Origin: Bacteroidales bacterium
Lineage (GTDB): Bacteria > Bacteroidota > Bacteroidia > Bacteroidales > WCHB1-69
Length of the DNA stretch: 64,000 nt
NCBI GenBank assembly: GCA_017651425.1
Contig: JAGCCZ010000038.1
Coordinates: 1-64,000, forward strand
Reading direction: 5' to 3'
Shown: positions 1-64,000 of the stretch, in pieces
Numbering within the stretch: position 1 is the stretch's first letter
Layout of the letters: the number at the start of each line of letters is the position of its first letter
The notes under the pieces: model-generated
Database searches by the model: none
What the model was told of the DNA's origin: nothing
The model's input: the letters and a program-made list of their open reading frames with translations, nothing else
Translations under genes and position numbers: made by a program

Positions 1-3000
1 GACCACGCTGTCGCAACCATTGTCTGCCGTGAAATTACACTGATACACACCGTCCGCCGCATAGTGGTAGTCGCCCAAAACGATCTCGCGTCCTTCACAG
101 ATAACCGTGTCCAAAGAACTGCTTTTGACAGGCAGCACCTCAACCTTCAACGTAATATTGCTGTCACACCCCATCACGGAGAACAACGTCGTGTCCAGTT
201 GGAAAATGCCCGTGTCGGAAATATCAATTTGGGGAAATGCAGAATATGAGAACGGATCGTCCGTTTGGCAGACAGTGGTCGTCAGCGTGTCAAAGAAATG
301 AACCACACTGGCACTGACCTCAGTCATCGCCGCAGGCGTCAGAATGTCAATACTCCACCCTAAAGCGGTGACGAAATGGTCCGAAACAAAGCGGAAAGTC
401 AGGGATGATGTCGGCAGCGTCAGGTCGTCGGGCAGCGTCGTGCCCGTATAGGCCCCCACAATAGTTCCATTTGAATACACAAACAGCGTGTCGCCAGCAG
501 CCACCCCGAAGCTGTTGAATCGCACAAGGAAAAGGCTGTTGTTCGGGGATTGGAACGTATGCGTAAACGCTTCGTTGTTTGCGTATGGGGATCCGCCTCC
601 GCCGGAATCATACAACCGCACACCCTGACCGGGCAAAATCGACGTTGTTCCGTCTTGCATATTCATCCAAAGGTCCGCCCTCCCGATATGGGCAGGACAG
701 TTGTCCTGATACCATGCCGCCACATACAAGGTCGTGTCCGCCACAAGTTGTGGAATCGTGAAGGTGGAAGTATCACCCGCAGAACACAGCGTGTCTTGTT
801 GCATCACAACACTTTGCAAATCATTATCGTACCAACTCAATATGCAGGATGAGTTCAAGTCTGATGTAACGAAAAGCATGGCATCACTGCCATAGCAAAC
901 CAGCAAGTCGTCGCCGGAGATGTGGGTGGAGTCCGCTGAAGAGGTGATGGGGTACAGCGACACTTGAACCGTGTCTGTTTGCTGATTGCCGGGACAGTAC
1001 TGGTCGGCGACCTGAGTCACCCAGAAGAGGTTGTCCGATTCAATTGGAAAGAGCAGAGAGAGTGTGTCTTGATCCAGCACGGACAGGGACTGGAATGACT
1101 GTGCGCCATCGAATAAGTGTCCCATATTAAAATTGACAGTGCCAGACCCCCGTGCGGTAAGCTGCACCTCAACTGTATCGCCAGCGCAGACCGTGTTCAC
1201 TGCGCTAATGAACACTTGCGGAGTAGAGAACACGTTCAGGAAAAGGCTGTCCTTGACCGTTGTCTGGCAACCCGTGTTCAACAGTTCCACCACTATCCAC
1301 CCTTTCGACAGCGTATCCGCCACATAGTAATTGATTTGTTCACCAGTTGCAGTAAAATTCATAGGGCCCTGCCAAGAATAGGTGATGAAGCTGTTCATCG
1401 GGAAAGCCTCCAAGGTGAGGGTATCTCCCACACATGCCCCAGGATCGGGGGTCCCGCCCTCAAACCACAGCAACTGGCTCTGTTCTATCGACATGGCGGC
1501 GATGTTGATATAGTAACTGCTTTCGCAAGAATCTATCACCTGAATGGACAGTTCCTGTCCCAAGGACATAGGGATACTGTAGAACAAACCGCTTTGGTTG
1601 GTTCCCAACAGGCTGCCGTGCATGTCCGGCTGACTGTACAGCCTGTATGTATATGGCCTGGATCCGTTGAAAGCCCTGGCGATGGCCGTTCCAGTATTTG
1701 CCGAAGAGTCGCACACCACTGCGTATGCCTTGTCAAAATCCACCCGGACTCGCACAAAATGGATGGTGTCAATGCGGGAATAGGTCTCATAGCATCCCGA
1801 AAAAGACATTCTTATGACGTACTCTCCGGGGATGGTGAACCTGAACGGCACATTCATGGATGTTGACGTGGCAGAGTAGCCGCCCACTTCTCCTGACAGC
1901 AAGGCGATACTCGGATAATAATCGTTATATGAGGCGATGGGCTCGTCATTGCTCACCTGCGAGTCGATATGATAGGTATAACACCTGTACTTTCCGGCCA
2001 CCGGCTTGACAAGAAGGTCGTTGCACTCCTGCCAGGTTTCGTAAGCGGGCTCCTCTATCCATTCCCAATCGTTATAATAGATGCCGTCAATGTCAATCCG
2101 CAGCGTGTCTACGCCGCAGGGTGTCTCGCACACAAAGATATAGAGCCCCCCGGACAAATGGTTTTCGCTGATGGAGACATTCATACCCGTTGCCTCGACA
2201 CTCGCGTCATTGTGTATCGTGTCATCTTTCACGATTGTCCATCCACCATTGGCATAGGTGGCGGTGAAGTTGTACAAATTGTAGAGCGGACTTTTGACAA
2301 GGCGCACCACGGTCGAATCCCGGAACAAAGGGAATGGCGATCCCTCTTCATACACGCTGATGGTACGGTTCCAGTTAAAGCACGACGAGTAGTTATTGCG
2401 ATTGAAATTGGAATTGATCTTCCATGGATAGAATTCTATGGCAGGTGTCGTGTCGCGCACAAACAGCAAGGTGTCGAAACGGCTCATGATCACACAGCCG
2501 TGCGCATCAACAAGCGAACGCACGACAGGCAGCGGAAGGTAGGAGTATGTGCCGTAAACGCTCTCCACATCAGTATTTGTCAAGTAGGACTGCACGGTAA
2601 TCTCATTCACCGGGTCCGTTTTTATCACCTGTCCCGTTGCAGAGTCCGTGTAAACCCATTGCAAAGGGTAGGTGTAGTAGAAGAGATTGGAACCAGTGTA
2701 ATTTGTATAGCCGTTGTAGTGGCCACAATTGTACCAGATACGATACCACTCCGTAAAATCCACTGCTGAATCACACGTCGCATGACAAGTGTCTGGAACA
2801 ACCTGTCCGAAACAGAGCGCGGCGCTCCGCATTTCTGTCACATAACATGTGGTGTCAGGCGGGGTCAATGTCATCGTCACTGATGCGGTTTCCTGACGGC
2901 ATGAGTCGCGGACCTCGAAACGGACGGTGTGTCCGTACAAGTCGCAATACCTGCCGGCAAATTTCAACGTGTCACAGTATATGCCGGCACCAGCGTTTGC

Positions 3001-3963
3001 CACCGAAGCCCCGTCAATCGGGCGCCACGACGAGGTGTCGGGCTGGCCGGCCCCGTTCGTGTGAATGAAGCGGTACTCGAAAAGGGTCTCGAAAAAGTCG
3101 TAGTCATAGTTATATACGCCTCTCGGACAGTAAAAATAAGCCCTGAACCTTACGGTGTTGGAGTCGGCATAATTGTTGGGGTTTCTTTTGAATTGGAGAG
3201 AGTTCACACGCACATCGTTCAGTTCCACCGTATGGCTGAAGACCAAGGTATAGGAACAGGCATCGTACGCCTCAATGCGATATGTGCCCGCGGGCAAGCT
3301 GTCGAATGTGTAGTAGTATCTATAATCAGCGTACGTGGAGTCCGTCCCGTTGTGTTGCGGCTGGTTGAAGACCACATAACGGATAGTATCCTGCTGCGCG
3401 TTGGTGAAAATCACGGTATAGGGAAAATTGCCAGAGGTAAGTTTCATCTGCACGCGTCCGCGGTTGCCGCAGGGCAAGGCGTGCCGGTTGCCGCAGCGTT
3501 CGTGCCTCTCTCCCCAATAGATATAGTCATCCTCGGCTATGTTCGCCAGCACCGAGGCTGAAAAAGGGTTATAGGTACTGGTGAGCGCAATCCCATAGAA
3601 CGTGGTGTCCACCAAAACCGGCCCTGTCGGCGTTGTCACATAGCCGGAAACGCCGATATCGTATGTGCCCACGTCCATCGTCAGGATATGGCTGTCGCTG
3701 TAGAAGACGCTGTTATAGAGTTGGTTTTTGTAATGGTACTGAACACCGGAGATAGGATAGGCAACGGAATCGACTGGATGATGTAGCGAGTCGTCCATCG
3801 GGATAAGATGCCCTTGAGCATCACGCAGCGTGACAACGGCCTGGCAGTTGTTGAAACAGTCGCCCACCACGGTATCGATAACGACCATATAGGGAAACTG
3901 CTGCTGTGCTATGGAGAGCAAGCAAGCGAGCATTATGGCAAGCAGGCAGACGAGGCGTTTCAA
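1..3963 (-). CDS. Giant secreted surface protein, 3' end missing (runs off window)
   Basis: One uninterrupted reading frame of 1321 codons continues past the left edge. I place the start at TTG 3963 because the next residues (KRLVCLLAIMLACLLSIAQ) form a signal peptide; an in-frame stop lies at 3981-3979 and the first in-frame ATG (3933) would cut the hydrophobic core. The mature part is rich in Asp, Thr, Tyr and Ser, with scattered Cys and beta-strand-like segments. Near the visible end are two copies of a Cys-containing unit with GCDS: one ends GCDSNITLKVEV and the next begins DTVICEGREIVLGDYHY. Such units are known from Bacteroidota adhesins secreted by the type IX system, usually with a C-terminal sorting domain, which would lie outside the window. 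The start is 23 bp from the stop of the upstream ATPase gene, so cotranscription is possible. The exact function is not known. Confidence 0.8.
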   Translation of the reverse strand, partial: MKRLVCLLAIMLACLLSIAQQQFPYMVVIDTVVGDCFNNCQAVVTLRDAQGHLIPMDDSLHHPVDSVAYPISGVQYHYKNQLYNSVFYSDSHILTMDVGTYDIGVSGYVTTPTGPVLVDTTFYGIALTSTYNPFSASVLANIAEDDYIYWGERHERCGNRHALPCGNRGRVQMKLTSGNFPYTVIFTNAQQDTIRYVVFNQPQHNGTDSTYADYRYYYTFDSLPAGTYRIEAYDACSYTLVFSHTVELNDVRVNSLQFKRNPNNYADSNTVRFRAYFYCPRGVYNYDYDFFETLFEYRFIHTNGAGQPDTSSWRPIDGASVANAGAGIYCDTLKFAGRYCDLYGHTVRFEVRDSCRQETASVTMTLTPPDTTCYVTEMRSAALCFGQVVPDTCHATCDSAVDFTEWYRIWYNCGHYNGYTNYTGSNLFYYTYPLQWVYTDSATGQVIKTDPVNEITVQSYLTNTDVESVYGTYSYLPLPVVRSLVDAHGCVIMSRFDTLLFVRDTTPAIEFYPWKINSNFNRNNYSSCFNWNRTISVYEEGSPFPLFRDSTVVRLVKSPLYNLYNFTATYANGGWTIVKDDTIHNDASVEATGMNVSISENHLSGGLYIFVCETPCGVDTLRIDIDGIYYNDWEWIEEPAYETWQECNDLLVKPVAGKYRCYTYHIDSQVSNDEPIASYNDYYPSIALLSGEVGGYSATSTSMNVPFRFTIPGEYVIRMSFSGCYETYSRIDTIHFVRVRVDFDKAYAVVCDSSANTGTAIARAFNGSRPYTYRLYSQPDMHGSLLGTNQSGLFYSIPMSLGQELSIQVIDSCESSYYINIAAMSIEQSQLLWFEGGTPDPGACVGDTLTLEAFPMNSFITYSWQGPMNFTATGEQINYYVADTLSKGWIVVELLNTGCQTTVKDSLFLNVFSTPQVFISAVNTVCAGDTVEVQLTARGSGTVNFNMGHLFDGAQSFQSLSVLDQDTLSLLFPIESDNLFWVTQVADQYCPGNQQTDTVQVSLYPITSSADSTHISGDDLLVCYGSDAMLFVTSDLNSSCILSWYDNDLQSVVMQQDTLCSAGDTSTFTIPQLVADTTLYVAAWYQDNCPAHIGRADLWMNMQDGTTSILPGQGVRLYDSGGGGSPYANNEAFTHTFQSPNNSLFLVRFNSFGVAAGDTLFVYSNGTIVGAYTGTTLPDDLTLPTSSLTFRFVSDHFVTALGWSIDILTPAAMTEVSASVVHFFDTLTTTVCQTDDPFSYSAFPQIDISDTGIFQLDTTLFSVMGCDSNITLKVEVLPVKSSSLDTVICEGREIVLGDYHYAADGVYQCNFTADNGCDSVV

Positions 3964-3985
3964 GGCAGTAGAATTCAATCATCCA

Positions 3986-5542
3986 TCATATCACCGCCTC
4001 GAAGATCCTTTTTCCGTTCCATTCGATCCATTCCGGTTCTTTTTCCTCTCTGTTCTTCGAGAAATCGAAAGTGACGAGGTAGCCTTCGTCCATGCCTCTG
4101 GTGGCGAGATACTCCGACAGCTGGTCGCGGCCCTTCAGCTCGTACTTGTCGCCGCGCCAGATCTTCAGCTCCACCACGAACTCCTCCCGGTCGTAGGTCA
4201 CGATGAGGTCCATGCGGCGGTTGTCGCGGGTCTGCGGCTCCACATAGTAGAATCCCGTGCCGTTGACGATGGGTTTCAGGAACGTCAGGAAAAGAAGTCT
4301 TCCCTCCTTCTCCAAAAATGCCTGCGTGCTGTCGCGGTACTCCTCACACAACAAATCCCGGAAACGAGTAATCACATGATCCATCATAAGTCGCCCGTTT
4401 TGGACATAATTCAGCAGATAGGGAGAGATTCTGTCCCCTTGCGCACGCATGGTCTTATTGCCAAAATACATAAACAAAGCTTCCTCGAATATCAGGTTGT
4501 GAATCATAGCCTTACCGCGCTGATTCTCTTTGATATAGGAAAACATGTTCGCCAACCTCACCATCGGGTCCACCATGGAATAGGAGTACTCCTGACCGTT
4601 TACCACAATGGAAAAGAGAAAATCACGCAATTCGGCATAGTTCTCGATGTTTTTCGAGAGATCATCGATTAACGTGACATTTTCTCCCTTGGCAATGATT
4701 TTCACCGCCTGTTGCACATTGTCCAAATTCCAATCGGCTTCCAATCGCTCGTCAATAATCTTACAGATGGCGCTTACCAAATAAGGATAACCGGAGGTGT
4801 ATTTGTAAATCTCCTCGCTTATCGCCTTGATATCCATACCCGTATGCCTGTCGTTTTCGTAATCGCCGAGCATCTGGGCGATCTCCTCGGGATGGAAGGT
4901 CATGTCCACATTGAAATCGGCGGCGATGTTCCACGGGGAGTTGTACTTTTTCTCCGCATCGGGACGGAGCTTCAGCTTAAGGTTCTTGACGTCATATACG
5001 CCCGCCAGAGCCACGCTATGAAACGTGGAGTTCAACCCCTCTTTGGTTCGCTGCAGATACTTGTTGCGAAGCATACCCAAAAAATTGAGGAACAACTGGT
5101 TGTCGCTGCTCTTATCCACTTCGTCAATGGTCAGCACCACCGGCTTCGGGCTCATTTTGGTAAAGCGGGTTATCGTTTCCGACAACTCGTCCAAGTCTTT
5201 GGCCGTACAATCTTTCCAAATATTTACCAATCCCTCTTCAACACGTCTCGGTTCCAAACGGTTAACCAAATGTCTTGCGAACATTTTGGCAAAGGCGGCA
5301 TGCGAGGCAAAAGCGCCGTCATCAACACCCTCAAAGCTGCAATCGATAACCAAGTATCTGTCAGCCAGTTTTCTCCAAATCATATCAAGCATGGTGGTCT
5401 TCCCGTACTGCCGTGCCCGGTTGATGGCGAAATACTCCCCCGTATCAATCAGTTCTTCCACAGCTTTGAATCGTTTTTCCGTGTCCACCATGTAATGCCA
5501 TTCGGGATTACAGCTGCCGGTTATGTTGAATTTTTTTCGCAT
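3986..5542 (-). CDS. AAA-ATPase-like protein with C-terminal PD-(D/E)XK nuclease-fold domain (AAA-ATPase_like/DUF1703 family)
   Basis: The protein has 518 residues. The N-terminal ATPase carries a degenerate Walker A (RARQYGKTT, residues 42-50) and Walker B VVLTIDEVD around residue 140. The last 80 residues contain RMDLIVTYDREEFVVELKIW, matching the D...E-x-K core of the restriction-like nuclease fold. This family is abundant in Bacteroidota and gut Firmicutes and its cellular role is unsettled. ATG 5542 is chosen because an upstream TTG at 5569 lies inside the promoter TATCTTTGC (5574-5566). It is followed after 22 bp by the giant surface protein gene. It differs in family from the ATPases at 59572-60993 and 63916. 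Confidence 0.82.
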   Translation of the reverse strand: MRKKFNITGSCNPEWHYMVDTEKRFKAVEELIDTGEYFAINRARQYGKTTMLDMIWRKLADRYLVIDCSFEGVDDGAFASHAAFAKMFARHLVNRLEPRRVEEGLVNIWKDCTAKDLDELSETITRFTKMSPKPVVLTIDEVDKSSDNQLFLNFLGMLRNKYLQRTKEGLNSTFHSVALAGVYDVKNLKLKLRPDAEKKYNSPWNIAADFNVDMTFHPEEIAQMLGDYENDRHTGMDIKAISEEIYKYTSGYPYLVSAICKIIDERLEADWNLDNVQQAVKIIAKGENVTLIDDLSKNIENYAELRDFLFSIVVNGQEYSYSMVDPMVRLANMFSYIKENQRGKAMIHNLIFEEALFMYFGNKTMRAQGDRISPYLLNYVQNGRLMMDHVITRFRDLLCEEYRDSTQAFLEKEGRLLFLTFLKPIVNGTGFYYVEPQTRDNRRMDLIVTYDREEFVVELKIWRGDKYELKGRDQLSEYLATRGMDEGYLVTFDFSKNREEKEPEWIEWNGKRIFEAVI

Positions 5543-5565
5543 ATTTGGTTTTGTTTTAACAACCT

Positions 5566-5574
5566 GCAAAGATA
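5566..5574 (-). promoter_or_regulatory. Bacteroidota -7 promoter element TATCTTTGC
   Basis: It matches TAnnTTTGC, 24 bp upstream of ATG 5542, and sets the start of the AAA-ATPase gene. Confidence 0.7.
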
Positions 5575-5646
5575 CATTTTTTTAGGCATTCCGCTATCCC
5601 GTACACCTTGTTCCGCAACACCGAAGCCGACGTGCCTGAGCTGACC

Positions 5647-6666
5647 CTACAATGATACTTCCGCAAGGACATCGAACACCGGCACCCCCACCACCTCCTG
5701 CAGGGCATCGCGCAGCCGCTCCGACTCCACCGAAAAACCCGACGGGGACACAGGGTTGATACTGATGGCCAGCAGGTTGGGACGCTTCACCACCATGAGG
5801 CGACCACCCTTACGCAGGAAGCCGCCCAACACAATCGGGGAGACAAAAACCTTTGTGAAATCCTTGACTACAAGGCAGATCTCCTTCACATTGGGCTGCA
5901 CTCGCAAATATTCCAACATGTTGTCGGTGACGATGCCGCTGACAAAGAGCGTCGTGCCGTGGCTGAAGAGCTTCTCCTTGCACTTCGTGAACAACAACGG
6001 CGACTCAATCGGCAGCCTGAACAGGACATCATCCTCGATGGCGCAGATGCCCGGGTCGGCGAGCATCAGCTCCTCCGATATGGCTGTTTCATATTCAGGA
6101 AGTTGTGTCAACTGATAGACAAACTTGGTCTTGCTGACGATGGAGGCCAAATCCGGGGCGATGGCAGCCCCCGTGCTCAAGATCAGCCCCTCCGTGACAG
6201 CAGGTGAGGCGGGACTCACACGCGAGAGCGCACCGTCCACGATGGTCAGGTCCACCCCGAAGGCGGCCAACTGCCCGATGAGGGCTTTCACGCGCGCGGT
6301 GGAGGCCGGACCCGTCAGGATCACCTTGCCGCGCTGCAGCACACGCGCCGTGACCAAACGGCCCAAGGAGGTCATCTCGCCCGACACGTCGCAAATCTCC
6401 GACAAGAGCCGACGCTGACGGTAATGGTACTCCGATGTCACGAAAAACATCCCCTCTGTCAGCTCTATCTCCGGCTTCTCGGTCTGCGTCACCTGGTCGG
6501 TCTTCTCCCCGTCCAGACCGATGGAGGTTACCGCCACCACCTTGCCGGTGTGCCGCAGCTGCTCCAACACATAGTTCAAGCAGACCGTTTTGCCGGTATT
6601 TTTCGCCATACCGACAATCGACAGGCTGCGCAATGACGCAATTTGAGAAATCAATTCGTTTTTCAC
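5647..6666 (-). CDS. P-loop NTPase of unknown function, dethiobiotin-synthetase-like Walker A
   Basis: The protein has 339 residues, no signal peptide and no membrane segment. SIVGMAKNTGKT (residues 16-27) is a P-loop with five residues between G and GKT, as in BioD/CobB-type deviant Walker A motifs. Two further hydrophobic strands end in Asp or Gly (VDLTIVDGALSR around residue 140). I have a vague memory of similar proteins being linked to aminomutase reactivation (KamB), but no lysine-fermentation gene is visible here, so I do not use that name. The aminopeptidase gene pepP ends upstream in the same direction, 46 bp from this start, so the two could share a transcript. Substrate and pathway are unknown. 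Confidence 0.72.
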   Translation of the reverse strand: MKNELISQIASLRSLSIVGMAKNTGKTVCLNYVLEQLRHTGKVVAVTSIGLDGEKTDQVTQTEKPEIELTEGMFFVTSEYHYRQRRLLSEICDVSGEMTSLGRLVTARVLQRGKVILTGPASTARVKALIGQLAAFGVDLTIVDGALSRVSPASPAVTEGLILSTGAAIAPDLASIVSKTKFVYQLTQLPEYETAISEELMLADPGICAIEDDVLFRLPIESPLLFTKCKEKLFSHGTTLFVSGIVTDNMLEYLRVQPNVKEICLVVKDFTKVFVSPIVLGGFLRKGGRLMVVKRPNLLAISINPVSPSGFSVESERLRDALQEVVGVPVFDVLAEVSL

Positions 6667-6711
6667 AATTATTTATAAAAAATGACTGATAGCAGGGTCA
6701 CGCATCCGAAC

Positions 6712-7998
6712 CTACGGACGCATCAATGATTCAATTTCCTCCACCTCCACGGGCGTGCCGGCGAGCAGGTCGATGGGCGTGTCCGCGACTACGACATCAG
6801 TTTCAATGCGCACGCCTATGCCCTCTTCCGCGATATAGATGCCCGGCTCGCAGCTGAGCACGTTGCCGGGTTGGAACACCCAGTCGCGCTGGCCCACATC
6901 ATGAACATCAAGGCCTATAAAGTGGCTGGTGTTGTGCATATAGTATTTCTTGAAGAGCGGCGCGGCGGGGTCCTGGTTCATGACATCCTCGCGCGTGTAG
7001 AGGCCTAACTTGATGAGTTCCTCATCCATCCGCTTGAAGACGAAGTCATTGATTTTGTGGATGGTCATACCTGGGCGGAAGCGGGGGATGGTCTCCTTGT
7101 AGATGGAGAGCACTGCCTCATAGACCTGTCTCTGGCGCGGCGTGAAGGTGCCGTTGACGGGCACCGTGCGGGAACAGTCGCCGGCATAGTTGGCGTACTC
7201 GGCACCGAAGTCCAACAGCAGCAGGTCGCCGTCCTGCATTTGCTTGTCGTTTTTGATATAATGGAGAATGCAGGTATCAGGGCCCGAGGCCACGATGGGC
7301 GCGAAGGAGTGGGTGGTGGCGCCGTTGCGAATCATCTCGTAGGTCATCTCGGCCTCGATCTCGTACTCGTAGCGTCCCGGACGGATGGCAGTCAGGGCGC
7401 GCTCAAAGGCTTGGCGCGTGATCTGGCACGCCTTCTTGAGCACGGCCAGCTCCTCAGGGGCCTTCACAGAGCGCAAAGGATAGAGAATCGGGGCCAGACG
7501 ACGGTAGTCGTGCAGCGGGTAGTCCTTCTTCAACTGCGCGGCAAAACGCACCTCGTGGGTGGGGAACGTCGGCTTGATACGCGGGGCCTCCGGGATGTGG
7601 AGATAGACATGCTCCGCATGCATCATCAGGTCGTTGAGCACGCTCTCGAAGGTGTCGGTGAACATCACCGTGTGCACGCCCGACAGCTCAGTCGCCTGCT
7701 CCTTGCTCAGCCGATGCCCGAACCAGACGATCTTCTCGGGCGAAGGGTTCTTGATGAAGAGAATTTCCCGATAGTCGGGGTTGGGATGCCACGGCGCCAA
7801 GGTCAGGAAGGTCTCCTCCTGGTCGATGCCGCACAGGTAGAGCAGGTCGGAGTTTTGGCGGAAAGGGTGTGTCGTGTCGCCGCAACGGGGGTACTCGTCG
7901 TGAGACACCAATATGGCGACCGAGTTCGGGGCCATCTCGCCCACCACACGCTTGCGGTTGCGAGTATAGAAACGGGAATCCAGGGGTTGATAACGCAT
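6712..7998 (-). CDS. pepP: Xaa-Pro aminopeptidase (aminopeptidase P, peptidase M24B)
   Basis: This cytosolic two-metal enzyme removes the N-terminal residue from peptides with proline in second position. The 428 residues fit the family. The N-terminal half is the AMP_N domain (start MRYQPLDSRFYTRNRKRV). The C-terminal pita-bread domain shows all five metal ligands: D263 and D274 (LLDFGAEYANYAGDCSRT), H359 (HFIGLDVHDVG), E384 (LSCEPGIYI) and E399 (GVRIETDVV). A promoter element TACTTTTGC lies at 8028-8020, 22 bp from the start. The P-loop gene follows after 45 bp. Confidence 0.95.
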   Translation of the reverse strand: MRYQPLDSRFYTRNRKRVVGEMAPNSVAILVSHDEYPRCGDTTHPFRQNSDLLYLCGIDQEETFLTLAPWHPNPDYREILFIKNPSPEKIVWFGHRLSKEQATELSGVHTVMFTDTFESVLNDLMMHAEHVYLHIPEAPRIKPTFPTHEVRFAAQLKKDYPLHDYRRLAPILYPLRSVKAPEELAVLKKACQITRQAFERALTAIRPGRYEYEIEAEMTYEMIRNGATTHSFAPIVASGPDTCILHYIKNDKQMQDGDLLLLDFGAEYANYAGDCSRTVPVNGTFTPRQRQVYEAVLSIYKETIPRFRPGMTIHKINDFVFKRMDEELIKLGLYTREDVMNQDPAAPLFKKYYMHNTSHFIGLDVHDVGQRDWVFQPGNVLSCEPGIYIAEEGIGVRIETDVVVADTPIDLLAGTPVEVEEIESLMRP

Positions 7999-8019
7999 AG
8001 TCGATAATTTTTACAGGCC

Positions 8020-8028
8020 GCAAAAGTA
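8020..8028 (-). promoter_or_regulatory. -7 promoter element TACTTTTGC of pepP
   Basis: It matches TAnnTTTGC just upstream of pepP. An 18-nt sequence repeated upstream of the GH92 gene lies a further 29 bp upstream. Confidence 0.7.
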
Positions 8029-8056
8029 CGAAAAATAGTGATTAGTGAAAAGTGAA

Positions 8057-8074
8057 CAGTGATTAGTGATCAGA
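8057..8074. repeat. 18-nt direct repeat, copy 1 (CAGTGATTAGTGATCAGA)
   Basis: It is identical to 32152-32169. Both copies sit 25-30 bp upstream of a minus-strand -7 element and are embedded in degenerate GTGA/ATTA repeats. Confidence 0.7.
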
Positions 8075-8115
8075 CGAGTCAAAAGCTAATAGCTAACTGA
8101 CAGAGGTGGTTGACG

Positions 8116-8144
8116 GTTTGCGATTTGCGGTTTGCGGTTGGCGA
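8116..8144. repeat. Tandem TTTGCGN heptamers
   Basis: Four head-to-tail units (TTTGCGA, TTTGCGG, TTTGCGG, TTGGCGA) lie in the non-coding stretch between pepP and the DUF4139 gene. They may be slipped-strand expansion; no function is evident. Confidence 0.6.
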
Positions 8145-8169
8145 TTACCTTGTTCCGAAAAACGTAAAA

Positions 8170-8558
8170 CGAACACCCCAGCCCCGGCAGGGGCTAAAGC
8201 TCGGTAGAAATGGGGCTGGGTGCGTGGGAAAGTCGCGGCGCGGGAGAACGTTGAGACGAGGTTGTGGGTTGCTCGCCGCGAAACGGGTGTATGGTTCGAC
8301 GAGCATGCGTGAGGGATTGAAACGGAAATAATTTTGGTGAGAATGCGTTCCCTGGCGAGATGGAGGTTCCACTTGACTCTTCGCGTCTCGCGTAATGGTG
8401 GTGGGTTTTAAACCAAAATTATTGCAGTGGAAAGTCCGACGGCGCGGCGGCATTTGACGGCGTGTGCGAATGCAACGTGATTCCACGCCGCCGCGCCGGC
8501 ACGCCCCCCAAAAAAAGAAGCGAAAGCCTTGATTTGAACCATCAAGTATGTAATTCCC
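8170..8558 (-). repeat. Structured intergenic repeat, copy 1 (inverted relative to copy 2)
   Basis: About 390 bp read on the minus strand align with 28882-29275 on the plus strand, with few indels and a 54-bp identical block (8233-8286 versus 29156-29209). Internal inverted repeats are: GC-rich arms GGCGCGGCGGC/GCCGCCGCGCC (perfect here), a 12-bp stem AATAATTTTGGT/ACCAAAATTATT (8412-8423 with 8327-8338), and TCGCGGCG/CGCCGCGA at the 3' side. The 12-bp stem differs from copy 2 at two positions, both compensated. A frame is open across it (8825 down to 8145), but it overlaps the opposite gene and the differences between copies are mostly non-synonymous, so I call a structured repeat. It could be a MITE-like element or an RNA. 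Confidence 0.8.
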
Positions 8559-8620
8559 GAAAATCATCGACAAACTGCAACTTTTTGGAAGTTCTGCATC
8601 TTGTATGTAGAAATTAGTTG

Positions 8621-8629
8621 TAATTTTGC
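8621..8629 (+). promoter_or_regulatory. -7 promoter element TAATTTTGC of the DUF4139 gene
   Basis: It matches TAnnTTTGC and gives a leader of about 95 nt to the chosen ATG 8728. Confidence 0.6.
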
Positions 8630-8727
8630 CGCGTTGTTTTCCTATCATGGTGTTTAACGGACTTCGCATCATGAACGGAGGCGGCGTGAAAAGTAAAAAA
8701 ACAGAAGTCCCCTTAAAACTTTCCGCC

Positions 8728-10362
8728 ATGTCCCCAAAAAACTTTTTCCTGTTGATATTGCTGTGCGCCGCCCTGCTGCCCTTGCGCGCCCAGAAGCAGA
8801 TCTCCGCCAAGCTGGAGCAGGCCACCGTCTATCTCCGTGGCGCCGCCCTCACCCACACGGCCACCGCCACCCTCAAGAGCGGCAGCCAGGAGCTCGTCAT
8901 CGACAATCTCAGCCCTGACATTGTACTCAACAGTCTCAAGGTCTCGGCCAACGGCGTGCTCGTTTCCGCCTCCGAGTTCTCCAACGACTTCATCACGCCG
9001 CGCGACGAGAGCGCCCGCATCAAGAAGCTCAAGGACTCGCTCGACCTCTACAAAGACAAACTGCAGGAGGCCAACAACGAGCTGACCATACACACCCAAA
9101 TGCTGAAGATGGTCACCGACGGCACCCATAACAACATGCAGCTCAAGGAGCACCAAATCTCCGTCGCCGACATCAACGCCAACATGGAGCTTTACCAAGC
9201 CAAGGCCGCCGAGTTGCAGAAGAGCATCGACAGGGACACCAAGAAGGCGAACAAGCTGAAGGAGAGCGTCACCCGGCTGACCCAACAGATTGCCCAGGAC
9301 GATGCCGACAACAAGCTGCGCACGGGCGTGCTGCGCCTTTCCATCAGCGTGCCCGAGAACATCACCACGAAGTTCACCATCACCTATTTCACGGACCAGG
9401 CGCAATGGGTGCCCTGCTACGACCTCAACATCCCCGCCATGGACAAGCCCATCAAGTTGCAGGCCAAGGCCCGCGTCCATCAAGTCACCGGCCTCGACTG
9501 GGACAACGTCCGGCTCACCCTGTCCAACGCCACCCCCAACCGCTATTCGCAGGCACCCGTCTTCACCCCGTGGTTCCTCAGTTTCCAAAGATACCATAGA
9601 CAGGAGAAAGCAGTCACTTTTTCAACAAGCAACCGAGTAGAATACAGCACATCAGCGGCTGGCAGCAACAAGACCATCATCGATGGCGTCCGTGTCTCGG
9701 ATGCCGCCCCGATTTCCATGGACAACTTTGTGGAGGTTGAGGAGCAGGATATCCAAGTGTCGTACAACATCGCCGTGCCCTACGACATCCCCGGCAATGG
9801 CAAGCCCCAGCTCATAGACCTGAAGAATTACGACATCAAGGCCGACTTCAAGTATTACAGCATCCCGAAACTGTCGGACGAGACCTATCTTGTCGCCACC
9901 CTTTCCGACTACGAGAAATACAACCTGCTGCCGGGCGAGGCCACCGTCACCTTCGACAACACCTTCGTGGGCAAGAGCTTCATCCGCCCCAACGAGGCCG
10001 ACGAGCACATTTCGCTGACGCTCACCACGGAGCCCCGCATAGCCGTGAAGCGTGAGAAACGCCGCGACTACTGCGAGACCAAACACGTGGGCAACACCAC
10101 CACCGTCACGCAGTCGTTCCAGATCACCGTCAAGAACAACCTCAACCGCACGGCCAAGCTGACGCTGAAAGACCAATACCCCATCTCCAACGATAAGGAC
10201 ATCGAGGTGAAGGACATCTCCGTCACCCCCAAAGCCACCTACGACAAAGCGGACATAGGCGTTGTCACCTGGGACATGGAGTTGCAGGCGGGCGAGACCC
10301 GGACGTTCACCATCACCTACAGCGTGAAATATCCGAAAGACAAGGTGATAGACAAATTGTAG
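8728..10362 (+). CDS. DUF4140/DUF4139 domain protein (mucoidy inhibitor MuiA family), exported
   Basis: The protein has 544 residues. Start 8728 gives a clean signal peptide (MSPKNFFLLILLCAALLPLRAQ); an upstream ATG at 8626 would add a non-signal extension overlapping the promoter. The N-terminal DUF4140 region has VYLRGAALTHTATATLKSG and LVIDNLSPDI. A charged coiled-coil stretch follows (residues about 110-200), then the beta-rich DUF4139 domain beginning LSISVPENITTKFTITYF. Family members occur widely in Bacteroidota; the name comes from a weakly characterised mucoidy phenotype, and the biochemical role is unknown. It is likely periplasmic or surface located. Confidence 0.85.
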   Translation: MSPKNFFLLILLCAALLPLRAQKQISAKLEQATVYLRGAALTHTATATLKSGSQELVIDNLSPDIVLNSLKVSANGVLVSASEFSNDFITPRDESARIKKLKDSLDLYKDKLQEANNELTIHTQMLKMVTDGTHNNMQLKEHQISVADINANMELYQAKAAELQKSIDRDTKKANKLKESVTRLTQQIAQDDADNKLRTGVLRLSISVPENITTKFTITYFTDQAQWVPCYDLNIPAMDKPIKLQAKARVHQVTGLDWDNVRLTLSNATPNRYSQAPVFTPWFLSFQRYHRQEKAVTFSTSNRVEYSTSAAGSNKTIIDGVRVSDAAPISMDNFVEVEEQDIQVSYNIAVPYDIPGNGKPQLIDLKNYDIKADFKYYSIPKLSDETYLVATLSDYEKYNLLPGEATVTFDNTFVGKSFIRPNEADEHISLTLTTEPRIAVKREKRRDYCETKHVGNTTTVTQSFQITVKNNLNRTAKLTLKDQYPISNDKDIEVKDISVTPKATYDKADIGVVTWDMELQAGETRTFTITYSVKYPKDKVIDKL

Positions 10363-10388
10363 ATATTTGTAAAACTAAAATTATCGGA

Positions 10389-11561
10389 CTACCTCCTCGC
10401 CAACCTCTGACGTATTTTCTCGTCGTTGGTCAGCACGTCGTGGCCGCAGAAGGTGACCCCCATGGAGGAAGCGATTTTGCGCAGATCGGCGGTCTCGTTG
10501 TCTTTTTTCAGCGTAAAAATAAAGGAGAAGCACATCATGCCTAACAGGGCCTCCTTGAGGGCCGTGGCCTTATAGACGATCTCGTTGAAGAGTTTCTGGG
10601 TGGAGATGCCGCTCTTGCACTCGATGACGCGCAGCTGGTTGTCGCGGATGAAGACCACGTCAAGTTCGTTGTCGTGCGTGGTGTCGCCGCGGGTCACATG
10701 TACGCCCACGGCAATCTCGTCAACGGGCACCAGTTCCTTGATCTTGTAGTAGCAGAACTCCTCGAACCAGCCGCCGGTGAGGTAGCCGATCTCCTCTTTG
10801 GAAAGGAGCTCATCCACCTCGGGCACAAAATGGATGAAACGAAGAAGGCGTGACAATCCCGGCACGGCGGGTTCGCGGCCCACGCGGCCATTTTCAATAT
10901 CCGGGATGTACATATCGCGGTCAGACTTCCGGTTGCGATAGTGGAGGCGGAGCGTCTCCATAACGTCATAGTCGCGTCTGTCCATGCGTCCGGAAGCGAA
11001 AAAGGAGAAGAGCGTGCGGGCATACTCCGCGCTGCGCACAGGCTTGTATGCGGACTGCACATCCGCGTCGTTCTGCATCCGGTGCAGCGAGAGGTACTCC
11101 CCTATCCGCATCCTGTGGCAGATGGGAATAGCCACATCATCGTCATCATCAATGCTGTCATCATAAATGGTTTTCACAATGGTGTTGTCGCGCAGGTTGA
11201 CGTAATAGAAATCGGCATGCACGCGCTTGAAAGCCTCTTGCACGGCGAGGGCCATGTAGCGGGTTCCGCCCGCGAGGTTGACGCAATAGTGCTCCTCGGG
11301 ATTGAGTTCCGCACGCAACCGGCGGCAGATGCGCTCGTAGGAGAATTCCTCCTCCTTGGTGAACACCACCTTCTCCATCACCTCGACAGGCAGTGCCATG
11401 AAGCGGGACATGAAGTCAAGGTCGGCCTTGGCGGACGGGGCCGCGAGGAAAAGGAGGCGGTCGCCCCGCACATACTTCTCCTTGATGAAAAGGTACGCCG
11501 GCAGGGGGCTTTCCAACGAAAGGATGTTCACGATTGTCTTGGGAGTCTGGGATTCATTCAT
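10389..11561 (-). CDS. Card1/Can2-like nuclease: CARF domain plus PD-(D/E)XK domain (DUF1887 family)
   Basis: The protein has 390 residues and appears cytosolic. The N-terminal half is a CARF sensor with the signature NLAGGTRYM (residues 95-103), which in this family binds cyclic oligoadenylate. The C-terminal third has the nuclease core ELDVVFI...RVIECKSG, with E299, D301, E315 and K317 intact, so an active metal nuclease is expected. Characterised relatives (Card1, Can2) are type III CRISPR ancillary effectors that cut nucleic acid when cA4 binds. No cas gene or repeat array is visible in the window, so the activator is unknown. A -7 element lies at 11639-11631 and a near-palindrome in the leader. 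It is convergent with the DUF4139 gene. Confidence 0.85.
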   Translation of the reverse strand: MNESQTPKTIVNILSLESPLPAYLFIKEKYVRGDRLLFLAAPSAKADLDFMSRFMALPVEVMEKVVFTKEEEFSYERICRRLRAELNPEEHYCVNLAGGTRYMALAVQEAFKRVHADFYYVNLRDNTIVKTIYDDSIDDDDDVAIPICHRMRIGEYLSLHRMQNDADVQSAYKPVRSAEYARTLFSFFASGRMDRRDYDVMETLRLHYRNRKSDRDMYIPDIENGRVGREPAVPGLSRLLRFIHFVPEVDELLSKEEIGYLTGGWFEEFCYYKIKELVPVDEIAVGVHVTRGDTTHDNELDVVFIRDNQLRVIECKSGISTQKLFNEIVYKATALKEALLGMMCFSFIFTLKKDNETADLRKIASSMGVTFCGHDVLTNDEKIRQRLARR

Positions 11562-11598
11562 CTTTCAGTTTCTTTATATCATTGACAACAAACGGATT

Positions 11599-11620
11599 TG
11601 CACCCCTTCGAAGGAGTGCA
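11599..11620. promoter_or_regulatory. 22-nt near-palindrome in the leader of the Card1-like gene
   Basis: Arms TGCAC/GTGCA flank a perfect CTTCGAAG centre; only the two CC/GA positions break symmetry. It lies between the -7 element (11639-11631) and ATG 11561, immediately after the expected transcription start. It could be an operator or an RNA hairpin. Confidence 0.6.
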
Positions 11621-11630
11621 TTCTTCGCCT

Positions 11631-11639
11631 GCAAAAATA
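11631..11639 (-). promoter_or_regulatory. -7 promoter element TATTTTTGC of the Card1-like gene
   Basis: It matches TAnnTTTGC, about 70 bp upstream of ATG 11561. Confidence 0.65.
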
Positions 11640-11665
11640 AAAAAAACTGACATCTCTCCCGTTCC

Positions 11666-12295
11666 CTACCTCAACCGCACGCCGATGGTCAGGAAGAGTT
11701 GCGACCAGACGGCCTCATACCCCAATGCCGCATACACGCTTTGACGGTCTTTGAACCGGCACTGTGCGCCCATTGAAAAACTGTATAATCCACTTCTTTG
11801 CCAATCATCACGACAAGTACGTGTAGGATATACAAATCTATATAGCTCAGCACTAATGGGACAAGCTTCCACTACCAACAATGGACTCCATTTGTATTGC
11901 TTCAATATGGTGTATTTGAAATTCAGCCCTAAGAGAAAATCCATAACATACATTTTCGGACAGGTCAACGGTGACAAAGTATTATCGTTATATGGATATA
12001 ATTTTAAAAAATCAACCCCAATCACCGCCGACAGAGAAAGATGTGGGTTGAATTGAACGCCGTGTAATTCGTGCAACCCTACACCCAAGCATTGGTTGAA
12101 GCGAACCTGGACACTATATCTACGATTCTTAAACATCTCGTACATATATCCATTTGGTTTAATAATGCAATCAATTTTAGCCTCTACAGAATGCAGATAT
12201 TGGATTTTGTCCTTATTTGATTTCGTATCTGCCTGAGCTATGATATTATTGTTAAACAAAACAATAATTACGACAAGGTAGAAAATTCTTCTCAT
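11666..12295 (-). CDS. Predicted outer-membrane beta-barrel protein, uncharacterised
   Basis: The protein has 209 residues. The start MRRIFYLVVIIVLFNNNIIAQA is a signal peptide. The rest alternates polar and aromatic residues in strand-like segments and ends FLTIGVRLR, typical of a small barrel. I do not recognise a specific family. Base composition is visibly more AT-rich than in neighbouring genes, which may indicate a different origin or weaker selection. The promoter at 12463-12455 probably reads through the tiny ORF at 12421-12368 into this gene. Confidence 0.65.
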   Translation of the reverse strand: MRRIFYLVVIIVLFNNNIIAQADTKSNKDKIQYLHSVEAKIDCIIKPNGYMYEMFKNRRYSVQVRFNQCLGVGLHELHGVQFNPHLSLSAVIGVDFLKLYPYNDNTLSPLTCPKMYVMDFLLGLNFKYTILKQYKWSPLLVVEACPISAELYRFVYPTRTCRDDWQRSGLYSFSMGAQCRFKDRQSVYAALGYEAVWSQLFLTIGVRLR

Positions 12296-12367
12296 ACTTT
12301 ATTACTTTTTTATTTAGAAACAGATGCACCAATATGCAGTCTTTGGCACCCTAAAAGAAACTTCCTT

Positions 12368-12421
12368 TTAGCAGGAGACCAACAAGATAACACATAAAAA
12401 CAAAGAGATAAACTTTTTCAT
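12368..12421 (-). CDS. 17-residue ORF consisting only of a lipoprotein signal peptide
   Basis: It encodes MKKFISLFLCVILLVSC and then stops with TAA directly after the lipobox Cys. It lies 34 bp downstream of a good -7 element (12463-12455) and upstream of the barrel gene. It may be the remnant of a truncated lipoprotein gene or a genuine micro-lipoprotein. The Lys-rich start, hydrophobic core and LVSC lipobox are complete, which is unlikely by chance. Confidence 0.45.
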   Translation of the reverse strand: MKKFISLFLCVILLVSC

Positions 12422-12454
12422 AGTTAATCGAATTTAGTTATTAATATGGTCAGT

Positions 12455-12463
12455 GCAAAAATA
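12455..12463 (-). promoter_or_regulatory. -7 promoter element TATTTTTGC
   Basis: It matches TAnnTTTGC upstream of the 17-codon ORF and the barrel gene. Confidence 0.6.
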
Positions 12464-12541
12464 ATAAAAACATAATACAATAGTCTTTTTTTTCTTGCGT
12501 TATGAAAACTGAATCATCAAAAAAACTTAATATCAATTTTT

Positions 12542-13444
12542 ATGAAAAACAAAAAACAATCCCCCTCTTCACTCCATTGTTCCGTCGCAATGAGCATAGT
12601 GCTGTGTTTTCTGCTGCTCTGCACGGTCTCTTGCCACAAGAAGCCCATCATCCGCACTGTCAAGGTCATTTCCGAGTGTTATGGCAACGACAACTTCAGG
12701 TCTTCATGGGAGTGGTTTGAGCAGGAATCCCTGCCGCCTCTCTTGAGCAGCATCACCCAATCGCTGAACGGGACTGTTTACAACAAAGACCTGTACGAAT
12801 ACAACGGCCAGCAGCTTGTCCGCATCCACAGGGACCTCACCTACTCGTCTCCCATCGAGATGGTATTCGGATATGACAACCGCGGACGGGTGGCCACCCA
12901 AACCCTCAACGACAACGACGGGGTTCTCGGCAAAGCCACGTTCACCTACAACGACCTCGACCAGATTGTGAGAGCGGAATACCAGTTCGACGATGACTTC
13001 GCCAAGCACCAGCACTATGTCGCCCCCTGGCACCAAGCCGCCCACAGAGCCATCGTCGAACGGCTGAAAAGTATGAAGAAAGATGCCAAGGAGACCTACA
13101 ACGTGCTTGTGGATTATGTTTACGAAGGTGGCAATCTCGTCTCAGAGTCCTGGGCTTATGACGGCGAAAGCCAGGTTATCTATTACACCTACGACAATGC
13201 CGTCAATCCCTTCCAGGGACTTTGGATGCTGGATGAGGAGCTGGTGCTCTATCCCGACCAGCTTTCGACAAACAACGTGCTCACCACGATCTACTATGAA
13301 GATGGGGACACCGACACCGATAACAACACCTATCTGTACGATGAAGAGAACTATCCTGTCGCCCTCATCCAAAGCTTATTTGAGAACGACACCATCCGAT
13401 GGAATTACAAACAGTTCCAATACAAGGTGTTGGACCCGAAATAG
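12542..13444 (+). CDS. Predicted lipoprotein with YD/RHS-like beta repeats
   Basis: The protein has 300 residues. A long signal peptide ends in the lipobox LCTVSC around residue 31. The mature part contains strand-turn units such as KDLYEYNGQQLVRIHR, EMVFGYDNRGRVATQT and KATFTYNDLDQIVRAEYQF, resembling isolated YD repeats found in Bacteroidota lipoproteins. It is expected to be anchored in the outer membrane. No enzyme motif is visible. A strong hairpin terminator follows at 13471-13504. Confidence 0.7.
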   Translation: MKNKKQSPSSLHCSVAMSIVLCFLLLCTVSCHKKPIIRTVKVISECYGNDNFRSSWEWFEQESLPPLLSSITQSLNGTVYNKDLYEYNGQQLVRIHRDLTYSSPIEMVFGYDNRGRVATQTLNDNDGVLGKATFTYNDLDQIVRAEYQFDDDFAKHQHYVAPWHQAAHRAIVERLKSMKKDAKETYNVLVDYVYEGGNLVSESWAYDGESQVIYYTYDNAVNPFQGLWMLDEELVLYPDQLSTNNVLTTIYYEDGDTDTDNNTYLYDEENYPVALIQSLFENDTIRWNYKQFQYKVLDPK

Positions 13445-13470
13445 TCTTTTGGGTCCATCGGGTAAAAAAA

Positions 13471-13504
13471 AGCGGGGAGAGCGGCATGCTCCCCGCTTTT
13501 TTTT
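13471..13504 (+). terminator. Rho-independent terminator after the YD-repeat lipoprotein gene
   Basis: The stem AGCGGGGAG/CTCCCCGCT is followed by an eight-T run. An A-tract on the other side would let it work in both directions. The T-run abuts the glmM promoter. Confidence 0.85.
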
Positions 13505-13505
13505 G

Positions 13506-13514
13506 TACTTTTGC
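13506..13514 (+). promoter_or_regulatory. -7 promoter element TACTTTTGC of glmM
   Basis: It matches TAnnTTTGC, 33 bp before ATG 13548. Confidence 0.75.
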
Positions 13515-13547
13515 AGCCGCTCAAAAAAAGAAGGAGAACATCACTAT

Positions 13548-14993
13548 ATGACACTCATCAAGTCCATTTCCGGCATCCGGGGCACCATCGGCGGGAACGT
13601 CGGCGAGAACCTCACCCCTATTGATATTATTGAACTCACCTCTGCTTTCGCGGCTTTCCTGCAGCGCAACCGCATGCAGGCCTCAGCCAGCTCCGAGGAG
13701 GCTGGTGATGGGGCGCACCCCCAAGGGGAAGCCCGCAAGAAGCTCACCATTGTGGTAGGTCGTGACGCGCGCGTCTCCGGGGACATGGTCAGCCGCCTGG
13801 TGTGCGGCACCCTGCAAGGCATGGGTGCCGATGTGATTGACACGGGGCTTTCCACCACGCCGACCACGGAAATGGCCGTGCTGCACCATCACGCCGACGG
13901 CGGCGTCATCGTCACCGCCTCCCACAACCCAGGCCAATGGAACGCCCTGAAGCTGCTCAACAACAAGGGCGAGTTCCTGTCGGGTGAGGACGGGCGCCAG
14001 CTGCAAGAGATTGCCGCCCAGCACCATTTCCAATATGCCAATGCCAACGCTCTTGGCACCTACACGCTCTACAACAACTCCATCCAAGACCATATCGATG
14101 CCATCCTGCGTTTGCCGTTGGTGAACCGCGACGCCGTTGCCAAAGCCGATTTCTCCGTCATCATCGACGCCATCAACTCCACGGGGGCACTCGCCCTTCC
14201 GCCGTTGTTGAAGCAACTCGGCGTCAAGCGGGTCACGCTGCTCAACGGTGAGCCCAACGGCCTGTTCGCCCACAATCCGGAGCCTATTCCCGAGAACTTG
14301 TACGGCATCTCCGAAGCCATGAGCAAGGAGAACTACGACATCGGTTTCGTGGTGGATCCCGATGTGGACCGCCTGGCCTTCATCAAGCCTGACGGCAAGA
14401 TGTTCGGCGAGGAATACACGCTGGTCACCGTAGCCGACTATGTGCTGCAGCACACGCCGGGCAACACGGTCTCGAACCTCTCCTCCACGCGTGCGCTGCG
14501 TGACGTGAGCCGCCAATACGGTGTCGAGTACAATGCCTCCGCCGTGGGCGAGGTCAACGTGGTGGAGAAGATGAAAGCCACACACGCCGTCATCGGCGGC
14601 GAGGGCAACGGCGGAGTCATCTATCCCGAACTGCACTACGGCCGTGACGCCCTCGTGGGCATAGCCCTCATGCTCTCCTACATGGCCACCTCCGGCAAAT
14701 CGTGCAGCCAACTTCGTGCCCTCTACCCGGACTACAAGATCTCCAAGAACAAGATCGAGCTTCGCGGCGAGATGGACACTGCCAAGATCCTCGACCGCAT
14801 CGCCGAGCAGTACGCCAGCCATCAGGTTGACCGCACCGACGGCGTCAAAATCGACTTCGAGGAGAGCTGGGTACACGTCCGCGGCTCCAACACGGAACCC
14901 ATCCTGCGCATCTATGCCGAAGCCCTGACAGAAGCCACCGCCGACAACATCGCCCGCAAGCTGCTCCAAGACATCCACGACATCATCCGCTAA
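13548..14993 (+). CDS. glmM: Phosphoglucosamine mutase (alpha-D-phosphohexomutase family)
   Basis: It interconverts glucosamine-6-phosphate and glucosamine-1-phosphate on the way to UDP-GlcNAc. It has 481 residues with all four phosphohexomutase domains: substrate loop SGIRGTIGG (8-16), catalytic phosphoserine loop TASHNPGQWNALK with S125, metal loop DPDVDR (270-275), sugar loop GEGNGGVIYP, and phosphate loop RGSNTEPILRIYAEA. A Ser/Ala/Gly-rich, charged stretch at about residues 45-64 looks like a lineage-specific loop insertion. The start is fixed by the promoter at 13506-13514. The partner enzyme GlmS lies at 42233-44077. A phosphomannomutase role cannot be fully excluded from sequence alone. 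Confidence 0.88.
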   Translation: MTLIKSISGIRGTIGGNVGENLTPIDIIELTSAFAAFLQRNRMQASASSEEAGDGAHPQGEARKKLTIVVGRDARVSGDMVSRLVCGTLQGMGADVIDTGLSTTPTTEMAVLHHHADGGVIVTASHNPGQWNALKLLNNKGEFLSGEDGRQLQEIAAQHHFQYANANALGTYTLYNNSIQDHIDAILRLPLVNRDAVAKADFSVIIDAINSTGALALPPLLKQLGVKRVTLLNGEPNGLFAHNPEPIPENLYGISEAMSKENYDIGFVVDPDVDRLAFIKPDGKMFGEEYTLVTVADYVLQHTPGNTVSNLSSTRALRDVSRQYGVEYNASAVGEVNVVEKMKATHAVIGGEGNGGVIYPELHYGRDALVGIALMLSYMATSGKSCSQLRALYPDYKISKNKIELRGEMDTAKILDRIAEQYASHQVDRTDGVKIDFEESWVHVRGSNTEPILRIYAEALTEATADNIARKLLQDIHDIIR

Positions 14994-15014
14994 TCCCTAA
15001 TCCTCCCGACCGAC

Positions 15015-16328
15015 ATGAAAATCCGACTGCTTCTTTTGGCACTCTGCTTCACCGCCTGGGGCTGCATCACTCCAGAGCAAATCCCCTCCGGGAACACGAC
15101 AACTCCCGCACAAACGGGGTACGACATCGTTCTTACGAACATCAGTCACGCCCAAGAGAACAAGCCCATCTATCTTTACGGATACGATTGTCTTGAGGTC
15201 GCTTGCATCGACAGCGCCACCGTGTTCCGGGGGAGGGCCGAATTCAAAAACAAGAATAATATCCCGCGCGGCATCTACACCATATCCTCCATTCCCAACG
15301 CATATTCGTCCGAAGAGCTGAGCCAGCAAGGCAAGGACATTGTCTTCAACCAGAGCACGAGATTCTACGTTAACCTCGGCGAACATCTGACGACCAACAG
15401 TGAGGAGAACAACCAACTGTTCCGCTACTACGAGCAGAAGGCTGCGGCCACCACCCCCGCGCTTGCGCAGTCGGTCTTCAACAGCTTCACCGCCACCTCG
15501 CCCAGTTCCTTTGTCAGCAAATACATTCGCGCCACTGAAACCATCGGGACACCCATCACGAGCGATGCCGCCTTCCGACAGCAACTTAACGCCGTTGATT
15601 TCTCGGACACGCGCCTCCTGCACGTACCCAATTCCTACATACGCAACATCCTGGACTACATAGTGCAGCCCGAGAGCCAGGAGGCTTCCGCCTGCATCGC
15701 CAAAATGGATGCGCTGCTGTCACGCTGCCCCAATGCCGCCGTACGCAACTATTACATCCGCGCACTGTTCTCCCTGTTAAACGTTCACAATCCCGACTAC
15801 GACCCCGTGTTAGTGTATCTCTACGACCATTACGACCACACTTGGATCGAATCGGGCTCTGAAAAACGCATTGAACGCAAAATCAACAACCTGCGCAAGA
15901 TCATCCCCGGCGCGCAGATTCCCGAGCTCATCTCCCACGACATCCACGGCAAGGCCCATTCCACCAACGACATTCAGAGACGCTACACCGTGCTCTGGTT
16001 CTGGGACCCCGACTGCGATCATTGCCAGGAGATGACCCCGCCGTTGCACCGGTTCTACCAGGAACACGGCCGCGACTACGATTTCGAGGTCTTTGCCGTC
16101 GAGGTCAACGACGACTACGACCGCTGGAAAGCCTTCTCCGACAAGCACCAATTGTGGGACTGGACCAACCTCAGCACCTCGCGCGGGGAACAGAACATCG
16201 ACTTCATCGAGTATTTCGACATCATGACCACGCCCGTGATCCTTTTAATCGACAATTCACAGAACCACACAATAATCAAACGCCAAATCACGTTAGATGA
16301 GCTGCGTTTATTTTTCAGCAAGAAATAA
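15015..16328 (+). CDS. Envelope thioredoxin-like lipoprotein (TlpA/DUF5106-type)
   Basis: The protein has 437 residues. The signal peptide ends at lipobox AWGC (Cys17), predicting a membrane-anchored lipoprotein. The N-terminal beta-rich domain resembles DUF4369-like modules. The C-terminal thioredoxin fold has WFWDPDCDHCQEM with the redox pair C334/C337, and the cis-Pro loop MTTP near residue 407. Such proteins reduce or shuffle disulfides in the Bacteroidota envelope. It starts 21 bp after glmM and is followed after 15 bp by a second protein of the same architecture, so these are probably cotranscribed. Confidence 0.82.
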   Translation: MKIRLLLLALCFTAWGCITPEQIPSGNTTTPAQTGYDIVLTNISHAQENKPIYLYGYDCLEVACIDSATVFRGRAEFKNKNNIPRGIYTISSIPNAYSSEELSQQGKDIVFNQSTRFYVNLGEHLTTNSEENNQLFRYYEQKAAATTPALAQSVFNSFTATSPSSFVSKYIRATETIGTPITSDAAFRQQLNAVDFSDTRLLHVPNSYIRNILDYIVQPESQEASACIAKMDALLSRCPNAAVRNYYIRALFSLLNVHNPDYDPVLVYLYDHYDHTWIESGSEKRIERKINNLRKIIPGAQIPELISHDIHGKAHSTNDIQRRYTVLWFWDPDCDHCQEMTPPLHRFYQEHGRDYDFEVFAVEVNDDYDRWKAFSDKHQLWDWTNLSTSRGEQNIDFIEYFDIMTTPVILLIDNSQNHTIIKRQITLDELRLFFSKK

Positions 16329-16343
16329 AAACAACCCTTAATT

Positions 16344-17855
16344 ATGAAAAAGAAATATCTGCTGCTTCTGTTCCTGGCCCTCTTCACCGTTGGCAACGTG
16401 TTTGCCCAAAAAGGCAAATCCACGCCCCAGAAAGGACATGAGTTGATTTTCAACATCAAGGATTCCAAGGACAATCTCGTCTATTTGGTCATCCATTACA
16501 ATGAAAAATTGATTCTCAAGGATTCCGTAAAGCCCACCTCGCCCGGCAAGTTCATCTTTAAAGGCGACAACAGGTATGACGACGGCTTGTACTCCTTGGT
16601 TTCCCAGGACAAAAGACTCTATCTCAACTTCATTATCGACAACAACCAGTTTTTCACCTACAATTTAGACACCACCACCAACGTGAACAACTTCTCCGTT
16701 TCCCGCTCGCCCGAGAACGAGGAGATGTTGAAATTCCAGAGAAAGACCGCCGAAGCCCAAAAAGTCTCCATGGAATGGTCTAAAAAGAGAAAAGAATTTG
16801 ACGAGAAGGGCATCAAAGACAGCGCCGACTTTTACATGGACAAGCTCAAGGGGCTCAACGAAGAGATGCGCACTTTCATTGAAAACCTCATTGCCGCACA
16901 TCCCGACTATCTGTTCTCCAAGATGCAAAAGTCCTATATGGAAATTGACGTGCCCGAATTCAAGAAGGAGGATGGGACAACCGACCAGGAGGCGCAGGTC
17001 GTCTATTACCGCACCCATTTTTGGGACAACTTCGACCTTGCCGACCACCGTTTCATCTACATCCCCTCCTTTGAGCCAAAAATGAAGGATTATTTCACCA
17101 AACTGCTCTACCATCAGGAGTCGGACACCATCAACCAGTATATTGACATGTTCCTGGCCAAGACCGAACCCGACACCTTCATGTACCGTTATTGTGTCAG
17201 CTGGCTCACTTACGAATTCGAGACCAGCAAGATCATCGGCCATGACGCCGTTTTCTGCCACATCGCCAAGAACAACCAGCTGGCAGGCAAATGTTACTGG
17301 CTTGATGAAGACATCATCGGAAAATACCAAAAGCGTGTCAAACGCCTGGAGCCCATACTGATCGGCAAGATTGCCCCCGAGCTGATCATTCCCGACACCA
17401 ATCTGTACGATGACGCACGGTATTGGAAATCCTCCTACCGGCTCACCAAGCCCTACACCATCCTTTGGTTTTACGACCCCAACTGCCCCACCTGCAAAAA
17501 AGAATCAAAGGCCCTGCGGCAGGTATATGACTCCTTGGAGACCATCGGCAAGCGCAATTTCGATGTCTATGCCATCGGCAACGACGACACCATCGAAGCC
17601 TGGAAAAAATATGTGAAGGAGAACAACTATCCCTGGACCAATGTGGGCGGCAACAAGGGAAACATCGACTATCTGGACTATTTCGGCATCTATGAAACCG
17701 GCAATCCCGCCATGTTCATCCTCAACTCGAAGCACGAAATCATCCTCAACAAGCGCATTGACATGCACAACTTGCCGCAATTCTTGGCGGAATACGAGAA
17801 AATCACACGCCTGAAAGCGGAAGAAGCTGCAAAAGCGGCAGAAAACAAAGAATAA
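16344..17855 (+). CDS. Envelope thioredoxin-like protein (DUF4369/DUF5106/TlpA architecture)
   Basis: The protein has 503 residues. The signal peptide MKKKYLLLLFLALFTVGNVFAQ ends without a lipobox, so it is likely periplasmic, unlike its upstream paralogue. The N-terminal domain (about 30-130) is DUF4369-like, the middle is a helical DUF5106-like region, and the C-terminal thioredoxin fold has WFYDPNCPTCKKE with C381/C384. The tail is Lys/Glu/Ala-rich (EEAAKAAENKE). Different XX residues in the CxxC motifs (DH versus PT) suggest the two paralogues differ in redox potential; this is inference. The next gene begins 42 bp downstream. Confidence 0.83.
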   Translation: MKKKYLLLLFLALFTVGNVFAQKGKSTPQKGHELIFNIKDSKDNLVYLVIHYNEKLILKDSVKPTSPGKFIFKGDNRYDDGLYSLVSQDKRLYLNFIIDNNQFFTYNLDTTTNVNNFSVSRSPENEEMLKFQRKTAEAQKVSMEWSKKRKEFDEKGIKDSADFYMDKLKGLNEEMRTFIENLIAAHPDYLFSKMQKSYMEIDVPEFKKEDGTTDQEAQVVYYRTHFWDNFDLADHRFIYIPSFEPKMKDYFTKLLYHQESDTINQYIDMFLAKTEPDTFMYRYCVSWLTYEFETSKIIGHDAVFCHIAKNNQLAGKCYWLDEDIIGKYQKRVKRLEPILIGKIAPELIIPDTNLYDDARYWKSSYRLTKPYTILWFYDPNCPTCKKESKALRQVYDSLETIGKRNFDVYAIGNDDTIEAWKKYVKENNYPWTNVGGNKGNIDYLDYFGIYETGNPAMFILNSKHEIILNKRIDMHNLPQFLAEYEKITRLKAEEAAKAAENKE

Positions 17856-17897
17856 TTCAACACACAAAGATTATCCATAACTTTATTATCCAATAGT

Positions 17898-19166
17898 ATG
17901 ATAAATGATATTTTTGACAGACTCAAAGAGTCTTCCGGTGGTCCGATAGGACAATATCGTGATAAGATTGACGGTTATTTCGCATTCCCGAAGTTGGAAG
18001 GCGAGCTTGGTCCGCACATGCGTTTCAACGGGAAAGATGTGCTCTGCTGGAGCCTCAACAACTACCTTGGTCTGGCGAACCATCCTGAAGTCCGCAAGGC
18101 CGACGCGGAAGGTGCGGCACGCTGGGGTATGGCCTATCCGATGGGAAGCCGCATGATGACCGGGCAGACCGCGCTCCACGAGCAATTGGAGAGAGAGCTG
18201 GCCGACTTCGAGCACAAGGAGGCCGCCTTTGAGTTCAACTTCGGCTATCAGGGAATCCTGTCCACCATCGACTCCCTTGTCTGCCGTCACGATGTCATCG
18301 TGTATGATGCGGAGGCCCACGCCTGCCTGTTGGACGGCATCCGTCTCCATATCGGCAAGAAGTTCAAATTCCGCCACAACAACATCAAAGACTGCGAGAG
18401 GGTGATGGCCAACGCCTGCAAGATCGCCGACGAGCAGGGCGGCGGCGTGCTGCTCATCACCGAAGGCGTGTTCGGCATGACCGGCGCACTCGGCATCCTC
18501 GACCAAATTGCAGCCCTCAAGAAGAAATACCCGTTCCGCATCCTCATTGACGACGCCCACGGCTTCGGCTGCATGGGGCCCCACGGCAGAGGCACCTCCG
18601 AGCATTTCGGCGTGATGGACGACATTGACATCTACATCGGCGCCTACGCCAAATCCATGGCCACCATCGGCGGCTTCGTCGCTTCCGAGAAAGCCATCGT
18701 CAACTTCCTGCGCTACAACATGCGCTCCCAGATGTACGCCAAGTCACTGCCCATGCCCATCGTGGAAGGCTGCCTGAAACGTCTGGAAATCATCCGCAGC
18801 GAGGAGGGCGACAAACTCCGGGAACAGCTCTGGAAAATCACCCGCAGCCTGCAAAAAGGCTTCCGCGAGTTAGGCTACGACATCGGACCCGCCGAGGCTT
18901 GCGTCACCCCTGTTCACCTGGAATGCGGCGTCAACCAGGCCGCCAACATCGCCGTTGACCTGCGGGAGAACTACAACATCTTCTGCTCCATCGTCACCTA
19001 CCCCGTCATCCCGGCCGGCATGCTCATCTTCCGCATCATCCCCACCGCCGCACACAGCATGGAGGATGTCAACCGCACCCTCGACGCCTTCCGCGACATC
19101 AAGGAGAGACTGGCCCAAGGCGTGTACGACAAGCCCATTCCTGATATGAACCTCTTCAAGAAATAA
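17898..19166 (+). CDS. PLP-dependent alpha-oxoamine synthase family enzyme (serine palmitoyltransferase / KBL / BioF type)
   Basis: The protein has 422 residues, is cytosolic, and belongs to fold type I. Members condense an amino acid with an acyl-CoA. Visible landmarks are NNYLGLANHP near the N-terminus, the PLP-stacking region AEAHACLLDG, the cofactor Asp in LIDDAHGFGCMG, and the Schiff-base Lys in IGAYAKSMATIGGF, where most relatives have GTFSKS or GTLGKA. The AYAKS variant and the 30-residue N-terminal extension argue against canonical BioF. Bacteroidota make sphingolipids through serine palmitoyltransferase, so a lipid role is plausible, but the substrate cannot be set from sequence. A terminator follows at 19187-19215. 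Confidence 0.82.
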   Translation: MINDIFDRLKESSGGPIGQYRDKIDGYFAFPKLEGELGPHMRFNGKDVLCWSLNNYLGLANHPEVRKADAEGAARWGMAYPMGSRMMTGQTALHEQLERELADFEHKEAAFEFNFGYQGILSTIDSLVCRHDVIVYDAEAHACLLDGIRLHIGKKFKFRHNNIKDCERVMANACKIADEQGGGVLLITEGVFGMTGALGILDQIAALKKKYPFRILIDDAHGFGCMGPHGRGTSEHFGVMDDIDIYIGAYAKSMATIGGFVASEKAIVNFLRYNMRSQMYAKSLPMPIVEGCLKRLEIIRSEEGDKLREQLWKITRSLQKGFRELGYDIGPAEACVTPVHLECGVNQAANIAVDLRENYNIFCSIVTYPVIPAGMLIFRIIPTAAHSMEDVNRTLDAFRDIKERLAQGVYDKPIPDMNLFKK

Positions 19167-19186
19167 TACAACCCTAACATATAGAA

Positions 19187-19215
19187 AAGCACCTGTCTCA
19201 ATAGGTGCTTTTTTT
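19187..19215 (+). terminator. Rho-independent terminator after the oxoamine synthase gene
   Basis: The stem AAGCACCT/AGGTGCTT has an 8-nt loop and a run of seven T. It ends the transcription unit that probably begins at the glmM promoter. Confidence 0.85.
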
Positions 19216-19229
19216 ATATAAACACCAAC

Positions 19230-20360
19230 ATGTCCGGCATCTACATACACGTCCCCTTCTGTCCGAGCAAGTGCATCTACTGCGGTTTTTACTCGGTGGC
19301 GCACACGCGCGACAAAGAGTCGTATGTCAAGACGCTGTTGGCAGAAATCGAACTTCGCCGCGACTATCTTTCCCACAGTCCCATCCAAACCCTCTATTTC
19401 GGCGGCGGCACCCCGAGTTTGCTCCATGCCGACGAGTTGTCGCAAATATTGCGGCAACTGGAACGTCACCACGACCTCAGCGGCCTCGGAGAAATGACGT
19501 TGGAGGCCAATCCCGAGCAACTGACTCCAAAGTACTGCAAAGAGTTGCGGACGTTGGGTTTCAACCGTCTGAGCATCGGCGTGCAGTCGTTCCAGGAGCA
19601 TGTGCTCCGCTTCATGGGCCGCCGCCATACGGCACAACAAGCCATCAGCGCAGTGGGAAACGCCCACACTGCGGGCTTTGACAACATCTCCATCGACCTT
19701 ATCTTCGGTGTGACGGAGCGCACCGACGAGCAATGGGGCCAAGACCTCGACATGGCCTTCCGACTGCCCATACAGCATCTCTCCTGCTACGCCCTCACGG
19801 CGGAGGAGAACAGTCGGCTCTACAAGCAAATCCAAGGAGGGAACCACGCACCCGTGGACGACGAGCAGGCGGAGAGGCAATACAGACTTCTGCACGAGCA
19901 CCTTTCCGCCACAGATTTCTTTCAGTACGAAGTGTCGAACTACTGCAAAAACGGATTCGAATCGCGGCACAACTCCGCCTATTGGGACCACACGCCCTAC
20001 TTGGGACTGGGCCCTGCCGCGCACTCTTTTGACGGGCACTCGCGGCAATGGAACCCGGCCAACTTGAAACTATACATGGAAAACGTCGCCGACGGCAGGC
20101 TCTGCGAGGAACGGGAGGAGCTCTCCCCCACCGACCTCTGCAACGAGACCTTGCTGCTCGCTTTGCGCACCCGTCAAGGACTCAACCTGGAGGCGCTGCG
20201 TGTGCAATACGGGGATGACTTTGCAAGCGCTATTGTGAACCATTTCCGGGAACACGTGCCCGCGAGCCAATACGAAAATGCCGCCGGCAGGTTGAGACTC
20301 ACCGCGGATGGTCTCTGGTTTGCCGACGGCATTGCCGAAAATCTCTTTATCGTGGATTAG
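19230..20360 (+). CDS. hemW: HemW-like radical SAM protein (heme chaperone)
   Basis: The protein has 376 residues. The radical SAM cluster motif is at the extreme N-terminus: YIHVPFCPSKCIYCGFYS, with C-x3-C-x2-C plus the following aromatic residue. FGGGTPSLL forms the SAM-binding GGGTP motif. The C-terminal HemN_C region is present. HemW proteins bind heme and deliver it to target proteins; they are often misnamed oxygen-independent coproporphyrinogen oxidase, from which they differ by the Cys spacing and shorter length. The 3' end overlaps the convergent vWA gene by 4 bp. Confidence 0.9.
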   Translation: MSGIYIHVPFCPSKCIYCGFYSVAHTRDKESYVKTLLAEIELRRDYLSHSPIQTLYFGGGTPSLLHADELSQILRQLERHHDLSGLGEMTLEANPEQLTPKYCKELRTLGFNRLSIGVQSFQEHVLRFMGRRHTAQQAISAVGNAHTAGFDNISIDLIFGVTERTDEQWGQDLDMAFRLPIQHLSCYALTAEENSRLYKQIQGGNHAPVDDEQAERQYRLLHEHLSATDFFQYEVSNYCKNGFESRHNSAYWDHTPYLGLGPAAHSFDGHSRQWNPANLKLYMENVADGRLCEEREELSPTDLCNETLLLALRTRQGLNLEALRVQYGDDFASAIVNHFREHVPASQYENAAGRLRLTADGLWFADGIAENLFIVD

Positions 20361-22138
20361 AAACGATAGCCTATATTAAAGGAGAAATTGAAATAGAGCG
20401 GATGCGTGTCGTATCTGTAGAACTGTTCGATCACAGCTCTGTTTTCATCCGTGCTGGGACCCGTATAGAAAGTCTCGTCGTGTCCCCAGCGATTTATCAA
20501 ATCCTGGCCGCTAACCTCATTCCCGTCCACATCATACAGGGTACCACCAGGGCAAGCAAGAGGGTCTTTATAGAAGGCATGGAAACCTCCAAGTGTCAAA
20601 TCCGTGAAGAAATAGAGTTTATGTTTGATGGTGGTGAAACCGAGTCGCAGTGTGCCGCCGGCACCCATCTTGTTGTCGGCCGTCCACGTGAACTTCTTGG
20701 GACGTTCCACCGTATTGTGGAATCTAAGATCCACCGCACCACCCAGTATGAAGGCGACCCTGTTTTCATAATCGCCCACCAACATCAGCGGTCCAAGTCC
20801 GATGTGGAACGGACCGCGCACGAAGAAGGGCCACTTGAGGGAAAGCATGCCGCCCACGGCCACGTTATCTTTTTTCTTCGTGGGGAAGGCGAAATCGAAA
20901 CCGGCACACAGACCGCCATAGGTCAGGGTTTTTGTTTGGGAGGCAATCTCGAAGTCAAGGCCGGCATTCACACCAAGGAAGGGTCTTTTGCTATAGGTGA
21001 CAGCCGGAGTTTTTTCCTGCACTTTGGGAACAATGACATTGTTGTCGGTATAGTCGCCGATAGTCCAGCGCACGCGGCCTTGGTGGGCGCTGGGCACATA
21101 GCAGGTCAGGTTCTGCCACCGCTTGATGAGGTCGTTGGCCATTTTCTCGAACTGGGCCTCCACCTGGGAGAAGTCATCCAACAGGACAGGGTCTTCGGAA
21201 GAGATGCCTTGGAAAACCTCCTTGTAGAGTTTGTTGTCCTCGGACACATCGTTGCCCTTGACGGCAATGACGTGGCTTTTGAGGGACTTGCCGCCCACGG
21301 AGCGGTTCACCACGTTGTCGCGGATATATTGGAAATAGGGGTTGTCAAGGCCCCTTTGAGGCACGCCGAGGCGTTCGTCCTTGGAGTGGTTGTCATAGCC
21401 GTCGGTAAAGGAAACCATGCAGGCATGGTCAAACTTGTCGCGCTCGGAATCCGGAAGCGAGGCCACATAATCGGCAATCATGTCGGAACCCTTGCGCATG
21501 GCGTAATAGAGGGAAGTGTTGTTGTACAGCGTCAAGCCGTGGATAAACTGAACCATGCGGTCCTTTGAGCTGGCGGTCAGGGGCTCGATGTCGCGCACCA
21601 TCTCGTCGGTGTTGCTCATGGTGTTGAAGCCGACGATGCCGATGCGGACACTGCCATCCGGAGAGGCGTTGTAGAGGATGTCCAGGAACTTGATGGCACT
21701 GCTTTGAAGTTTTGCAAAGTTGGCGTCGCCCAGGGAGTTGCTGCAGTCAAGAATCAACATCGCCACCATGATCTTGTCGGTTTCGAAGTTCTGTTGGGCA
21801 TCCTTCACCTCGCTGTCGCGTTGCCAGCTGTAATTCTTGCCATTATTTTGCCATTTCCAGAACTTGAGTCCATCCTTGAAGCCATCGGGACAGTCTGTGG
21901 TGGCCTTCTCGAAAGTGAACGAGATGGACTCGTCCTCCTCCACCACACCGCGCAACGTGTCAGGCACCGAGAAAAAAATGCCCTTGGAGGAGATGTCAGT
22001 CAGGTTATAGACAAATTGTCCGTTCGGGGCGCGGCTGATGGAATAATCGCCTTCAATATAGTATTTGGCTTTGTCGGCCTGTGCAAAAGAGGCGATGACG
22101 AACAGGACACTTGTCAGCAAAAACAATATTCTTTTCAT
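20357..22138 (-). CDS. von Willebrand factor A domain protein with barrel-like C-terminus
   Basis: The protein has 593 residues. ATG 22138 gives the signal peptide MKRILFLLTSVLFVIASFAQ; a further upstream ATG would bury it. The vWA domain begins MVAMLILDCSNSLG with an intact MIDAS DxSxS (131-135) and runs to about residue 340. The C-terminal 200 residues show alternating amphipathic strands (FLGVNAGLDFEIAS, GGLCAGFDFAF, FFTDLTLGGFHAF) and end YFNFSFNIGYRF, an outer-membrane barrel-type ending. A metal-dependent adhesion module on a small barrel is the simplest reading. Promoter TATCTTTGC lies at 22213-22205. Confidence 0.78.
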   Translation of the reverse strand: MKRILFLLTSVLFVIASFAQADKAKYYIEGDYSISRAPNGQFVYNLTDISSKGIFFSVPDTLRGVVEEDESISFTFEKATTDCPDGFKDGLKFWKWQNNGKNYSWQRDSEVKDAQQNFETDKIMVAMLILDCSNSLGDANFAKLQSSAIKFLDILYNASPDGSVRIGIVGFNTMSNTDEMVRDIEPLTASSKDRMVQFIHGLTLYNNTSLYYAMRKGSDMIADYVASLPDSERDKFDHACMVSFTDGYDNHSKDERLGVPQRGLDNPYFQYIRDNVVNRSVGGKSLKSHVIAVKGNDVSEDNKLYKEVFQGISSEDPVLLDDFSQVEAQFEKMANDLIKRWQNLTCYVPSAHQGRVRWTIGDYTDNNVIVPKVQEKTPAVTYSKRPFLGVNAGLDFEIASQTKTLTYGGLCAGFDFAFPTKKKDNVAVGGMLSLKWPFFVRGPFHIGLGPLMLVGDYENRVAFILGGAVDLRFHNTVERPKKFTWTADNKMGAGGTLRLGFTTIKHKLYFFTDLTLGGFHAFYKDPLACPGGTLYDVDGNEVSGQDLINRWGHDETFYTGPSTDENRAVIEQFYRYDTHPLYFNFSFNIGYRF

Positions 22139-22204
22139 AATCACAAAATTTATTTCAAAACAACAATATCTTGCTTTTATTGCATAATACACCAAAAAAG
22201 CGTA

Positions 22205-22213
22205 GCAAAGATA
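22205..22213 (-). promoter_or_regulatory. -7 promoter element TATCTTTGC of the vWA gene
   Basis: It gives a leader of about 60 nt before ATG 22138 and is divergent from the GH20 promoter at 22283-22291. Confidence 0.65.
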
Positions 22214-22282
22214 TTCAATAAGCATGCATGATTTGCATCATTAAAAAAAATTTGCTAACCGTCGCATTTGAATATCTTTTCG

Positions 22283-22291
22283 TATCTTCGC
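22283..22291 (+). promoter_or_regulatory. -7-like promoter element TATCTTCGC of the GH20 gene
   Basis: It differs from TAnnTTTGC by one base, 20 bp before ATG 22311; a TTTG sits upstream at 22267-22270. Confidence 0.5.
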
Positions 22292-22310
22292 AGTTCAAAA
22301 ACCACTTTTT

Positions 22311-23906
22311 ATGAAACGATTCAACTTACTTATTATCTTACTGTTAAGTATATTTTTAACGGATAGTTGTCAGAAAATCGAGCCCATTGTCATCATTCCG
22401 GAGCCTCAGGAGTGTACGCCCAAGAAGGGACATTTCACACCTGACGAGGGAACATTTCTCTGTTTCAGCAACATCCCCGAGAACGAACGTGACATGACGA
22501 ACACCATACGGGAACAATATTCGAAATTCTTCAAGCTTACGCCCAACTTGGGGGACGAGGAGAGTGCCGGCAAGAACAGCATGCTCTTCGAGGTCAACAA
22601 AAAAAGGAACGAGGCATTGGGTGACGAGGGCTACGAACTCATCGTCACGGGACGTCGTGTCGTCGCCAAGGCGAACACCACGGCCGGTCTTTTTTACGCC
22701 TTCCAGACGCTGAAACAGATGAGTTATCCCTCGCAGCTGGCCGAAGGCGGAAAGCCCACCATACCCTGCGCCAAGATCACCGACCATCCGCGTTTCGCCT
22801 ACCGCGGGGCTCATCTCGATGTGTCGCGTCACTTTTTCGATGTGAATTATGTCAAGAAGTACTTGGACATGATGGCCACCTACAAGCTCAACAAGTTCCA
22901 CTGGCACCTGACCGACGACCACGGCTGGCGCATCCAGATCGACAAATACCCCGCCCTGACCACAAAGGGAGCCTGGCGCCCCGAGCGCTCGAAATGGGAC
23001 ACGCTGCACCCTGTGCTGCCCGACGAGCCGATGACCTACGGCGGCTTCTACACCAAGGAGCAGGTCCGCGAGATTGTGGCCTACGCCGCCGCCCGCCACA
23101 TTGACGTCATCCCGGAGATTGAGATCCCCGGCCACTGCAGCGCCATCCTCGCCGCCTATCCGCAATATGCCTGCGACAACTATCCCTACACCGTGGCCGT
23201 GGGCCCCTACTGGCCGCCCAAGGCCATCATGTGCGCCGGCAACGACGGAGTGATCGACTTTTACAAGGGTGTACTCGAAGAGGTCGCGGAACTCTTCCCA
23301 TACCCCTACATCCACATCGGCGGCGACGAAGCCTTCAACGACAACTGGCAGGTCTGCCCCAAATGCCAGCAGCGCATCGCAGACATGAAGCTCAAAGACG
23401 AAATGGCCCTGCAACAGTGGCTCATGAATGAAATCGAGGAATACTTGAAAACACTCGACAAAAAGGCCATCGTGTGGGACGACATCGTTTCCGAAGACAT
23501 GGTCAACATGTCCACCATCATGAGCTGGCAAGACCCGAAAACAGCCGTCATCGCGGCCAAGCATGGCAACGACATCATCCGGTGCCCCACCTCGCACTGC
23601 TACTTCAACTTCTACCAGAACGACCCCAAGAGCGAACCGCTCGCCATGGATGGTCTCATCACCTTGGAGACAGCCTACTCCTTCGACCCCATGCCGGAAG
23701 GACTCGACGAAAAAGCGCAGAAGCACATCCTCGGCGGACAGTGCAACTTGTGGACCGAGTTCATCAACACGCCAAAGCAGGCCAACTACATGATCTACCC
23801 GCGCATTTGCGCGCTTGCTGAGTGCGTGTGGACCGATCCGTCACATAAGGATTGGAAGAAGTTTCAGAACAAGGTGGAGATGCACACCGCTTTCCGGAAA
23901 AGGTAA
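22311..23906 (+). CDS. Beta-N-acetylhexosaminidase, glycoside hydrolase family 20, lipoprotein
   Basis: It hydrolyses terminal beta-GlcNAc or GalNAc by substrate-assisted catalysis. It has 531 residues. The signal peptide ends with lipobox TDSC (Cys20), so the enzyme is membrane anchored. A GH20b-type N-terminal domain (about 25-160) precedes the TIM barrel. Active-site landmarks are HWHLTDDHGWR (197-207), EIEIPGH near 270 and the catalytic pair D339-E340 in HIGGDEAFNDNW. WDD and WTE motifs complete the sugar pocket. Bacteroidota use such enzymes on host glycans or peptidoglycan fragments. Its 3' end faces the lipoprotein gene at 23933. Confidence 0.93.
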   Translation: MKRFNLLIILLLSIFLTDSCQKIEPIVIIPEPQECTPKKGHFTPDEGTFLCFSNIPENERDMTNTIREQYSKFFKLTPNLGDEESAGKNSMLFEVNKKRNEALGDEGYELIVTGRRVVAKANTTAGLFYAFQTLKQMSYPSQLAEGGKPTIPCAKITDHPRFAYRGAHLDVSRHFFDVNYVKKYLDMMATYKLNKFHWHLTDDHGWRIQIDKYPALTTKGAWRPERSKWDTLHPVLPDEPMTYGGFYTKEQVREIVAYAAARHIDVIPEIEIPGHCSAILAAYPQYACDNYPYTVAVGPYWPPKAIMCAGNDGVIDFYKGVLEEVAELFPYPYIHIGGDEAFNDNWQVCPKCQQRIADMKLKDEMALQQWLMNEIEEYLKTLDKKAIVWDDIVSEDMVNMSTIMSWQDPKTAVIAAKHGNDIIRCPTSHCYFNFYQNDPKSEPLAMDGLITLETAYSFDPMPEGLDEKAQKHILGGQCNLWTEFINTPKQANYMIYPRICALAECVWTDPSHKDWKKFQNKVEMHTAFRKR

Positions 23907-23932
23907 GCGGTGCTGAGCAAATGCGGATAAGA

Positions 23933-25048
23933 CTATTTCTGCGACGATAAATCGACAAATTCGGGCGAGTTCCGGTAAAAGTCGAAATTCAGCTTGCCCG
24001 TTATGCTGCCCCGCACCAGCGAGTCCTCGTTGTTTTTGCCTTCTGTATTATCAAACTTGAAAAGTCTTCTGACACTGTTTCTGGATGCCAAAATGCCATA
24101 CGCATCATTGTCTTCGGAGACGAAATTGGTGTATTCCAAACGATTTTGGACAATGCTGGTGTTGGGATTGGCAACTTGCTGATAGATCCGGAAATGGTCG
24201 TTGGCCATCCACGCCTCAATCTCCATGCAAAAATAGGGCAATCCGTCCACCGTATCGACATATCGGGTGACATTGTCGTTTTCCTGGATATGCTGTGCCA
24301 GGAAATGCAAGAGGGTCGTGGGCTTGAAACCATCAAAGTCGATGTCACCGTCCGTTTTGGGGGTCCTGTAAGAAGAGTTCATCTTGCGAGTGAGGGTCTT
24401 GTGGGAGCGTTCGCCCGTCGTATTGTCGATTTCGAGGTAATGGAAAGTCAGGTAGAAGTCGCAGATGGCGGCATTCATGTCCTTGGCTGAAACGCTGCCC
24501 TCCCCCGTGATCAAGAATTTCGGGCCGTTGTCGTCCTTTGAGTTGAAGGGGTTTTGGCTGATAGGCTGTCTCATCTTGCACGTCCCGACCAAGAGGGTCT
24601 CCGCATAGATCTCCTTGCCTGTATTCACCTGCTTGATAACCAAACGGTATTTTCTCTCGGGATCGAGCTGACGAGTGGAATAGTAGAGCAGCTGTCTGGG
24701 GTTCGCAAAATAGCCTTCATCCTTAGGGATGACAGTCGTTGTGTCCAAAATGTCCGAGAAAGTCATCGCGCCGTTGTAATTATACTCTTCCAGCCGCACC
24801 TCGATGGAATCCATGGGATAGTAGATGTTATCCCAGTCGGAAGCCTGCACGAGGGCGTTCTCATCCGTAAGATAACCCTTGTATATTTTGAAATAATGCA
24901 CGGGATCCTGCACATTGAGGATTGCATAGGAGATGGTGATGTTCTTGTAGTCTGCGGTCAAATCAGGCTTGTCGTTACAACTTCCAAAAAAGATTGCAGC
25001 GGGAAGCAGCAGCAGGAGCAGGCTGCGCATTGTCGATTTTTTAGTCAT
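23933..25048 (-). CDS. Uncharacterised Bacteroidota lipoprotein
   Basis: The protein has 371 residues. The signal peptide ends with lipobox FFGSC at about residue 24. After this comes DLTADYKNITISYAILNVQ and a beta-rich region, which resembles secreted lipoproteins usually encoded beside barrel proteins (DUF4249-like), though I cannot confirm the family. Its start overlaps the 3' end of the upstream barrel gene by 8 bp, so the two are translationally coupled and probably act together at the outer membrane. Confidence 0.7.
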   Translation of the reverse strand: MTKKSTMRSLLLLLLPAAIFFGSCNDKPDLTADYKNITISYAILNVQDPVHYFKIYKGYLTDENALVQASDWDNIYYPMDSIEVRLEEYNYNGAMTFSDILDTTTVIPKDEGYFANPRQLLYYSTRQLDPERKYRLVIKQVNTGKEIYAETLLVGTCKMRQPISQNPFNSKDDNGPKFLITGEGSVSAKDMNAAICDFYLTFHYLEIDNTTGERSHKTLTRKMNSSYRTPKTDGDIDFDGFKPTTLLHFLAQHIQENDNVTRYVDTVDGLPYFCMEIEAWMANDHFRIYQQVANPNTSIVQNRLEYTNFVSEDNDAYGILASRNSVRRLFKFDNTEGKNNEDSLVRGSITGKLNFDFYRNSPEFVDLSSQK

Positions 25049-25823
25049 AATCCGGTATTACTCTTATCCAATTGGGTCCAACGCGATCGCCTTTTGCGTT
25101 GGTCTTGGTGTTCTTTTCGTATTTTTCATTAATATAATAGCAAAGACGCGCAGAAAGCAGATGGTTGCGCATCTTGCGGGGTTCCCATTCAATGTTGTTC
25201 TGATCCATCACAAAGCCCACCTGCAGGTTACGGATAGGCACCATTGATATCTCCCAGCGGACGGCGAGGGAGAGATTCTTGTAGAGTCTGATATCGACGT
25301 CGGCGAGGAAAGACCAGTCGCTGGTATGATACGTTCCGGAACGCGCATCAGTCGTGTAGGTGTATCCTTTGTACAGTTCCCTGGCCCTGACCAGGCGGCT
25401 CCACGAGAAACCCGCGCCGAAGGTGACACCCGTTCTCATATCCTCGTAGCGGAACATCAGCGGGATTTGCACATAGTCAAGATCGATCTTGCAGAAAGTT
25501 TTTTTGAAAGGGACATTCGGGGCGACCACGGCACCGGCGATGGTGTCGAAAAAGGCTTGTGGAACATATTTCTTATACGATCCCTTCTGGCCATACAGCA
25601 GTTCAAGGGTTATGAACATGTTCTGTTTACGGTTGACGGGCAACTTCAGGCCGACACCGGCATTGGCACCGACTTTGGTGAAACCGTGCAGGTCGTCGCC
25701 CTCGATTTGCGAAAAATTCGCGCCTGCCGCCAGAAAACCGATAAAACGTTGTGCTTCGGCATGATGGAGGCTCACACCAAGTCCGAAGAACAGCAATAGC
25801 ACATGCAACAAGAACTTCTTCAT
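25041..25823 (-). CDS. PorT-like outer-membrane beta-barrel protein
   Basis: The protein has 260 residues from ATG 25823, which gives the signal peptide MKKFLLHVLLLFFGLGVSLHHAEAQ; the upstream in-frame region covers the rpsA terminator and is not used. The body matches the PF13568-type barrel: FLAAGANFSQIEGD, a glycine- and aromatic-rich strand series, and a last strand LLSARLCYYIN. The C-terminal tail beyond the barrel is charged (residues about 240-260). It is coupled to the lipoprotein gene downstream. A perfect 9-bp inverted repeat lies 9 bp before the start codon. Confidence 0.75.
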   Translation of the reverse strand: MKKFLLHVLLLFFGLGVSLHHAEAQRFIGFLAAGANFSQIEGDDLHGFTKVGANAGVGLKLPVNRKQNMFITLELLYGQKGSYKKYVPQAFFDTIAGAVVAPNVPFKKTFCKIDLDYVQIPLMFRYEDMRTGVTFGAGFSWSRLVRARELYKGYTYTTDARSGTYHTSDWSFLADVDIRLYKNLSLAVRWEISMVPIRNLQVGFVMDQNNIEWEPRKMRNHLLSARLCYYINEKYEKNTKTNAKGDRVGPNWIRVIPDYD

Positions 25824-25831
25824 AGATTCAA

Positions 25832-25850
25832 ATTTTCGCGGCGCGAAAAT
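25832..25850. promoter_or_regulatory. Perfect inverted repeat ATTTTCGCG-g-CGCGAAAAT before the barrel gene
   Basis: Nine-bp arms are separated by one base, directly upstream of ATG 25823 and just past the rpsA terminator. It is an operator or leader-hairpin candidate. Confidence 0.5.
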
Positions 25851-25882
25851 AAAAAAAAAGGCCGACCATTCGGTCAGCCTTT
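25850..25882 (-). terminator. Rho-independent terminator of rpsA
   Basis: On the minus strand, AAGGC-t-GACC / GGTC-g-GCCTT with a four-base loop is followed by about nine T, 23 bp after the rpsA stop. Confidence 0.85.
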
Positions 25883-25904
25883 CCAACTTTATTGAAAGCA
25901 TGGA

Positions 25905-27899
25905 TTACATGCCCTCTTTTTCAAGATTTTCCTTCAGGGATTGGAGCACATCGAGATCGCCGAGCGTGGCTTTTTCCACATTGCTCTCGTTAATCTTGGC
26001 AATCTCCTTGGCCTGCTTGCGAGCGGCATCTTCCTTCATGCGCTCTTCGTCATCCTTGGAGGCTTGCCAGGTCTTGGTGTGGGAAAGATGGATCTTCTTG
26101 GCTTCCTTGGAGAAGTCAACCACCATGAAATCGAGGACGTCGCCCACTTTGGCGGTGGACTTGTCTTCCTTCACCAGGTTGCGGTTGAAGGCGAAACCTT
26201 CGATGTTGTACGGCAGAGCCACCACTGCGCCCTTGTCGTTGAGGGCGGTGACGGTACCCTGGTGTACGGAACCCACGGTGAAGACGGATTCATAGACATC
26301 CCACGGATTCTCTTCGAGCTGCTTGTGACCCAAGCTGAGACGACGGTTCTCGGTATCGACTTCGAGCACAACCACGTCGATGGGCTCGCCAATCTTGGTG
26401 AACTCGGCGGGATGCTTGATTTTCTTGGACCAGGAGAGGTCGGAGATGTGGATCAAGCCATCGACACCCTCTTCCAATTCGACAAAAATGCCGAAGGAAG
26501 TGAAGTTGCGGACTGTGGCGGTATGCTTGGAGCCCACAGGATACTTGTCGAGGATGTTTGCCCAAGGATCGGGGATGAGCTGCTTGATGCCGAGGGACAT
26601 TTTGCGTTCTTCGCGGTCGAGGGTCAAAATCACGGCCTCCACCTCGTCGCCAACCTTCAGGAAGTCGTAAGCGGTACGGAGGTGCTGTGACCAGGACATC
26701 TCGGAAACGTGAATGAGGCCTTCGACGCCGGGGATGACTTCCACGAAAGCGCCGTAGTCGGCGATGACAACCACTTTACCCTTGACCTTGTCGCCCACCT
26801 TCAAATCGGGATCGAGCTTGTCCCAAGGATGCGGGGTGAGTTGTTTCAGACCGAGAGCGATACGCTTTTTGCCCTCGTCGAAGCCGAGGATGACCACGTT
26901 GATCTTCTCGTCGAGCTTGACCACTTCTTCGGGGTTGGAGATGCGACCCCAAGAAAGGTCGGTGATGTGGATCAAACCGTCAACGCCACCGAGGTCAACG
27001 AACACACCGTAGGAAACAATGTTCTTGACGGTACCTTCGAGGATCTGACCCTTTTCGAGCTTGCTGATGATCTCGTCCTTCTGGGCTTCGATTTCAGCCT
27101 CGATAAGAGCCTTGTGGGAAACAACCACATTCTTGTACTCGTGGTTGATCTTGACGACCTTGAACTCCATGGTCTTGTCCACATAGATGTCATAGTCGCG
27201 AATGGGCTTGACATCGATTTGGGAGCCGGGCAGGAAGGCCTCGATGCCGAACACATCGACGATGAGACCGCCTTTGGTTTTGCCCTTGACATAACCGGTG
27301 ATAATCTCCTGGTTGTCGTAAGCCTCATTGACGCGCTGCCATGACTTGAGGATGAGGGCGCGTTTGTGGGAGAGTTGGAGCTGGCCGTTGGCGTCTTCCT
27401 GGCTTTCCACATAAACTTCAATTTCGTCGCCGATCTTGAGGTTCGGGTTGTAGCGCAATTCGGAAGCGTTGATGACACCATCGGATTTGAAGCCGATGTT
27501 GACAACAACCTCGCGGGCGTTGATGGAAACCACCTTGCCCATGATGACGGCGTTCTCGTCAATGGACTTGAAGGACTTTGTGTAAAGGTCTTCCAGTCTG
27601 GCTTTTTCGTCGGCGGAGTAGCGGGACTCTTCCGTGTCGATTTTATCCCAACTGAAATTCTCGAGAGAAGCATAGGCGTTTTCAAACTCTCTCATCTTGC
27701 GAGGTCTGGGTGCGGGAGCGGGTTCCTCGGCGACCGGTTCAGCCACTTCGACGACGGCTTCAGCCACCTCAGCGACCGGTTCAGCGGCAGCTTCGGCAAC
27801 CGTTTCGACGACTTCCGCTGCAGTTTCCTGCACATTTTCTGCCACATTTTCCACCTGTGCAGCCATCTCTTCGGGATTGTTGATAATTTCTTCTGACAT
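25905..27899 (-). CDS. rpsA: 30S ribosomal protein S1
   Basis: It binds mRNA on the 30S subunit and supports initiation on weak ribosome-binding sites, which are common in this phylum. It has 664 residues with six S1 repeats, including GVINASELRY, LEGTVKNIVSYGVFVDLGGVDGLIHITDLSW, KGKVVVIADYGAFVEV and HTATVRNFTSFGIFVELEEGVDGLIHISDLSW-type units. The first 65 residues are an acidic Glu/Val/Ala-rich extension that ends in a Pro/Arg patch (PAPAPRPRKMREF). Promoter TACTTTTGC lies at 28009-28001, leaving a leader of about 95 nt that could carry autogenous control. Confidence 0.95.
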   Translation of the reverse strand: MSEEIINNPEEMAAQVENVAENVQETAAEVVETVAEAAAEPVAEVAEAVVEVAEPVAEEPAPAPRPRKMREFENAYASLENFSWDKIDTEESRYSADEKARLEDLYTKSFKSIDENAVIMGKVVSINAREVVVNIGFKSDGVINASELRYNPNLKIGDEIEVYVESQEDANGQLQLSHKRALILKSWQRVNEAYDNQEIITGYVKGKTKGGLIVDVFGIEAFLPGSQIDVKPIRDYDIYVDKTMEFKVVKINHEYKNVVVSHKALIEAEIEAQKDEIISKLEKGQILEGTVKNIVSYGVFVDLGGVDGLIHITDLSWGRISNPEEVVKLDEKINVVILGFDEGKKRIALGLKQLTPHPWDKLDPDLKVGDKVKGKVVVIADYGAFVEVIPGVEGLIHVSEMSWSQHLRTAYDFLKVGDEVEAVILTLDREERKMSLGIKQLIPDPWANILDKYPVGSKHTATVRNFTSFGIFVELEEGVDGLIHISDLSWSKKIKHPAEFTKIGEPIDVVVLEVDTENRRLSLGHKQLEENPWDVYESVFTVGSVHQGTVTALNDKGAVVALPYNIEGFAFNRNLVKEDKSTAKVGDVLDFMVVDFSKEAKKIHLSHTKTWQASKDDEERMKEDAARKQAKEIAKINESNVEKATLGDLDVLQSLKENLEKEGM

Positions 27900-28000
27900 A
27901 AATTTTGTCCTAATATACCTCGGACCAAGGTTTTTTTAGAATTAAACAATGAGGTTAATTAACTGATACTCAATTGCAGAGCCTCTTGCGAAATGAGGTG

Positions 28001-28009
28001 GCAAAAGTA
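28001..28009 (-). promoter_or_regulatory. -7 promoter element TACTTTTGC of rpsA
   Basis: It matches TAnnTTTGC and is divergent from the tRNA promoter at 28070-28078. Confidence 0.7.
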
Positions 28010-28069
28010 GTAAAAAAAACGATACAAAAATTTTTCCATCTGTTTTTTTCCAGATATCAAAAAAAAGTG

Positions 28070-28078
28070 TACTTTTGC
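28070..28078 (+). promoter_or_regulatory. -7 promoter element TACTTTTGC of the initiator tRNA
   Basis: It matches TAnnTTTGC, 13 bp before the tRNA. Confidence 0.75.
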
Positions 28079-28090
28079 AGCCGTAAACAT

Positions 28091-28165
<75 letters not shown>

Positions 28166-28171
28166 AATAAG

Positions 28172-28210
28172 AGTGCAATTGTCTGTACAAACAGGGAATT
28201 GCACTTTTTC
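28172..28210 (+). terminator. Terminator after the initiator tRNA
   Basis: AGTGCAATT (28172-28180) pairs with AATTGCACT (28197-28205), followed by TTTTTCTTTT. Confidence 0.8.
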
Positions 28211-28287
28211 TTTTGCATGGAGAATATTCAATGGATGTTTTTTTTATTTTTGCACACTCTTAATGTTCTACCTTAAATTTCTTACTT

Positions 28288-28791
28288 ATGGATTTAAACA
28301 ATATCATTTCCACCCTCACAGGCAACAACCTCATTGGTGAAATCAGCAAAAAGTTCAACATCGACACGACCAAGATCGTATCCGTCATCAAGGCCGCCAT
28401 CCCGAAATTCTTAAGCGCCATGCGCTCCAACGCATCCACATCGGCAGGTGCCTCCGCACTCACCCAGGCTCTCCGCGACCACGCCGGACAAGCGATGGGT
28501 CTTAACATTGAGGATGGCTTGAAGATCTTAGGCAAGGTCTTCGGCGGCAACCTCAACTCCGTCATCTCGGGCCTCTCATCCCAGACAAACACTCCCAACA
28601 ACCAAGTCTCCAACATCTTGGCCTCAATAGCGCCCAACTTGTTGTCCGTGTTGGGCAGTGGCAACGCCTCTGTCGGCAATATCGGCAGCCTGCTCGGCGG
28701 TCTGCTCGGCGGTTCCAGTGCCAGCTCCGCCACCTCTTCTGTGGCAGGCAAGATTCTGGGCGGCCTGTTCGGCAAGCTGAAGAAAAAATAG
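28288..28791 (+). CDS. DUF937-like small protein
   Basis: The protein has 167 residues, no signal peptide and a helix-rich composition. It begins MDLNNIISTLTGNNLIGEISKKF and has the repeated Gly/Leu/Ser pattern of DUF937/YidB-like proteins (ILASIAPNLLSVLGSG, IGSLLGGLLGG, AGKILGGLFGKLKKK). The Gly-rich C-terminus with a basic tail may associate with membranes. Function is unknown across the family. A strong terminator lies at 28843-28880. Confidence 0.7.
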   Translation: MDLNNIISTLTGNNLIGEISKKFNIDTTKIVSVIKAAIPKFLSAMRSNASTSAGASALTQALRDHAGQAMGLNIEDGLKILGKVFGGNLNSVISGLSSQTNTPNNQVSNILASIAPNLLSVLGSGNASVGNIGSLLGGLLGGSSASSATSSVAGKILGGLFGKLKKK

Positions 28792-28842
28792 CCGTCCGTT
28801 GACAACGGACTGGCAGGCTTTATGCCAAAAACACACTCCATC

Positions 28843-28880
28843 AGGAACGTCAACCGCAAAGAAGACGTTCCTTTTTTTTT
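28843..28880 (+). terminator. Terminator of the DUF937-like gene
   Basis: AGGAACGTC (28843-28851) pairs with GACGTTCCT (28864-28872), followed by about nine T. It sits directly before repeat copy 2. Confidence 0.85.
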
Positions 28881-28881
28881 G

Positions 28882-29275
28882 AGGGATTATATACCTAATG
28901 GCACAAATCAGGGCTTTTGCATCTTTTTTTTTATTTGGGCGTGCCGGCGCGGCGGCGCGGAATCGTGTTTCATTCGCACACGCATCCAATGCCACCGCGC
29001 CGTCGGGCTTTCCGTTCCAATGATTTTGGCTTAGAACCCACCACCATTCCGCGAGACTCGAAGCGTCAAGCGGGACCTCTGTCTCACCAAGGAACGCATT
29101 CCCGCCAAAATCATTTCCACTTCAATCCCTCACGCATGCTCGTGGAAATCTACATCCGTTTCGCGGCGAGCAACCCACAACCTCGTCTCAACGTTCTCCC
29201 GCGCCGCGATTTTCCCGCGCACGCACCCGTTTCTACCGAGCTTTTGCCCCTACCAGGGCTATGTGGCATCTTACA
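28882..29275 (+). repeat. Structured intergenic repeat, copy 2
   Basis: It is homologous to the minus strand of 8170-8558. The 12-bp stem here is AATGATTTTGGC (29019-29030) with GCCAAAATCATT (29104-29115); relative to copy 1 both A-T to G-C changes are compensated on the other arm. The GC-rich outer arm has one mismatch here. The 3' block TTTCGCGGCGAGCAA ... CTCCCGCGCCGCGA (29159-29209) is mirrored downstream at 29377-29428. An open frame crosses it (28917-29324) but lacks convincing coding conservation with copy 1. Confidence 0.8.
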
Positions 29276-29376
29276 AATTGTGTTCCATTATGCCGATGGT
29301 CTCGGAGAGACCAAATTTTATTAACCCCATACAAGCGCAGCGCAGTGTGGGGATGGACCACGGCACCGATACCCTC

Positions 29377-29428
29377 TCGCGGCGCGGGAGTCGTTGCCTA
29401 AGATGCCTGAAACTTGCTCGCCGCGAAA
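29377..29428 (-). repeat. Inverted partial third copy of the repeat's 3' module
   Basis: TCGCGGCGCGGGAG (29377-29390) and TTGCTCGCCGCGAAA (29414-29428) are exact reverse complements of 29196-29209 and 29159-29173, in nested order, while the bases between have diverged. The whole 29159-29428 block could fold into a large cruciform. Confidence 0.75.
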
Positions 29429-29728
29429 GGGAGGCGTTGGAAAAAAGCGTTGCTTGGAGAACTGTTACTCCCGGCCTTGTGCCATCATGTATATAAGTAC
29501 CATTTTTTGAGGGGGAACTATGACCCAAAGAAACAAACACGACGGACGCAGCACCCTATAAACACCTGTGGCACTTTCGTGCCACGAAGCGCCAAGGTGC
29601 GGACAAAGAAAATACTGTGCATCTACGCATGACAAAGATTGCAACTGCACATGTAATCAACCATGACATGTGTTAATCCGTAATAACCAACAAAACTACA
29701 TGTCAACATCTATATCATTGACCATTAT
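29429..29728. other. Non-coding stretch with small hairpins
   Basis: I see no gene. There is a 7-bp hairpin GTGGCAC-tttc-GTGCCAC at 29568-29585 and an inverted pair CACATGT (29648-29654) / ACATGTG (29666-29672), with a further ACATGT near 29700. These are downstream of the GH92 gene, whose stop lies at 29729. Confidence 0.5.
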
Positions 29729-32098
29729 CTATTCCAGCGAATACGGCTTCTCCGAGAACCATTTCTTGTTCGGTTTGCTGCCCATCGTGAAGATTAGCTC
29801 GCCGCCGGCCATGATCTGCTCGTAGGTGATGTAGGCGGTGTGCAGCGGTTGGCCGTTGAGCGTCACCGACTGGATGTAGCAGTTCTGGTCGCTGACGTTG
29901 GGAGCTTTGATAGTCAGGGTGTTGCCGTTTTGCAGATGGAGGACATTCTCGGGCAGGTAGGGAGCCCCGAAGACGTACTGGCCGCTGGCGGGACAGACGG
30001 GGTAGAAGCCCATCGCGCTGAAGATGTACCACGCCGACATCTGTCCGCAGTCGTCGTTGCCGCACAGCCCGTCGAGATGGTTGCGGTACATCTTGTTCAT
30101 CACCTCGCGCACGCGCAGCTGCGTCTTCCACGGCTGGGAGGTCCACATATAGAGGTACGGGATGTGGTGACTGGGCTCGTTGCCGTGCACGTAGCCGCCC
30201 AACATTCCCTCACGGGTAACATCTTCTGTCTCAGCGAAGAACTTGTCGGGCACGTACATCGTGAAGAGTTCGTCCAAGCGGTTCACGAAGACCTTGTCGC
30301 CGCCCATAATTTGAATAAGTCCGTTGACATCGTGCGGCACGTAGAACGAATAGTTCCAGCTGTTGCCCTCGATGAAGCCCTCGTTGGAGGTGGAGAGCAG
30401 GTCGGCGGGCGTCTTCCACGAGCCGTCCTCGTAACGCGCCTGCGCGAAGCCCGTCTCCGGGTTGAAGACGTTCTTGAAGTTTAGCGCGCGCTGACGGTAA
30501 GTCTCCTTCATCTCTTCATATCCAGAAGCGATTTTGCCTTTGTCGATCAGATGGTAAATCACCCAATCTTCGTAGGCGTTTTCCAAAGTGATGGAAGTAC
30601 CGACAGCAGACTTGTTGTATGGTACATAGCCTAATTTTTTGTACAGGTCAGTATGGTCATAATAATCCAAATTGGCACTGTTCAGAATATAGGGCATCGC
30701 ATTGATAAGGATTTTATTCATCTTCACATTATCCCCATTAAAATTCGGATGGTGACAAAGATAGTTGTCTGCCACCGCCGACACGCCGTGGTAGCCGATC
30801 ATACACCAGTTCTCATTTCCGGCGTGACTCCAAATGGGAAGGACTTGGTGTACGCTTTGCTCGGCGTGGTCTATCATGGAGGAAACCATATCGCAGGCGG
30901 CTTTCGGCTCGATAATGTTCAGCAACGGATGTTCGGCACGGTAGGTGTCCCACAACGAGAAAATCGTGTAATTGGTGTAACCTTCCAAGTTCTGGTGGAT
31001 ATTGTGATCCACCCCGCGGTATTTTCCGTCAACATCTTGATAGATAGAGGGATTGATCATTGTATGGTAGAGCGAAGTGTAGAACATCGAGAGTTGGTCA
31101 TCCGTGCCTTCTGCTTCGTAAATGCCCAACCTTTCGTTCCATGCTTGCTTGGTCCGACGGCACAATTCTTCAAAAGAAAGGGTTACCACCTCATTTGTTT
31201 CTGTCTCAGTGGCCCAATTGAGTTCGGCTCCTTTTGTACTGACGGCGGAAAGTCCCACTTGCACCTCCAGTTCAGGGTTATCATCCTGTTCGAACTCTAT
31301 CCACGCCACCACCTTGCGTCCCGCCATTTCGGGAAAATTGTGGTTCAGGTCGAAGCGGCGCCAGAAACCGTTGTAATCCTGTTTCCCGAAATCCTGGTAG
31401 CCGTAGTGAGCCACGGGTTTGCTGAAATGGATGGCGAAATAGACGTAGTTCTCTCTTGCCCAGCCGTTTGTAATGCGGTAGCCGGTCAGCGTGTAAGGGT
31501 TTTCCATTCGCAGGGAGGCCCAGAGAACCTTGCCGTCGTAGTTGTAGAGACAGTGGTTGAGATCGACGATGAGCTTTTGGTTTTCGCCCTTGGGGTAGGT
31601 GTATTTGTGGATGCCGCAGTGCGGGGTGGCGGTGAGCTGCACGAGGATGTCGTCGTCGCTGAGGCGCACCTCATAGTAGCCGGGCGAGGCTTTCTCGGTG
31701 GCGTGGCTGAAGCGCGAGCGGTAGCCTGCATCGGGGTTGTCGGCGGTGCCGGGGTTGAGCTGCACCTCGCCGGTGAAGGGCATCAGCAGGATGTCGCCCA
31801 TGTCGGAGTGGCCGGTGCCGCTGAAGTGGGTGTGGCTGAACCCCACGATGGTCTTGTCGCGGTACTGATAGCCGGCGCAGTAGTCATAGACTCCCGGCTG
31901 GTACTTTCCGTTGATGTTGTGGGGGATGGTGTCCGTGTCGGGACTCACCTGCACGCCTCCGAAGGGGTAGCACGCGCCAGGGAAAGTGTGTCCCATGCCG
32001 TTGGTCCCGATCATCGGGTTCACATACTGGGTATAATCGCGTTGCGCAGTTGCGGTCATCATGGCGAGGAGGATTATGGGGAAAAGGAGTTTATTCAT
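29729..32098 (-). CDS. GH92 family alpha-mannosidase, secreted
   Basis: It is a calcium-dependent exo-alpha-mannosidase of the kind Bacteroidota use on N-glycans. It has 789 residues from ATG 32098, which yields the signal peptide MNKLLFPIILLAMMTATAQ; an upstream ATG at 32122 overlaps the promoter. Family landmarks are YVNPMIGTNGMGHTFPGACYPFG at the N-terminal beta-sandwich, GYQYRDKTIVGFSHTHFSGTG, HGNEPSHHIPYLY, and GNDDCGQMSAWYIFSAMGFYPVCP in the (alpha/alpha)6 domain. The linkage specificity (1,2, 1,3 or 1,6) cannot be read from these motifs. Promoter TATCTTTGC lies at 32127-32119. Confidence 0.95.
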   Translation of the reverse strand: MNKLLFPIILLAMMTATAQRDYTQYVNPMIGTNGMGHTFPGACYPFGGVQVSPDTDTIPHNINGKYQPGVYDYCAGYQYRDKTIVGFSHTHFSGTGHSDMGDILLMPFTGEVQLNPGTADNPDAGYRSRFSHATEKASPGYYEVRLSDDDILVQLTATPHCGIHKYTYPKGENQKLIVDLNHCLYNYDGKVLWASLRMENPYTLTGYRITNGWARENYVYFAIHFSKPVAHYGYQDFGKQDYNGFWRRFDLNHNFPEMAGRKVVAWIEFEQDDNPELEVQVGLSAVSTKGAELNWATETETNEVVTLSFEELCRRTKQAWNERLGIYEAEGTDDQLSMFYTSLYHTMINPSIYQDVDGKYRGVDHNIHQNLEGYTNYTIFSLWDTYRAEHPLLNIIEPKAACDMVSSMIDHAEQSVHQVLPIWSHAGNENWCMIGYHGVSAVADNYLCHHPNFNGDNVKMNKILINAMPYILNSANLDYYDHTDLYKKLGYVPYNKSAVGTSITLENAYEDWVIYHLIDKGKIASGYEEMKETYRQRALNFKNVFNPETGFAQARYEDGSWKTPADLLSTSNEGFIEGNSWNYSFYVPHDVNGLIQIMGGDKVFVNRLDELFTMYVPDKFFAETEDVTREGMLGGYVHGNEPSHHIPYLYMWTSQPWKTQLRVREVMNKMYRNHLDGLCGNDDCGQMSAWYIFSAMGFYPVCPASGQYVFGAPYLPENVLHLQNGNTLTIKAPNVSDQNCYIQSVTLNGQPLHTAYITYEQIMAGGELIFTMGSKPNKKWFSEKPYSLE

Positions 32099-32118
32099 TT
32101 TTGAGGGATTAAGGAGCG

Positions 32119-32127
32119 GCAAAGATA
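32119..32127 (-). promoter_or_regulatory. -7 promoter element TATCTTTGC of the GH92 gene
   Basis: It matches TAnnTTTGC, 21 bp before ATG 32098. Confidence 0.7.
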
Positions 32128-32151
32128 CGGTTTTTATTTGTGAAGAGTGAG

Positions 32152-32169
32152 CAGTGATTAGTGATCAGA
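32152..32169. repeat. 18-nt direct repeat, copy 2
   Basis: It is identical to 8057-8074 and lies in the same relative place upstream of a minus-strand promoter. Confidence 0.7.
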
Positions 32170-32233
32170 AAAAAAGATATAGGGAACAAACAAAAGGGGA
32201 CAGGCAATGTATAGATCAGTGCCGGAAAAAATG

Positions 32234-32242
32234 TATCTTTGC
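32234..32242 (+). promoter_or_regulatory. -7 promoter element TATCTTTGC of the small membrane protein gene
   Basis: It matches TAnnTTTGC, 42 bp before ATG 32284. Confidence 0.7.
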
Positions 32243-32283
32243 AGCACCATTAGCAACCGTTTATTTTTCAAAAAAACACAAAA

Positions 32284-32511
32284 ATGTATCCGCTGAAAAA
32301 AATCTTCCAATCCAAATCGTATCACCGCGTTATGCAACAGTTGTTTTACTGGTCATTATCCGTGTTCATTCTCGGCATCGTTTTCCAATTGTTGCATATG
32401 CCTGGAGGCAACATAATGCTTATCCTTGGCGGCGGAACCCTGTCAGCATGGTCCCTCTTCACCGCATGGGAAAAAGCGGACACTGGTGGAGATTTACGAG
32501 ACGAGGAGTAG
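32284..32511 (+). CDS. Small GldL-like membrane protein
   Basis: The protein has 75 residues with two predicted membrane segments: VMQQLFYWSLSVFILGIVFQLL and a Gly-rich MLILGGGTLSAWSLFTAW, joined by HMPGGN. The pattern of helix, FQLLHMPGGNIMLILG and second helix recalls the two-helix core of GldL, the type IX secretion motor protein, but the cytoplasmic part of GldL is absent. It has its own promoter and is transcribed divergently from GH92. It may instead be a generic DUF-type two-helix protein. Confidence 0.7.
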   Translation: MYPLKKIFQSKSYHRVMQQLFYWSLSVFILGIVFQLLHMPGGNIMLILGGGTLSAWSLFTAWEKADTGGDLRDEE

Positions 32512-32554
32512 GTGATGCTCGGATTGCCGAACGCATGGCCGGTTGTGCTGTCCA

Positions 32555-33223
32555 TCAGTGCCGCTCCACCCTACTTCGATGCTTGGTGCCACGTGGAATC
32601 TTGCGCAACAGTTCCCGCTTGAAAATGTCGGATTTGACGATACGGTAATGCGGATGATAGGCTTCTCTGAAGGCACTGCTGTGGTGGATGGGCACATCGC
32701 CTCTCGTGGCCAGCATCTCTTCAATCATCCGCTTGTCAGCCTCATAATTCTCAAACTTCAGTTTTGCCTTCTCGATGGCAGCTATAATCCGGTGCCACTC
32801 TTCCGACCAACTCAGTGTGTCGGCATTGCGACGATTGTAGCTGTCGGAACATGCGCGCCGAGGCTCTGCCCTGTTGGCACTTTGCACAAAGGCGCTGTTA
32901 AGCTCCTCGGCAGCAATGTAGCCTTTCTGCACACACACGAGGTGGACACGGTAGAAGCGGCCTTTGGCTCCTGTCGGCTCATAGAGGACCTTGGGATTGT
33001 CGGGCTGTTGAAGTTCTTGCTGCAGATAGAAATAGACGGCCGCGGAGTCGGAAATCATGTGCCCCGGCCCGAAACGGTCCTGATAAAAGCTCTTGTAAAC
33101 GTCTTGCAGACGCATCTCGGGATAGTTGCGTTGCATCTTGCGAACCGTTTTTTCAAGATCCTGACCCGCCACGGAAAGGACATCGAGAGAAAAAAGCAGT
33201 AGAAACAGTGTTGGTATGCGCAT
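32555..33223 (-). CDS. Secreted protein of unknown function
   Basis: The protein has 222 residues from ATG 33223, which gives the signal peptide MRIPTLFLLLFSLDVLSVAGQ; a longer frame upstream runs into dinB and is not used. The mature part is helix-rich and basic, with EKTVRKMQRNYPEMRLQDVYKSFYQDRFGPGHMI and a C-terminus rich in His and Arg. I do not recognise a catalytic motif. It starts 43 bp after dinB in the same direction, so the two may be cotranscribed. Confidence 0.65.
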   Translation of the reverse strand: MRIPTLFLLLFSLDVLSVAGQDLEKTVRKMQRNYPEMRLQDVYKSFYQDRFGPGHMISDSAAVYFYLQQELQQPDNPKVLYEPTGAKGRFYRVHLVCVQKGYIAAEELNSAFVQSANRAEPRRACSDSYNRRNADTLSWSEEWHRIIAAIEKAKLKFENYEADKRMIEEMLATRGDVPIHHSSAFREAYHPHYRIVKSDIFKRELLRKIPRGTKHRSRVERH

Positions 33224-33266
33224 GTGTTTGGATCTTAAAAATATCATGACTAAACGATTATTGGCG

Positions 33267-34388
33267 TCAAGTATTGTTTGGCCAGCCGAAGTGACCTGCC
33301 GGCAATTTCTCCTCGAAGTCCAGTTCCAGTTGCAGCCGCCGTTGGCGGTCAACATCGCTCTCCTCACGGTGGTTGCCGACACCGAGACCGATCAAGCGGA
33401 TAGGATGATCGCTGTAATCGACCTCTTTCATCAGTCTCTTTGCCAACGGCAGAATCTCCTCCTTGGCGCGCAGAATGTAGTCAACCGTAATGCTTCGGGT
33501 AATTTGCCTGAAGTCATGAAACTTGACTTTTAGCGTCAGGGTATAGCCTTCGAAGTCGGTGCGTTCTATGCGGCCGAGCAGCTCCAGCACAATGTGATAG
33601 AGCGCGATGGTCACATCGGAGGGCTGGATGATATCCGTCTCAAAGGTCTTCTCGCAGCTCACAGACTTGCGTTCCCACTCGGAGATGACGGGGCGTTCGT
33701 CCTTGCCATTGGCGAAATCATGGAAAACACGTCCCACCTTGCCGAAGGCAGCGACAAGCTGTTCAACAGGCGTCTCGCGCAGGTCAGCACCGTTGAAGAC
33801 ACCCATCCTGTGCATCTTTTCAGCAGTCTTCTCCCCTATTCCCCAGAATTTCTCGATGTTCAGTTCGGCGATGAAGTCCAATGCACGGTCTGGATGGATG
33901 ACGCAGAGACCGTCGGGCTTGCGATAGTCGGAGGCGATCTTGGCGAGGAACTTGCAGTAACTCACGCCAGCGGAAGCCGTCAGCCCCGTGCAATCCAGAA
34001 TGCGCCGCTTGATTTCGCGGGCGACATCCATGCCAAGGGCAATGCCGGGTTTGTTTTCGGTCACATCCAGAAAGGCCTCGTCAAGGGAAACAGGCTCGAC
34101 AAGATCGGTATATTCGCGGAAAATCCCCCGAATCTGCGCTGACACGGCCTTGTACTTTTGGAAGTCGGGCGGCACGATGACAAGGTCGGGACAGAGCCGC
34201 TTGGCGGTTTGGATGGCGATGGCGGAGTGCACCCCGAAGGGCCTGGCCTCATAACTGGCGGTGGCAACCACCCCCCGAGGCGCATCCATGCCCACAACCA
34301 CGGGCTTCCCTCTCAGCTCCGGCCGATCGCGCTGCTCCACGGCAGCGTAAAACTGGTCCATATCAACGTGGATGATCTTACGGTACAT
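33267..34388 (-). CDS. dinB: DNA polymerase IV (Y-family)
   Basis: It is an error-prone translesion polymerase. It has 373 residues. ATG 34388 begins MYRKIIHVDMDQFYAAVEQ, as in the family; an ATG two codons earlier is equally possible. Catalytic carboxylates are visible in HVDMDQFYAAVE and SLDEAFLDVTEN. The little-finger region and a helix-hairpin-helix-like stretch FWGIGEKTAEKMHRMGV follow. The C-terminus does not end in an obvious clamp-binding QLxLF peptide, but LQLELDFEEKL could serve. No LexA-type site was seen upstream. Confidence 0.93.
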   Translation of the reverse strand: MYRKIIHVDMDQFYAAVEQRDRPELRGKPVVVGMDAPRGVVATASYEARPFGVHSAIAIQTAKRLCPDLVIVPPDFQKYKAVSAQIRGIFREYTDLVEPVSLDEAFLDVTENKPGIALGMDVAREIKRRILDCTGLTASAGVSYCKFLAKIASDYRKPDGLCVIHPDRALDFIAELNIEKFWGIGEKTAEKMHRMGVFNGADLRETPVEQLVAAFGKVGRVFHDFANGKDERPVISEWERKSVSCEKTFETDIIQPSDVTIALYHIVLELLGRIERTDFEGYTLTLKVKFHDFRQITRSITVDYILRAKEEILPLAKRLMKEVDYSDHPIRLIGLGVGNHREESDVDRQRRLQLELDFEEKLPAGHFGWPNNT

Positions 34389-34562
34389 ATTCATGGCATT
34401 GCGCTCAGTGTTACAAATCCAATCCCGCAACAACAATCACGGGAATCCCCACCCGTCTCCAAAGAAGTGGCAAAAATACACAATTCGCGACAAAACCGCA
34501 CACCTCATTTCATCCCCTTTGCATCACGGTAAAAAAAATCAGCGCGATTTGGTTTCTTTTTG

Positions 34563-34571
34563 TATTTTTGC
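34563..34571 (+). promoter_or_regulatory. -7 promoter element TATTTTTGC of the TetR/activase operon
   Basis: It matches TAnnTTTGC, 49 bp before ATG 34621. Confidence 0.7.
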
Positions 34572-34620
34572 ACCCTGACAATTTTGTCAGCGAAACATCC
34601 ACCCACACTTTAGCAAGACA

Positions 34621-35259
34621 ATGGCCAAACATCAGAGAGACAGCAAAAAGGAGACGATCATCACGGCTGCTGAGGAGGAGTTCAAGCAAAAAGGTTATGA
34701 CGGTGCGCGCATGATGGAGATCGCCAATCGCGCCGGAGTGGGGCATCCCCTGCTCCACTACCATTTCAGCAACAAGAAGAAACTCTTCCAACACGTCATA
34801 CGGCGCAAGTTCAACATTCTGTCACAATCCATGCTGGTCTTCCTTGACGAAACCGACATTGACATCTTGGAAATCATCAAGAGCATGGTGATTCGTCATT
34901 TCGACTTTGTCCAGCAACACGGTGACTACATCAGGATGGTGGTCAACGAATTCGAGAAGAATCCGGAGTTGATCGACGAAATCAAGCCTGCGGTGGTGGA
35001 GCAACTGATGCAAACAAGCGACAAATTGCAAAAGAAGCTGGACGAGGCCGCTTCAGCGGGCAAAATATGTCCTATCAAGGCCTCCGACCTATTATTGGAC
35101 ATTGTTTCATTGAACATGTCGTGTATTTGGACGACACCTCTTCTACGCAGTGCCACAGGGAGAACAAACGACTGCGATCTCATAGGGAGCCGGAAGTCGG
35201 AGAACATCAAGATGATACTGGGGCGTTTGCGGCCGTACAACAATCCTGACATAGAATAA
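34621..35259 (+). CDS. TetR/AcrR family transcriptional regulator
   Basis: The protein has 212 residues. The N-terminal helix-turn-helix is typical: IITAAEEEFKQKGYDGARMMEIANRAGVGHPLLHYHFSNKKKLF-type arrangement, residues about 14-60. The C-terminal ligand domain is helical and not informative. The activase gene starts 19 bp after its stop, so it is probably the first gene of a two-gene operon and may regulate it in response to an acyl-CoA or related ligand (inference). Confidence 0.88.
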   Translation: MAKHQRDSKKETIITAAEEEFKQKGYDGARMMEIANRAGVGHPLLHYHFSNKKKLFQHVIRRKFNILSQSMLVFLDETDIDILEIIKSMVIRHFDFVQQHGDYIRMVVNEFEKNPELIDEIKPAVVEQLMQTSDKLQKKLDEAASAGKICPIKASDLLLDIVSLNMSCIWTTPLLRSATGRTNDCDLIGSRKSENIKMILGRLRPYNNPDIE

Positions 35260-35278
35260 AAAAACACATAATATAACA

Positions 35279-38200
35279 ATGCGAAACACTCTTCTATTAG
35301 GCATAGACATCGGTTCGACCACCGTCAAGGTGGTAGCGTTGGATGCCGAAAAAAAATTGATATATGCCGATTACCGGCGACACAACATGAACGTCCGAGA
35401 GACAGCCAAGGCAGCTATCGCACCACTTGCCGCGCAACATCCGGATGCGATGCTGCGCATAGCGGTCACGGGCTCGGTGGGCATGGGCTACGCCGAATGC
35501 TGGCACCTGCCTTTCGTGCAGGAGGTTATCGCCGCCGCCACACTGATCAAGACGCAATTCCCCGGCACACGCACTTTCATTGACATCGGGGGCGAGGACA
35601 GCAAGATGATCTTTTTCGAACCGGGGCGTGTACCCGACATCCGCATGAACGGCAACTGTGCCGGCGGCACGGGGGCCTTCATCGACCAGACCGCCGGTCT
35701 GCTCAATGTTTCCCCCTCCGACCTCAACACGCTGGCAGAGCATGCCACAAACATACACCCCATTGCATCCCGTTGCGGAGTATTCTCCAAAACAGACATC
35801 CAGAACCTGTTGGCCCGACACGTCAGCAAAGAGGATGTAGCGCTGTCGGTGTTCCATGCCGTTGCCCTGCAGGTCATCGGCACCCTTTCGCGCGGTCTTG
35901 ACGTACAGTCCCCCGTGTTCTTCTGCGGCGGTCCTTTCGCATTCCTGCCCATGCTCAGGAAGAGCTTCCTCTCCAACCTGCATCTCACCGAGGGGGATTG
36001 CGTGCAGGTGCCCGATGCCCGTGTGGTTTCCGCGCACGGCACCGCCATCATGGCCGAGACAGCCTGCCCCGATGCCATCCCCATGCAACAATTTGCACAG
36101 ACCATCAACGATCTATCCATCGGCGAGGATGCCATCCTGCTCCAAAACAGGCTTGCGCCACTCTTCAGCGACTCCAAAGCCTTCGAAGCATGGAGGCAGC
36201 AGAAACAGAACTTTTTCGTGCCGCGCGTCTCCTTCGACGACCTCAGGAGTGACGAGGTTGTCATCGGCGTGGACTCCGGCTCCACCACAACCAAGTTAGT
36301 GGTCTTGGACACAGAGGGGAGGCTGCTCTTCACTGACTACCGTTCCAACAACGGCAACAGTTTCGATGCCTTCGCCCAGGCGCTGCACGCCTTCCAGAAA
36401 GCCTGCGACGAGCACGACTTCCAGCCCAACATCGTCAACAGCGCGGTGACGGGCTATGGCGAGAACCTCCTCAAGACAGGATACGGGCTGCATCACGGCA
36501 TCGTGGAAACCATGGCGCATTATCTCGGCGCCAAACAGGTCTCCCCGGATGTCTCCTTCATCCTCGACATCGGCGGGCAGGACATGAAGGCCATCTTTGT
36601 GGAGAACCAGGCCATCCGCCGGCTCGAAATCAACGAAGCCTGCTCGTCCGGCTGCGGTTCCTTCATCGAGACATTTGCCAAGATGCTGGGTTACGGTGTG
36701 GCCGACTTCGCCCGCCTCGCCTGTGAGGCCCCGCACCCCTACGACCTCGGCACACGCTGCACCGTCTTCATGAACTCCAAAGTGAAGCAGGCCATGCGTG
36801 AGGGCACGACCGCCGAGGACATCTCCGCCGGGTTCGCCTACTCCGTCATCAAAAACTGCCTTTTCAAAGTATTGAAGTTACGGAAGATTGAGGAGTTGGG
36901 CGACCATATCGTTGTGCAAGGCGGCACCTTCAAGAATCTCGCCGTCGTGCGCGCTTTGGAGCTGCTCACCGATCGCGACGTGCGCTTCTCCGACATCCCC
37001 GAGCTGATGGGTGCATACGGCTGCGCCCTCTTCGCCAAGGAGCAGCCTTTGGAGCGCGTCCTCACCCTCGAAGACCTCCTTTCCATCCAGCAATTCCAGA
37101 CCGAACAGCAAACCTGCCCCGGTTGTCCCAACCACTGCACTGTGGTGCAATACCAGTTCAGCAACGGCAACAAATACTACTCCGGCAACAACTGCGAAAA
37201 GGTCTTTTCCAACACCTCCGAAGCAACTCGAAAAGGCCGCAACCAGCACCACGAGCGACTCAAGCTACTCTACAAACGGCCCCTTCTGCATGTGGAGGAC
37301 GCAAAACTCAAGATCGGCATTCCTCGTTCACTCGGCATGTTCGAGCTATATCCTTTCTGGCACGCCCTGTTCAAGGCATGCGGCTTCACCACAGTCATGT
37401 CAGCACCCTCAACCATCAAAGAATATGAGAAGGGACTGCACACCGTGATGTCGGAGAACATCTGCTTCCCCGCGAAGCTCATGCACGGACACGTCTATGA
37501 CCTGGCGGAACGCAGGGTGGACCGCATTTTCTATCCATACGTGGTGATGGAACAGAAATCTGACGCCAAGGCCCGCAACAGCTACAACTGCCCTATCGTG
37601 GCAGGCTATTCCGATGTTATCCGCAGTGCCATCGACACCGCGGAGCGCTTCGGCATCCCCTTTGACGCGCCTGTGGTGTCGCTCAACGACGAGCTACTGC
37701 TGCGCAAGGGCTGTCGTGATTACCTCAAGACGCTCGGAGTGGATCGTAAAACCGCCGATGCTGCCATCAGCACGGCCAAGCAAGCCCAACAGGAGTACCT
37801 TTCCGAGCAGCACCGCCGCGCCGCCGAGATCGTACGCGAGGCCCGAAAGGAGAACCGCATGGTCGTCGTGCTCGCCGGTCGCCCCTACCACTCCGACCCC
37901 CTCATCCAGCACAAGGTCTCCGACGTGCTTGCCGACATGGGCATCGACGTGGTCACGGAGTTCATCGCCGGAGAAGAGGATACCGACGTCTATAAAGAGC
38001 TCATGGCCGTCACCCAGTGGACCTACCCCAACCGCGTCTTCAAGGCTGCACACTACGTTGCCAACAGCAAAGACAACATCCACTTCATGATGATCACCTC
38101 TTTCGGCTGCGGTCCTGACGCTTTCATCATCGACGAAGCCCACGACATCCTTGACCGCAAGGGCAAGAGCTTCACGCTGCTCAAAGTCGATGATGTCAAC

Positions 38201-39511
38201 AACATCGGTTCCCTGCGCCTGCGTGTGCGTTCAATGGTGGAAAGCCTTCGGTTCAGCCACAAGATGGAGGTGGACAAACCCTTCGTCACCACCCCGCCAT
38301 TCCAGGTGTCCGACCGTCGCAGGACCATCATCGGGCCATATTTCGCAGACGGCTACTCCGAGTTCATCCCCACGGTGTTCAAGATGGCGGGTTACAACCT
38401 CATAACCTTGCCGATGGGCGACAAGGAGTGTGTGGAGTTGGGCCTGCAGTATGCCAACAATGAGGTCTGCTACCCAGCCACCATCGTAGTGGGCAGTCTG
38501 CTGAAAGCCTTGCGCAGCGGCGACTACAACGTGGATGACGTGGCGGTCATCATCACGCAGACGGGCGGCCAGTGCCGAGCCACCAACTATATCATGCTCA
38601 TCAAGAAGGCAATGGTGGCGGCTGGTTTCGAGAATGTCCCCGTGCTGTCGTTAGCATTGGGCGACACGTTATCCAACGAGCAGCCGGGGTTCAGCTTCAA
38701 CGCCCGCGACCTGGCTCTGCCCTCCATCAACACGCTGTTGTACGCCGACAGCCTGTCAAGGCTCTATTACGCCTCGCGCCCGCGTGAGTTGCAGCCCGGC
38801 ATGGCTAAACAGCTTCGCCAAAAATACATCGACCGCGCCCTGCCCTTCATAGAAAAAAGGGACTACAGGGGGTTGAGAGCACTTTTGAAGGAGGCTGCCG
38901 GCGACTTTGCCGCCCACATCGACATCCATAAAAAGCTGCCCCAAATCGGGGTGGTGGGCGAAATCTACGTCAAGTACAACACCTTCGGTCATCTGAATGT
39001 ACTCGACTGGTTAGCCGACCACGGGGTGGAGGTCATCGCCCCCTCGATGTACAATTTCTTCATGAACAGTTTCGTAAACCGCCACATCAACAAGAAGATG
39101 CACATCCATCCAGTCAGTTATCCGTTATGGATGACCGATGTCGTGTACAAGTTGATATACCGGTATGCGCGAAGTTTTGACGAGGCGTGTGCCGGGTTCC
39201 CCTATTACCGGCCGTATGCGGATATGTTCCACGATGCCAAGTTGGCATCGCAGGTCATCAATATGGCCGCCAATTTCGGCGAGGGGTGGCTTATCCCTGC
39301 CGAGATGTCGGCGTTGGCAGAGAGCGGGGTGCACAACATCGTCAGCCTGCAACCTTTCGCCTGCATCTCGAACCATGTGATCGCCAAAGGCATCGAACGC
39401 AAGATCCGGCAGATATATCCAAAACTCAACCTGCTGTTTTTGGACTTCGATGGCGGCACCTCCGAGGCGAATGTCTTCAACAGGTTGCACTTCATGATGG
39501 AAAACGGGTAA
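35279..39511 (+). CDS. Multidomain acyl-CoA dehydratase activase (BadF/HgdC-type ATPases fused to dehydratase-like domains)
   Basis: The protein has 1410 residues. Two ASKHA ATPase domains are visible: GIDIGSTTVKVVALD (residues 8-22) and GVDSGSTTTKLVVLD from about residue 329. The second has the [4Fe-4S] motif EACSSGCGSFIETF. A DUF2229-type region (IGIPRSLGMFELYPFWHALF) and a C-terminal 2-hydroxyacyl-CoA dehydratase D-component-like part follow (LITLPMGDKECVELGLQYANNEVCYPATIV). HgdC proteins use ATP to drive low-potential electrons into 2-hydroxyacyl-CoA dehydratases. Fused giants of this kind are widespread in anaerobes; the substrate is unknown, and no separate dehydratase gene is nearby. 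It is likely cytosolic and oxygen sensitive. Confidence 0.88.
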   Translation: MRNTLLLGIDIGSTTVKVVALDAEKKLIYADYRRHNMNVRETAKAAIAPLAAQHPDAMLRIAVTGSVGMGYAECWHLPFVQEVIAAATLIKTQFPGTRTFIDIGGEDSKMIFFEPGRVPDIRMNGNCAGGTGAFIDQTAGLLNVSPSDLNTLAEHATNIHPIASRCGVFSKTDIQNLLARHVSKEDVALSVFHAVALQVIGTLSRGLDVQSPVFFCGGPFAFLPMLRKSFLSNLHLTEGDCVQVPDARVVSAHGTAIMAETACPDAIPMQQFAQTINDLSIGEDAILLQNRLAPLFSDSKAFEAWRQQKQNFFVPRVSFDDLRSDEVVIGVDSGSTTTKLVVLDTEGRLLFTDYRSNNGNSFDAFAQALHAFQKACDEHDFQPNIVNSAVTGYGENLLKTGYGLHHGIVETMAHYLGAKQVSPDVSFILDIGGQDMKAIFVENQAIRRLEINEACSSGCGSFIETFAKMLGYGVADFARLACEAPHPYDLGTRCTVFMNSKVKQAMREGTTAEDISAGFAYSVIKNCLFKVLKLRKIEELGDHIVVQGGTFKNLAVVRALELLTDRDVRFSDIPELMGAYGCALFAKEQPLERVLTLEDLLSIQQFQTEQQTCPGCPNHCTVVQYQFSNGNKYYSGNNCEKVFSNTSEATRKGRNQHHERLKLLYKRPLLHVEDAKLKIGIPRSLGMFELYPFWHALFKACGFTTVMSAPSTIKEYEKGLHTVMSENICFPAKLMHGHVYDLAERRVDRIFYPYVVMEQKSDAKARNSYNCPIVAGYSDVIRSAIDTAERFGIPFDAPVVSLNDELLLRKGCRDYLKTLGVDRKTADAAISTAKQAQQEYLSEQHRRAAEIVREARKENRMVVVLAGRPYHSDPLIQHKVSDVLADMGIDVVTEFIAGEEDTDVYKELMAVTQWTYPNRVFKAAHYVANSKDNIHFMMITSFGCGPDAFIIDEAHDILDRKGKSFTLLKVDDVNNIGSLRLRVRSMVESLRFSHKMEVDKPFVTTPPFQVSDRRRTIIGPYFADGYSEFIPTVFKMAGYNLITLPMGDKECVELGLQYANNEVCYPATIVVGSLLKALRSGDYNVDDVAVIITQTGGQCRATNYIMLIKKAMVAAGFENVPVLSLALGDTLSNEQPGFSFNARDLALPSINTLLYADSLSRLYYASRPRELQPGMAKQLRQKYIDRALPFIEKRDYRGLRALLKEAAGDFAAHIDIHKKLPQIGVVGEIYVKYNTFGHLNVLDWLADHGVEVIAPSMYNFFMNSFVNRHINKKMHIHPVSYPLWMTDVVYKLIYRYARSFDEACAGFPYYRPYADMFHDAKLASQVINMAANFGEGWLIPAEMSALAESGVHNIVSLQPFACISNHVIAKGIERKIRQIYPKLNLLFLDFDGGTSEANVFNRLHFMMENG

Positions 39512-39517
39512 GAAAAA

Positions 39518-39537
39518 GGGCGCCGTTACTGGCGCCC
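39518..39537 (+). terminator. Hairpin at the end of the activase gene
   Basis: GGGCGCC/GGCGCCC with a 6-nt loop lies 7 bp past the stop. There is no T-run, so terminator function is uncertain. Confidence 0.45.
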
Positions 39538-39603
39538 ACAACCAAAACTTGAAAAAAATATAATATAAAACAACAACTAATTACATTTCAAGTCCAAAAT
39601 CCA

Positions 39604-42078
39604 TCAAAACAACATTCCAACGATGTGGAAGAGGAAGGCGACGAGCCAAGCGATCCCCGTGTTGTACAGGATGGAGAAGACACCCCACTTGCGCCCGCCT
39701 TCGCGAAACACTGCCGAAAGGGCAGCCACACAGGGGAAGTACAACAAAATGAAAAGCATGTAGCCATACGCCACCAGCGGCGTGAAGACCGGCTGCCCTG
39801 CATACTTGCCCTCTTTCCAAGTCTGGGCCTTCAAGCTGGCTTGCAGCGGCTTGGAATTCTCGTCGGCCTCAATGTCGGCGTGATACAAGACCCCCATGGA
39901 GGAGACCACGATCTCCTTGGCAGCCACACCTGTGAGCAACGAAACGCTCATCTTCCAATCAAATCCTAACGGACGGAATACTGGCGCTATAAACTTGCCT
40001 ATGCGGGCAATGTAGGAGTTTTCCGTCTGGCAGGCCGTACGGTCGAGTTCCAACGTCCTGAGCTGCGCCTCCTTCACATCGGGAGACACGGTCGGGTCAG
40101 CCTCCACTTGCTCAATCCGGGCTGTGTAACTATCGATTTCAGGACTGTGCTGCGGGAAGTACTCCAACGCCCAGATAATGATGGTAGCCAACAGAATCAC
40201 CGTACCCATCTTCTTGATATACTGCACGCTCTTGTCCCACATGTGGACCAAAGCGTTACGAAGCGTCGGAATACGATAGGGAGGCAATTCCATGACAAAT
40301 TGGTCACTGATGCCTTTGAAAGATATTTTCTTGACAATCAAGGATGTAACAATGGCAAACACTATGCCTAAGAGGTAGATGCTCATCAGCACCAAGCCTT
40401 GGTATTTGTCGAAAAATGCTGAAATCAGGAGCAAATAGACCGGTATGCGGGCGGAGCAGGACATGAACGGCACCGTGATGATGGTGAGGATACGATCCTT
40501 GCGGTTCTCCAACGTGCGCGTGGCCATGATGGCTGGCACGCTGCAGCCGAACCCTATGATGTAGGGAATGAACGATTTGCCATGCAACCCCATCTTGTGC
40601 ATGAGCTTGTCCATCAGGAAGGCGGCGCGAGCCATGTAGCCCGTGTCTTCCAATATAGAGATGAAAAAGAAGAGTATCAGAATGTTAGGAAGAAATGAGA
40701 AGACACTTCCCACACCCGCAATGATACCATCGACGATGAGTGCCTTGAAGATGCCGTCCGGCATGAAATTGTCGCACACGCCGCCAAGCCAGCCGAAGAA
40801 CTTCTCCAACCATTCCTGCGGGTAGGCGCCCAACGTGAAGGTCATCTGGAACATCAGCCAGAGGAAGAAAATGAGAATCGGAAAACCCAACCACTTATTG
40901 GTCAGCAGGTTGTCAACCGTATAAGCGCGTTGCTTGCTACGATCCCTGCCGATGGTATAAGTCTCCTGCAGGGCACCGCGGATAAACCCGTACTTGGCCC
41001 CGGAAATCACGGTGGCAGAGTCTTCATTGTATTCACGCTCCAAGATAGCGCGCTGTTCGGCTGCCACCTTACGGATATTCTCCGTGTTTTGCAGTTTGGA
41101 AACATCCTCGACGGTCACCTTGTCGTTTTCCAACAACTTGATAGCCACATAGCGAGCCGGAAACTCGCTGCTCAACGTGTTGTCCTTCTTCACCTCCGCC
41201 TTCACAAGGTCAATGCTCTTCTCCAAATCACTGCCATAGTTGATATGGATGTGCTTGGTGACACCGCTGAGGTTCTCATAGACATCGATGATCCTGTCGA
41301 GCACTTTGTCGATACCAGTACCTTTGGATGAGACCGTGGGGATGATCGGGAATCCGAACATCGTGCTGAGGGCCTCGATATCCAGCTTGTCCCCGTTCTT
41401 TTCGAGCTCGTCGTACATATTGAGTCCCATAACCATGGGCACATTCATGTCAATAAGCTGGGTAGTGAGGAAGAGGTTTCGTTCAAGGTTGGAGGCATCC
41501 ACGATGTTGAGCACCACGTCGGGGTGGTTATCGAAGATGTATTTGCGGACATACAGCTCCTCGGGCGAGTATTCCGTCAGGGAGTAGGTGCCGGGCAGAT
41601 CAACGAAGTTGAATGTGTAGCCTCGGTGCCGGAAGACTCCGAGCTTGGAATCGACGGTGACGCCGCTATAGTTGCCCACCTTCTCGCGCATACCAGTGGC
41701 ATGGTTGAAGAAAGAGGTCTTGCCGCAGTTGGGATTGCCGACCAAGGCCACGGTAATGGTCTTGGCATTTTCGCCCATGATACGTTCGATCTCCTCGGTC
41801 AATGTTCCGTTAAAGGTGTATTGCTGCGCGACCTCCTCGGTCACGGGCACCACTTCAATATGTTGAGCTTCGATACGGCGAAGGGAAACGTGTCCCTGCA
41901 TAATCTCATACTCTATGGGGTCAAGCAAGGGGGCGTTCTTCACCACGCGCACCTTCTCACCTCTGACGAAGCCAAGCTCCATCAAGCGATGGCGGAAACC
42001 GCCATGACCGCTGAGCCTCACGATGACGCAATGGCTCCCGGTGGGCATTTCCGATAATTTGACATTCTTGTCTTCCAT
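39604..42078 (-). CDS. feoB: Ferrous iron transporter, FeoA-FeoB fusion
   Basis: It is a GTP-dependent inner-membrane Fe(II) uptake system. It has 824 residues. Residues 1-78 are a FeoA domain (SH3-like; LMELGFVRGEKVRV). The G domain has G1 GNPNCGKT (114-121), G3 DLPGTYSLTEY near 155 and G4 GLNMYDE. The membrane part carries the Gate motifs (IGFGCSVPAIMATRTLENRKDR and FMSCSARIPVYLLLISAF), with about eight to ten helices. FeoA fused to FeoB is common in Bacteroidota. No Fur box was convincingly identified; a short hairpin TCCCCATTTTTGGGGA sits upstream at 42141-42156. Confidence 0.95.
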   Translation of the reverse strand: MEDKNVKLSEMPTGSHCVIVRLSGHGGFRHRLMELGFVRGEKVRVVKNAPLLDPIEYEIMQGHVSLRRIEAQHIEVVPVTEEVAQQYTFNGTLTEEIERIMGENAKTITVALVGNPNCGKTSFFNHATGMREKVGNYSGVTVDSKLGVFRHRGYTFNFVDLPGTYSLTEYSPEELYVRKYIFDNHPDVVLNIVDASNLERNLFLTTQLIDMNVPMVMGLNMYDELEKNGDKLDIEALSTMFGFPIIPTVSSKGTGIDKVLDRIIDVYENLSGVTKHIHINYGSDLEKSIDLVKAEVKKDNTLSSEFPARYVAIKLLENDKVTVEDVSKLQNTENIRKVAAEQRAILEREYNEDSATVISGAKYGFIRGALQETYTIGRDRSKQRAYTVDNLLTNKWLGFPILIFFLWLMFQMTFTLGAYPQEWLEKFFGWLGGVCDNFMPDGIFKALIVDGIIAGVGSVFSFLPNILILFFFISILEDTGYMARAAFLMDKLMHKMGLHGKSFIPYIIGFGCSVPAIMATRTLENRKDRILTIITVPFMSCSARIPVYLLLISAFFDKYQGLVLMSIYLLGIVFAIVTSLIVKKISFKGISDQFVMELPPYRIPTLRNALVHMWDKSVQYIKKMGTVILLATIIIWALEYFPQHSPEIDSYTARIEQVEADPTVSPDVKEAQLRTLELDRTACQTENSYIARIGKFIAPVFRPLGFDWKMSVSLLTGVAAKEIVVSSMGVLYHADIEADENSKPLQASLKAQTWKEGKYAGQPVFTPLVAYGYMLFILLYFPCVAALSAVFREGGRKWGVFSILYNTGIAWLVAFLFHIVGMLF

Positions 42079-42232
42079 AGTTTTTTTCGCGTCGTTTTAA
42101 AAGAACGTGCAAAAAAACAAAAAGGCAATGACATAAGACATCCCCATTTTTGGGGATAATTAAAATAAATAGGTAGAAAAAACAAAAAAGGCAGACAATT
42201 GTTGATTTCCTGCAATCAACAAGCGACAGCTA

Positions 42233-44077
42233 TCATTCCACGGTCACCGATTTCGCCAAGTTGCGCGGCTGGTCCACATCGCGGCCCTTGGCAATGGCAA
42301 TATGATAAGCCAACAGCTGCAAGGGGATGACAGACAGCAGGGGCACGAAGCACTCTTCGGTGTCGGGAATCTCGAAGGTATAGTCGGAGATGGCACTGAC
42401 ATCGGTGTCACCCTCCGTCACGATGCTGATAATCCGTCCCTTGCGCGCCTTGATCTCCTGAATATTGCTGAGAATCTTCTCGTAATGACCGCGTTTGGGA
42501 GCGATGACCACCACGGGCATCTCCTCATCTATGAGGGCAATGGGACCATGTTTCATCTCGGCTGCGGGATAGCCCTCGGCATGGATGTAGGAAATTTCCT
42601 TGAGCTTGAGGGCCCCTTCGAGGGCTACCGGGTAGTTGTATCCGCGACCCAGGTAGATGAAATTGCGGGCATATGTGAACACCTTGGCGATTTCGGAGAT
42701 CTTCTTGTCCTGTTCGAGAATCTTGGAAATCTTCTCAGGAATGTGCTGCAGCTCCTGCACAAGGGTGCGCACACGCTCTTCGGAGAGTATATGCTTGGCC
42801 TGTGCCAAAGCAAGAGCCAGCAAAAACAGCGTGGAGACCTGCGCAGTGAACGCCTTGGTGGAAGCCACCCCGATTTCCGGACCCGCGTGGGTGTAGCACC
42901 CCGTATGGGTGGCACGAGGAATGGATGAGCCCACCACATTGCAGATGCCGAACAGCAGCGCTCCCGAGGATTTCGAGAGCTGGATGGCCGCCAACGTGTC
43001 GGCAGTCTCACCCGACTGCGAGATCGGGATCACCACATCGTCGGGATAGAGCACGGGATTGCGGTAGCGGAACTCGGAGGAGTATTCGACCTCCACGGGC
43101 ACGCGGGCCAGCTCCTCGATGATATACTTGCCGATGAGGCCGGCATGCCAGGAGGTGCCGCACGCACAGATGATGATGCGGCGGGCTTGCAACAAACGAT
43201 CGGAGAAGTCAATCACACCGGAGAGTTTCACCTCGCCCGTCTCGGCATTGAGCCGTCCCTTCATGGAAGTCTGCAGGGTCTGGGGCTGCTCATAGATCTC
43301 CTTGAGCATGAAATGCGGGAATCCTCCCTTCTCAATCTGGCTCAAATCCATCTGCAACCGCTGGATGACCGGGGTCTGCTCCACATTGCGCAAATTGACG
43401 ACCCGAAGGTCGTGGTCCCTCTGCAAAAAAGCGATCTGTTCCTCTTCGAGATAGACAACCTTATCAGTATATTCTATAATGGGAGTGGCGTCCGAGCCGA
43501 CCAGAAACTCGCCGTCGCCTACCCCGATGATGAGCGGGCTGCCCTTCCGGGCTGCAATCATGCGGTCGGGTTGCCGCTTGTCGATGATGACGATGGCGTA
43601 TGCTCCCGTCAACGTGTTGAGTGCCAAGGGCACGGCCTCTTCCATCGAGACATCATGAGAATCCATCACATACTGAATGAGTTGCACAATGACCTCCGTG
43701 TCGGTGTCGCTTTGGAAATGGTAGCCCATGCTGAGCAACTGGGTCTTGAGAGTATGGTAGTTCTCGATGATGCCATTGTGGATGAGGGCGAGGTTTTTGG
43801 ACTCCGACCAATGGGGATGGGCATTTCGCTCGCTCGGTTCGCCGTGTGTGGCCCAGCGGGTATGGGCAATCCCGATGTTGCCGCTCGTATCCTTGTCGGC
43901 CACAAGCGCCTCCAGGTCCTTCACTTTTCCTTTCGTCTTATATACAGAGAGCTGTCCTTCCTCGTTCACAAGTGCGATTCCGGCGCTGTCATAGCCGCGG
44001 TATTCGAGCCGGGTGAGTCCTTTGATCAGTATCGGCGAAGCCTGTCTGTATCCAATGTATCCTACGATTCCACACAT
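42233..44077 (-). CDS. glmS: Glutamine-fructose-6-phosphate aminotransferase (isomerizing)
   Basis: It makes glucosamine-6-phosphate, the first committed step to UDP-GlcNAc, feeding GlmM at 13548. It has 614 residues. Met-Cys-Gly start (MCGIVGYIGYRQ) gives the N-terminal nucleophile Cys of the class II glutaminase. HTRWATHGEPSERNAHPH is the glutamine-binding loop. Two SIS domains follow (CGTSWHAGLIGKY, SQSGETADT, GRGYNYPVALEGALKLKEISYIHAEGY). The end DQPRNLAKSVTVE is conserved across GlmS. A promoter TATTTTTGC is at 44119-44111; no glmS ribozyme is apparent in the short leader. Confidence 0.96.
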   Translation of the reverse strand: MCGIVGYIGYRQASPILIKGLTRLEYRGYDSAGIALVNEEGQLSVYKTKGKVKDLEALVADKDTSGNIGIAHTRWATHGEPSERNAHPHWSESKNLALIHNGIIENYHTLKTQLLSMGYHFQSDTDTEVIVQLIQYVMDSHDVSMEEAVPLALNTLTGAYAIVIIDKRQPDRMIAARKGSPLIIGVGDGEFLVGSDATPIIEYTDKVVYLEEEQIAFLQRDHDLRVVNLRNVEQTPVIQRLQMDLSQIEKGGFPHFMLKEIYEQPQTLQTSMKGRLNAETGEVKLSGVIDFSDRLLQARRIIICACGTSWHAGLIGKYIIEELARVPVEVEYSSEFRYRNPVLYPDDVVIPISQSGETADTLAAIQLSKSSGALLFGICNVVGSSIPRATHTGCYTHAGPEIGVASTKAFTAQVSTLFLLALALAQAKHILSEERVRTLVQELQHIPEKISKILEQDKKISEIAKVFTYARNFIYLGRGYNYPVALEGALKLKEISYIHAEGYPAAEMKHGPIALIDEEMPVVVIAPKRGHYEKILSNIQEIKARKGRIISIVTEGDTDVSAISDYTFEIPDTEECFVPLLSVIPLQLLAYHIAIAKGRDVDQPRNLAKSVTVE

Positions 44078-44110
44078 AAAGAGTTCTTTTGGATTTAACT
44101 TTAAAAAGCT

Positions 44111-44119
44111 GCAAAAATA
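44111..44119 (-). promoter_or_regulatory. -7 promoter element TATTTTTGC of glmS
   Basis: It matches TAnnTTTGC, 34 bp before ATG 44077. Confidence 0.7.
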
Positions 44120-44247
44120 CAGTTTTTTTCAGTTCAACTTGACATCTGCGGAAATCGGTCACCAACACGGGGCAGGAGGCTCCACTTATTAAAACTCCGC
44201 TGTTTACAAATAAAAAACAGAAAAAAAATAAAAGAACACTTTTTTTC

Positions 44248-44256
44248 TATTTTTGG
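44248..44256 (+). promoter_or_regulatory. -7-like promoter element TATTTTTGG of the TPR gene
   Basis: It differs from TAnnTTTGC only in the last base, 37 bp before ATG 44293. Confidence 0.5.
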
Positions 44257-44292
44257 CCGTTTATTGTATCCTCGAACAAAACGATCATTTAT

Positions 44293-47200
44293 ATGAAGAT
44301 ATTGAAATCCAGCCTGCTCACAATCCTCTTTTTGACAGGCCTTTTGACGGGAGCGACGGCGCAACGCACTGAGAACTTCAAGTCACCGCAATACGAATTC
44401 AAGACTGCCATGGACCTCTTCTCCAACGAGAAATTCGGGTCCGCGCAACAGTATTTCAAGCAGGTCTATGAGAACACCACGGACATGCAGCAGGACCTGC
44501 GCACCAACTCTTACTTTTACATGGGAGTCTGTGCCGAGAGGCTCGACAACCCCGACGCGGCCTATTTGCTGCAAGGCTTCATTGACCGCTACCCGGTGCA
44601 TTCCTATGTGCCCGAGGCGCGTTTTTACTTGGGAAGGCACTACTTCAGCCGCAAGCAGTGGAAGAAGGTCATCGCTCAATACGACCTCATCTACGAGAAC
44701 GAGATCCAACCGGAGAATGTGGCCGAATACCAGTTCAAGAAGGGCTATTCCTATTTCATGACCAACGAGTACGAGCGTGCCAAGGCGATGTTCAAGCAGG
44801 CGCGTGAGTCATCGGGGCCCTACAAGCTGCGCTCCATCTATTATCTGGCCTACATGGCATACCAAGACGGGCAATATGAGGCCGCGTTGGAGGATTTTCT
44901 CCTTCTGAAGGACGAGCCGGAATACAGCGAAGAGGTGCCGGCCTTCCTCACCCAGATCTATTTCAAGCAGGGTGATTACGAAAAGGCGCTTGCGGTGGCC
45001 CCGCCCATCACCTCCTTCAATGACCCCGCACAGATGCGGACGCTGCGCTGCGTGGCCATCTCCCAGTATGCACTCAACCAATACGACGATGCGGCCAACA
45101 ATTTTGACAAGCTCCTCGCGAGCGAGAAGATCGCCCTCGACCGCAACGACAATTTCGCCGCCGGCTTCTCCTTCTACCGCAACGCCCGCTACGCCGATGC
45201 CGTCAACTGTTTCTCCAAGTGCGTCAACGACAAGAAACCCGACGCCATGACCCAGAACAGCTACTATCTCATCGGTGACTGCTATCGTCGCGACAAACAG
45301 GAGAACCTCGCCATCCAGGCCTTCAAGGAGGCTTCCAAACTCGACTTCAACAAGGACATCCAGGAAGACGCTCTTTACAACTATGCCAAATTGCAGTGTC
45401 AGACCTCGACCAGTCCTTTCAACAACGGCATCGAAGCCCTGCAGGAGTACAGCAACCGCTATCCGCACTCCGCCCGCAGCGAAGAGGTTTCCTCCTATCT
45501 CTCCAAGCTCTACCTCTCCACCAAGAACTATCAAGCCGCCATCAACTCCATCGAGAAGCTGAGCAGCAAGTCGCCGGAAATACTGCGCGCCTACCAGCGC
45601 TGCACCTACTTCCGCGCTCTGGAGCTCATCAACAACCGCAACTACACGGATGCCTTGAAGACGCTTGAAAAGACACTGGGTGCGCCCATTGACAAGGACA
45701 TCAACCTCAACGCCCTCTATTGGAAGGGCGAGAGCCAGTATCGCAGCGAGAAGTACCAGGACGCCTATTACACGCTACAGACCTACCAGAAGACCGCCAA
45801 TGCGACCTTCAACGAGAACTACGTCAACTCCCTCTACACACTCGGCTATGCGGCCCTCAAGATCAAGCGCTATCGTGATGCGACCACCTACTTCAAGAAC
45901 TACCTTTCCAAATACGGCAAGGCCGACGAGAGGGCCAAGCAAGCCGATGCCACCGCCCGTCTTGCCGACTGCTACTTCATGCAGCAAGATCTGAACAACG
46001 CCATCAAATACTACGACCAATGCGAGCGCCTCGGAGAGGCCAATGCCGACTATGCCGTCTATCAGTTGGCCAAGTGCTACGGTTACCAGAAGAACAATGC
46101 CAAGAAAATCGCCGCTTTGGAGCGGCTCAACAGCAACTACACGCATTCCGCCTACCGTGATGACGCCGAATACGACCTTGCCGTCACCTATCACACGCAG
46201 AACAATTTCGACCAGGCCATCTATGCCTACAAGAACTTCATCCAGAAGCATCCCAAGAGCCAGCATGTGCGCCAGGCGCACACCCGTTTGGCGCAAGCCT
46301 ACATGAACAGCGGCAACACCTCCATGGCCATCTCCACCTACAAATATGTGGTGGAGACCTATCCCGGTTCCCAAGAGGCCAAGGACGCCCTTGCCAATCT
46401 GGAGACCATCTACACTGAGGAGGGCAACACCAGTGAGTTCTTCGACTACATCCGCACCAAAAACATGAACATCTCCGCCGACCGTCAAGACTCCATCGCT
46501 TTCCGCGCTGCCGAGACCAAATACAACCGAGGCGACTGCGACGGGGCCGTGCGCGCCTGTGCCGAGTACCTCCGCCAATTCCCCAACGGATCCTTTGCCC
46601 AGAAAGCCCACTTCTTCAAGGCCGAGTGCCAGTATGGCCAACGGCAGTACGATGACGCCCTTGTGGACTATGAAGCTGTCGTCAAGGGACACCGTTCGGA
46701 ATATGATGTCACAGCCCTCCACAAAGCATCTTCCATTTTGTACAACAAGAAACAGTATGAAAAAGCCTTGAAGTATTTCAACAAACTGATTGAGAGCACC
46801 ACGGATCCCGACGAGGTATTGTATGCCAACAACGGTGCCATGCGCAGTGCCTATTTCCTCAAAGATTACAGCAATGCCCTGACCGCCGCCACGAACGTCG
46901 TGAATGCCAACCAGTCCGATGCCGAGTTGCTGCAAGAGGCGCTGCTCGTGGCCGGCAACTCTGCCAAGGAGCTCGGCCAATACGAGGACGCCAAGCAGCA
47001 CTACAAACGCCTGGCCAACAAGGGCACCAACGATCTCTGCGCCGAGGCTGCCTACCATCTGGCAGACATCGCCCTCAACCAGGATCATAATCTCAAAGAA
47101 TGCGAGAATCAAATCCAAAACATTCTCGGCAGCAACTACTCCTCCGAATACTGGTACGCCCGCACCTTCATTCTCTACGGAGACCTCTACAAGACGAAAG

Positions 47201-47346
47201 GCAACTATTTCCAAGCCCGCCACACCTATCAAAGCATTGTTGACAACTACGAGGGCGAGGAACTCGTGACCCTGGCACGCGAGAAGATTGCCGAAGTGGA
47301 AGCTCTCGAAGCTGCCGAAGACCAGAAAAACAACAACAAAGAATAA
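44293..47346 (+). CDS. Large exported tetratricopeptide-repeat protein
   Basis: The protein has 1017 residues. The signal peptide is MKILKSSLLTILFLTGLLTGATAQ. The rest is almost all TPR-like helical hairpins, for example SAQQYFKQVYENTTD, YFYMGVCAERLDNPDAAYLLQGF, AISQYALNQYDDAANNFDKLLAS and ISTYKYVVETYPGSQEAKDALANLE. Such proteins are expected to be periplasmic scaffolds. The stop overlaps the next gene's first possible ATG by one base (TAATG), implying coupled translation with an outer-membrane barrel; together they could form an envelope complex. A role in type IX secretion or cell-surface assembly is conceivable but unproven. Confidence 0.85.
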   Translation: MKILKSSLLTILFLTGLLTGATAQRTENFKSPQYEFKTAMDLFSNEKFGSAQQYFKQVYENTTDMQQDLRTNSYFYMGVCAERLDNPDAAYLLQGFIDRYPVHSYVPEARFYLGRHYFSRKQWKKVIAQYDLIYENEIQPENVAEYQFKKGYSYFMTNEYERAKAMFKQARESSGPYKLRSIYYLAYMAYQDGQYEAALEDFLLLKDEPEYSEEVPAFLTQIYFKQGDYEKALAVAPPITSFNDPAQMRTLRCVAISQYALNQYDDAANNFDKLLASEKIALDRNDNFAAGFSFYRNARYADAVNCFSKCVNDKKPDAMTQNSYYLIGDCYRRDKQENLAIQAFKEASKLDFNKDIQEDALYNYAKLQCQTSTSPFNNGIEALQEYSNRYPHSARSEEVSSYLSKLYLSTKNYQAAINSIEKLSSKSPEILRAYQRCTYFRALELINNRNYTDALKTLEKTLGAPIDKDINLNALYWKGESQYRSEKYQDAYYTLQTYQKTANATFNENYVNSLYTLGYAALKIKRYRDATTYFKNYLSKYGKADERAKQADATARLADCYFMQQDLNNAIKYYDQCERLGEANADYAVYQLAKCYGYQKNNAKKIAALERLNSNYTHSAYRDDAEYDLAVTYHTQNNFDQAIYAYKNFIQKHPKSQHVRQAHTRLAQAYMNSGNTSMAISTYKYVVETYPGSQEAKDALANLETIYTEEGNTSEFFDYIRTKNMNISADRQDSIAFRAAETKYNRGDCDGAVRACAEYLRQFPNGSFAQKAHFFKAECQYGQRQYDDALVDYEAVVKGHRSEYDVTALHKASSILYNKKQYEKALKYFNKLIESTTDPDEVLYANNGAMRSAYFLKDYSNALTAATNVVNANQSDAELLQEALLVAGNSAKELGQYEDAKQHYKRLANKGTNDLCAEAAYHLADIALNQDHNLKECENQIQNILGSNYSSEYWYARTFILYGDLYKTKGNYFQARHTYQSIVDNYEGEELVTLAREKIAEVEALEAAEDQKNNNKE

Positions 47347-49250
47347 TGTACGTCATGAATACACACAAGAAAATGCATAGAATCACGTTCATCGCCGTCA
47401 TCCTGCTTTGTGCCACGGCGCTACATGCCCAGGTCGTTGACTCCGCCCACCTGCTCATCCAATACGTTCCCAAGCTGACCAACGCCACCAAGATCAACGA
47501 CCAAGCTGTTATTGACGACACGCTCAAAGAGGAAGTCACCTACAGCTACGAAATCAGCCCGCAGAAGCCGGAGCTCAACTTCAATCCTGCCGAAATCAAA
47601 GTGAGCAAGTTGAACCCCGAAGTGCGCGATGTGCTCTATCGGAACTACATCAAGCTTGGCTTCGGCTATCCCATCACGCCGTTGGCCGAGCTCTCCATGC
47701 ACAACTGCCAAAGCACCAAATACTCATACGGGCTCAACTTCCACCACTTCTCCTCCTGGGCGCCGCCCATCGGCAAAGTGCAACAGCAGTATGCCTACGC
47801 CCCCACCAGCGACACTCGGCTGCACCTGTTCCTGAACCGCTTCTTCCGCACCCAAACCCTCTACTCGTCTGTGGGCTACAACCACGAATTAGCAAACCTG
47901 TATGGCTACAACAGAAACTGGGGCATCCCGGAGCAATACTATGCCAAGGAGTATCGCGACAGCATTCACAACAACTTCAACCACGTGTACGGCGAGGTCG
48001 GCATACGCTCCAACTACACCACCGAGGACAAGAAGTTCAAGGAGGATGTGAAAATCAAATACGACTTCATCCACACCTACTGGAAAGACATGGAGCATGA
48101 CGCGGGGTTGCGCGCCATCCTGGCATACGACGACCGCTTTCTCAAGATTTCCGGCTACCAGCACTACCAGTTCGACATCGACTTCGACTTCTACCACAAC
48201 CACTGGGGCGACTCGGTGCTCATCGGCACCCATGAACAGAGAAGGGTACCGCGGCTCACCAACAGTTTCAAGGTCGAGTTCCGGCCCACGATGAATTTCA
48301 CCATCAAGGAATACCACCTTCTGCTGGGCGTAGGTGTGCCCGTTCTCATGTCCAACAGCAAGACTTACTGTCCTGTTTATCCCATTGCCGAGTTGCAGAT
48401 GGGCCTCGTCCGTGGCATTCTCAGCCTCTACGCGGGCGTGGACGGCAAGTCGGAGTACAACTCCCTGCGCAGCCTGCTCTACGAGAACCCCTACGTGAAG
48501 CCGCAGCTTGACAGCCTCAAGTTCACCCGCTCGCAAATCAGCATCTACGGCGGCGTGAAAGGCAACATCGTCAAGAAGCTCAACTACCACATCTCCGCGC
48601 GCTACGCCTATGTGAAGGACTACCCCTTCTTCGTCCTCGACACACACAGCCCGCTGAAGAACCAGTTCGATGTCATGTACGCGGACAAGGGCAGCACGCT
48701 CAACGTCTGTGCCAACCTCAGCTGGGAGGCCATCAACCACCTCTACCTGAACCTGACAGCCAACTATTGGGACTACTTCTTCCTGCATCTCAATGTTCCT
48801 GGCATCGGACATCTTGAGAAGCCCCTCTACAAGCCCAACTGGGGCATCGGTTTCGAGGGCAAGTACATCCTCAAAGAGAAGTTCATCTTCGACGTGAACG
48901 CCAGCATCGCTTTCGGACGCTGGGCACTCTCGCCCGTCACAGCCACCGACTCGCTGGGCAACACCTTTATCAGCAGCTACGAACTTGTCAACGATCTGAA
49001 GAAGAACAGCGATGGCAAAAAACTGATGAAACCCATCCTTAACTTCGGTATCGGATTCGAATATCTCATCACCAAACAGCTGACCGCTTTTGCAATGGTC
49101 AACAACATCGGTTGCCAATACGCCTCCACCTATTATAACTTCAACAACTTTGGCATCAACGCCTTAGTAGGTGTCAGTTACTCCTTCGGCAACGAGCCGT
49201 TGAAGCCCGCCAAGAAAAAGAAGAGCGCACCTGTTCAAGCCGGTCAATAA
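47346..49250 (+). CDS. Outer-membrane TonB-receptor-like beta-barrel protein without a plug
   Basis: The protein has 634 residues from 47346; ATG 47355 or 47373 (MHRITFIAVILLCATALHAQ) are also possible and give a neater signal peptide. The mature part shows many alternating strands and aromatic girdles (YIKLGFGYPITPLAELSMHN, YSYGLNFHHFSSWA, FAMVNNIGCQYASTYYNF) like the barrel of TonB receptors, but neither a plug domain nor a TonB box is visible. The tail is a short basic linker (PAKKKKSAPVQAGQ). It is coupled to the TPR protein gene, suggesting a joint function. Confidence 0.78.
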   Translation: MYVMNTHKKMHRITFIAVILLCATALHAQVVDSAHLLIQYVPKLTNATKINDQAVIDDTLKEEVTYSYEISPQKPELNFNPAEIKVSKLNPEVRDVLYRNYIKLGFGYPITPLAELSMHNCQSTKYSYGLNFHHFSSWAPPIGKVQQQYAYAPTSDTRLHLFLNRFFRTQTLYSSVGYNHELANLYGYNRNWGIPEQYYAKEYRDSIHNNFNHVYGEVGIRSNYTTEDKKFKEDVKIKYDFIHTYWKDMEHDAGLRAILAYDDRFLKISGYQHYQFDIDFDFYHNHWGDSVLIGTHEQRRVPRLTNSFKVEFRPTMNFTIKEYHLLLGVGVPVLMSNSKTYCPVYPIAELQMGLVRGILSLYAGVDGKSEYNSLRSLLYENPYVKPQLDSLKFTRSQISIYGGVKGNIVKKLNYHISARYAYVKDYPFFVLDTHSPLKNQFDVMYADKGSTLNVCANLSWEAINHLYLNLTANYWDYFFLHLNVPGIGHLEKPLYKPNWGIGFEGKYILKEKFIFDVNASIAFGRWALSPVTATDSLGNTFISSYELVNDLKKNSDGKKLMKPILNFGIGFEYLITKQLTAFAMVNNIGCQYASTYYNFNNFGINALVGVSYSFGNEPLKPAKKKKSAPVQAGQ

Positions 49251-49277
49251 AAGATTGGGGCATTTGCAAAAAAATCG

Positions 49278-49286
49278 TATTTTTGC
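49278..49286 (+). promoter_or_regulatory. -7 promoter element TATTTTTGC of the CAT tRNA
   Basis: It matches TAnnTTTGC, 27 bp before the tRNA. Confidence 0.7.
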
Positions 49287-49312
49287 CGCCTCAAAAGATT
49301 GCGATGCAATCG

Positions 49313-49386
49313 GGTCCCATAGCTCAGTTGGTTAGAGCAGCTGACTCATAATCAGCGGGTCCTTGGTTCGAGCCCAAGTGGGACCA
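49313..49386 (+). tRNA. tRNA with anticodon CAT (elongator Met or lysidine-modified Ile2)
   Basis: The acceptor is GGTCCCA/TGGGACC, the D-arm GCTC/GAGC, the anticodon stem GCTGA/TCAGC with loop CTCATAA, and the T-arm CTTGG/CCAAG. The first pair is G:C and only one G:C stacks on the anticodon side, so it is not the initiator. C4, C5 and C6 resemble determinants for TilS, which favours Ile2, but I cannot decide. CCA is not encoded. Confidence 0.9.
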
Positions 49387-49395
49387 CTTTGGAAC

Positions 49396-49434
49396 ACAAC
49401 CTTCCCATTTTAAACGTGGGAAGGTTGTTTTTTT
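49396..49434 (+). terminator. Terminator after the CAT tRNA
   Basis: ACAACCTTCCCA (49396-49407) pairs with TGGGAAGGTTGT (49417-49428), followed by seven T. Confidence 0.88.
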
Positions 49435-49489
49435 ATGCCCTGAAAATGATTGGAACACCCGTGAAATTTGCATAATTTGCCGACTATAT

Positions 49490-51850
49490 TTACTCCGTCC
49501 TCAAAGACTTCACCGGATTCACCGTAGCCGCTCTCAAACTGCGTAAGGTGACCACCGCGATAGTAACGGACAGTACCGCGATCAGGGCCACCGCGAACAC
49601 CCAGACGTGCAACGGCACGCGGTAGGCGAAACCTTCCAAGTAGCGGCGCATCACGAACACACTGACGGGCACGGCAATGACGAAGCAGACCAGCACGATC
49701 TTCACGAAGCGGGAGTTGAACATTGCCAAAATTTGCTTCACCGTGGCTCCGTGTACGCGACGAATGCCGATCTCCTTGCGGCGGTGCTCCGTCTCGAACA
49801 TCACCAACCCGAACACACCCATCAGCGAGATGACGATGGCCAAAACGGTGAATAAGGTAACCAAAGTCGAGAGATTGTTCTCTTTTTTGTATTGATTCTC
49901 AATGGATTGAGAGAAAGGCCACACCTCGTACGACATTTCCTCGCCCATGGTGGGGTCAAGGTCGTTGAGGGTTTTGGTGATGCGCTTCATCAAGGCTGGG
50001 ACATCCACACCTGCCTCTGTGCGAATAAATAGCCTCATGCAAATGTGCCATGGTTCTTTACCATAAACATAGAATGCAAAAGGCTCGATGCCCTGTCGCA
50101 ACGAAGCGAAATTGAAGTCTTCGCAAAAGCCCGCAATTTCAGCAATTTGGTCACCATGGCCGCCAATCTGGTCTTCAAGAGTGATTTGGTATTTGTCTTT
50201 TGCGGTTTTGTTGAAGATATACACACCATTAGACTGCTCGTCAGCTTCGGAGAAATCACGACCTTCGATGATATCGATACCCATAAAGCGCAGGAAGTTC
50301 CACGAAACGGGATAGACCTGCCAACCGGCATCCTCACCTCGCACTTTGCGTCCCCAACTCATACGAGAATCCTGAATGAAAGGTCCATCGCCCCAAGCGA
50401 CATCCTTGATGGCGGCATCAGCTTTCAACTTACTCTCCACTGCCTCGCGATTGTTGGCAAGATTCCACGAAACCTGTGACTGCAACAGACATTCCTGATT
50501 GAAGCCCATTTCATGGTTTATCATGAAACGGCGTTGTTCGTGAACGAATATCGCACAGATTATCAGCACGATGGAAACAGTAAACTGCAAGCCAATCAGA
50601 CCGATGCGGAATGCCTTTCCTTTTTGCGTAGAGCTGAGGGTGCCTTTCAAGGCGAAGGCCAGATTAAACGAGGTGGCTAACAAGGCGGGATAAATACTGG
50701 CCGCTACCGAAATGAATAATGCAAAGCCGATGGTCAACGCGACAACGCCCCCATTCTGTCCGAAATCAAGTGAAGTGTCAATCAATGAAGCCAATGTGGA
50801 TTGCTTGAAGAGGATAACCACAGCTATAGCAAGTGCCAAAGATATAGCCACCATCAGCACCGATTCGCCTATTGATGATGTCACCAACTGGAAACGACTG
50901 CTACCCAGTATTTTGCGCGTATTTATGCTGCGCAGGCGAAGGGGCAACATGGCGAAGAAAAAGTTGATGTAGTTAATGAAGGCGATGACCACCACAAAGA
51001 TGGCAATGATGAGCAGGGTCATCGTGGTGGTTCTGTTGCCTGCCTTACCAGGGGCAAAATACGAATTGGTGTCGAAGTACATGTCGGTAAGCCGCACAGG
51101 GTAAAGTCCAAACTTGACATTGTCGTCGGTGGCCTCTTTTCCGGTCATTTTACTGAAAAACTGTCTGGCGACAGGCTTTGCCACCTCAACAATCGTATTG
51201 GGGTCGGCACCTTTACGAAGTTTCAGAAAATAGTTAAATGAAAACTCGCTCCAATCATTGATGCAATTGTCGCCAAAATTGGTCAGCATTTCGAAAGAGG
51301 AAAGGTCGCTGTGCTTCGGCATATCCTTATAGATGACCGCAATGGATATATCATGCCATGCTGATCCATCGAAATATTTCATGACATCACCCACCTGGAC
51401 TCCCAAACGTTTTGCTGCCGATTCCGAGAGGGCGAAGCCAGTGCCTGTCAAATCATCCCAATTGCCAGCCACCAACTCGAAACCGAACACGTCACGGGCA
51501 CCTTTGTTCAAGGAAGATATCGTGATGGACACAGGCGATTGCTCATCGCTCACACGAACTGTGATGGGATTGCCCATGATATTACCGCAACCACCGGCTT
51601 CAATGTCAGGGGAAGCGTTGATGACAAATTCCCCAATAGGTCGGCAAAGGTAAGAGGAATATTCACTTTTGTTGATTTCCTTCTGGGTAAGGACATAGAT
51701 TCGGTCGCTGTCCTGGAGTGCCTTGTTGTAGGTGAGGTCGTGGTGCACTTGCACGAGGATGATGTAAAGGGCGGCGAAGGCAGCAGCCAGCCCGACGATA
51801 TTGAGGATGGCGGAGACCATCTCGGTTTTGGATTTTTGGATGATTCGCAT
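49490..51850 (-). CDS. MacB-type FtsX ABC transporter permease (divergent member)
   Basis: The protein has 786 residues. ATG 51850 (MRIIQKSKTEMVSAILNIVG) is chosen because it lies 29 bp downstream of the sigma-54-like promoter. Architecture: N-terminal helix, MacB-type periplasmic core domain, three-helix FtsX segment, second periplasmic domain, and last FtsX segment with HRRKEIGIRRVHGATVKQILAMF. It ends LRSLRAATVNPVKSLRTE, a divergent form of the ending shared by the other permeases (LRAAKTNPAEALKKE). No ATPase is adjacent; it may use the one at 56308. Substrate unknown. Confidence 0.9.
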   Translation of the reverse strand: MRIIQKSKTEMVSAILNIVGLAAAFAALYIILVQVHHDLTYNKALQDSDRIYVLTQKEINKSEYSSYLCRPIGEFVINASPDIEAGGCGNIMGNPITVRVSDEQSPVSITISSLNKGARDVFGFELVAGNWDDLTGTGFALSESAAKRLGVQVGDVMKYFDGSAWHDISIAVIYKDMPKHSDLSSFEMLTNFGDNCINDWSEFSFNYFLKLRKGADPNTIVEVAKPVARQFFSKMTGKEATDDNVKFGLYPVRLTDMYFDTNSYFAPGKAGNRTTTMTLLIIAIFVVVIAFINYINFFFAMLPLRLRSINTRKILGSSRFQLVTSSIGESVLMVAISLALAIAVVILFKQSTLASLIDTSLDFGQNGGVVALTIGFALFISVAASIYPALLATSFNLAFALKGTLSSTQKGKAFRIGLIGLQFTVSIVLIICAIFVHEQRRFMINHEMGFNQECLLQSQVSWNLANNREAVESKLKADAAIKDVAWGDGPFIQDSRMSWGRKVRGEDAGWQVYPVSWNFLRFMGIDIIEGRDFSEADEQSNGVYIFNKTAKDKYQITLEDQIGGHGDQIAEIAGFCEDFNFASLRQGIEPFAFYVYGKEPWHICMRLFIRTEAGVDVPALMKRITKTLNDLDPTMGEEMSYEVWPFSQSIENQYKKENNLSTLVTLFTVLAIVISLMGVFGLVMFETEHRRKEIGIRRVHGATVKQILAMFNSRFVKIVLVCFVIAVPVSVFVMRRYLEGFAYRVPLHVWVFAVALIAVLSVTIAVVTLRSLRAATVNPVKSLRTE

Positions 51851-51878
51851 AATGATAAACCTATAGCAGCAAATCCTA

Positions 51879-51894
51879 TACAGCAACCGTGCCA
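51879..51894 (-). promoter_or_regulatory. Sigma-54-like promoter A (-24 TGGCACG)
   Basis: On the minus strand TGGCACGGTTGCTGTA carries a perfect -24 element and a weaker -12 (T13, G14 match TTGCW), 29 bp before ATG 51850. Confidence 0.6.
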
Positions 51895-51946
51895 AACTGT
51901 GAAGTCATTGACGTCTAGCAGAATACGATATGAATACCACGAAAAG

Positions 51947-51984
51947 TGTAAACATACTTTACAGCAGTGTAAGGATTCTTTACA
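51947..51984 (-). promoter_or_regulatory. Paired activator sites A (two 17-bp palindromes)
   Basis: TGTAAACATACTTTACA (51947-51963) and TGTAAGGATTCTTTACA (51968-51984) are spaced by 21 bp and end 53 bp upstream of the -24 element, as expected for an NtrC-type enhancer-binding protein. Confidence 0.75.
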
Positions 51985-51988
51985 CGCC

Positions 51989-53056
51989 CTATTCTTTACA
52001 ATTGAAATAAATATCCAAATGGCCTGTTGCCCCATCCTGACATTGGACACATACTCCTACAGGAAGAGTCCCTGCATTATACCATCGCGTCAAATCAACG
52101 TATGGGGTTTTGTCATGCCGATCCGGGACAATCCAAATTTCAATCGACTCCGCATCGCGAACCAGCCACTCCGGGATAACGGTTTTTACTTTCCAGCGAC
52201 CGTAAGACATTTTACATGCAACTTCGAAACACTTCCGCTCCTCTTTGACGTGAAAATCTTCAATTGGGATAACATTTCCAAAGTATCGAACTTCTTTGAT
52301 TTTATCCGCAAAAGACAATTTTTCGCTTTTTCCCCCAGTTTTCCCGCCCCATGCCTCAATCAAATCCCACACTACAGGCATCACCTTCACAATAGGTTTC
52401 ACATTCCCTTCTCTTACAGCTTTTTCCACAGAGAAATGAATCCTATTGAAACGCTGAACATTCCGAACCGTGTCGTTTGAACAGGAATGACGGAACGGGT
52501 CATTCGCGACACCGCCAGGGAATGCTCCTGAATAAAAAGACCATCCCCATCCATCCAAAATTGGCGGCTCATCGCTGACACAAGTGTCGGGACGGGCGGT
52601 CTTCACAGCCAAACGGTAAAGTTCCGTCAAAGGAGCCGCCAAACTATCGGGTAACTTGATCGAACGACGTTTGGTCTTTACCTTATCTACTTCTTCAAAG
52701 ATTGGATTGCCAGCCGAATCGATCATCGCGGAACCATCTGGATTCAGGCGAACACCGGGTATGTCAATAAACGTCTTACACTCCACCAGCGTCAACTTAT
52801 GAGTCTTATGGCTATAGGAGTAACCGTAATCAGGTTTTTCAATCCCTGGAATGTAGAGGCATCCGAAATCATAGTCCTTGACGAGCAAATAGTCTTTTCT
52901 ACATGAATCCCAATAAAGGAATCTGGCGTCTTTGTCATCGTAATACGGGGCAAACACTCGCTGAGCATGAAGTTTGAACGAAAAAGCAATGGAAGTAAGC
53001 AATATTACGACCATCATTAACCAGCCGTTATGGATTAAAAATCTGTTGAATCTCAT
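51989..53056 (-). CDS. Secreted protein of unknown function
   Basis: The protein has 355 residues from ATG 53056, with an uncleavable or long signal (NGWLMMVVILLTSIAFSFKLHAQ). The mature part has no family I recognise; it contains several Cys, DGWGWSFYSGAFPGGVANDPFRH and an acidic and aromatic C-terminus ending GHLDIYFNCKE. It has its own -7 element (53086-53078) and lies within the permease array. Codon use appears more AT-rich than the house-keeping genes in the window. Confidence 0.65.
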   Translation of the reverse strand: MRFNRFLIHNGWLMMVVILLTSIAFSFKLHAQRVFAPYYDDKDARFLYWDSCRKDYLLVKDYDFGCLYIPGIEKPDYGYSYSHKTHKLTLVECKTFIDIPGVRLNPDGSAMIDSAGNPIFEEVDKVKTKRRSIKLPDSLAAPLTELYRLAVKTARPDTCVSDEPPILDGWGWSFYSGAFPGGVANDPFRHSCSNDTVRNVQRFNRIHFSVEKAVREGNVKPIVKVMPVVWDLIEAWGGKTGGKSEKLSFADKIKEVRYFGNVIPIEDFHVKEERKCFEVACKMSYGRWKVKTVIPEWLVRDAESIEIWIVPDRHDKTPYVDLTRWYNAGTLPVGVCVQCQDGATGHLDIYFNCKE

Positions 53057-53077
53057 CTTGACATTGAAATCGTTTCG

Positions 53078-53086
53078 GCAAAAATA
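53078..53086 (-). promoter_or_regulatory. -7 promoter element TATTTTTGC
   Basis: It matches TAnnTTTGC, 22 bp before ATG 53056. Confidence 0.65.
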
Positions 53087-53094
53087 CAAAAATT

Positions 53095-53107
53095 CACGTC
53101 TCTACAA
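53095..53107. repeat. Half copy of the TGTAGAGACG palindromic repeat
   Basis: CACGTCTCTACA matches one arm of the repeats at 53950-53981, 61144-61173 and 63573-63602, and sits 6 bp past the stop of the permease remnant. Confidence 0.6.
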
Positions 53108-53112
53108 GTCCC

Positions 53113-53181
53113 CTATTCCTTCTTCAACGCCTCCGCAGGGTTCGTCTTCGCGGCGCGGAGCGTTTGCCAAAGGACGGAGAA
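53113..53181 (-). pseudogene. Remnant of an FtsX permease gene (last 22 codons)
   Basis: It reads FSVLWQTLRAAKTNPAEALKKE and a stop, which is the exact C-terminal end of the three permeases at 53985, 57052 and 61179. Everything upstream is lost; the break at about 53182 abuts an 11-bp direct repeat GAAAATGTGAT (53186-53196 and 53218-53228) and the promoter of the ATPase pseudogene. A fifth permease gene was therefore deleted here. Confidence 0.85.
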
Positions 53182-53204
53182 GTCTGAAAATGTGATTTTT
53201 TTAT

Positions 53205-53213
53205 TATTTTTGC
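53205..53213 (+). promoter_or_regulatory. -7 promoter element TATTTTTGC between direct repeats
   Basis: It matches TAnnTTTGC and lies between the two GAAAATGTGAT copies, upstream of the broken ATPase gene. Confidence 0.6.
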
Positions 53214-53236
53214 AGCCGAAAATGTGATAATAAAAC

Positions 53237-53954
53237 ATGGAACTACTTGAAAGAAAAATAGATATATTCCTATCGGACTGGAAGAGCAACCCAAAAAGGA
53301 AACCTTTGATAGTGAAAGGAGCCAGACAAGGCTAAAGTTCTTGCAGTGTATAGCCACATCCCGACATTCTTGGCGAAAGAAAACAAAAAGTTCCAGATCA
53401 CGAAGGTTGCCAAAGGTGCGCGTAACCGGGAGTATATCGGTGCTGTGGAGTGGTTGAAAGAGGCTGGCGTGATCAATGTCTGTTATTGCCTAAACAACGT
53501 GGAGTTGCCGCTGAAAGGTAATTATGATCCCGATTTTTACAAAATCTATTACCACGATACAGGTCTGCTGATTGCTTCGTTAGACGAGGAGGCACAGGAC
53601 GATCTCAGGGTCAATAGAAATTTCGGAACGTACAAAGGTGCCGTCTATGAGAATGTGGTCGGCGAGATGTTGCGCAAGTCGGGCTATGAACAATTGTACT
53701 TCTATAAACATGACAATCCTGCCGTAGAGATGGATTTCTTTGTGAGGGATGCCGATTCGTTGATTCCCGTTGAGGTGAAGGCCAAAGACGGGACGACGGC
53801 TTCGCTGAACAACCTGATCAAATGGGATTCCTATCCTGAAGTCAAATACGGCATCAAATTCGGATACAAGAACATCGGTTGGAACGGAAGCTTCTACACA
53901 TTCCCCTATTTTCTCGCCTTCCTGCTGAAACGTTTCCTAAAGGAGAAGATGTAG
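53237..53954 (+). pseudogene. Broken AAA-ATPase gene of the DUF4143 type (internal deletion)
   Basis: ATG 53237 opens MELLERKIDIFLSDWKSNPK...VKGARQG, the family's N-terminus up to the Walker A, then a stop follows at once. From 53346 the frame continues with the C-terminal part only: VYSHIPTFLAKENKKFQITKVA, KEAGVINVCYCLN, the DUF4143 region and the PD-(D/E)XK-like end VEMDFFVRD...IPVEVKAKDG. The rest of the P-loop, Walker B and sensor regions are missing, so about half of the roughly 400-residue protein is gone and it should not bind ATP. A partial C-terminal product could still be made. Confidence 0.85.
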
Positions 53955-53981
53955 AAACGCAATGCATTGCGTCTCTATACA
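53950..53981. repeat. Palindromic repeat, copy 1
   Basis: A 32-nt imperfect palindrome (TGTAGAAACGC-aatgcatt-GCGTCTCTATACA) overlaps the stop of the ATPase pseudogene and ends 4 bp after the stop of the permease at 53985. Confidence 0.75.
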
Positions 53982-53984
53982 TCC

Positions 53985-56303
53985 CTACTCCTTCTTCAAC
54001 GCCTCAGCAGGATTCGTCTTCGCGGCACGCAAGGTTTGCCATAACACGGAGAGAAAGGCCATCGCGAGGGAGATGACCACGGCGACGAAGAAGATCCAAC
54101 CGTAGTGCTCCAGCCTGACGATGAAGCCCTCCAAGTAACGCTGCGCCGCCCAGACCGCTATCGGGACACCGATGACGCAGGCCACCGCGACCAGCAGCAT
54201 ATACTCCTGCACGGTGCGACATGTTTCGCTCTTGACGGTGCCCCCGAACACCTTGCGCACAGCGATGCCCTTGGCGTTCTCACCCGCATAGTAGGTGCTC
54301 ATGGCCAGAAGCCCGAGCAGCGAAATCAGCACGGCCAACAGCATGAAAATCTCCAACAAGCGCATGTTGTTCTTGGCGGGTTTCAACGCATCACGGTAGA
54401 AATCGTCAATAAAACCGTTGGCATAATAAAACATCTGCTGTTCGCCACACCAGTCATCAACCACCTTGGTGATGGCTTTCGCGGCTTCCGAATGGTCGCC
54501 TGCAATCTCCATCAGGAAACCAGCTACCGGAACATCTTCCTCCCTCAAAACGCTGATGATGACATTGGCCTCTTCGCCCATATTGTTGTTGTTTACGGGA
54601 ATATCACGAATCACACCCGCCACCTGCTCGCATTCCTTCTTTCCCGGAGTAATAGGATTACTGATGACGTGGTCCTCTTCGCTGAAACCTGTAGCGGCAA
54701 AAGCCCGCTCACCAAACCAGATTGAATTGTAAATTGGGGTTTTGTAATCTTTAAGCACCTCAAGATCAAGCATCTGAAAGGCAACCGTATCCATTTGCAA
54801 ATGCCAATACGTGATATTCCGGTCCTCCGTCCAATTATACTGTATCCCAAAAAGATAACCAGGGGCACCCGCACTTCGACCAATCCGCTTCACGCAGGGC
54901 AGTTTCTCAAGTTTCTCAAACAACTGTGGTTGAGGTTTTTGAGTGGGCACGAACAAATAGTATTTGTCTTGTGTGTTGCAGTGCCTCGGACGGTGGAGCG
55001 AGGTGCGGTACTGCGCCTCCATCACGATGGCCATCGCGATGAGGAAAACCGCAAAGATGCCTTGAACAACGATGAACACCTTGTTGAACACCATTTTCGT
55101 GTTGCGGCAGAAAGTGCCCTTCACCACATCGATGGGCTGTACGCGACTGGCAAACAAGGCCGGAATGATGCCATTGAGCACACCAACCACCAAGATACCA
55201 GCAAGATAGGACAAGATATACGTAAACGACACCCGTACCCGAATGGGCACATCGGGATTGTTGAGCAAGGCATTGACCGACGGTGCCAACAGATAGGCCA
55301 ACAAGAGTCCGAAACTGAAGCACACCGTTGTAAACACCAATGATTCAGCGACATATTTCCAGACAATCTCCCCTTTCTGTGCTCCGAGCAGGCGACGAGT
55401 GGCCATCTCCTTGGCGCGTTTCCCCGTGAGCGCGAACGAGAGGTTGATGTAGTTTAACACCGCAGAAAGCAACAACAACAGCCCGACGAGCGCCAGCAGT
55501 TTCAGCGTTTTAAGGTCTCCTTGATTGAAAAAGCTGTTATTATCCTCTTTGAAAAACAGCTGGTCGAATCGGGTCACTTCCAACTCTTCGAAGAAGGATC
55601 CATGACCGTAATGGAGAGGATAAATCTCCTTGCAGACCTTTTTCACTTTGTCGTAAACCACTTGTGGGTCAGTGCCTTTTGCGATTTTTGCAAAGGTGAT
55701 GGTCGTGCCGAAACCATCGTAGGGCGATTCGGTGGCAAACCGGTTGGCGGGATGACGCACATTGACTATCAAGTCGCTGTTTTTGAAGATGGTGTTTTCA
55801 AAATCCTTGATGATGCCCGCGATGAGATACTCCTCTCCATCCATACGGATCGTCTGACCAAATTTCAGGTCGTGCTGCCGTGCAAAGGTCTCGCAAACAA
55901 TCACATTCGAAAGCGCATCAAGGCATTCGGGACCACCTTCGACGAAACGGCCGAGGTGCGGGAACATCGTGAAGAATTCTTTCTCCACGGCAACCGCATT
56001 CACCGGCACATACTCGTCCCCCAACTGGGCGACCGTCGTCTGGCATCCGCAATAGCGCACCGCCGCCTCCACCTCGGGAACCCGCGCGAGCAGCTCATCG
56101 GGGAAGGCGTAGGTGAGCCCCGTGCAGTTTGGCGTTCCGAAGGTGTAGATGTCCTTCCGCTCGGAGCTCTCGCGTGTGATGCTGTACTGCTGCCACACGT
56201 AGCTGCCGATGATAATCACGAACGCGAGGCTCACGACCAGCCCCACCGCCTCGATGGCGGTGTAGAGTTTGTTGCGGCTTAAAAAATTAAGATAACTCTT
56301 CAT
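53985..56303 (-). CDS. MacB-type FtsX ABC transporter permease
   Basis: The protein has 772 residues. ATG 56303 begins MKSYLNFLSRNKLYTAIEAVG, shared almost exactly by the permeases at 57052 and 61179. The first helix is followed by a MacB-type periplasmic domain, then three FtsX helices, a second periplasmic domain and the final FtsX block with GENAKGIAVRKVFGGTVKSE, ending LRAAKTNPAEALKKE. It starts 4 bp after the ABC ATPase gene, so it is the third gene of the operon driven by promoter B. Together they would form a type VII ABC efflux or mechanotransmission complex. Confidence 0.93.
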   Translation of the reverse strand: MKSYLNFLSRNKLYTAIEAVGLVVSLAFVIIIGSYVWQQYSITRESSERKDIYTFGTPNCTGLTYAFPDELLARVPEVEAAVRYCGCQTTVAQLGDEYVPVNAVAVEKEFFTMFPHLGRFVEGGPECLDALSNVIVCETFARQHDLKFGQTIRMDGEEYLIAGIIKDFENTIFKNSDLIVNVRHPANRFATESPYDGFGTTITFAKIAKGTDPQVVYDKVKKVCKEIYPLHYGHGSFFEELEVTRFDQLFFKEDNNSFFNQGDLKTLKLLALVGLLLLLSAVLNYINLSFALTGKRAKEMATRRLLGAQKGEIVWKYVAESLVFTTVCFSFGLLLAYLLAPSVNALLNNPDVPIRVRVSFTYILSYLAGILVVGVLNGIIPALFASRVQPIDVVKGTFCRNTKMVFNKVFIVVQGIFAVFLIAMAIVMEAQYRTSLHRPRHCNTQDKYYLFVPTQKPQPQLFEKLEKLPCVKRIGRSAGAPGYLFGIQYNWTEDRNITYWHLQMDTVAFQMLDLEVLKDYKTPIYNSIWFGERAFAATGFSEEDHVISNPITPGKKECEQVAGVIRDIPVNNNNMGEEANVIISVLREEDVPVAGFLMEIAGDHSEAAKAITKVVDDWCGEQQMFYYANGFIDDFYRDALKPAKNNMRLLEIFMLLAVLISLLGLLAMSTYYAGENAKGIAVRKVFGGTVKSETCRTVQEYMLLVAVACVIGVPIAVWAAQRYLEGFIVRLEHYGWIFFVAVVISLAMAFLSVLWQTLRAAKTNPAEALKKE

Positions 56304-56307
56304 AACA

Positions 56308-56988
56308 CTACAATTCAGGCAACACATCCTCGACAATGCGGCCGTCGAAGAGGTTGATGATGCGGTCGGCGTAGCCCGCGTCGCGCTGCGAGTGGGTGAC
56401 CATCACGATGGTGGTACCCTCCTTGTGCAGCTCGGTGAGCAGGTCCATCACCTCCTTGCCGTTCTTGGAGTCAAGGTTGCCGGTGGGTTCGTCGGCGAGG
56501 ATGAGCTTGGGATTGGCCACCACGGCGCGGGCAATGGCCACACGCTGCTGCTGTCCGCCCGACAACTGCTGCGGGAAGTGCTTGGCGCGGTGGGTGATGG
56601 CCATCCGCTTCATCATCGCCGTGACCCGCTCCTTGCGCTCCGTGGCGCTGATGTTCAGGTAGCGCAGCGGCAGCTCTATGTTCTCATAGACGTTCAGCTC
56701 GTCGATGAGGTTGAAGCTCTGAAACACGAAGCCGATGTTGCCCTTGCGGAACTTGGTGCGCTCCTTCTCCTTCAGGCTGCCGACCTGCTGGCCGAGCAGC
56801 TCGTAGGTGCCCTCGGTGGGGTTGTCCAAGAGACCGAGGATGTTGAGCAGCGTGGATTTGCCGCAGCCCGACGGCCCCATCACGGCGACGAACTCGCCGT
56901 CGTTGATGGTGAATGACACCCCGTCCAACGCGAGGGTTTCGATGTCTTCCGTGCGGAAGATTTTGGTGAGGTTTTGTACTTGTATCAT
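56308..56988 (-). CDS. ABC transporter ATP-binding protein (MacB/LolD type)
   Basis: The protein has 226 residues and a complete nucleotide-binding domain: Walker A GPSGCGKST (38-46), Q-loop region FQSFNL, signature LSGGQQQRVAIARA, Walker B LILADEPTGNLDS and H-loop VMVTHSQRDA. It is the only ABC ATPase in the array and probably energises several of the permeases. It is located between two permease genes, 63 bp from the upstream one and 4 bp from the downstream one. Confidence 0.95.
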   Translation of the reverse strand: MIQVQNLTKIFRTEDIETLALDGVSFTINDGEFVAVMGPSGCGKSTLLNILGLLDNPTEGTYELLGQQVGSLKEKERTKFRKGNIGFVFQSFNLIDELNVYENIELPLRYLNISATERKERVTAMMKRMAITHRAKHFPQQLSGGQQQRVAIARAVVANPKLILADEPTGNLDSKNGKEVMDLLTELHKEGTTIVMVTHSQRDAGYADRIINLFDGRIVEDVLPEL

Positions 56989-57015
56989 ATCTAAGGAATT
57001 TTGATGTTTCGATAT

Positions 57016-57046
57016 AAATCTGCGATAATCTGCGGGTTCTGCGGGA
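57016..57046. repeat. TCTGCGNTAATCTGCGGG-type short repeat
   Basis: A local repeat of ATCTGCG/TCTGCGGG units lies between the ABC ATPase start and the permease stop at 57052. It occupies the place where other permeases have the palindromic repeat. Confidence 0.4.
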
Positions 57047-57051
57047 ATCCA

Positions 57052-59397
57052 TCACTCTTTCTTCAGGGCCTCCGCCGGATTCGTCTTTGCGGCGCGGAGG
57101 GTCTGCCAGAGGACGGAGCCGCTGGCGATGACGAACGACAGCAACACCGTCACCACGAAGATCCAGGGATGCAGATCAATGCGGTAAACGAAATCCTCTA
57201 AATAACGCCCGCACAGCCATACAGCCAAGGGAATCGCTATCACGTTGGCTATCAGTATCATGAAAACATACTCATTCAGATTGCGGCGGGTTTCGCTCTC
57301 CAAGGTGCCGCCAAACACTTTGCGGATGGCGATGCACTTCTCGCGCTCGGAGGCGAAATGGGTGCTCATGGCCACCAGACCCAACAACGACAACAGCACC
57401 GAAATGCCCATAATCAGCTCGATGAGGCGCATCTGACGGCGGATCTTGTCATATTGCCGGGCAATCACATTCTCTACAAAATCGTTGTATTCCGGTTCCG
57501 TATAGGTGCCAAACACCTTCTCGCAGTGCTTTTTGTAAACCGCATCAATGGCACGTTTGGCCTCCCTGTGGTCGCCCACAATCTCTAACAACGGATGTCC
57601 GCCTCCTAACCCATAAAGAGGATTGCCATTGCAAAAGACAATGGTATAGTCCTCATCGGCAGCATGCAGGGCATCCAACATGTTGAAATCTTTGATGACA
57701 CCGCACACATCGTTACCGATATTGTCCTGCTTCCAAGCAAAAATCGTGTCGTAGTTATAGACTCCGCGTGGCAACCCCGTCATGCCGGCCACGGCACTTT
57801 CCGTCATCCAGAAACTCGTCGCCTCCGGTTCATGAAACTGTTCAATCACTTGGAAACCCAACATGCGGAACGCCGCCGAGTCACAACTAAACGAAGCAAC
57901 CTTTATGTTCTTTTCCGTCTCGCCAAATTTGGCCATAAGTAAATTCATGGTTAAAACGCCTGGAACATTCTCAGTAAAAGCCAATTCCTTCACACAAGGC
58001 AAGCTGCGAAGCTCGTCGATGAAAGTGGTCTTTTCAGAAAGATCATCCAACTTGGAACTGATAAAATAGAGGTTGTCTGTCTGCAGGCCGACGGGACGAT
58101 TCACCATATGCCGCATCTGCAACTGCATCGTAATCACCAAGGCTATCAGCACGATGGAGATGACGTTTTGAACCACCATGAAGATCCGCGACAACTCTGT
58201 GCGGGAACGGAAGCGGAACGTGCCTTTCACCACATCAATAGGATTGGTCTGCGACACGATGACCGCAGGCAAAACACCAGCCAGCAGCGACACCACAACC
58301 ACCATCAGCAGATAGGCAAGGAGATAACCCGTCGTGAACGGAATGCGCACCGCCACATCTGCCCTCAACAAATCGTTGACAAAAGGCACGATTGCGTCGG
58401 CCAGCAGCAGACCGACGATAAAGCAGCAGAGGGTGAACAGGAACGATTCGGCCAGAAAACGTCCGATGACGGCCGACTTCTGCGCTCCAAGTAATCGCCG
58501 CGAGGCCATCTCCTTGGCACGTTTTCCCACAAGCGCCACGTTCAGGTTGATATAGTTGATGAGGGCGGAAAGCAGCAGCAACAGCCCGACCATAACCACG
58601 TTGCGGAGCATCGACCTGTCACCTTGTTGTAAATGGCATTTTCTATCGCTGAAAAAGATTTCATCCAAACGAATCATCGTGACACCTTCCTTGAAAAGAA
58701 CACTAAAAATATCACCATATTCCTCCTTGCAACGTGCAGTCACTTTTTCTTCCAAAAGCGCATGATCGGTATTCGGCACCACCTTCATGAAAGTATGGAT
58801 AGAATTCTGATAATAAAGCGGGTTTTGTCTGTAAACAGCCATGCACTTGCTGGGTTCTATGTGGCCAATGATATCGGCATCATACAACAAAGAACTACCC
58901 AAATCGGAGAACACGCCTACCACCGTCAGCGTGTCTTCGTCCGCAATCACCTGTTTGCCAACCACTTCCCCTCCCATTTTGGAAGCCAACTTTTCCGAAA
59001 TGAAGGCAACATGGGCTTTAGTGAGATTATCAGGACCACCTTCCCTGAACTGGACGGGAAAGATGTTGAAGAACTCGCGGTCGCAGAACAGGCAATTGCC
59101 GACACACGACTCGTCTTCCGCTTTCAGAAGCTGGTCGTTTTGGAAATAGAAATGGGTCACGCATTCCACTTCGGGAAGTTTGTCGCCAATGATTTCCTTC
59201 ATGCCGTAAGGATTGGTCATATTTTCGCTGCCCACGGCATAAATCCGCTCGCGATCGGGGTTCTCGCGCGGCACGGCATATTGCTGCATCACGTAGCAGA
59301 AGCTGATGATCACGAACGCGAGGCTCACGACGAGCCCCACCGCTTCGACGGCGGTGTAGAGTTTGTTTCTGCTTAGGAATTTGAGGTAACTCTTCAT
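57052..59397 (-). CDS. MacB-type FtsX ABC transporter permease, first gene of promoter-B operon
   Basis: The protein has 781 residues, with the N-terminal MKSYLKFLSRNKLYTAVEAVG and the C-terminal LRAAKTNPAEALKKE nearly identical in DNA to those of the paralogues at 53985 and 61179, while the periplasmic parts are divergent. Signal helix, MacB core, FtsX helices and second periplasmic domain are in the usual order; SEREKCIAIRKVFGGTLESETRRNL marks the last cytoplasmic loop. ATG 59397 is 31 bp from the sigma-54-like promoter B. The ATPase gene follows after 63 bp. Confidence 0.93.
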   Translation of the reverse strand: MKSYLKFLSRNKLYTAVEAVGLVVSLAFVIISFCYVMQQYAVPRENPDRERIYAVGSENMTNPYGMKEIIGDKLPEVECVTHFYFQNDQLLKAEDESCVGNCLFCDREFFNIFPVQFREGGPDNLTKAHVAFISEKLASKMGGEVVGKQVIADEDTLTVVGVFSDLGSSLLYDADIIGHIEPSKCMAVYRQNPLYYQNSIHTFMKVVPNTDHALLEEKVTARCKEEYGDIFSVLFKEGVTMIRLDEIFFSDRKCHLQQGDRSMLRNVVMVGLLLLLSALINYINLNVALVGKRAKEMASRRLLGAQKSAVIGRFLAESFLFTLCCFIVGLLLADAIVPFVNDLLRADVAVRIPFTTGYLLAYLLMVVVVSLLAGVLPAVIVSQTNPIDVVKGTFRFRSRTELSRIFMVVQNVISIVLIALVITMQLQMRHMVNRPVGLQTDNLYFISSKLDDLSEKTTFIDELRSLPCVKELAFTENVPGVLTMNLLMAKFGETEKNIKVASFSCDSAAFRMLGFQVIEQFHEPEATSFWMTESAVAGMTGLPRGVYNYDTIFAWKQDNIGNDVCGVIKDFNMLDALHAADEDYTIVFCNGNPLYGLGGGHPLLEIVGDHREAKRAIDAVYKKHCEKVFGTYTEPEYNDFVENVIARQYDKIRRQMRLIELIMGISVLLSLLGLVAMSTHFASEREKCIAIRKVFGGTLESETRRNLNEYVFMILIANVIAIPLAVWLCGRYLEDFVYRIDLHPWIFVVTVLLSFVIASGSVLWQTLRAAKTNPAEALKKE

Positions 59398-59427
59398 ATC
59401 AAACCATAATAAAACCTGATATGGACA

Positions 59428-59443
59428 GACAGCAATCGTGCCA
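59428..59443 (-). promoter_or_regulatory. Sigma-54-like promoter B (-24 TGGCACG)
   Basis: The minus strand reads TGGCACGATTGCTGTC, 31 bp before ATG 59397. The -24 is perfect; the -12 is weak. Confidence 0.6.
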
Positions 59444-59496
59444 AACTCATAAACCTATGATATACAACAGATTAGTAATACAAGCAACACGCACAA

Positions 59497-59534
59497 TGTA
59501 AAGATCTTTTACAGTGGTGTAAGAGTTCTTTACA
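59497..59534 (-). promoter_or_regulatory. Paired activator sites B (two 17-bp palindromes)
   Basis: TGTAAAGATCTTTTACA (59497-59513) and TGTAAGAGTTCTTTACA (59518-59534), 21 bp apart, lie 54 bp upstream of the -24 element of promoter B. Confidence 0.78.
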
Positions 59535-59571
59535 GATGGTCTGCGCGGGTTGTTATGGATTTGTAGCCAAC

Positions 59572-60993
59572 TCAATCAACAAACAGATCGTCCAGCGTAA
59601 CCTGATATTGGACAGAGACGGAATATTCGTTATGAAAGAGACCGAATGGAGTGATCCAAGTGGGAAGAATACCGTTTCGGGTCTTGGTCTCCCGGACGAA
59701 TGCCGCCGTACGGTTACGGACTTTCAGGTCCTCATTGGAAGTGATGGTGTATTCTGATTGGGTGTATTTGATTTCGCAGAGGTTAACAAGACGATCGGCA
59801 CGTTCGATAATCATATCCACTTGGGCACGTGGAGCTGTGGAACTTCGCCATGAGTAATATTCAACGGCAATCTTGTCAAGGCCAAGAGCATGTCGTACCT
59901 GCCTAATATGAACCATGCACACATGCTCGAAGGCTAATCCTTGCCAACTGTTGAGAACTGGGGTGTTGAGACGCTGCTCCCAATAATCTTCAGTAGTTAG
60001 CTTTTTGGAGAAGGTGAGATGGAAAAGTGTAAAAAGGTCAACCAGCTGGTAATAGGCCTCGTTGGTCTTTAGCCTGCCTCCAATTTTGGTCACATATCGG
60101 CGGATGATGTCGCAATATTCCAGATTTTCAAGCTGTTTACTCAGCGTCCCGCTGGATGATATTTTCAGTTTTTCTGCAATTTCTCCTCTCGTGAGTCCCT
60201 GCTTGTTCTTGCCTAATATCTCAACAATGCGAATGTAAGACTCTGGCGACTTGAACAGAGAGGCGTAAAGACGTTGATACTCCTGTCCAAGTTCAGAATT
60301 TTTATGGAAATAGAGTCTGTCGATGTTTTGGGCAAGGCTCTCTTGAGGGTTGAGCAAACTGAGGTAATAGGGCACGCCCCCAAGCATCATGTAAGTCTCG
60401 ACAATCATCTGCCGTGGCCAGTGGATTTTTTTAGTCTGCAGATAGGATTCGGTTTCTGCTAACGTAAACTGTCTCAAATAAATAGTGTGTGTGGTTCGGT
60501 CATGGAGCCCTCCGTGGTCATTGACTATGTTTTCAATCATCCAAGAGGTGGCGGAACCGCAAACAATAAGTATGACATCTTTACGTAATGCGGCCCAAGT
60601 GTTCCAAAAATGTCCTAAAGCACGGACAAAGCCGGACTTGGGCGTATCAAAGCAAGGGAGCTCGTCAATATAGATAACCTGACGACCTTTGTGCGGCTGT
60701 CTCTCTAAAACAGATTTGAGTCCCTCAAATGCTTCGAGCCAAGTTTTGGGCTGAGGTCCCGTATAACCAACAGCAATCAAGGCACTCGTAAAGGCAAAGA
60801 GTTCCTCTTCGCGGGTGCCTTCTATGATACCAGTGGCTGAGAAGGCGAACTTATTGTCGAAAAATTGTTGTATCAGATATGTCTTACCCACGCGCCGACG
60901 ACCATAAACGGCCACAAATTCAGCTTCCCCAGAATCCTTAACAGCTTGTAACAACCTGATTTCCTGTCTTCTACTGATAAAATTTTTATCCAT
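59572..60993 (-). CDS. Archaeal-type AAA ATPase with winged-helix and DUF234 nuclease-like C-terminus
   Basis: The protein has 473 residues. Walker A is GRRRVGKT (31-38) after the entry motif FISRRQEIRLL; Walker B is VIYIDELPCF near residue 110. A winged helix follows (LTRGEIAEKLKISSSGTLSKQLENLEYCDIIRRY), then the DUF234 region with QVDMIIERADRLVNLCEIKYT, matching a PD-(D/E)XK-like core. This family is common in Bacteroidota and archaea and is not well understood; some members are suspected mobile or defence genes. The -7 element (61025-61017) and a nested inverted repeat lie upstream. It interrupts the permease array. Confidence 0.87.
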   Translation of the reverse strand: MDKNFISRRQEIRLLQAVKDSGEAEFVAVYGRRRVGKTYLIQQFFDNKFAFSATGIIEGTREEELFAFTSALIAVGYTGPQPKTWLEAFEGLKSVLERQPHKGRQVIYIDELPCFDTPKSGFVRALGHFWNTWAALRKDVILIVCGSATSWMIENIVNDHGGLHDRTTHTIYLRQFTLAETESYLQTKKIHWPRQMIVETYMMLGGVPYYLSLLNPQESLAQNIDRLYFHKNSELGQEYQRLYASLFKSPESYIRIVEILGKNKQGLTRGEIAEKLKISSSGTLSKQLENLEYCDIIRRYVTKIGGRLKTNEAYYQLVDLFTLFHLTFSKKLTTEDYWEQRLNTPVLNSWQGLAFEHVCMVHIRQVRHALGLDKIAVEYYSWRSSTAPRAQVDMIIERADRLVNLCEIKYTQSEYTITSNEDLKVRNRTAAFVRETKTRNGILPTWITPFGLFHNEYSVSVQYQVTLDDLFVD

Positions 60994-61016
60994 GACAATA
61001 CCGTTTTATGACAGGC

Positions 61017-61025
61017 GCAAAGATA
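61017..61025 (-). promoter_or_regulatory. -7 promoter element TATCTTTGC of the DUF234 ATPase
   Basis: It matches TAnnTTTGC, 24 bp before ATG 60993, and borders the nested inverted repeat. Confidence 0.7.
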
Positions 61026-61043
61026 CAATTTTATTCAGATAGT

Positions 61044-61130
61044 TCGCCAAAACAAATAAAAATGATTAAAAATGGCGAAATATAGAGTTTATAAATCGCC
61101 ATTTTTACAATTTATGATTTGTTTTGGCGA
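61044..61130. promoter_or_regulatory. Nested inverted repeats upstream of the DUF234 ATPase
   Basis: The outer arms TCGCCAAAACAAAT (61044-61057) and ATTTGTTTTGGCGA (61117-61130) are exact reverse complements; the inner arms AAAAATGGCGA (61068-61078) and TCGCCATTTTT (61096-61106) likewise. All four contain TGGCGA or its complement. Position immediately upstream of the promoter suggests operator sites. Confidence 0.75.
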
Positions 61131-61143
61131 TGGATCTACCCCC

Positions 61144-61173
61144 TGTAGAGACGCAAAATTTTGCCTCTCTACA
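61144..61173. repeat. Palindromic repeat, copy 2
   Basis: A 30-nt palindrome TGTAGAGACGCAAAA / TTTTGCCTCTCTACA with one mismatched pair lies 6 bp past the stop of the permease at 61179. Confidence 0.8.
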
Positions 61174-61178
61174 CCTCT

Positions 61179-63554
61179 TTATTCCTTTTTCAGGGCCTCC
61201 GCAGGGTTCGTCTTCGCGGCACGTAACGTCTGCCATAACACGGAGAGGAAGGCCAGCAGCATAGTGACCACAACCGCCACGACAATGATCCAGCCGTAAT
61301 GCTCAATACGGTAGGCGAAACGTTCCAAGTATTTGCCGCTAAGCCAAACAGCAAGGGGAGCTCCGATGATTGCGGCAATTCCGACGAGTAGCATGTAGTC
61401 TTTCACCGTGCGCCGCAGCTCGCGGTTGACATCGCTGCCGAATACCTTGCGGATGGCGATGCTGTGGCTGCCCTCGTCACAATAATAGGTGCTCATGGCA
61501 ACGAGACCGAGAAGGGAAAGCAACACCGACAGACCCATGAAAATCTCCAACAGCCGTACGGTGCGTTTGGCCTCTTCCAATTGTTCCAACATCAGATCAT
61601 CCACATACCCGCACTTGATGTCTCTGCCAACGCCCTCCTTTTTCTTCACCCACTGGTTGTAGTGATCCATAATCTGTCTTTCCGCTTCCGCATGGTCACC
61701 CGTAGTCTTGACGAGCAAGCCAACTCCGTAGCCCGTTTTCTCAATATCAAACACAAAAACACCTCCATTTAAATTATAGTCGCCATCGGCACAGGCAGCT
61801 CCTTTGACAGGAAAATCATGCACAATACCTCCAATGTAATCCACATTCAGAAAGTAATAGGTGCTAAAATATGCGGCTATCCTATTCAAAAATGAAGTGG
61901 AGGTATCGGAAACACCGCTTTCTACCAAGACATGCTCGCCCAACCACAGCGAATTGGCTTTGGGATGGCCGAAATCCTCAATCACCTCAAACCCCAACAG
62001 TTGGAAATAGGTTGAGTCGCATAGAACCGTTACCATTTTTATCTCGCTTTTTGAATCGTCTTCCATATCTGGAATGCCAAAGCTATAGTTGATTTTCCCA
62101 GGATAACCTTGTCCGATACCGACTGCTTCAACACATGGCAACGACTTGAGTTCTTCCACGATGGGCAAATATGCTCTTGGAGGATAAGGCTCATCAATAA
62201 CAAAAAGGTCATTTGTCTGAAGATGGGTGGGGCGGTTAACCATGTGCCGCATCTGTACCTCCATCACGATAGCCAAGGCAATCAGCACAAACGAAAGCAC
62301 ACTCTGAAAAACGATGAATATCTTGTTGAACCACATTTTGTTGTATTGGCGGAATGCGCCGCGAACCACCTCAATCGGGGCATAACGGGAGGCGAACAAA
62401 GCAGGCAACCAGCCTGAAAGTACACCTATCAGCAGGATGCCACTCACATACGCGACTATGTATGCGGGCGTCATCAACAGCCGTAGTTGGATGTCGGCAT
62501 CGGGAGTATTGCTGACTAACAGCCGATTCATCGTGGGCACCAGAGCGTAAGCCAACAGAAAGGCAAAACCGAAACATACTGCCGTGAACAACACGGATTC
62601 GGCAATAAGTTTGCCCATGACGGACAGTTTCTGCGCCCCTAAAAGCCGGCGGGTGGCCATCTCTTTGGCACGTTTTCCCACCAAAGCCATGCTGAGGTTG
62701 ATGTAGTTGATGACAGCCGACAGCAAAAGAAGGATGACGATGGCCGTAAGAATCCGGATGTTTGTGAGATTCCCCGTGTGAATACTTTTATTCGAATGGG
62801 AATAGGAATTGAAGAATATCTCCTTATAATTGTACACCACAAGCCCTTTTAACCACTCTTCACCCCAAGAACTATAATTTTGATTGCAGAGGTCAAGTAC
62901 TTTGTTTTTGAAAGCCTCCTCGTCCGTGTTCTCCATTCTCTGAAAGAGAGTGAGCACACCCTGGATGATTCGAAAAGGCGTTTCGTCCTCATAGATTTTG
63001 TCATCAAAAGGGACCAACACGTCAAAATACTGAATCAGAGAATTTTGGACATCTTTCATGATTCCGCAAATGACATACTGCTTTTTATCAATGACAATGG
63101 TCTTGCCTAACAAATTCCCATTGTCCTCAAACTGTCTGGCCATCGTCTCACTGATAATGGCATTGTTGGCTTCGGAAAAGTGGTCCTTGCTCCCGTCAAC
63201 GAACGTGTAATATGGGAAAAGGGTGAAAAAGTCCTGGTCAACGAACTTAATGTTGGCGGGATAGGTTTTATCCTGAAAAACAAGCGCATCATCTTTTCCC
63301 GAAATTCTAGTAATCGCCTCAATTTCAGGAATATTGGTCTCCAGAGATTCTTTATCCCAAACGGACAGCCCCAGGTGTAACGTATTACTAAGGCAGTAAA
63401 TGCGGTCATGATTGGGATTCTCATTCACGACAGCCCACTGCTGCGCCACGTAGCTGCCAATCAGGATGACGAAAGCCAAGCTCACGACCAGCCCCACCGC
63501 CTCGATGGCGGTGTATAATTTGTTTCTGCTTAGGAATTTGAGATAACTGCTCAT
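61179..63554 (-). CDS. MacB-type FtsX ABC transporter permease
   Basis: The protein has 791 residues. ATG 63554 gives MSSYLKFLSRNKLYTAIEAVG; two upstream ATGs (63560, 63593) are less likely because the family starts here. The ends match the paralogues at 53985 and 57052, including LRAAKTNPAEALKKE, and the last loop has DEGSHSIAIRKVFGSDVNREL. Periplasmic parts are distinct, so the ligand may differ. It is a single-gene unit under promoter C, with a palindromic repeat (63573-63602) between promoter and start. No own ATPase gene is linked. Confidence 0.93.
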   Translation of the reverse strand: MSSYLKFLSRNKLYTAIEAVGLVVSLAFVILIGSYVAQQWAVVNENPNHDRIYCLSNTLHLGLSVWDKESLETNIPEIEAITRISGKDDALVFQDKTYPANIKFVDQDFFTLFPYYTFVDGSKDHFSEANNAIISETMARQFEDNGNLLGKTIVIDKKQYVICGIMKDVQNSLIQYFDVLVPFDDKIYEDETPFRIIQGVLTLFQRMENTDEEAFKNKVLDLCNQNYSSWGEEWLKGLVVYNYKEIFFNSYSHSNKSIHTGNLTNIRILTAIVILLLLSAVINYINLSMALVGKRAKEMATRRLLGAQKLSVMGKLIAESVLFTAVCFGFAFLLAYALVPTMNRLLVSNTPDADIQLRLLMTPAYIVAYVSGILLIGVLSGWLPALFASRYAPIEVVRGAFRQYNKMWFNKIFIVFQSVLSFVLIALAIVMEVQMRHMVNRPTHLQTNDLFVIDEPYPPRAYLPIVEELKSLPCVEAVGIGQGYPGKINYSFGIPDMEDDSKSEIKMVTVLCDSTYFQLLGFEVIEDFGHPKANSLWLGEHVLVESGVSDTSTSFLNRIAAYFSTYYFLNVDYIGGIVHDFPVKGAACADGDYNLNGGVFVFDIEKTGYGVGLLVKTTGDHAEAERQIMDHYNQWVKKKEGVGRDIKCGYVDDLMLEQLEEAKRTVRLLEIFMGLSVLLSLLGLVAMSTYYCDEGSHSIAIRKVFGSDVNRELRRTVKDYMLLVGIAAIIGAPLAVWLSGKYLERFAYRIEHYGWIIVVAVVVTMLLAFLSVLWQTLRAAKTNPAEALKKE

Positions 63555-63572
63555 AATCATTCGGTTTCTATC

Positions 63573-63602
63573 TGTAGAGACGCGCCATGGCACGTCTCTA
63601 CA
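63573..63602. repeat. Palindromic repeat, copy 3, in a leader
   Basis: TGTAGAGACG arms flank a GCCATGGC core over 30 nt. Unlike the other copies it is upstream of a permease start, between promoter C and ATG 63554. Confidence 0.8.
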
Positions 63603-63610
63603 ATTATCAT

Positions 63611-63626
63611 ATCATTTTCCGTGCCA
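63611..63626 (-). promoter_or_regulatory. Sigma-54-like promoter C (-24 TGGCACG)
   Basis: The minus strand reads TGGCACGGAAAATGAT. It lies 57 bp before ATG 63554, which is 26-28 bp more than in A and B, close to the length of the intervening palindromic repeat. Confidence 0.55.
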
Positions 63627-63678
63627 AAAACATAAACCTTTGGTTGTCAATCATCTAAACATCAAACAAAAGAGCCGC

Positions 63679-63717
63679 TGTAAAGATTTCTTACAGCAGG
63701 TGTAAGGTTTCTTTACA
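63679..63717 (-). promoter_or_regulatory. Paired activator sites C (two 17-bp palindromes)
   Basis: TGTAAAGATTTCTTACA (63679-63695) and TGTAAGGTTTCTTTACA (63701-63717) lie 53 bp upstream of the -24 element of promoter C. Confidence 0.78.
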
Positions 63718-63814
63718 GGTATCATCATTTTATAAAAGTCATCATTGAAACTTTCATAATGGCAAAGATACTATTTTTGGGACAAGTCATCGCCCTTTTG
63801 CAAAAACGAGTTCC

Positions 63815-63882
63815 TTGGCGTAATCTCATAAAAAAATCGAGATTGCGCCAGAATTCTACCACAAGGTTGGCGCAATCTCATA
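63815..63882. promoter_or_regulatory. Direct and inverted TTGGCGCAATCTCATA repeats upstream of the right-edge ATPase
   Basis: A 16-nt direct repeat (63815-63830 and 63867-63882, one mismatch) brackets an inverted copy GAGATTGCGCC (63839-63849), an exact reverse complement of 63869-63879. The -7 element follows at once (63891-63899). Confidence 0.75.
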
Positions 63883-63890
63883 TTTTTTTG

Positions 63891-63899
63891 TATCTTTGC
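63891..63899 (+). promoter_or_regulatory. -7 promoter element TATCTTTGC of the right-edge ATPase
   Basis: It matches TAnnTTTGC, 16 bp before ATG 63916. Confidence 0.7.
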
Positions 63900-63915
63900 G
63901 CCAAAATTCAAAAAC

Positions 63916-64000
63916 ATGAAAGAGAACATCATCGGCCGTAAAGAACAGATAATCAAGCTGGAAAAGTATTTGGCAAGTGAAAAATCGGAGTTCGTCGCTA
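63916..64000 (+). CDS. N-terminus of an AAA ATPase (runs off window)
   Basis: Only 28 codons are visible: MKENIIGRKEQIIKLEKYLA followed by SEKSEFVA. The IGRKEQI...L...EFVA pattern is the entry motif that precedes Walker A in archaeal-type ATPases like that at 59572-60993 (FISRRQEIRLL...AEFVAVYGRRRVGKT). A strong -7 element and a repeat cluster lie upstream. The rest is outside the window. Confidence 0.7.
   Translation, partial: MKENIIGRKEQIIKLEKYLASEKSEFVA

What the first reader, a model, noticed from the sequence alone, without database searches (positions are those of the whole stretch)
61044..63899. Nested inverted repeats immediately upstream of AAA-ATPase promoters
The DUF234-type ATPase (61044-61130) and the right-edge ATPase (63815-63882) each have a stack of repeats with a TGGCG core directly before a TATCTTTGC element. 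Sequences differ between the two loci but the layout is alike. The DUF234 ATPase contains a winged helix, so self-regulation through these sites is plausible; they might also be boundaries of a mobile unit, since these ATPase genes split the permease array.
Basis: partly seen in the sequence, partly recalled or inferred. Interest (0 to 1): 0.52.

Follow-up and report, generated by a model that had tools for sequence, protein, structure and literature searches.

The report
Private operators of ATPase-nuclease defence candidates
Each gene of a large, little-studied family of ATPase-nucleases (candidate anti-phage genes) seems to carry, at its promoter, its own pair of DNA repeats with a fixed 52-base pitch and a gene-specific sequence, which suggests that each protein recognises and controls only its own gene.

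Summary
The repeats are real and reach far beyond the window. ATPase A (59572-60993, minus) and ATPase B (63916 onward, plus) each have alternating inverted half-sites repeated at 52 bp beside a TAnnTTTG promoter box. In 114 distinct homologues from related genomes, 88 beat all 100 shuffles. The commonest direct-repeat pitch is 52-54 bp, about five helical turns (15 of 25 clusters against 0 of 24 controls). The sequences differ between subfamilies, but the copies at one locus mostly change together. Repeat and gene stay together when the flanks do not. In the host genome the A and B motifs occur only at their own genes. Both proteins hit the unvalidated single-gene defence candidate PDC-S27. 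They combine a STAND-type ATPase, a winged helix and an intact PD-(D/E)XK signature. The best reading is a cognate autoregulatory operator, probably for repression; binding is not shown. The repeats are not mobile-element ends, because they are absent downstream, but gene plus operator behaves as a cassette. The B slot is empty, scarred or holds a PDC-S01-type ATPase (whose repeats favour 32-33 bp) in relatives. I found no description of these operators in the papers searched. It is a new variant of a known kind and directly testable.

The parts
59572..60993 (-). ATPase A: STAND/AAA ATPase, winged helix, PD-(D/E)XK; PADLOC PDC-S27
   Evidence: ORF; ATPase_2 50.5 bits; PDC-S27 E 8e-183; invariant GRRRxGKT, D110-E111, Q391xD393, C406-E407-x-K409
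61018..61025 (-). TAnnTTTG -7-type promoter box of ATPase A (TATCTTTG)
   Evidence: read; such a box within 75 nt of the start in 109 of 114 homologues against 57 of 128 controls
61044..61078 (-). operator A, promoter-proximal 35-bp inverted unit
61096..61130 (+). operator A, distal 35-bp inverted unit, 52 bp from the proximal one
63815..63851 (+). operator B, distal unit TTGGCGTAATCTC...GAGATTGCGCCAG
63867..63904 (+). operator B, proximal unit TTGGCGCAATCTC...TTGCGCCAA; its right arm runs over the promoter box
63891..63898 (+). TAnnTTTG -7-type promoter box of ATPase B
   Evidence: read; for the family
63916..64000 (+). ATPase B, first 85 bases in the window; the gene runs on to about C33:65367; PADLOC PDC-S27
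   Evidence: ORF in L006 8917-10368; PDC-S27 E 4e-192; ATPase_2 52.6 bits
61179..63593 (-). ABC permease between the two ATPases
   Evidence: ORF, relatives
59398..61178 (.). stretch (ATPase A plus operator) replaced by about 16 nt in relative G033
   Evidence: L173 against L006
63789..64000 (.). window part of the stretch (operator B plus ATPase B) missing at the same slot in relative G031
   Evidence: L161 against L006: homology resumes at window about 63788 and, on the other side, at the HlyD stop codon

Best explanation
The repeats are cognate autoregulatory operators. ATPase A and ATPase B are each a single-gene cassette: a STAND-type ATPase with a winged helix and a C-terminal PD-(D/E)XK nuclease domain, behind a promoter flanked by four half-sites of alternating orientation. 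The pair of half-sites repeats every 52 bp (about five turns), so bound protomers lie on one DNA face and can cooperate. The winged helix (residues about 250-318) most likely reads a gene-specific code inside a shared frame (in the A clade TTTTGG-code-TTAT). Bound protein covers the region just upstream of, or over, the TAnnTTTG box and represses its own transcription, holding a potentially harmful nuclease low; loss or remodelling of the complex would derepress it. Because every paralogue has its own code, the eight PDC-S27-type copies in one cell would not cross-regulate. Shown: anatomy, pitch, promoter position, conservation with the gene, concerted change of half-sites at most loci, absence of other A and B sites in this genome, and gene-plus-operator turnover. 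Inferred: that the ATPase itself is the binder, that the effect is repression, and that the physiological role is anti-phage defence.
For: (1) Repeats upstream of 114 distinct PDC-S27-type homologues: 88 of 114 beat 100 of 100 dinucleotide shuffles; against 128 control upstream regions of the same genome P = 7e-26, and P = 1e-13 on 45 clusters at 70% identity. (2) Constant pitch: among clusters or controls with a strong direct repeat, offset 52-54 in 15 of 25 clusters against 0 of 24 controls (Fisher P = 2e-6). Among named homologues, 23 of 31 have a 52-55 bp direct repeat as their best repeat and 29 of 31 beat all 60 shuffles. (3) Promoter position: a TAnnTTTG box in 109 of 114 against 57 of 128 controls; of the 88 significant repeats 14 span or overlap the box, 63 end within 40 nt before it, 8 lie further and 3 have no box. 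(4) Co-inheritance: at 70-85% protein identity 83% of sampled pairs share operator sequence, against 1% for DNA further upstream and 12% for DNA downstream. (5) Concerted change: A-clade half-sites read GGCGA, GGCAG, GGGGA or GGAAA, with the copies at most loci sharing one code. Residues 279 and 283 of the recognition-helix region sort with the code: S,T; S,A; P,T/S; Q,L (exception L251, V279 with GGCGA). (6) Private: A unit 2 of 2 in 2.83 Mb at its own gene; B half-site exact only at its own operator, the other hits at control level. (7) DNA-binding domain: profile A1 matches MepR/MarR repressors at 260-334 (E 0.003); B 234-313 matches a phage transcriptional regulator family (E 2e-4). (8) Fold: best PDB matches are archaeal ATPases 2qen and 2fna (Z 19.7 and 18.9).
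Against: No binding or expression data. 26 of 114 homologues do not beat all shuffles, and some (L214, L123, L189) show no repeat. The segment test is weak: winged-helix identity predicts a shared operator only slightly better than the rest (AUC 0.63 against 0.55-0.57 at cluster level). The residue-code match in the A clade is confounded by phylogeny: GGGGA needs up to 3 changes on a poorly resolved tree, and L251 departs from it. Some A-clade operators are imperfect: L246 and L261 have one odd half-site, L253 mixes codes. In STAND proteins such as CED-4 and NLRs, also good fold matches, a winged helix can be structural and not bind DNA (recalled). Most operators lie upstream of the box, which also fits activation.
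Confidence: 0.72

Rival explanations
1. The repeats are ends or recombination sites of a mobile unit that the ATPase-nuclease cuts and moves, and the ATPase genes are small mobile elements inserted in the permease array.
For: A and B are absent from the array in relatives; the same slot holds a PDC-S01-type ATPase in two relatives; A orthologues at 81-83% identity sit outside any permease array; the protein carries an intact nuclease signature.
Against: Half-sites are only upstream: 53 upstream, 0 in the gene, 3 downstream over 25 loci. The repeats are phased pairs at promoters, not one at each end. The operator stays behind when the gene is lost (L164). No target-site duplication was seen in the compared slots, though none was searched for formally.
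Confidence: 0.08
2. The repeats are sites for another host regulator (a silencer or nucleoid protein), not for the ATPase.
For: No direct binding evidence exists for the ATPase; the AT-rich frame could suit a nucleoid protein.
Against: The sequence differs from paralogue to paralogue in one cell, follows the ATPase clade, and the A and B sites occur nowhere else in the genome. The pitch follows ATPase type: 52 bp for PDC-S27, 32-33 bp for the DUF4143 type. It recurs on a Wolbachia phage (56 bp) and a Desulfosarcina plasmid (54 bp).
Confidence: 0.1
3. RNA-level elements: terminators, attenuators or structured leaders.
For: Long inverted repeats can form hairpins; operator A lies between the permease stop and the ATPase start on one strand.
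Against: Operator B lies between two divergent genes, so nothing terminates there. Most repeats lie upstream of the promoter box, hence outside the transcript. No Rfam match. The 52-bp direct-repeat pitch is a DNA-helix feature.
Confidence: 0.03
4. Chance repeats in AT-rich intergenic DNA.
For: AT-rich upstream DNA gives many weak repeats; 13 of 128 controls lie above the control 90th percentile by construction, and a few controls score as high as the family.
Against: P = 7e-26 against controls, fixed pitch absent from controls, conservation with the gene.
Confidence: 0.01

Closest known systems
PADLOC PDC-S27 (ATPase fused to a PD-(D/E)XK domain, phage-defence candidate)
   Same: Both window proteins match the model end to end (E 8e-183 and 4e-192). 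PMC12988326 (passages read) describes S01 and S27 as ATPase domains fused to PD-(D/E)XK, largely without experimental validation; PMC13356809 (passages read) counts 2865 PDC-S27 and 10358 PDC-S01 in rumen genomes.
   Different: Neither paper's passages that I read mention promoter repeats; in PMC12988326 the word operator occurs 0 times and promoter 0 times. The private fixed-pitch operator is the new part.
PADLOC PDC-S01 (AAA_14 plus DUF4143)
   Same: Sister type that occupies the same array slots in G033 and G040 and also has promoter repeats.
   Different: Weaker and with another pitch: 16 of 37 beat all shuffles; direct repeats at 31-33 bp in 10 of 17 strong cases against 2 of 42 controls.
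AbiEi and Rv2827c autoregulated antitoxins (PMC7319586, abstract read)
   Same: Defence or toxin-antitoxin modules whose DNA-binding protein represses its own promoter through one or two sets of inverted repeats.
   Different: There the antitoxin is a separate protein. Here one protein would be sensor, nuclease and repressor. No homology was tested.
Archaeal ATPases PABY2304 (2qen) and SSO1545 (2fna)
   Same: Best fold matches over residues 1-328 (Z 19.7 and 18.9).
   Different: Solved chains are about 350 residues and the match does not cover the nuclease domain; no operator is known to me.
Orc1/Cdc6 initiators bound to DNA (2qby, 2v1u)
   Same: AAA ATPase with winged helix that binds repeated DNA sites; fold matches Z 14.2 and 14.0.
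   Different: They act at origins, have no nuclease domain (recalled), and fit worse than the archaeal ATPases.

Membership tests
PADLOC PDC-S27 | match to the PDC-S27 profile over its length | tested here: met
   A 4-471 of 3-473/474, E 8e-183; B 2-482 of 2-473/474, E 4e-192
PADLOC PDC-S27 | anti-phage activity | not testable with these tools
   validation reported as pending for most PDCs (PMC12988326, passages)
STAND/AAA ATPase | Walker A and Walker B | tested here: met
   invariant GRRRxGKT (G31-T38) and D110-E111 in 19 sequences
STAND/AAA ATPase | NBD-helical-winged-helix fold | tested here: met
   AF2 model pLDDT 87; 2qen, 2fna, CED-4 and NLR among the best matches
PD-(D/E)XK nuclease | catalytic D ... 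ExK | tested here: met
   invariant Q391xD393 and E407-x-K409 in 19 sequences
PD-(D/E)XK nuclease | fold | tested here: met
   C-terminal model, pLDDT 74 only; top rows EndoMS 5gke Z 8.5, rmsd 3.1, 104 aligned; 2vld Z 8.5; 1y88 Z 8.2; McrC, FokI and Shedu lower. Moderate Z, so supportive only
PD-(D/E)XK nuclease | DNA or RNA cleavage | not testable with these tools
   no assay
autoregulated operator (works like AbiEi or MarR-type repressors) | inverted repeats overlapping or abutting own promoter | tested here: met
autoregulated operator (works like AbiEi or MarR-type repressors) | cognate protein binds and represses | not testable with these tools
   needs EMSA and reporter
transposon or mobile-element end | repeats at both ends of the unit | tested here: not met
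   half-sites 53 upstream against 3 downstream in 25 loci

The most novel reading that the evidence does not exclude
The operator is more than a dial: the STAND-nuclease is stored on its own promoter, assembled on the 52-bp-phased sites as an inactive complex. Displacement or loss of that DNA complex during phage takeover both induces the gene and frees or activates the nuclease. The private code then lets many one-gene sentinels coexist in one cell without cross-talk, an immune repertoire diversified by paired operator and recognition-helix change, with different pitches for the PDC-S27 (52 bp) and PDC-S01 (32 bp) types.
Probability: 0.13. Interest if true: 0.88.

Novelty: new variant of a known kind. 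Interest (0 to 1): 0.64.

Why it matters
[quoted passage not shown] A private, fixed-pitch operator gives a first concrete handle: it predicts what these proteins bind, which residues set specificity, that the genes are kept off, and that paralogues are orthogonal. It also offers natural sets of orthogonal operator-repressor pairs for Bacteroidales, and a marker (operator scars) for tracking gain and loss of single-gene defence cassettes.

Tried and rejected
Boundary or transposon reading: rejected as the main role because half-sites are not downstream. Terminator or leader RNA: rejected for B by the divergent gene layout and for the family by promoter position; Rfam empty at E 0.1 over 59000-64000. 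Regulon of several genes: A and B motifs not found at other genes. Phage target of the A code: five viral contigs carry TCGCCAAAAC..GTTTTGGCGA, but no matching ATPase P-loop was seen in them and the surrounding repeats look unrelated; not followed. Specificity segment: tested on 6062 pairs and 977 cluster pairs; the winged helix ranks first but weakly. A broader order-level search at E 1e-165 found matches in only 4 of 393 genomes, own included. NCBIfam gave no family for A or B at E 0.001.

Loci without a convincing repeat, told for balance: own-genome L016, L017, L024, L034 and L029 (of 27 loci tested there 18 beat all shuffles, and in L050 and L051 the best repeat is far from the start, so the count flatters); 26 of 114; 21 of 37 DUF4143-type; Segatella plasmid L322, phage contig L327, viral L314 and L318; Haladaptatus L330. 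Halorientalis L329 has a 15-bp repeat of another kind. Of 16 plasmid and virus loci, 9 beat all 100 shuffles; L325, L316 and L317 are near copies. Rows dropped: five ORFs (no start near the expected place or short upstream), and identical proteins were collapsed to 114, 37 of 41 loci kept, 31 of 32 loci read (L265 left out, partial match), 5 of 7 non-family AAA loci could be placed; near-copies L241, L245, L258 and L259 and the unassigned codes were left out. The half-site count used 25 loci: those of the 114 with a strong repeat, an exactly shared 11-mer and at least 800 nt downstream.

Papers: searches. PMC13356809, PMC12988326 and PMC1913061: passages only; PMC7319586: outline and abstract; a guessed DOI gave an unrelated paper and was not used. 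That the operators are undescribed rests on these searches only; the original guilt-by-embedding paper was not read.
Full report
What was checked. The window is contig C33 of a 2.83-Mb genome; its nearest named relatives are rumen Bacteroidales assemblies. In stack A, TGGCG stands at 61073 and 61125 and CGCCA at 61045 and 61097; in stack B, TGGCG stands at 63816 and 63868 and CGCCA at 63846 and 63899. The pitch is thus 52 bp in both (one B interval is 53), although the sequences differ. The A unit and the B repeat are unique in the window and far above shuffled expectation, with the caveat that the patterns were read off the sites. Both abut a TATCTTTG box that fits the TAnnTTTG -7 element of Bacteroidetes promoters (the element is recalled; the enrichment 109 of 114 against 57 of 128 is).

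Is it general? In the own genome, Pfam searches list 16 ATPase_2 and 27 AAA_14 hits. Upstream repeats of 27 family loci score higher than 128 control upstream regions taken from the same genome (P = 8e-7); all 8 PDC-S27-type genes (L007, L008, L009, L011-L015) beat 100 of 100 shuffles. In 104 genomes of the family, 48 carry homologues at E 1e-60. I took the upstream DNA of 114 distinct proteins: 88 beat all 100 shuffles and the set exceeds controls with P = 7e-26. Collapsing to 45 clusters at 70% identity leaves P = 1e-13.

The fixed pitch. The direct-repeat offset is the most striking result. Averaged over clusters, offset 52 stands 17 standard errors above controls, 53 stands 11, 63 stands 10 and 54 stands 6.5, with most neighbouring offsets near zero. 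Of 25 clusters with a strong direct repeat, 15 have it at 52-54; of 24 such controls none has. 52 and 63 bp are close to five and six helical turns. In 31 named homologues from several Bacteroidota orders, down to 37% identity (Olivibacter), 23 have a 52-55 bp repeat as their best repeat and 29 beat all 60 shuffles. Outside Bacteroidota the same layout is seen on a Wolbachia phage (56 bp) and on a Desulfosarcina plasmid (54 bp), and an inverted unit on a Butyrivibrio plasmid; several other plasmid and viral loci do not show it. The DUF4143 (PDC-S01) type is weaker, with 16 of 37 beating all shuffles, and prefers 31-33 bp: 10 of 17 strong cases against 2 of 42 controls.

Who reads it? Operator sequence follows the protein. 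In sampled pairs of 70-85% identity 83% share operator sequence, against 1% for DNA 250-385 nt upstream and 12% for DNA downstream; below 50% identity sharing is near background. In the A clade the half-site frame TTTTGG-code-TTAT is kept, while the code is GGCGA, GGCAG, GGGGA or GGAAA and the copies at a locus mostly change together (L246, L253 and L261 are imperfect). Residues 279 and 283, in the recognition-helix region of the winged helix, read S,T; S,A; P,T/S; Q,L for these four codes in turn GGCGA, GGCAG, GGGGA, GGAAA, with L251 (V at 279, code GGCGA) as the exception. This is suggestive only: the tree leaves the GGGGA lineages unresolved, and other columns such as 61 and 322 correlate as well. 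Over all clusters the winged helix is the best but weak predictor of a shared operator. In the genome the A unit occurs exactly twice and the B half-site exactly twice without mismatch, all at their own genes.

What the protein is. Both match PADLOC PDC-S27 end to end. The AF2 model of A (pLDDT 87) has an ATPase, a helical part, a winged helix and a C-terminal domain. The N-terminal 330 residues match archaeal ATPases 2qen and 2fna best, then NLR/CED-4 and Orc1/Cdc6 chains. The C-terminal domain alone (pLDDT 74) matches mostly PD-(D/E)XK nucleases at moderate Z (8.5 for EndoMS), and the QxD and CExK residues are invariant in 19 sequences. A profile of the family matches MarR-type repressors over the winged helix, and B matches a phage transcriptional-regulator family there. 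Structure and sequence thus fit a DNA-binding ATPase with a live nuclease site; activity is untested.

The permease array and empty sites. The array carries the ATPases in some relatives and not in others. Relative G033 has about 16 nt in place of the 1.78-kb stretch with A and its operator. Relative G031 lacks B: homology stops at the HlyD stop codon and resumes at window about 63788, just outside the operator. In G011 the B gene is gone but its operator remains at 93% identity. In G033 and G040 the same slot holds a PDC-S01-type ATPase with 33-bp repeats (the G033 gene was scanned and matches PDC-S01), and the ATPase-less slot of G031 holds a scar with 32-bp repeats, 69 aligned columns at 72% to that operator. 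A orthologues at 81-83% identity lie outside any permease array in G069 and, on a short contig, G066. So gene plus operator is a cassette in a turnover slot. How it moves is not shown, and the repeats are not its two ends.

Mechanism and status. The most economical account is negative autoregulation by the ATPase-nuclease through a private, cooperative, helically phased operator. Position favours repression: the right arm of unit B runs over the promoter box, and 14 of 88 repeats span or overlap the box, while most of the rest end within 40 nt before it. Activation from upstream sites cannot be excluded. The anti-phage role rests on the PADLOC label; PMC12988326 and PMC13356809 (passages) call these systems abundant, and the former says that most are unvalidated. 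In the papers searched I found no description of these operators; most subscription papers and all bioRxiv preprints are outside that library.

Noticed in passing
63574-63601 and (imperfect) 61144-61173: A dispersed palindrome GTAGAGACG-10 nt-CGTCTCTAC: 25 exact copies in the genome, 24 of them 28 nt and one 27 nt, with a central part that varies but stays largely palindromic (control pattern 0). One copy lies just upstream of the operator of another PDC-S27 gene (C61:9865).
   Followed up: partly
L161 (G031:C94) about 3614-3668: Slot without ATPase that keeps an array of 23-nt repeats at 32 bp resembling the operator of the PDC-S01-type gene found in the same slot of G033 and G040: a probable scar of a lost defence cassette.
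   Followed up: partly
L164 (G011:C79), locus about 763-1047: Orphan B operator (93% identical) without the B gene.
   Followed up: partly
L307-L311 (IMG/VR contigs): Five viral contigs share a conserved array of TTGGCGA/TCGCCAAAAC repeats without a matching ATPase P-loop in the stretch; may be an origin-like iteron array.
   Followed up: no
L325 (Wolbachia phage WO, MN180249.1): Phage WO carries a PDC-S27-like ATPase ('archaeal ATPase, fused to C-terminal DUF234') beside head genes, with two inverted units at 56-bp pitch upstream.
   Followed up: partly
own genome and genus, PF13635: All 40 of 40 genus genomes carry DUF4143 hits, 1 to 29 each.
   Followed up: no
control gene upstreams in L067 (C8:20001-39000): A cluster of genes preceded by related CCGCAGA/TCTGCG palindromes scored as high as the family; another dispersed repeat family.
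   Followed up: no
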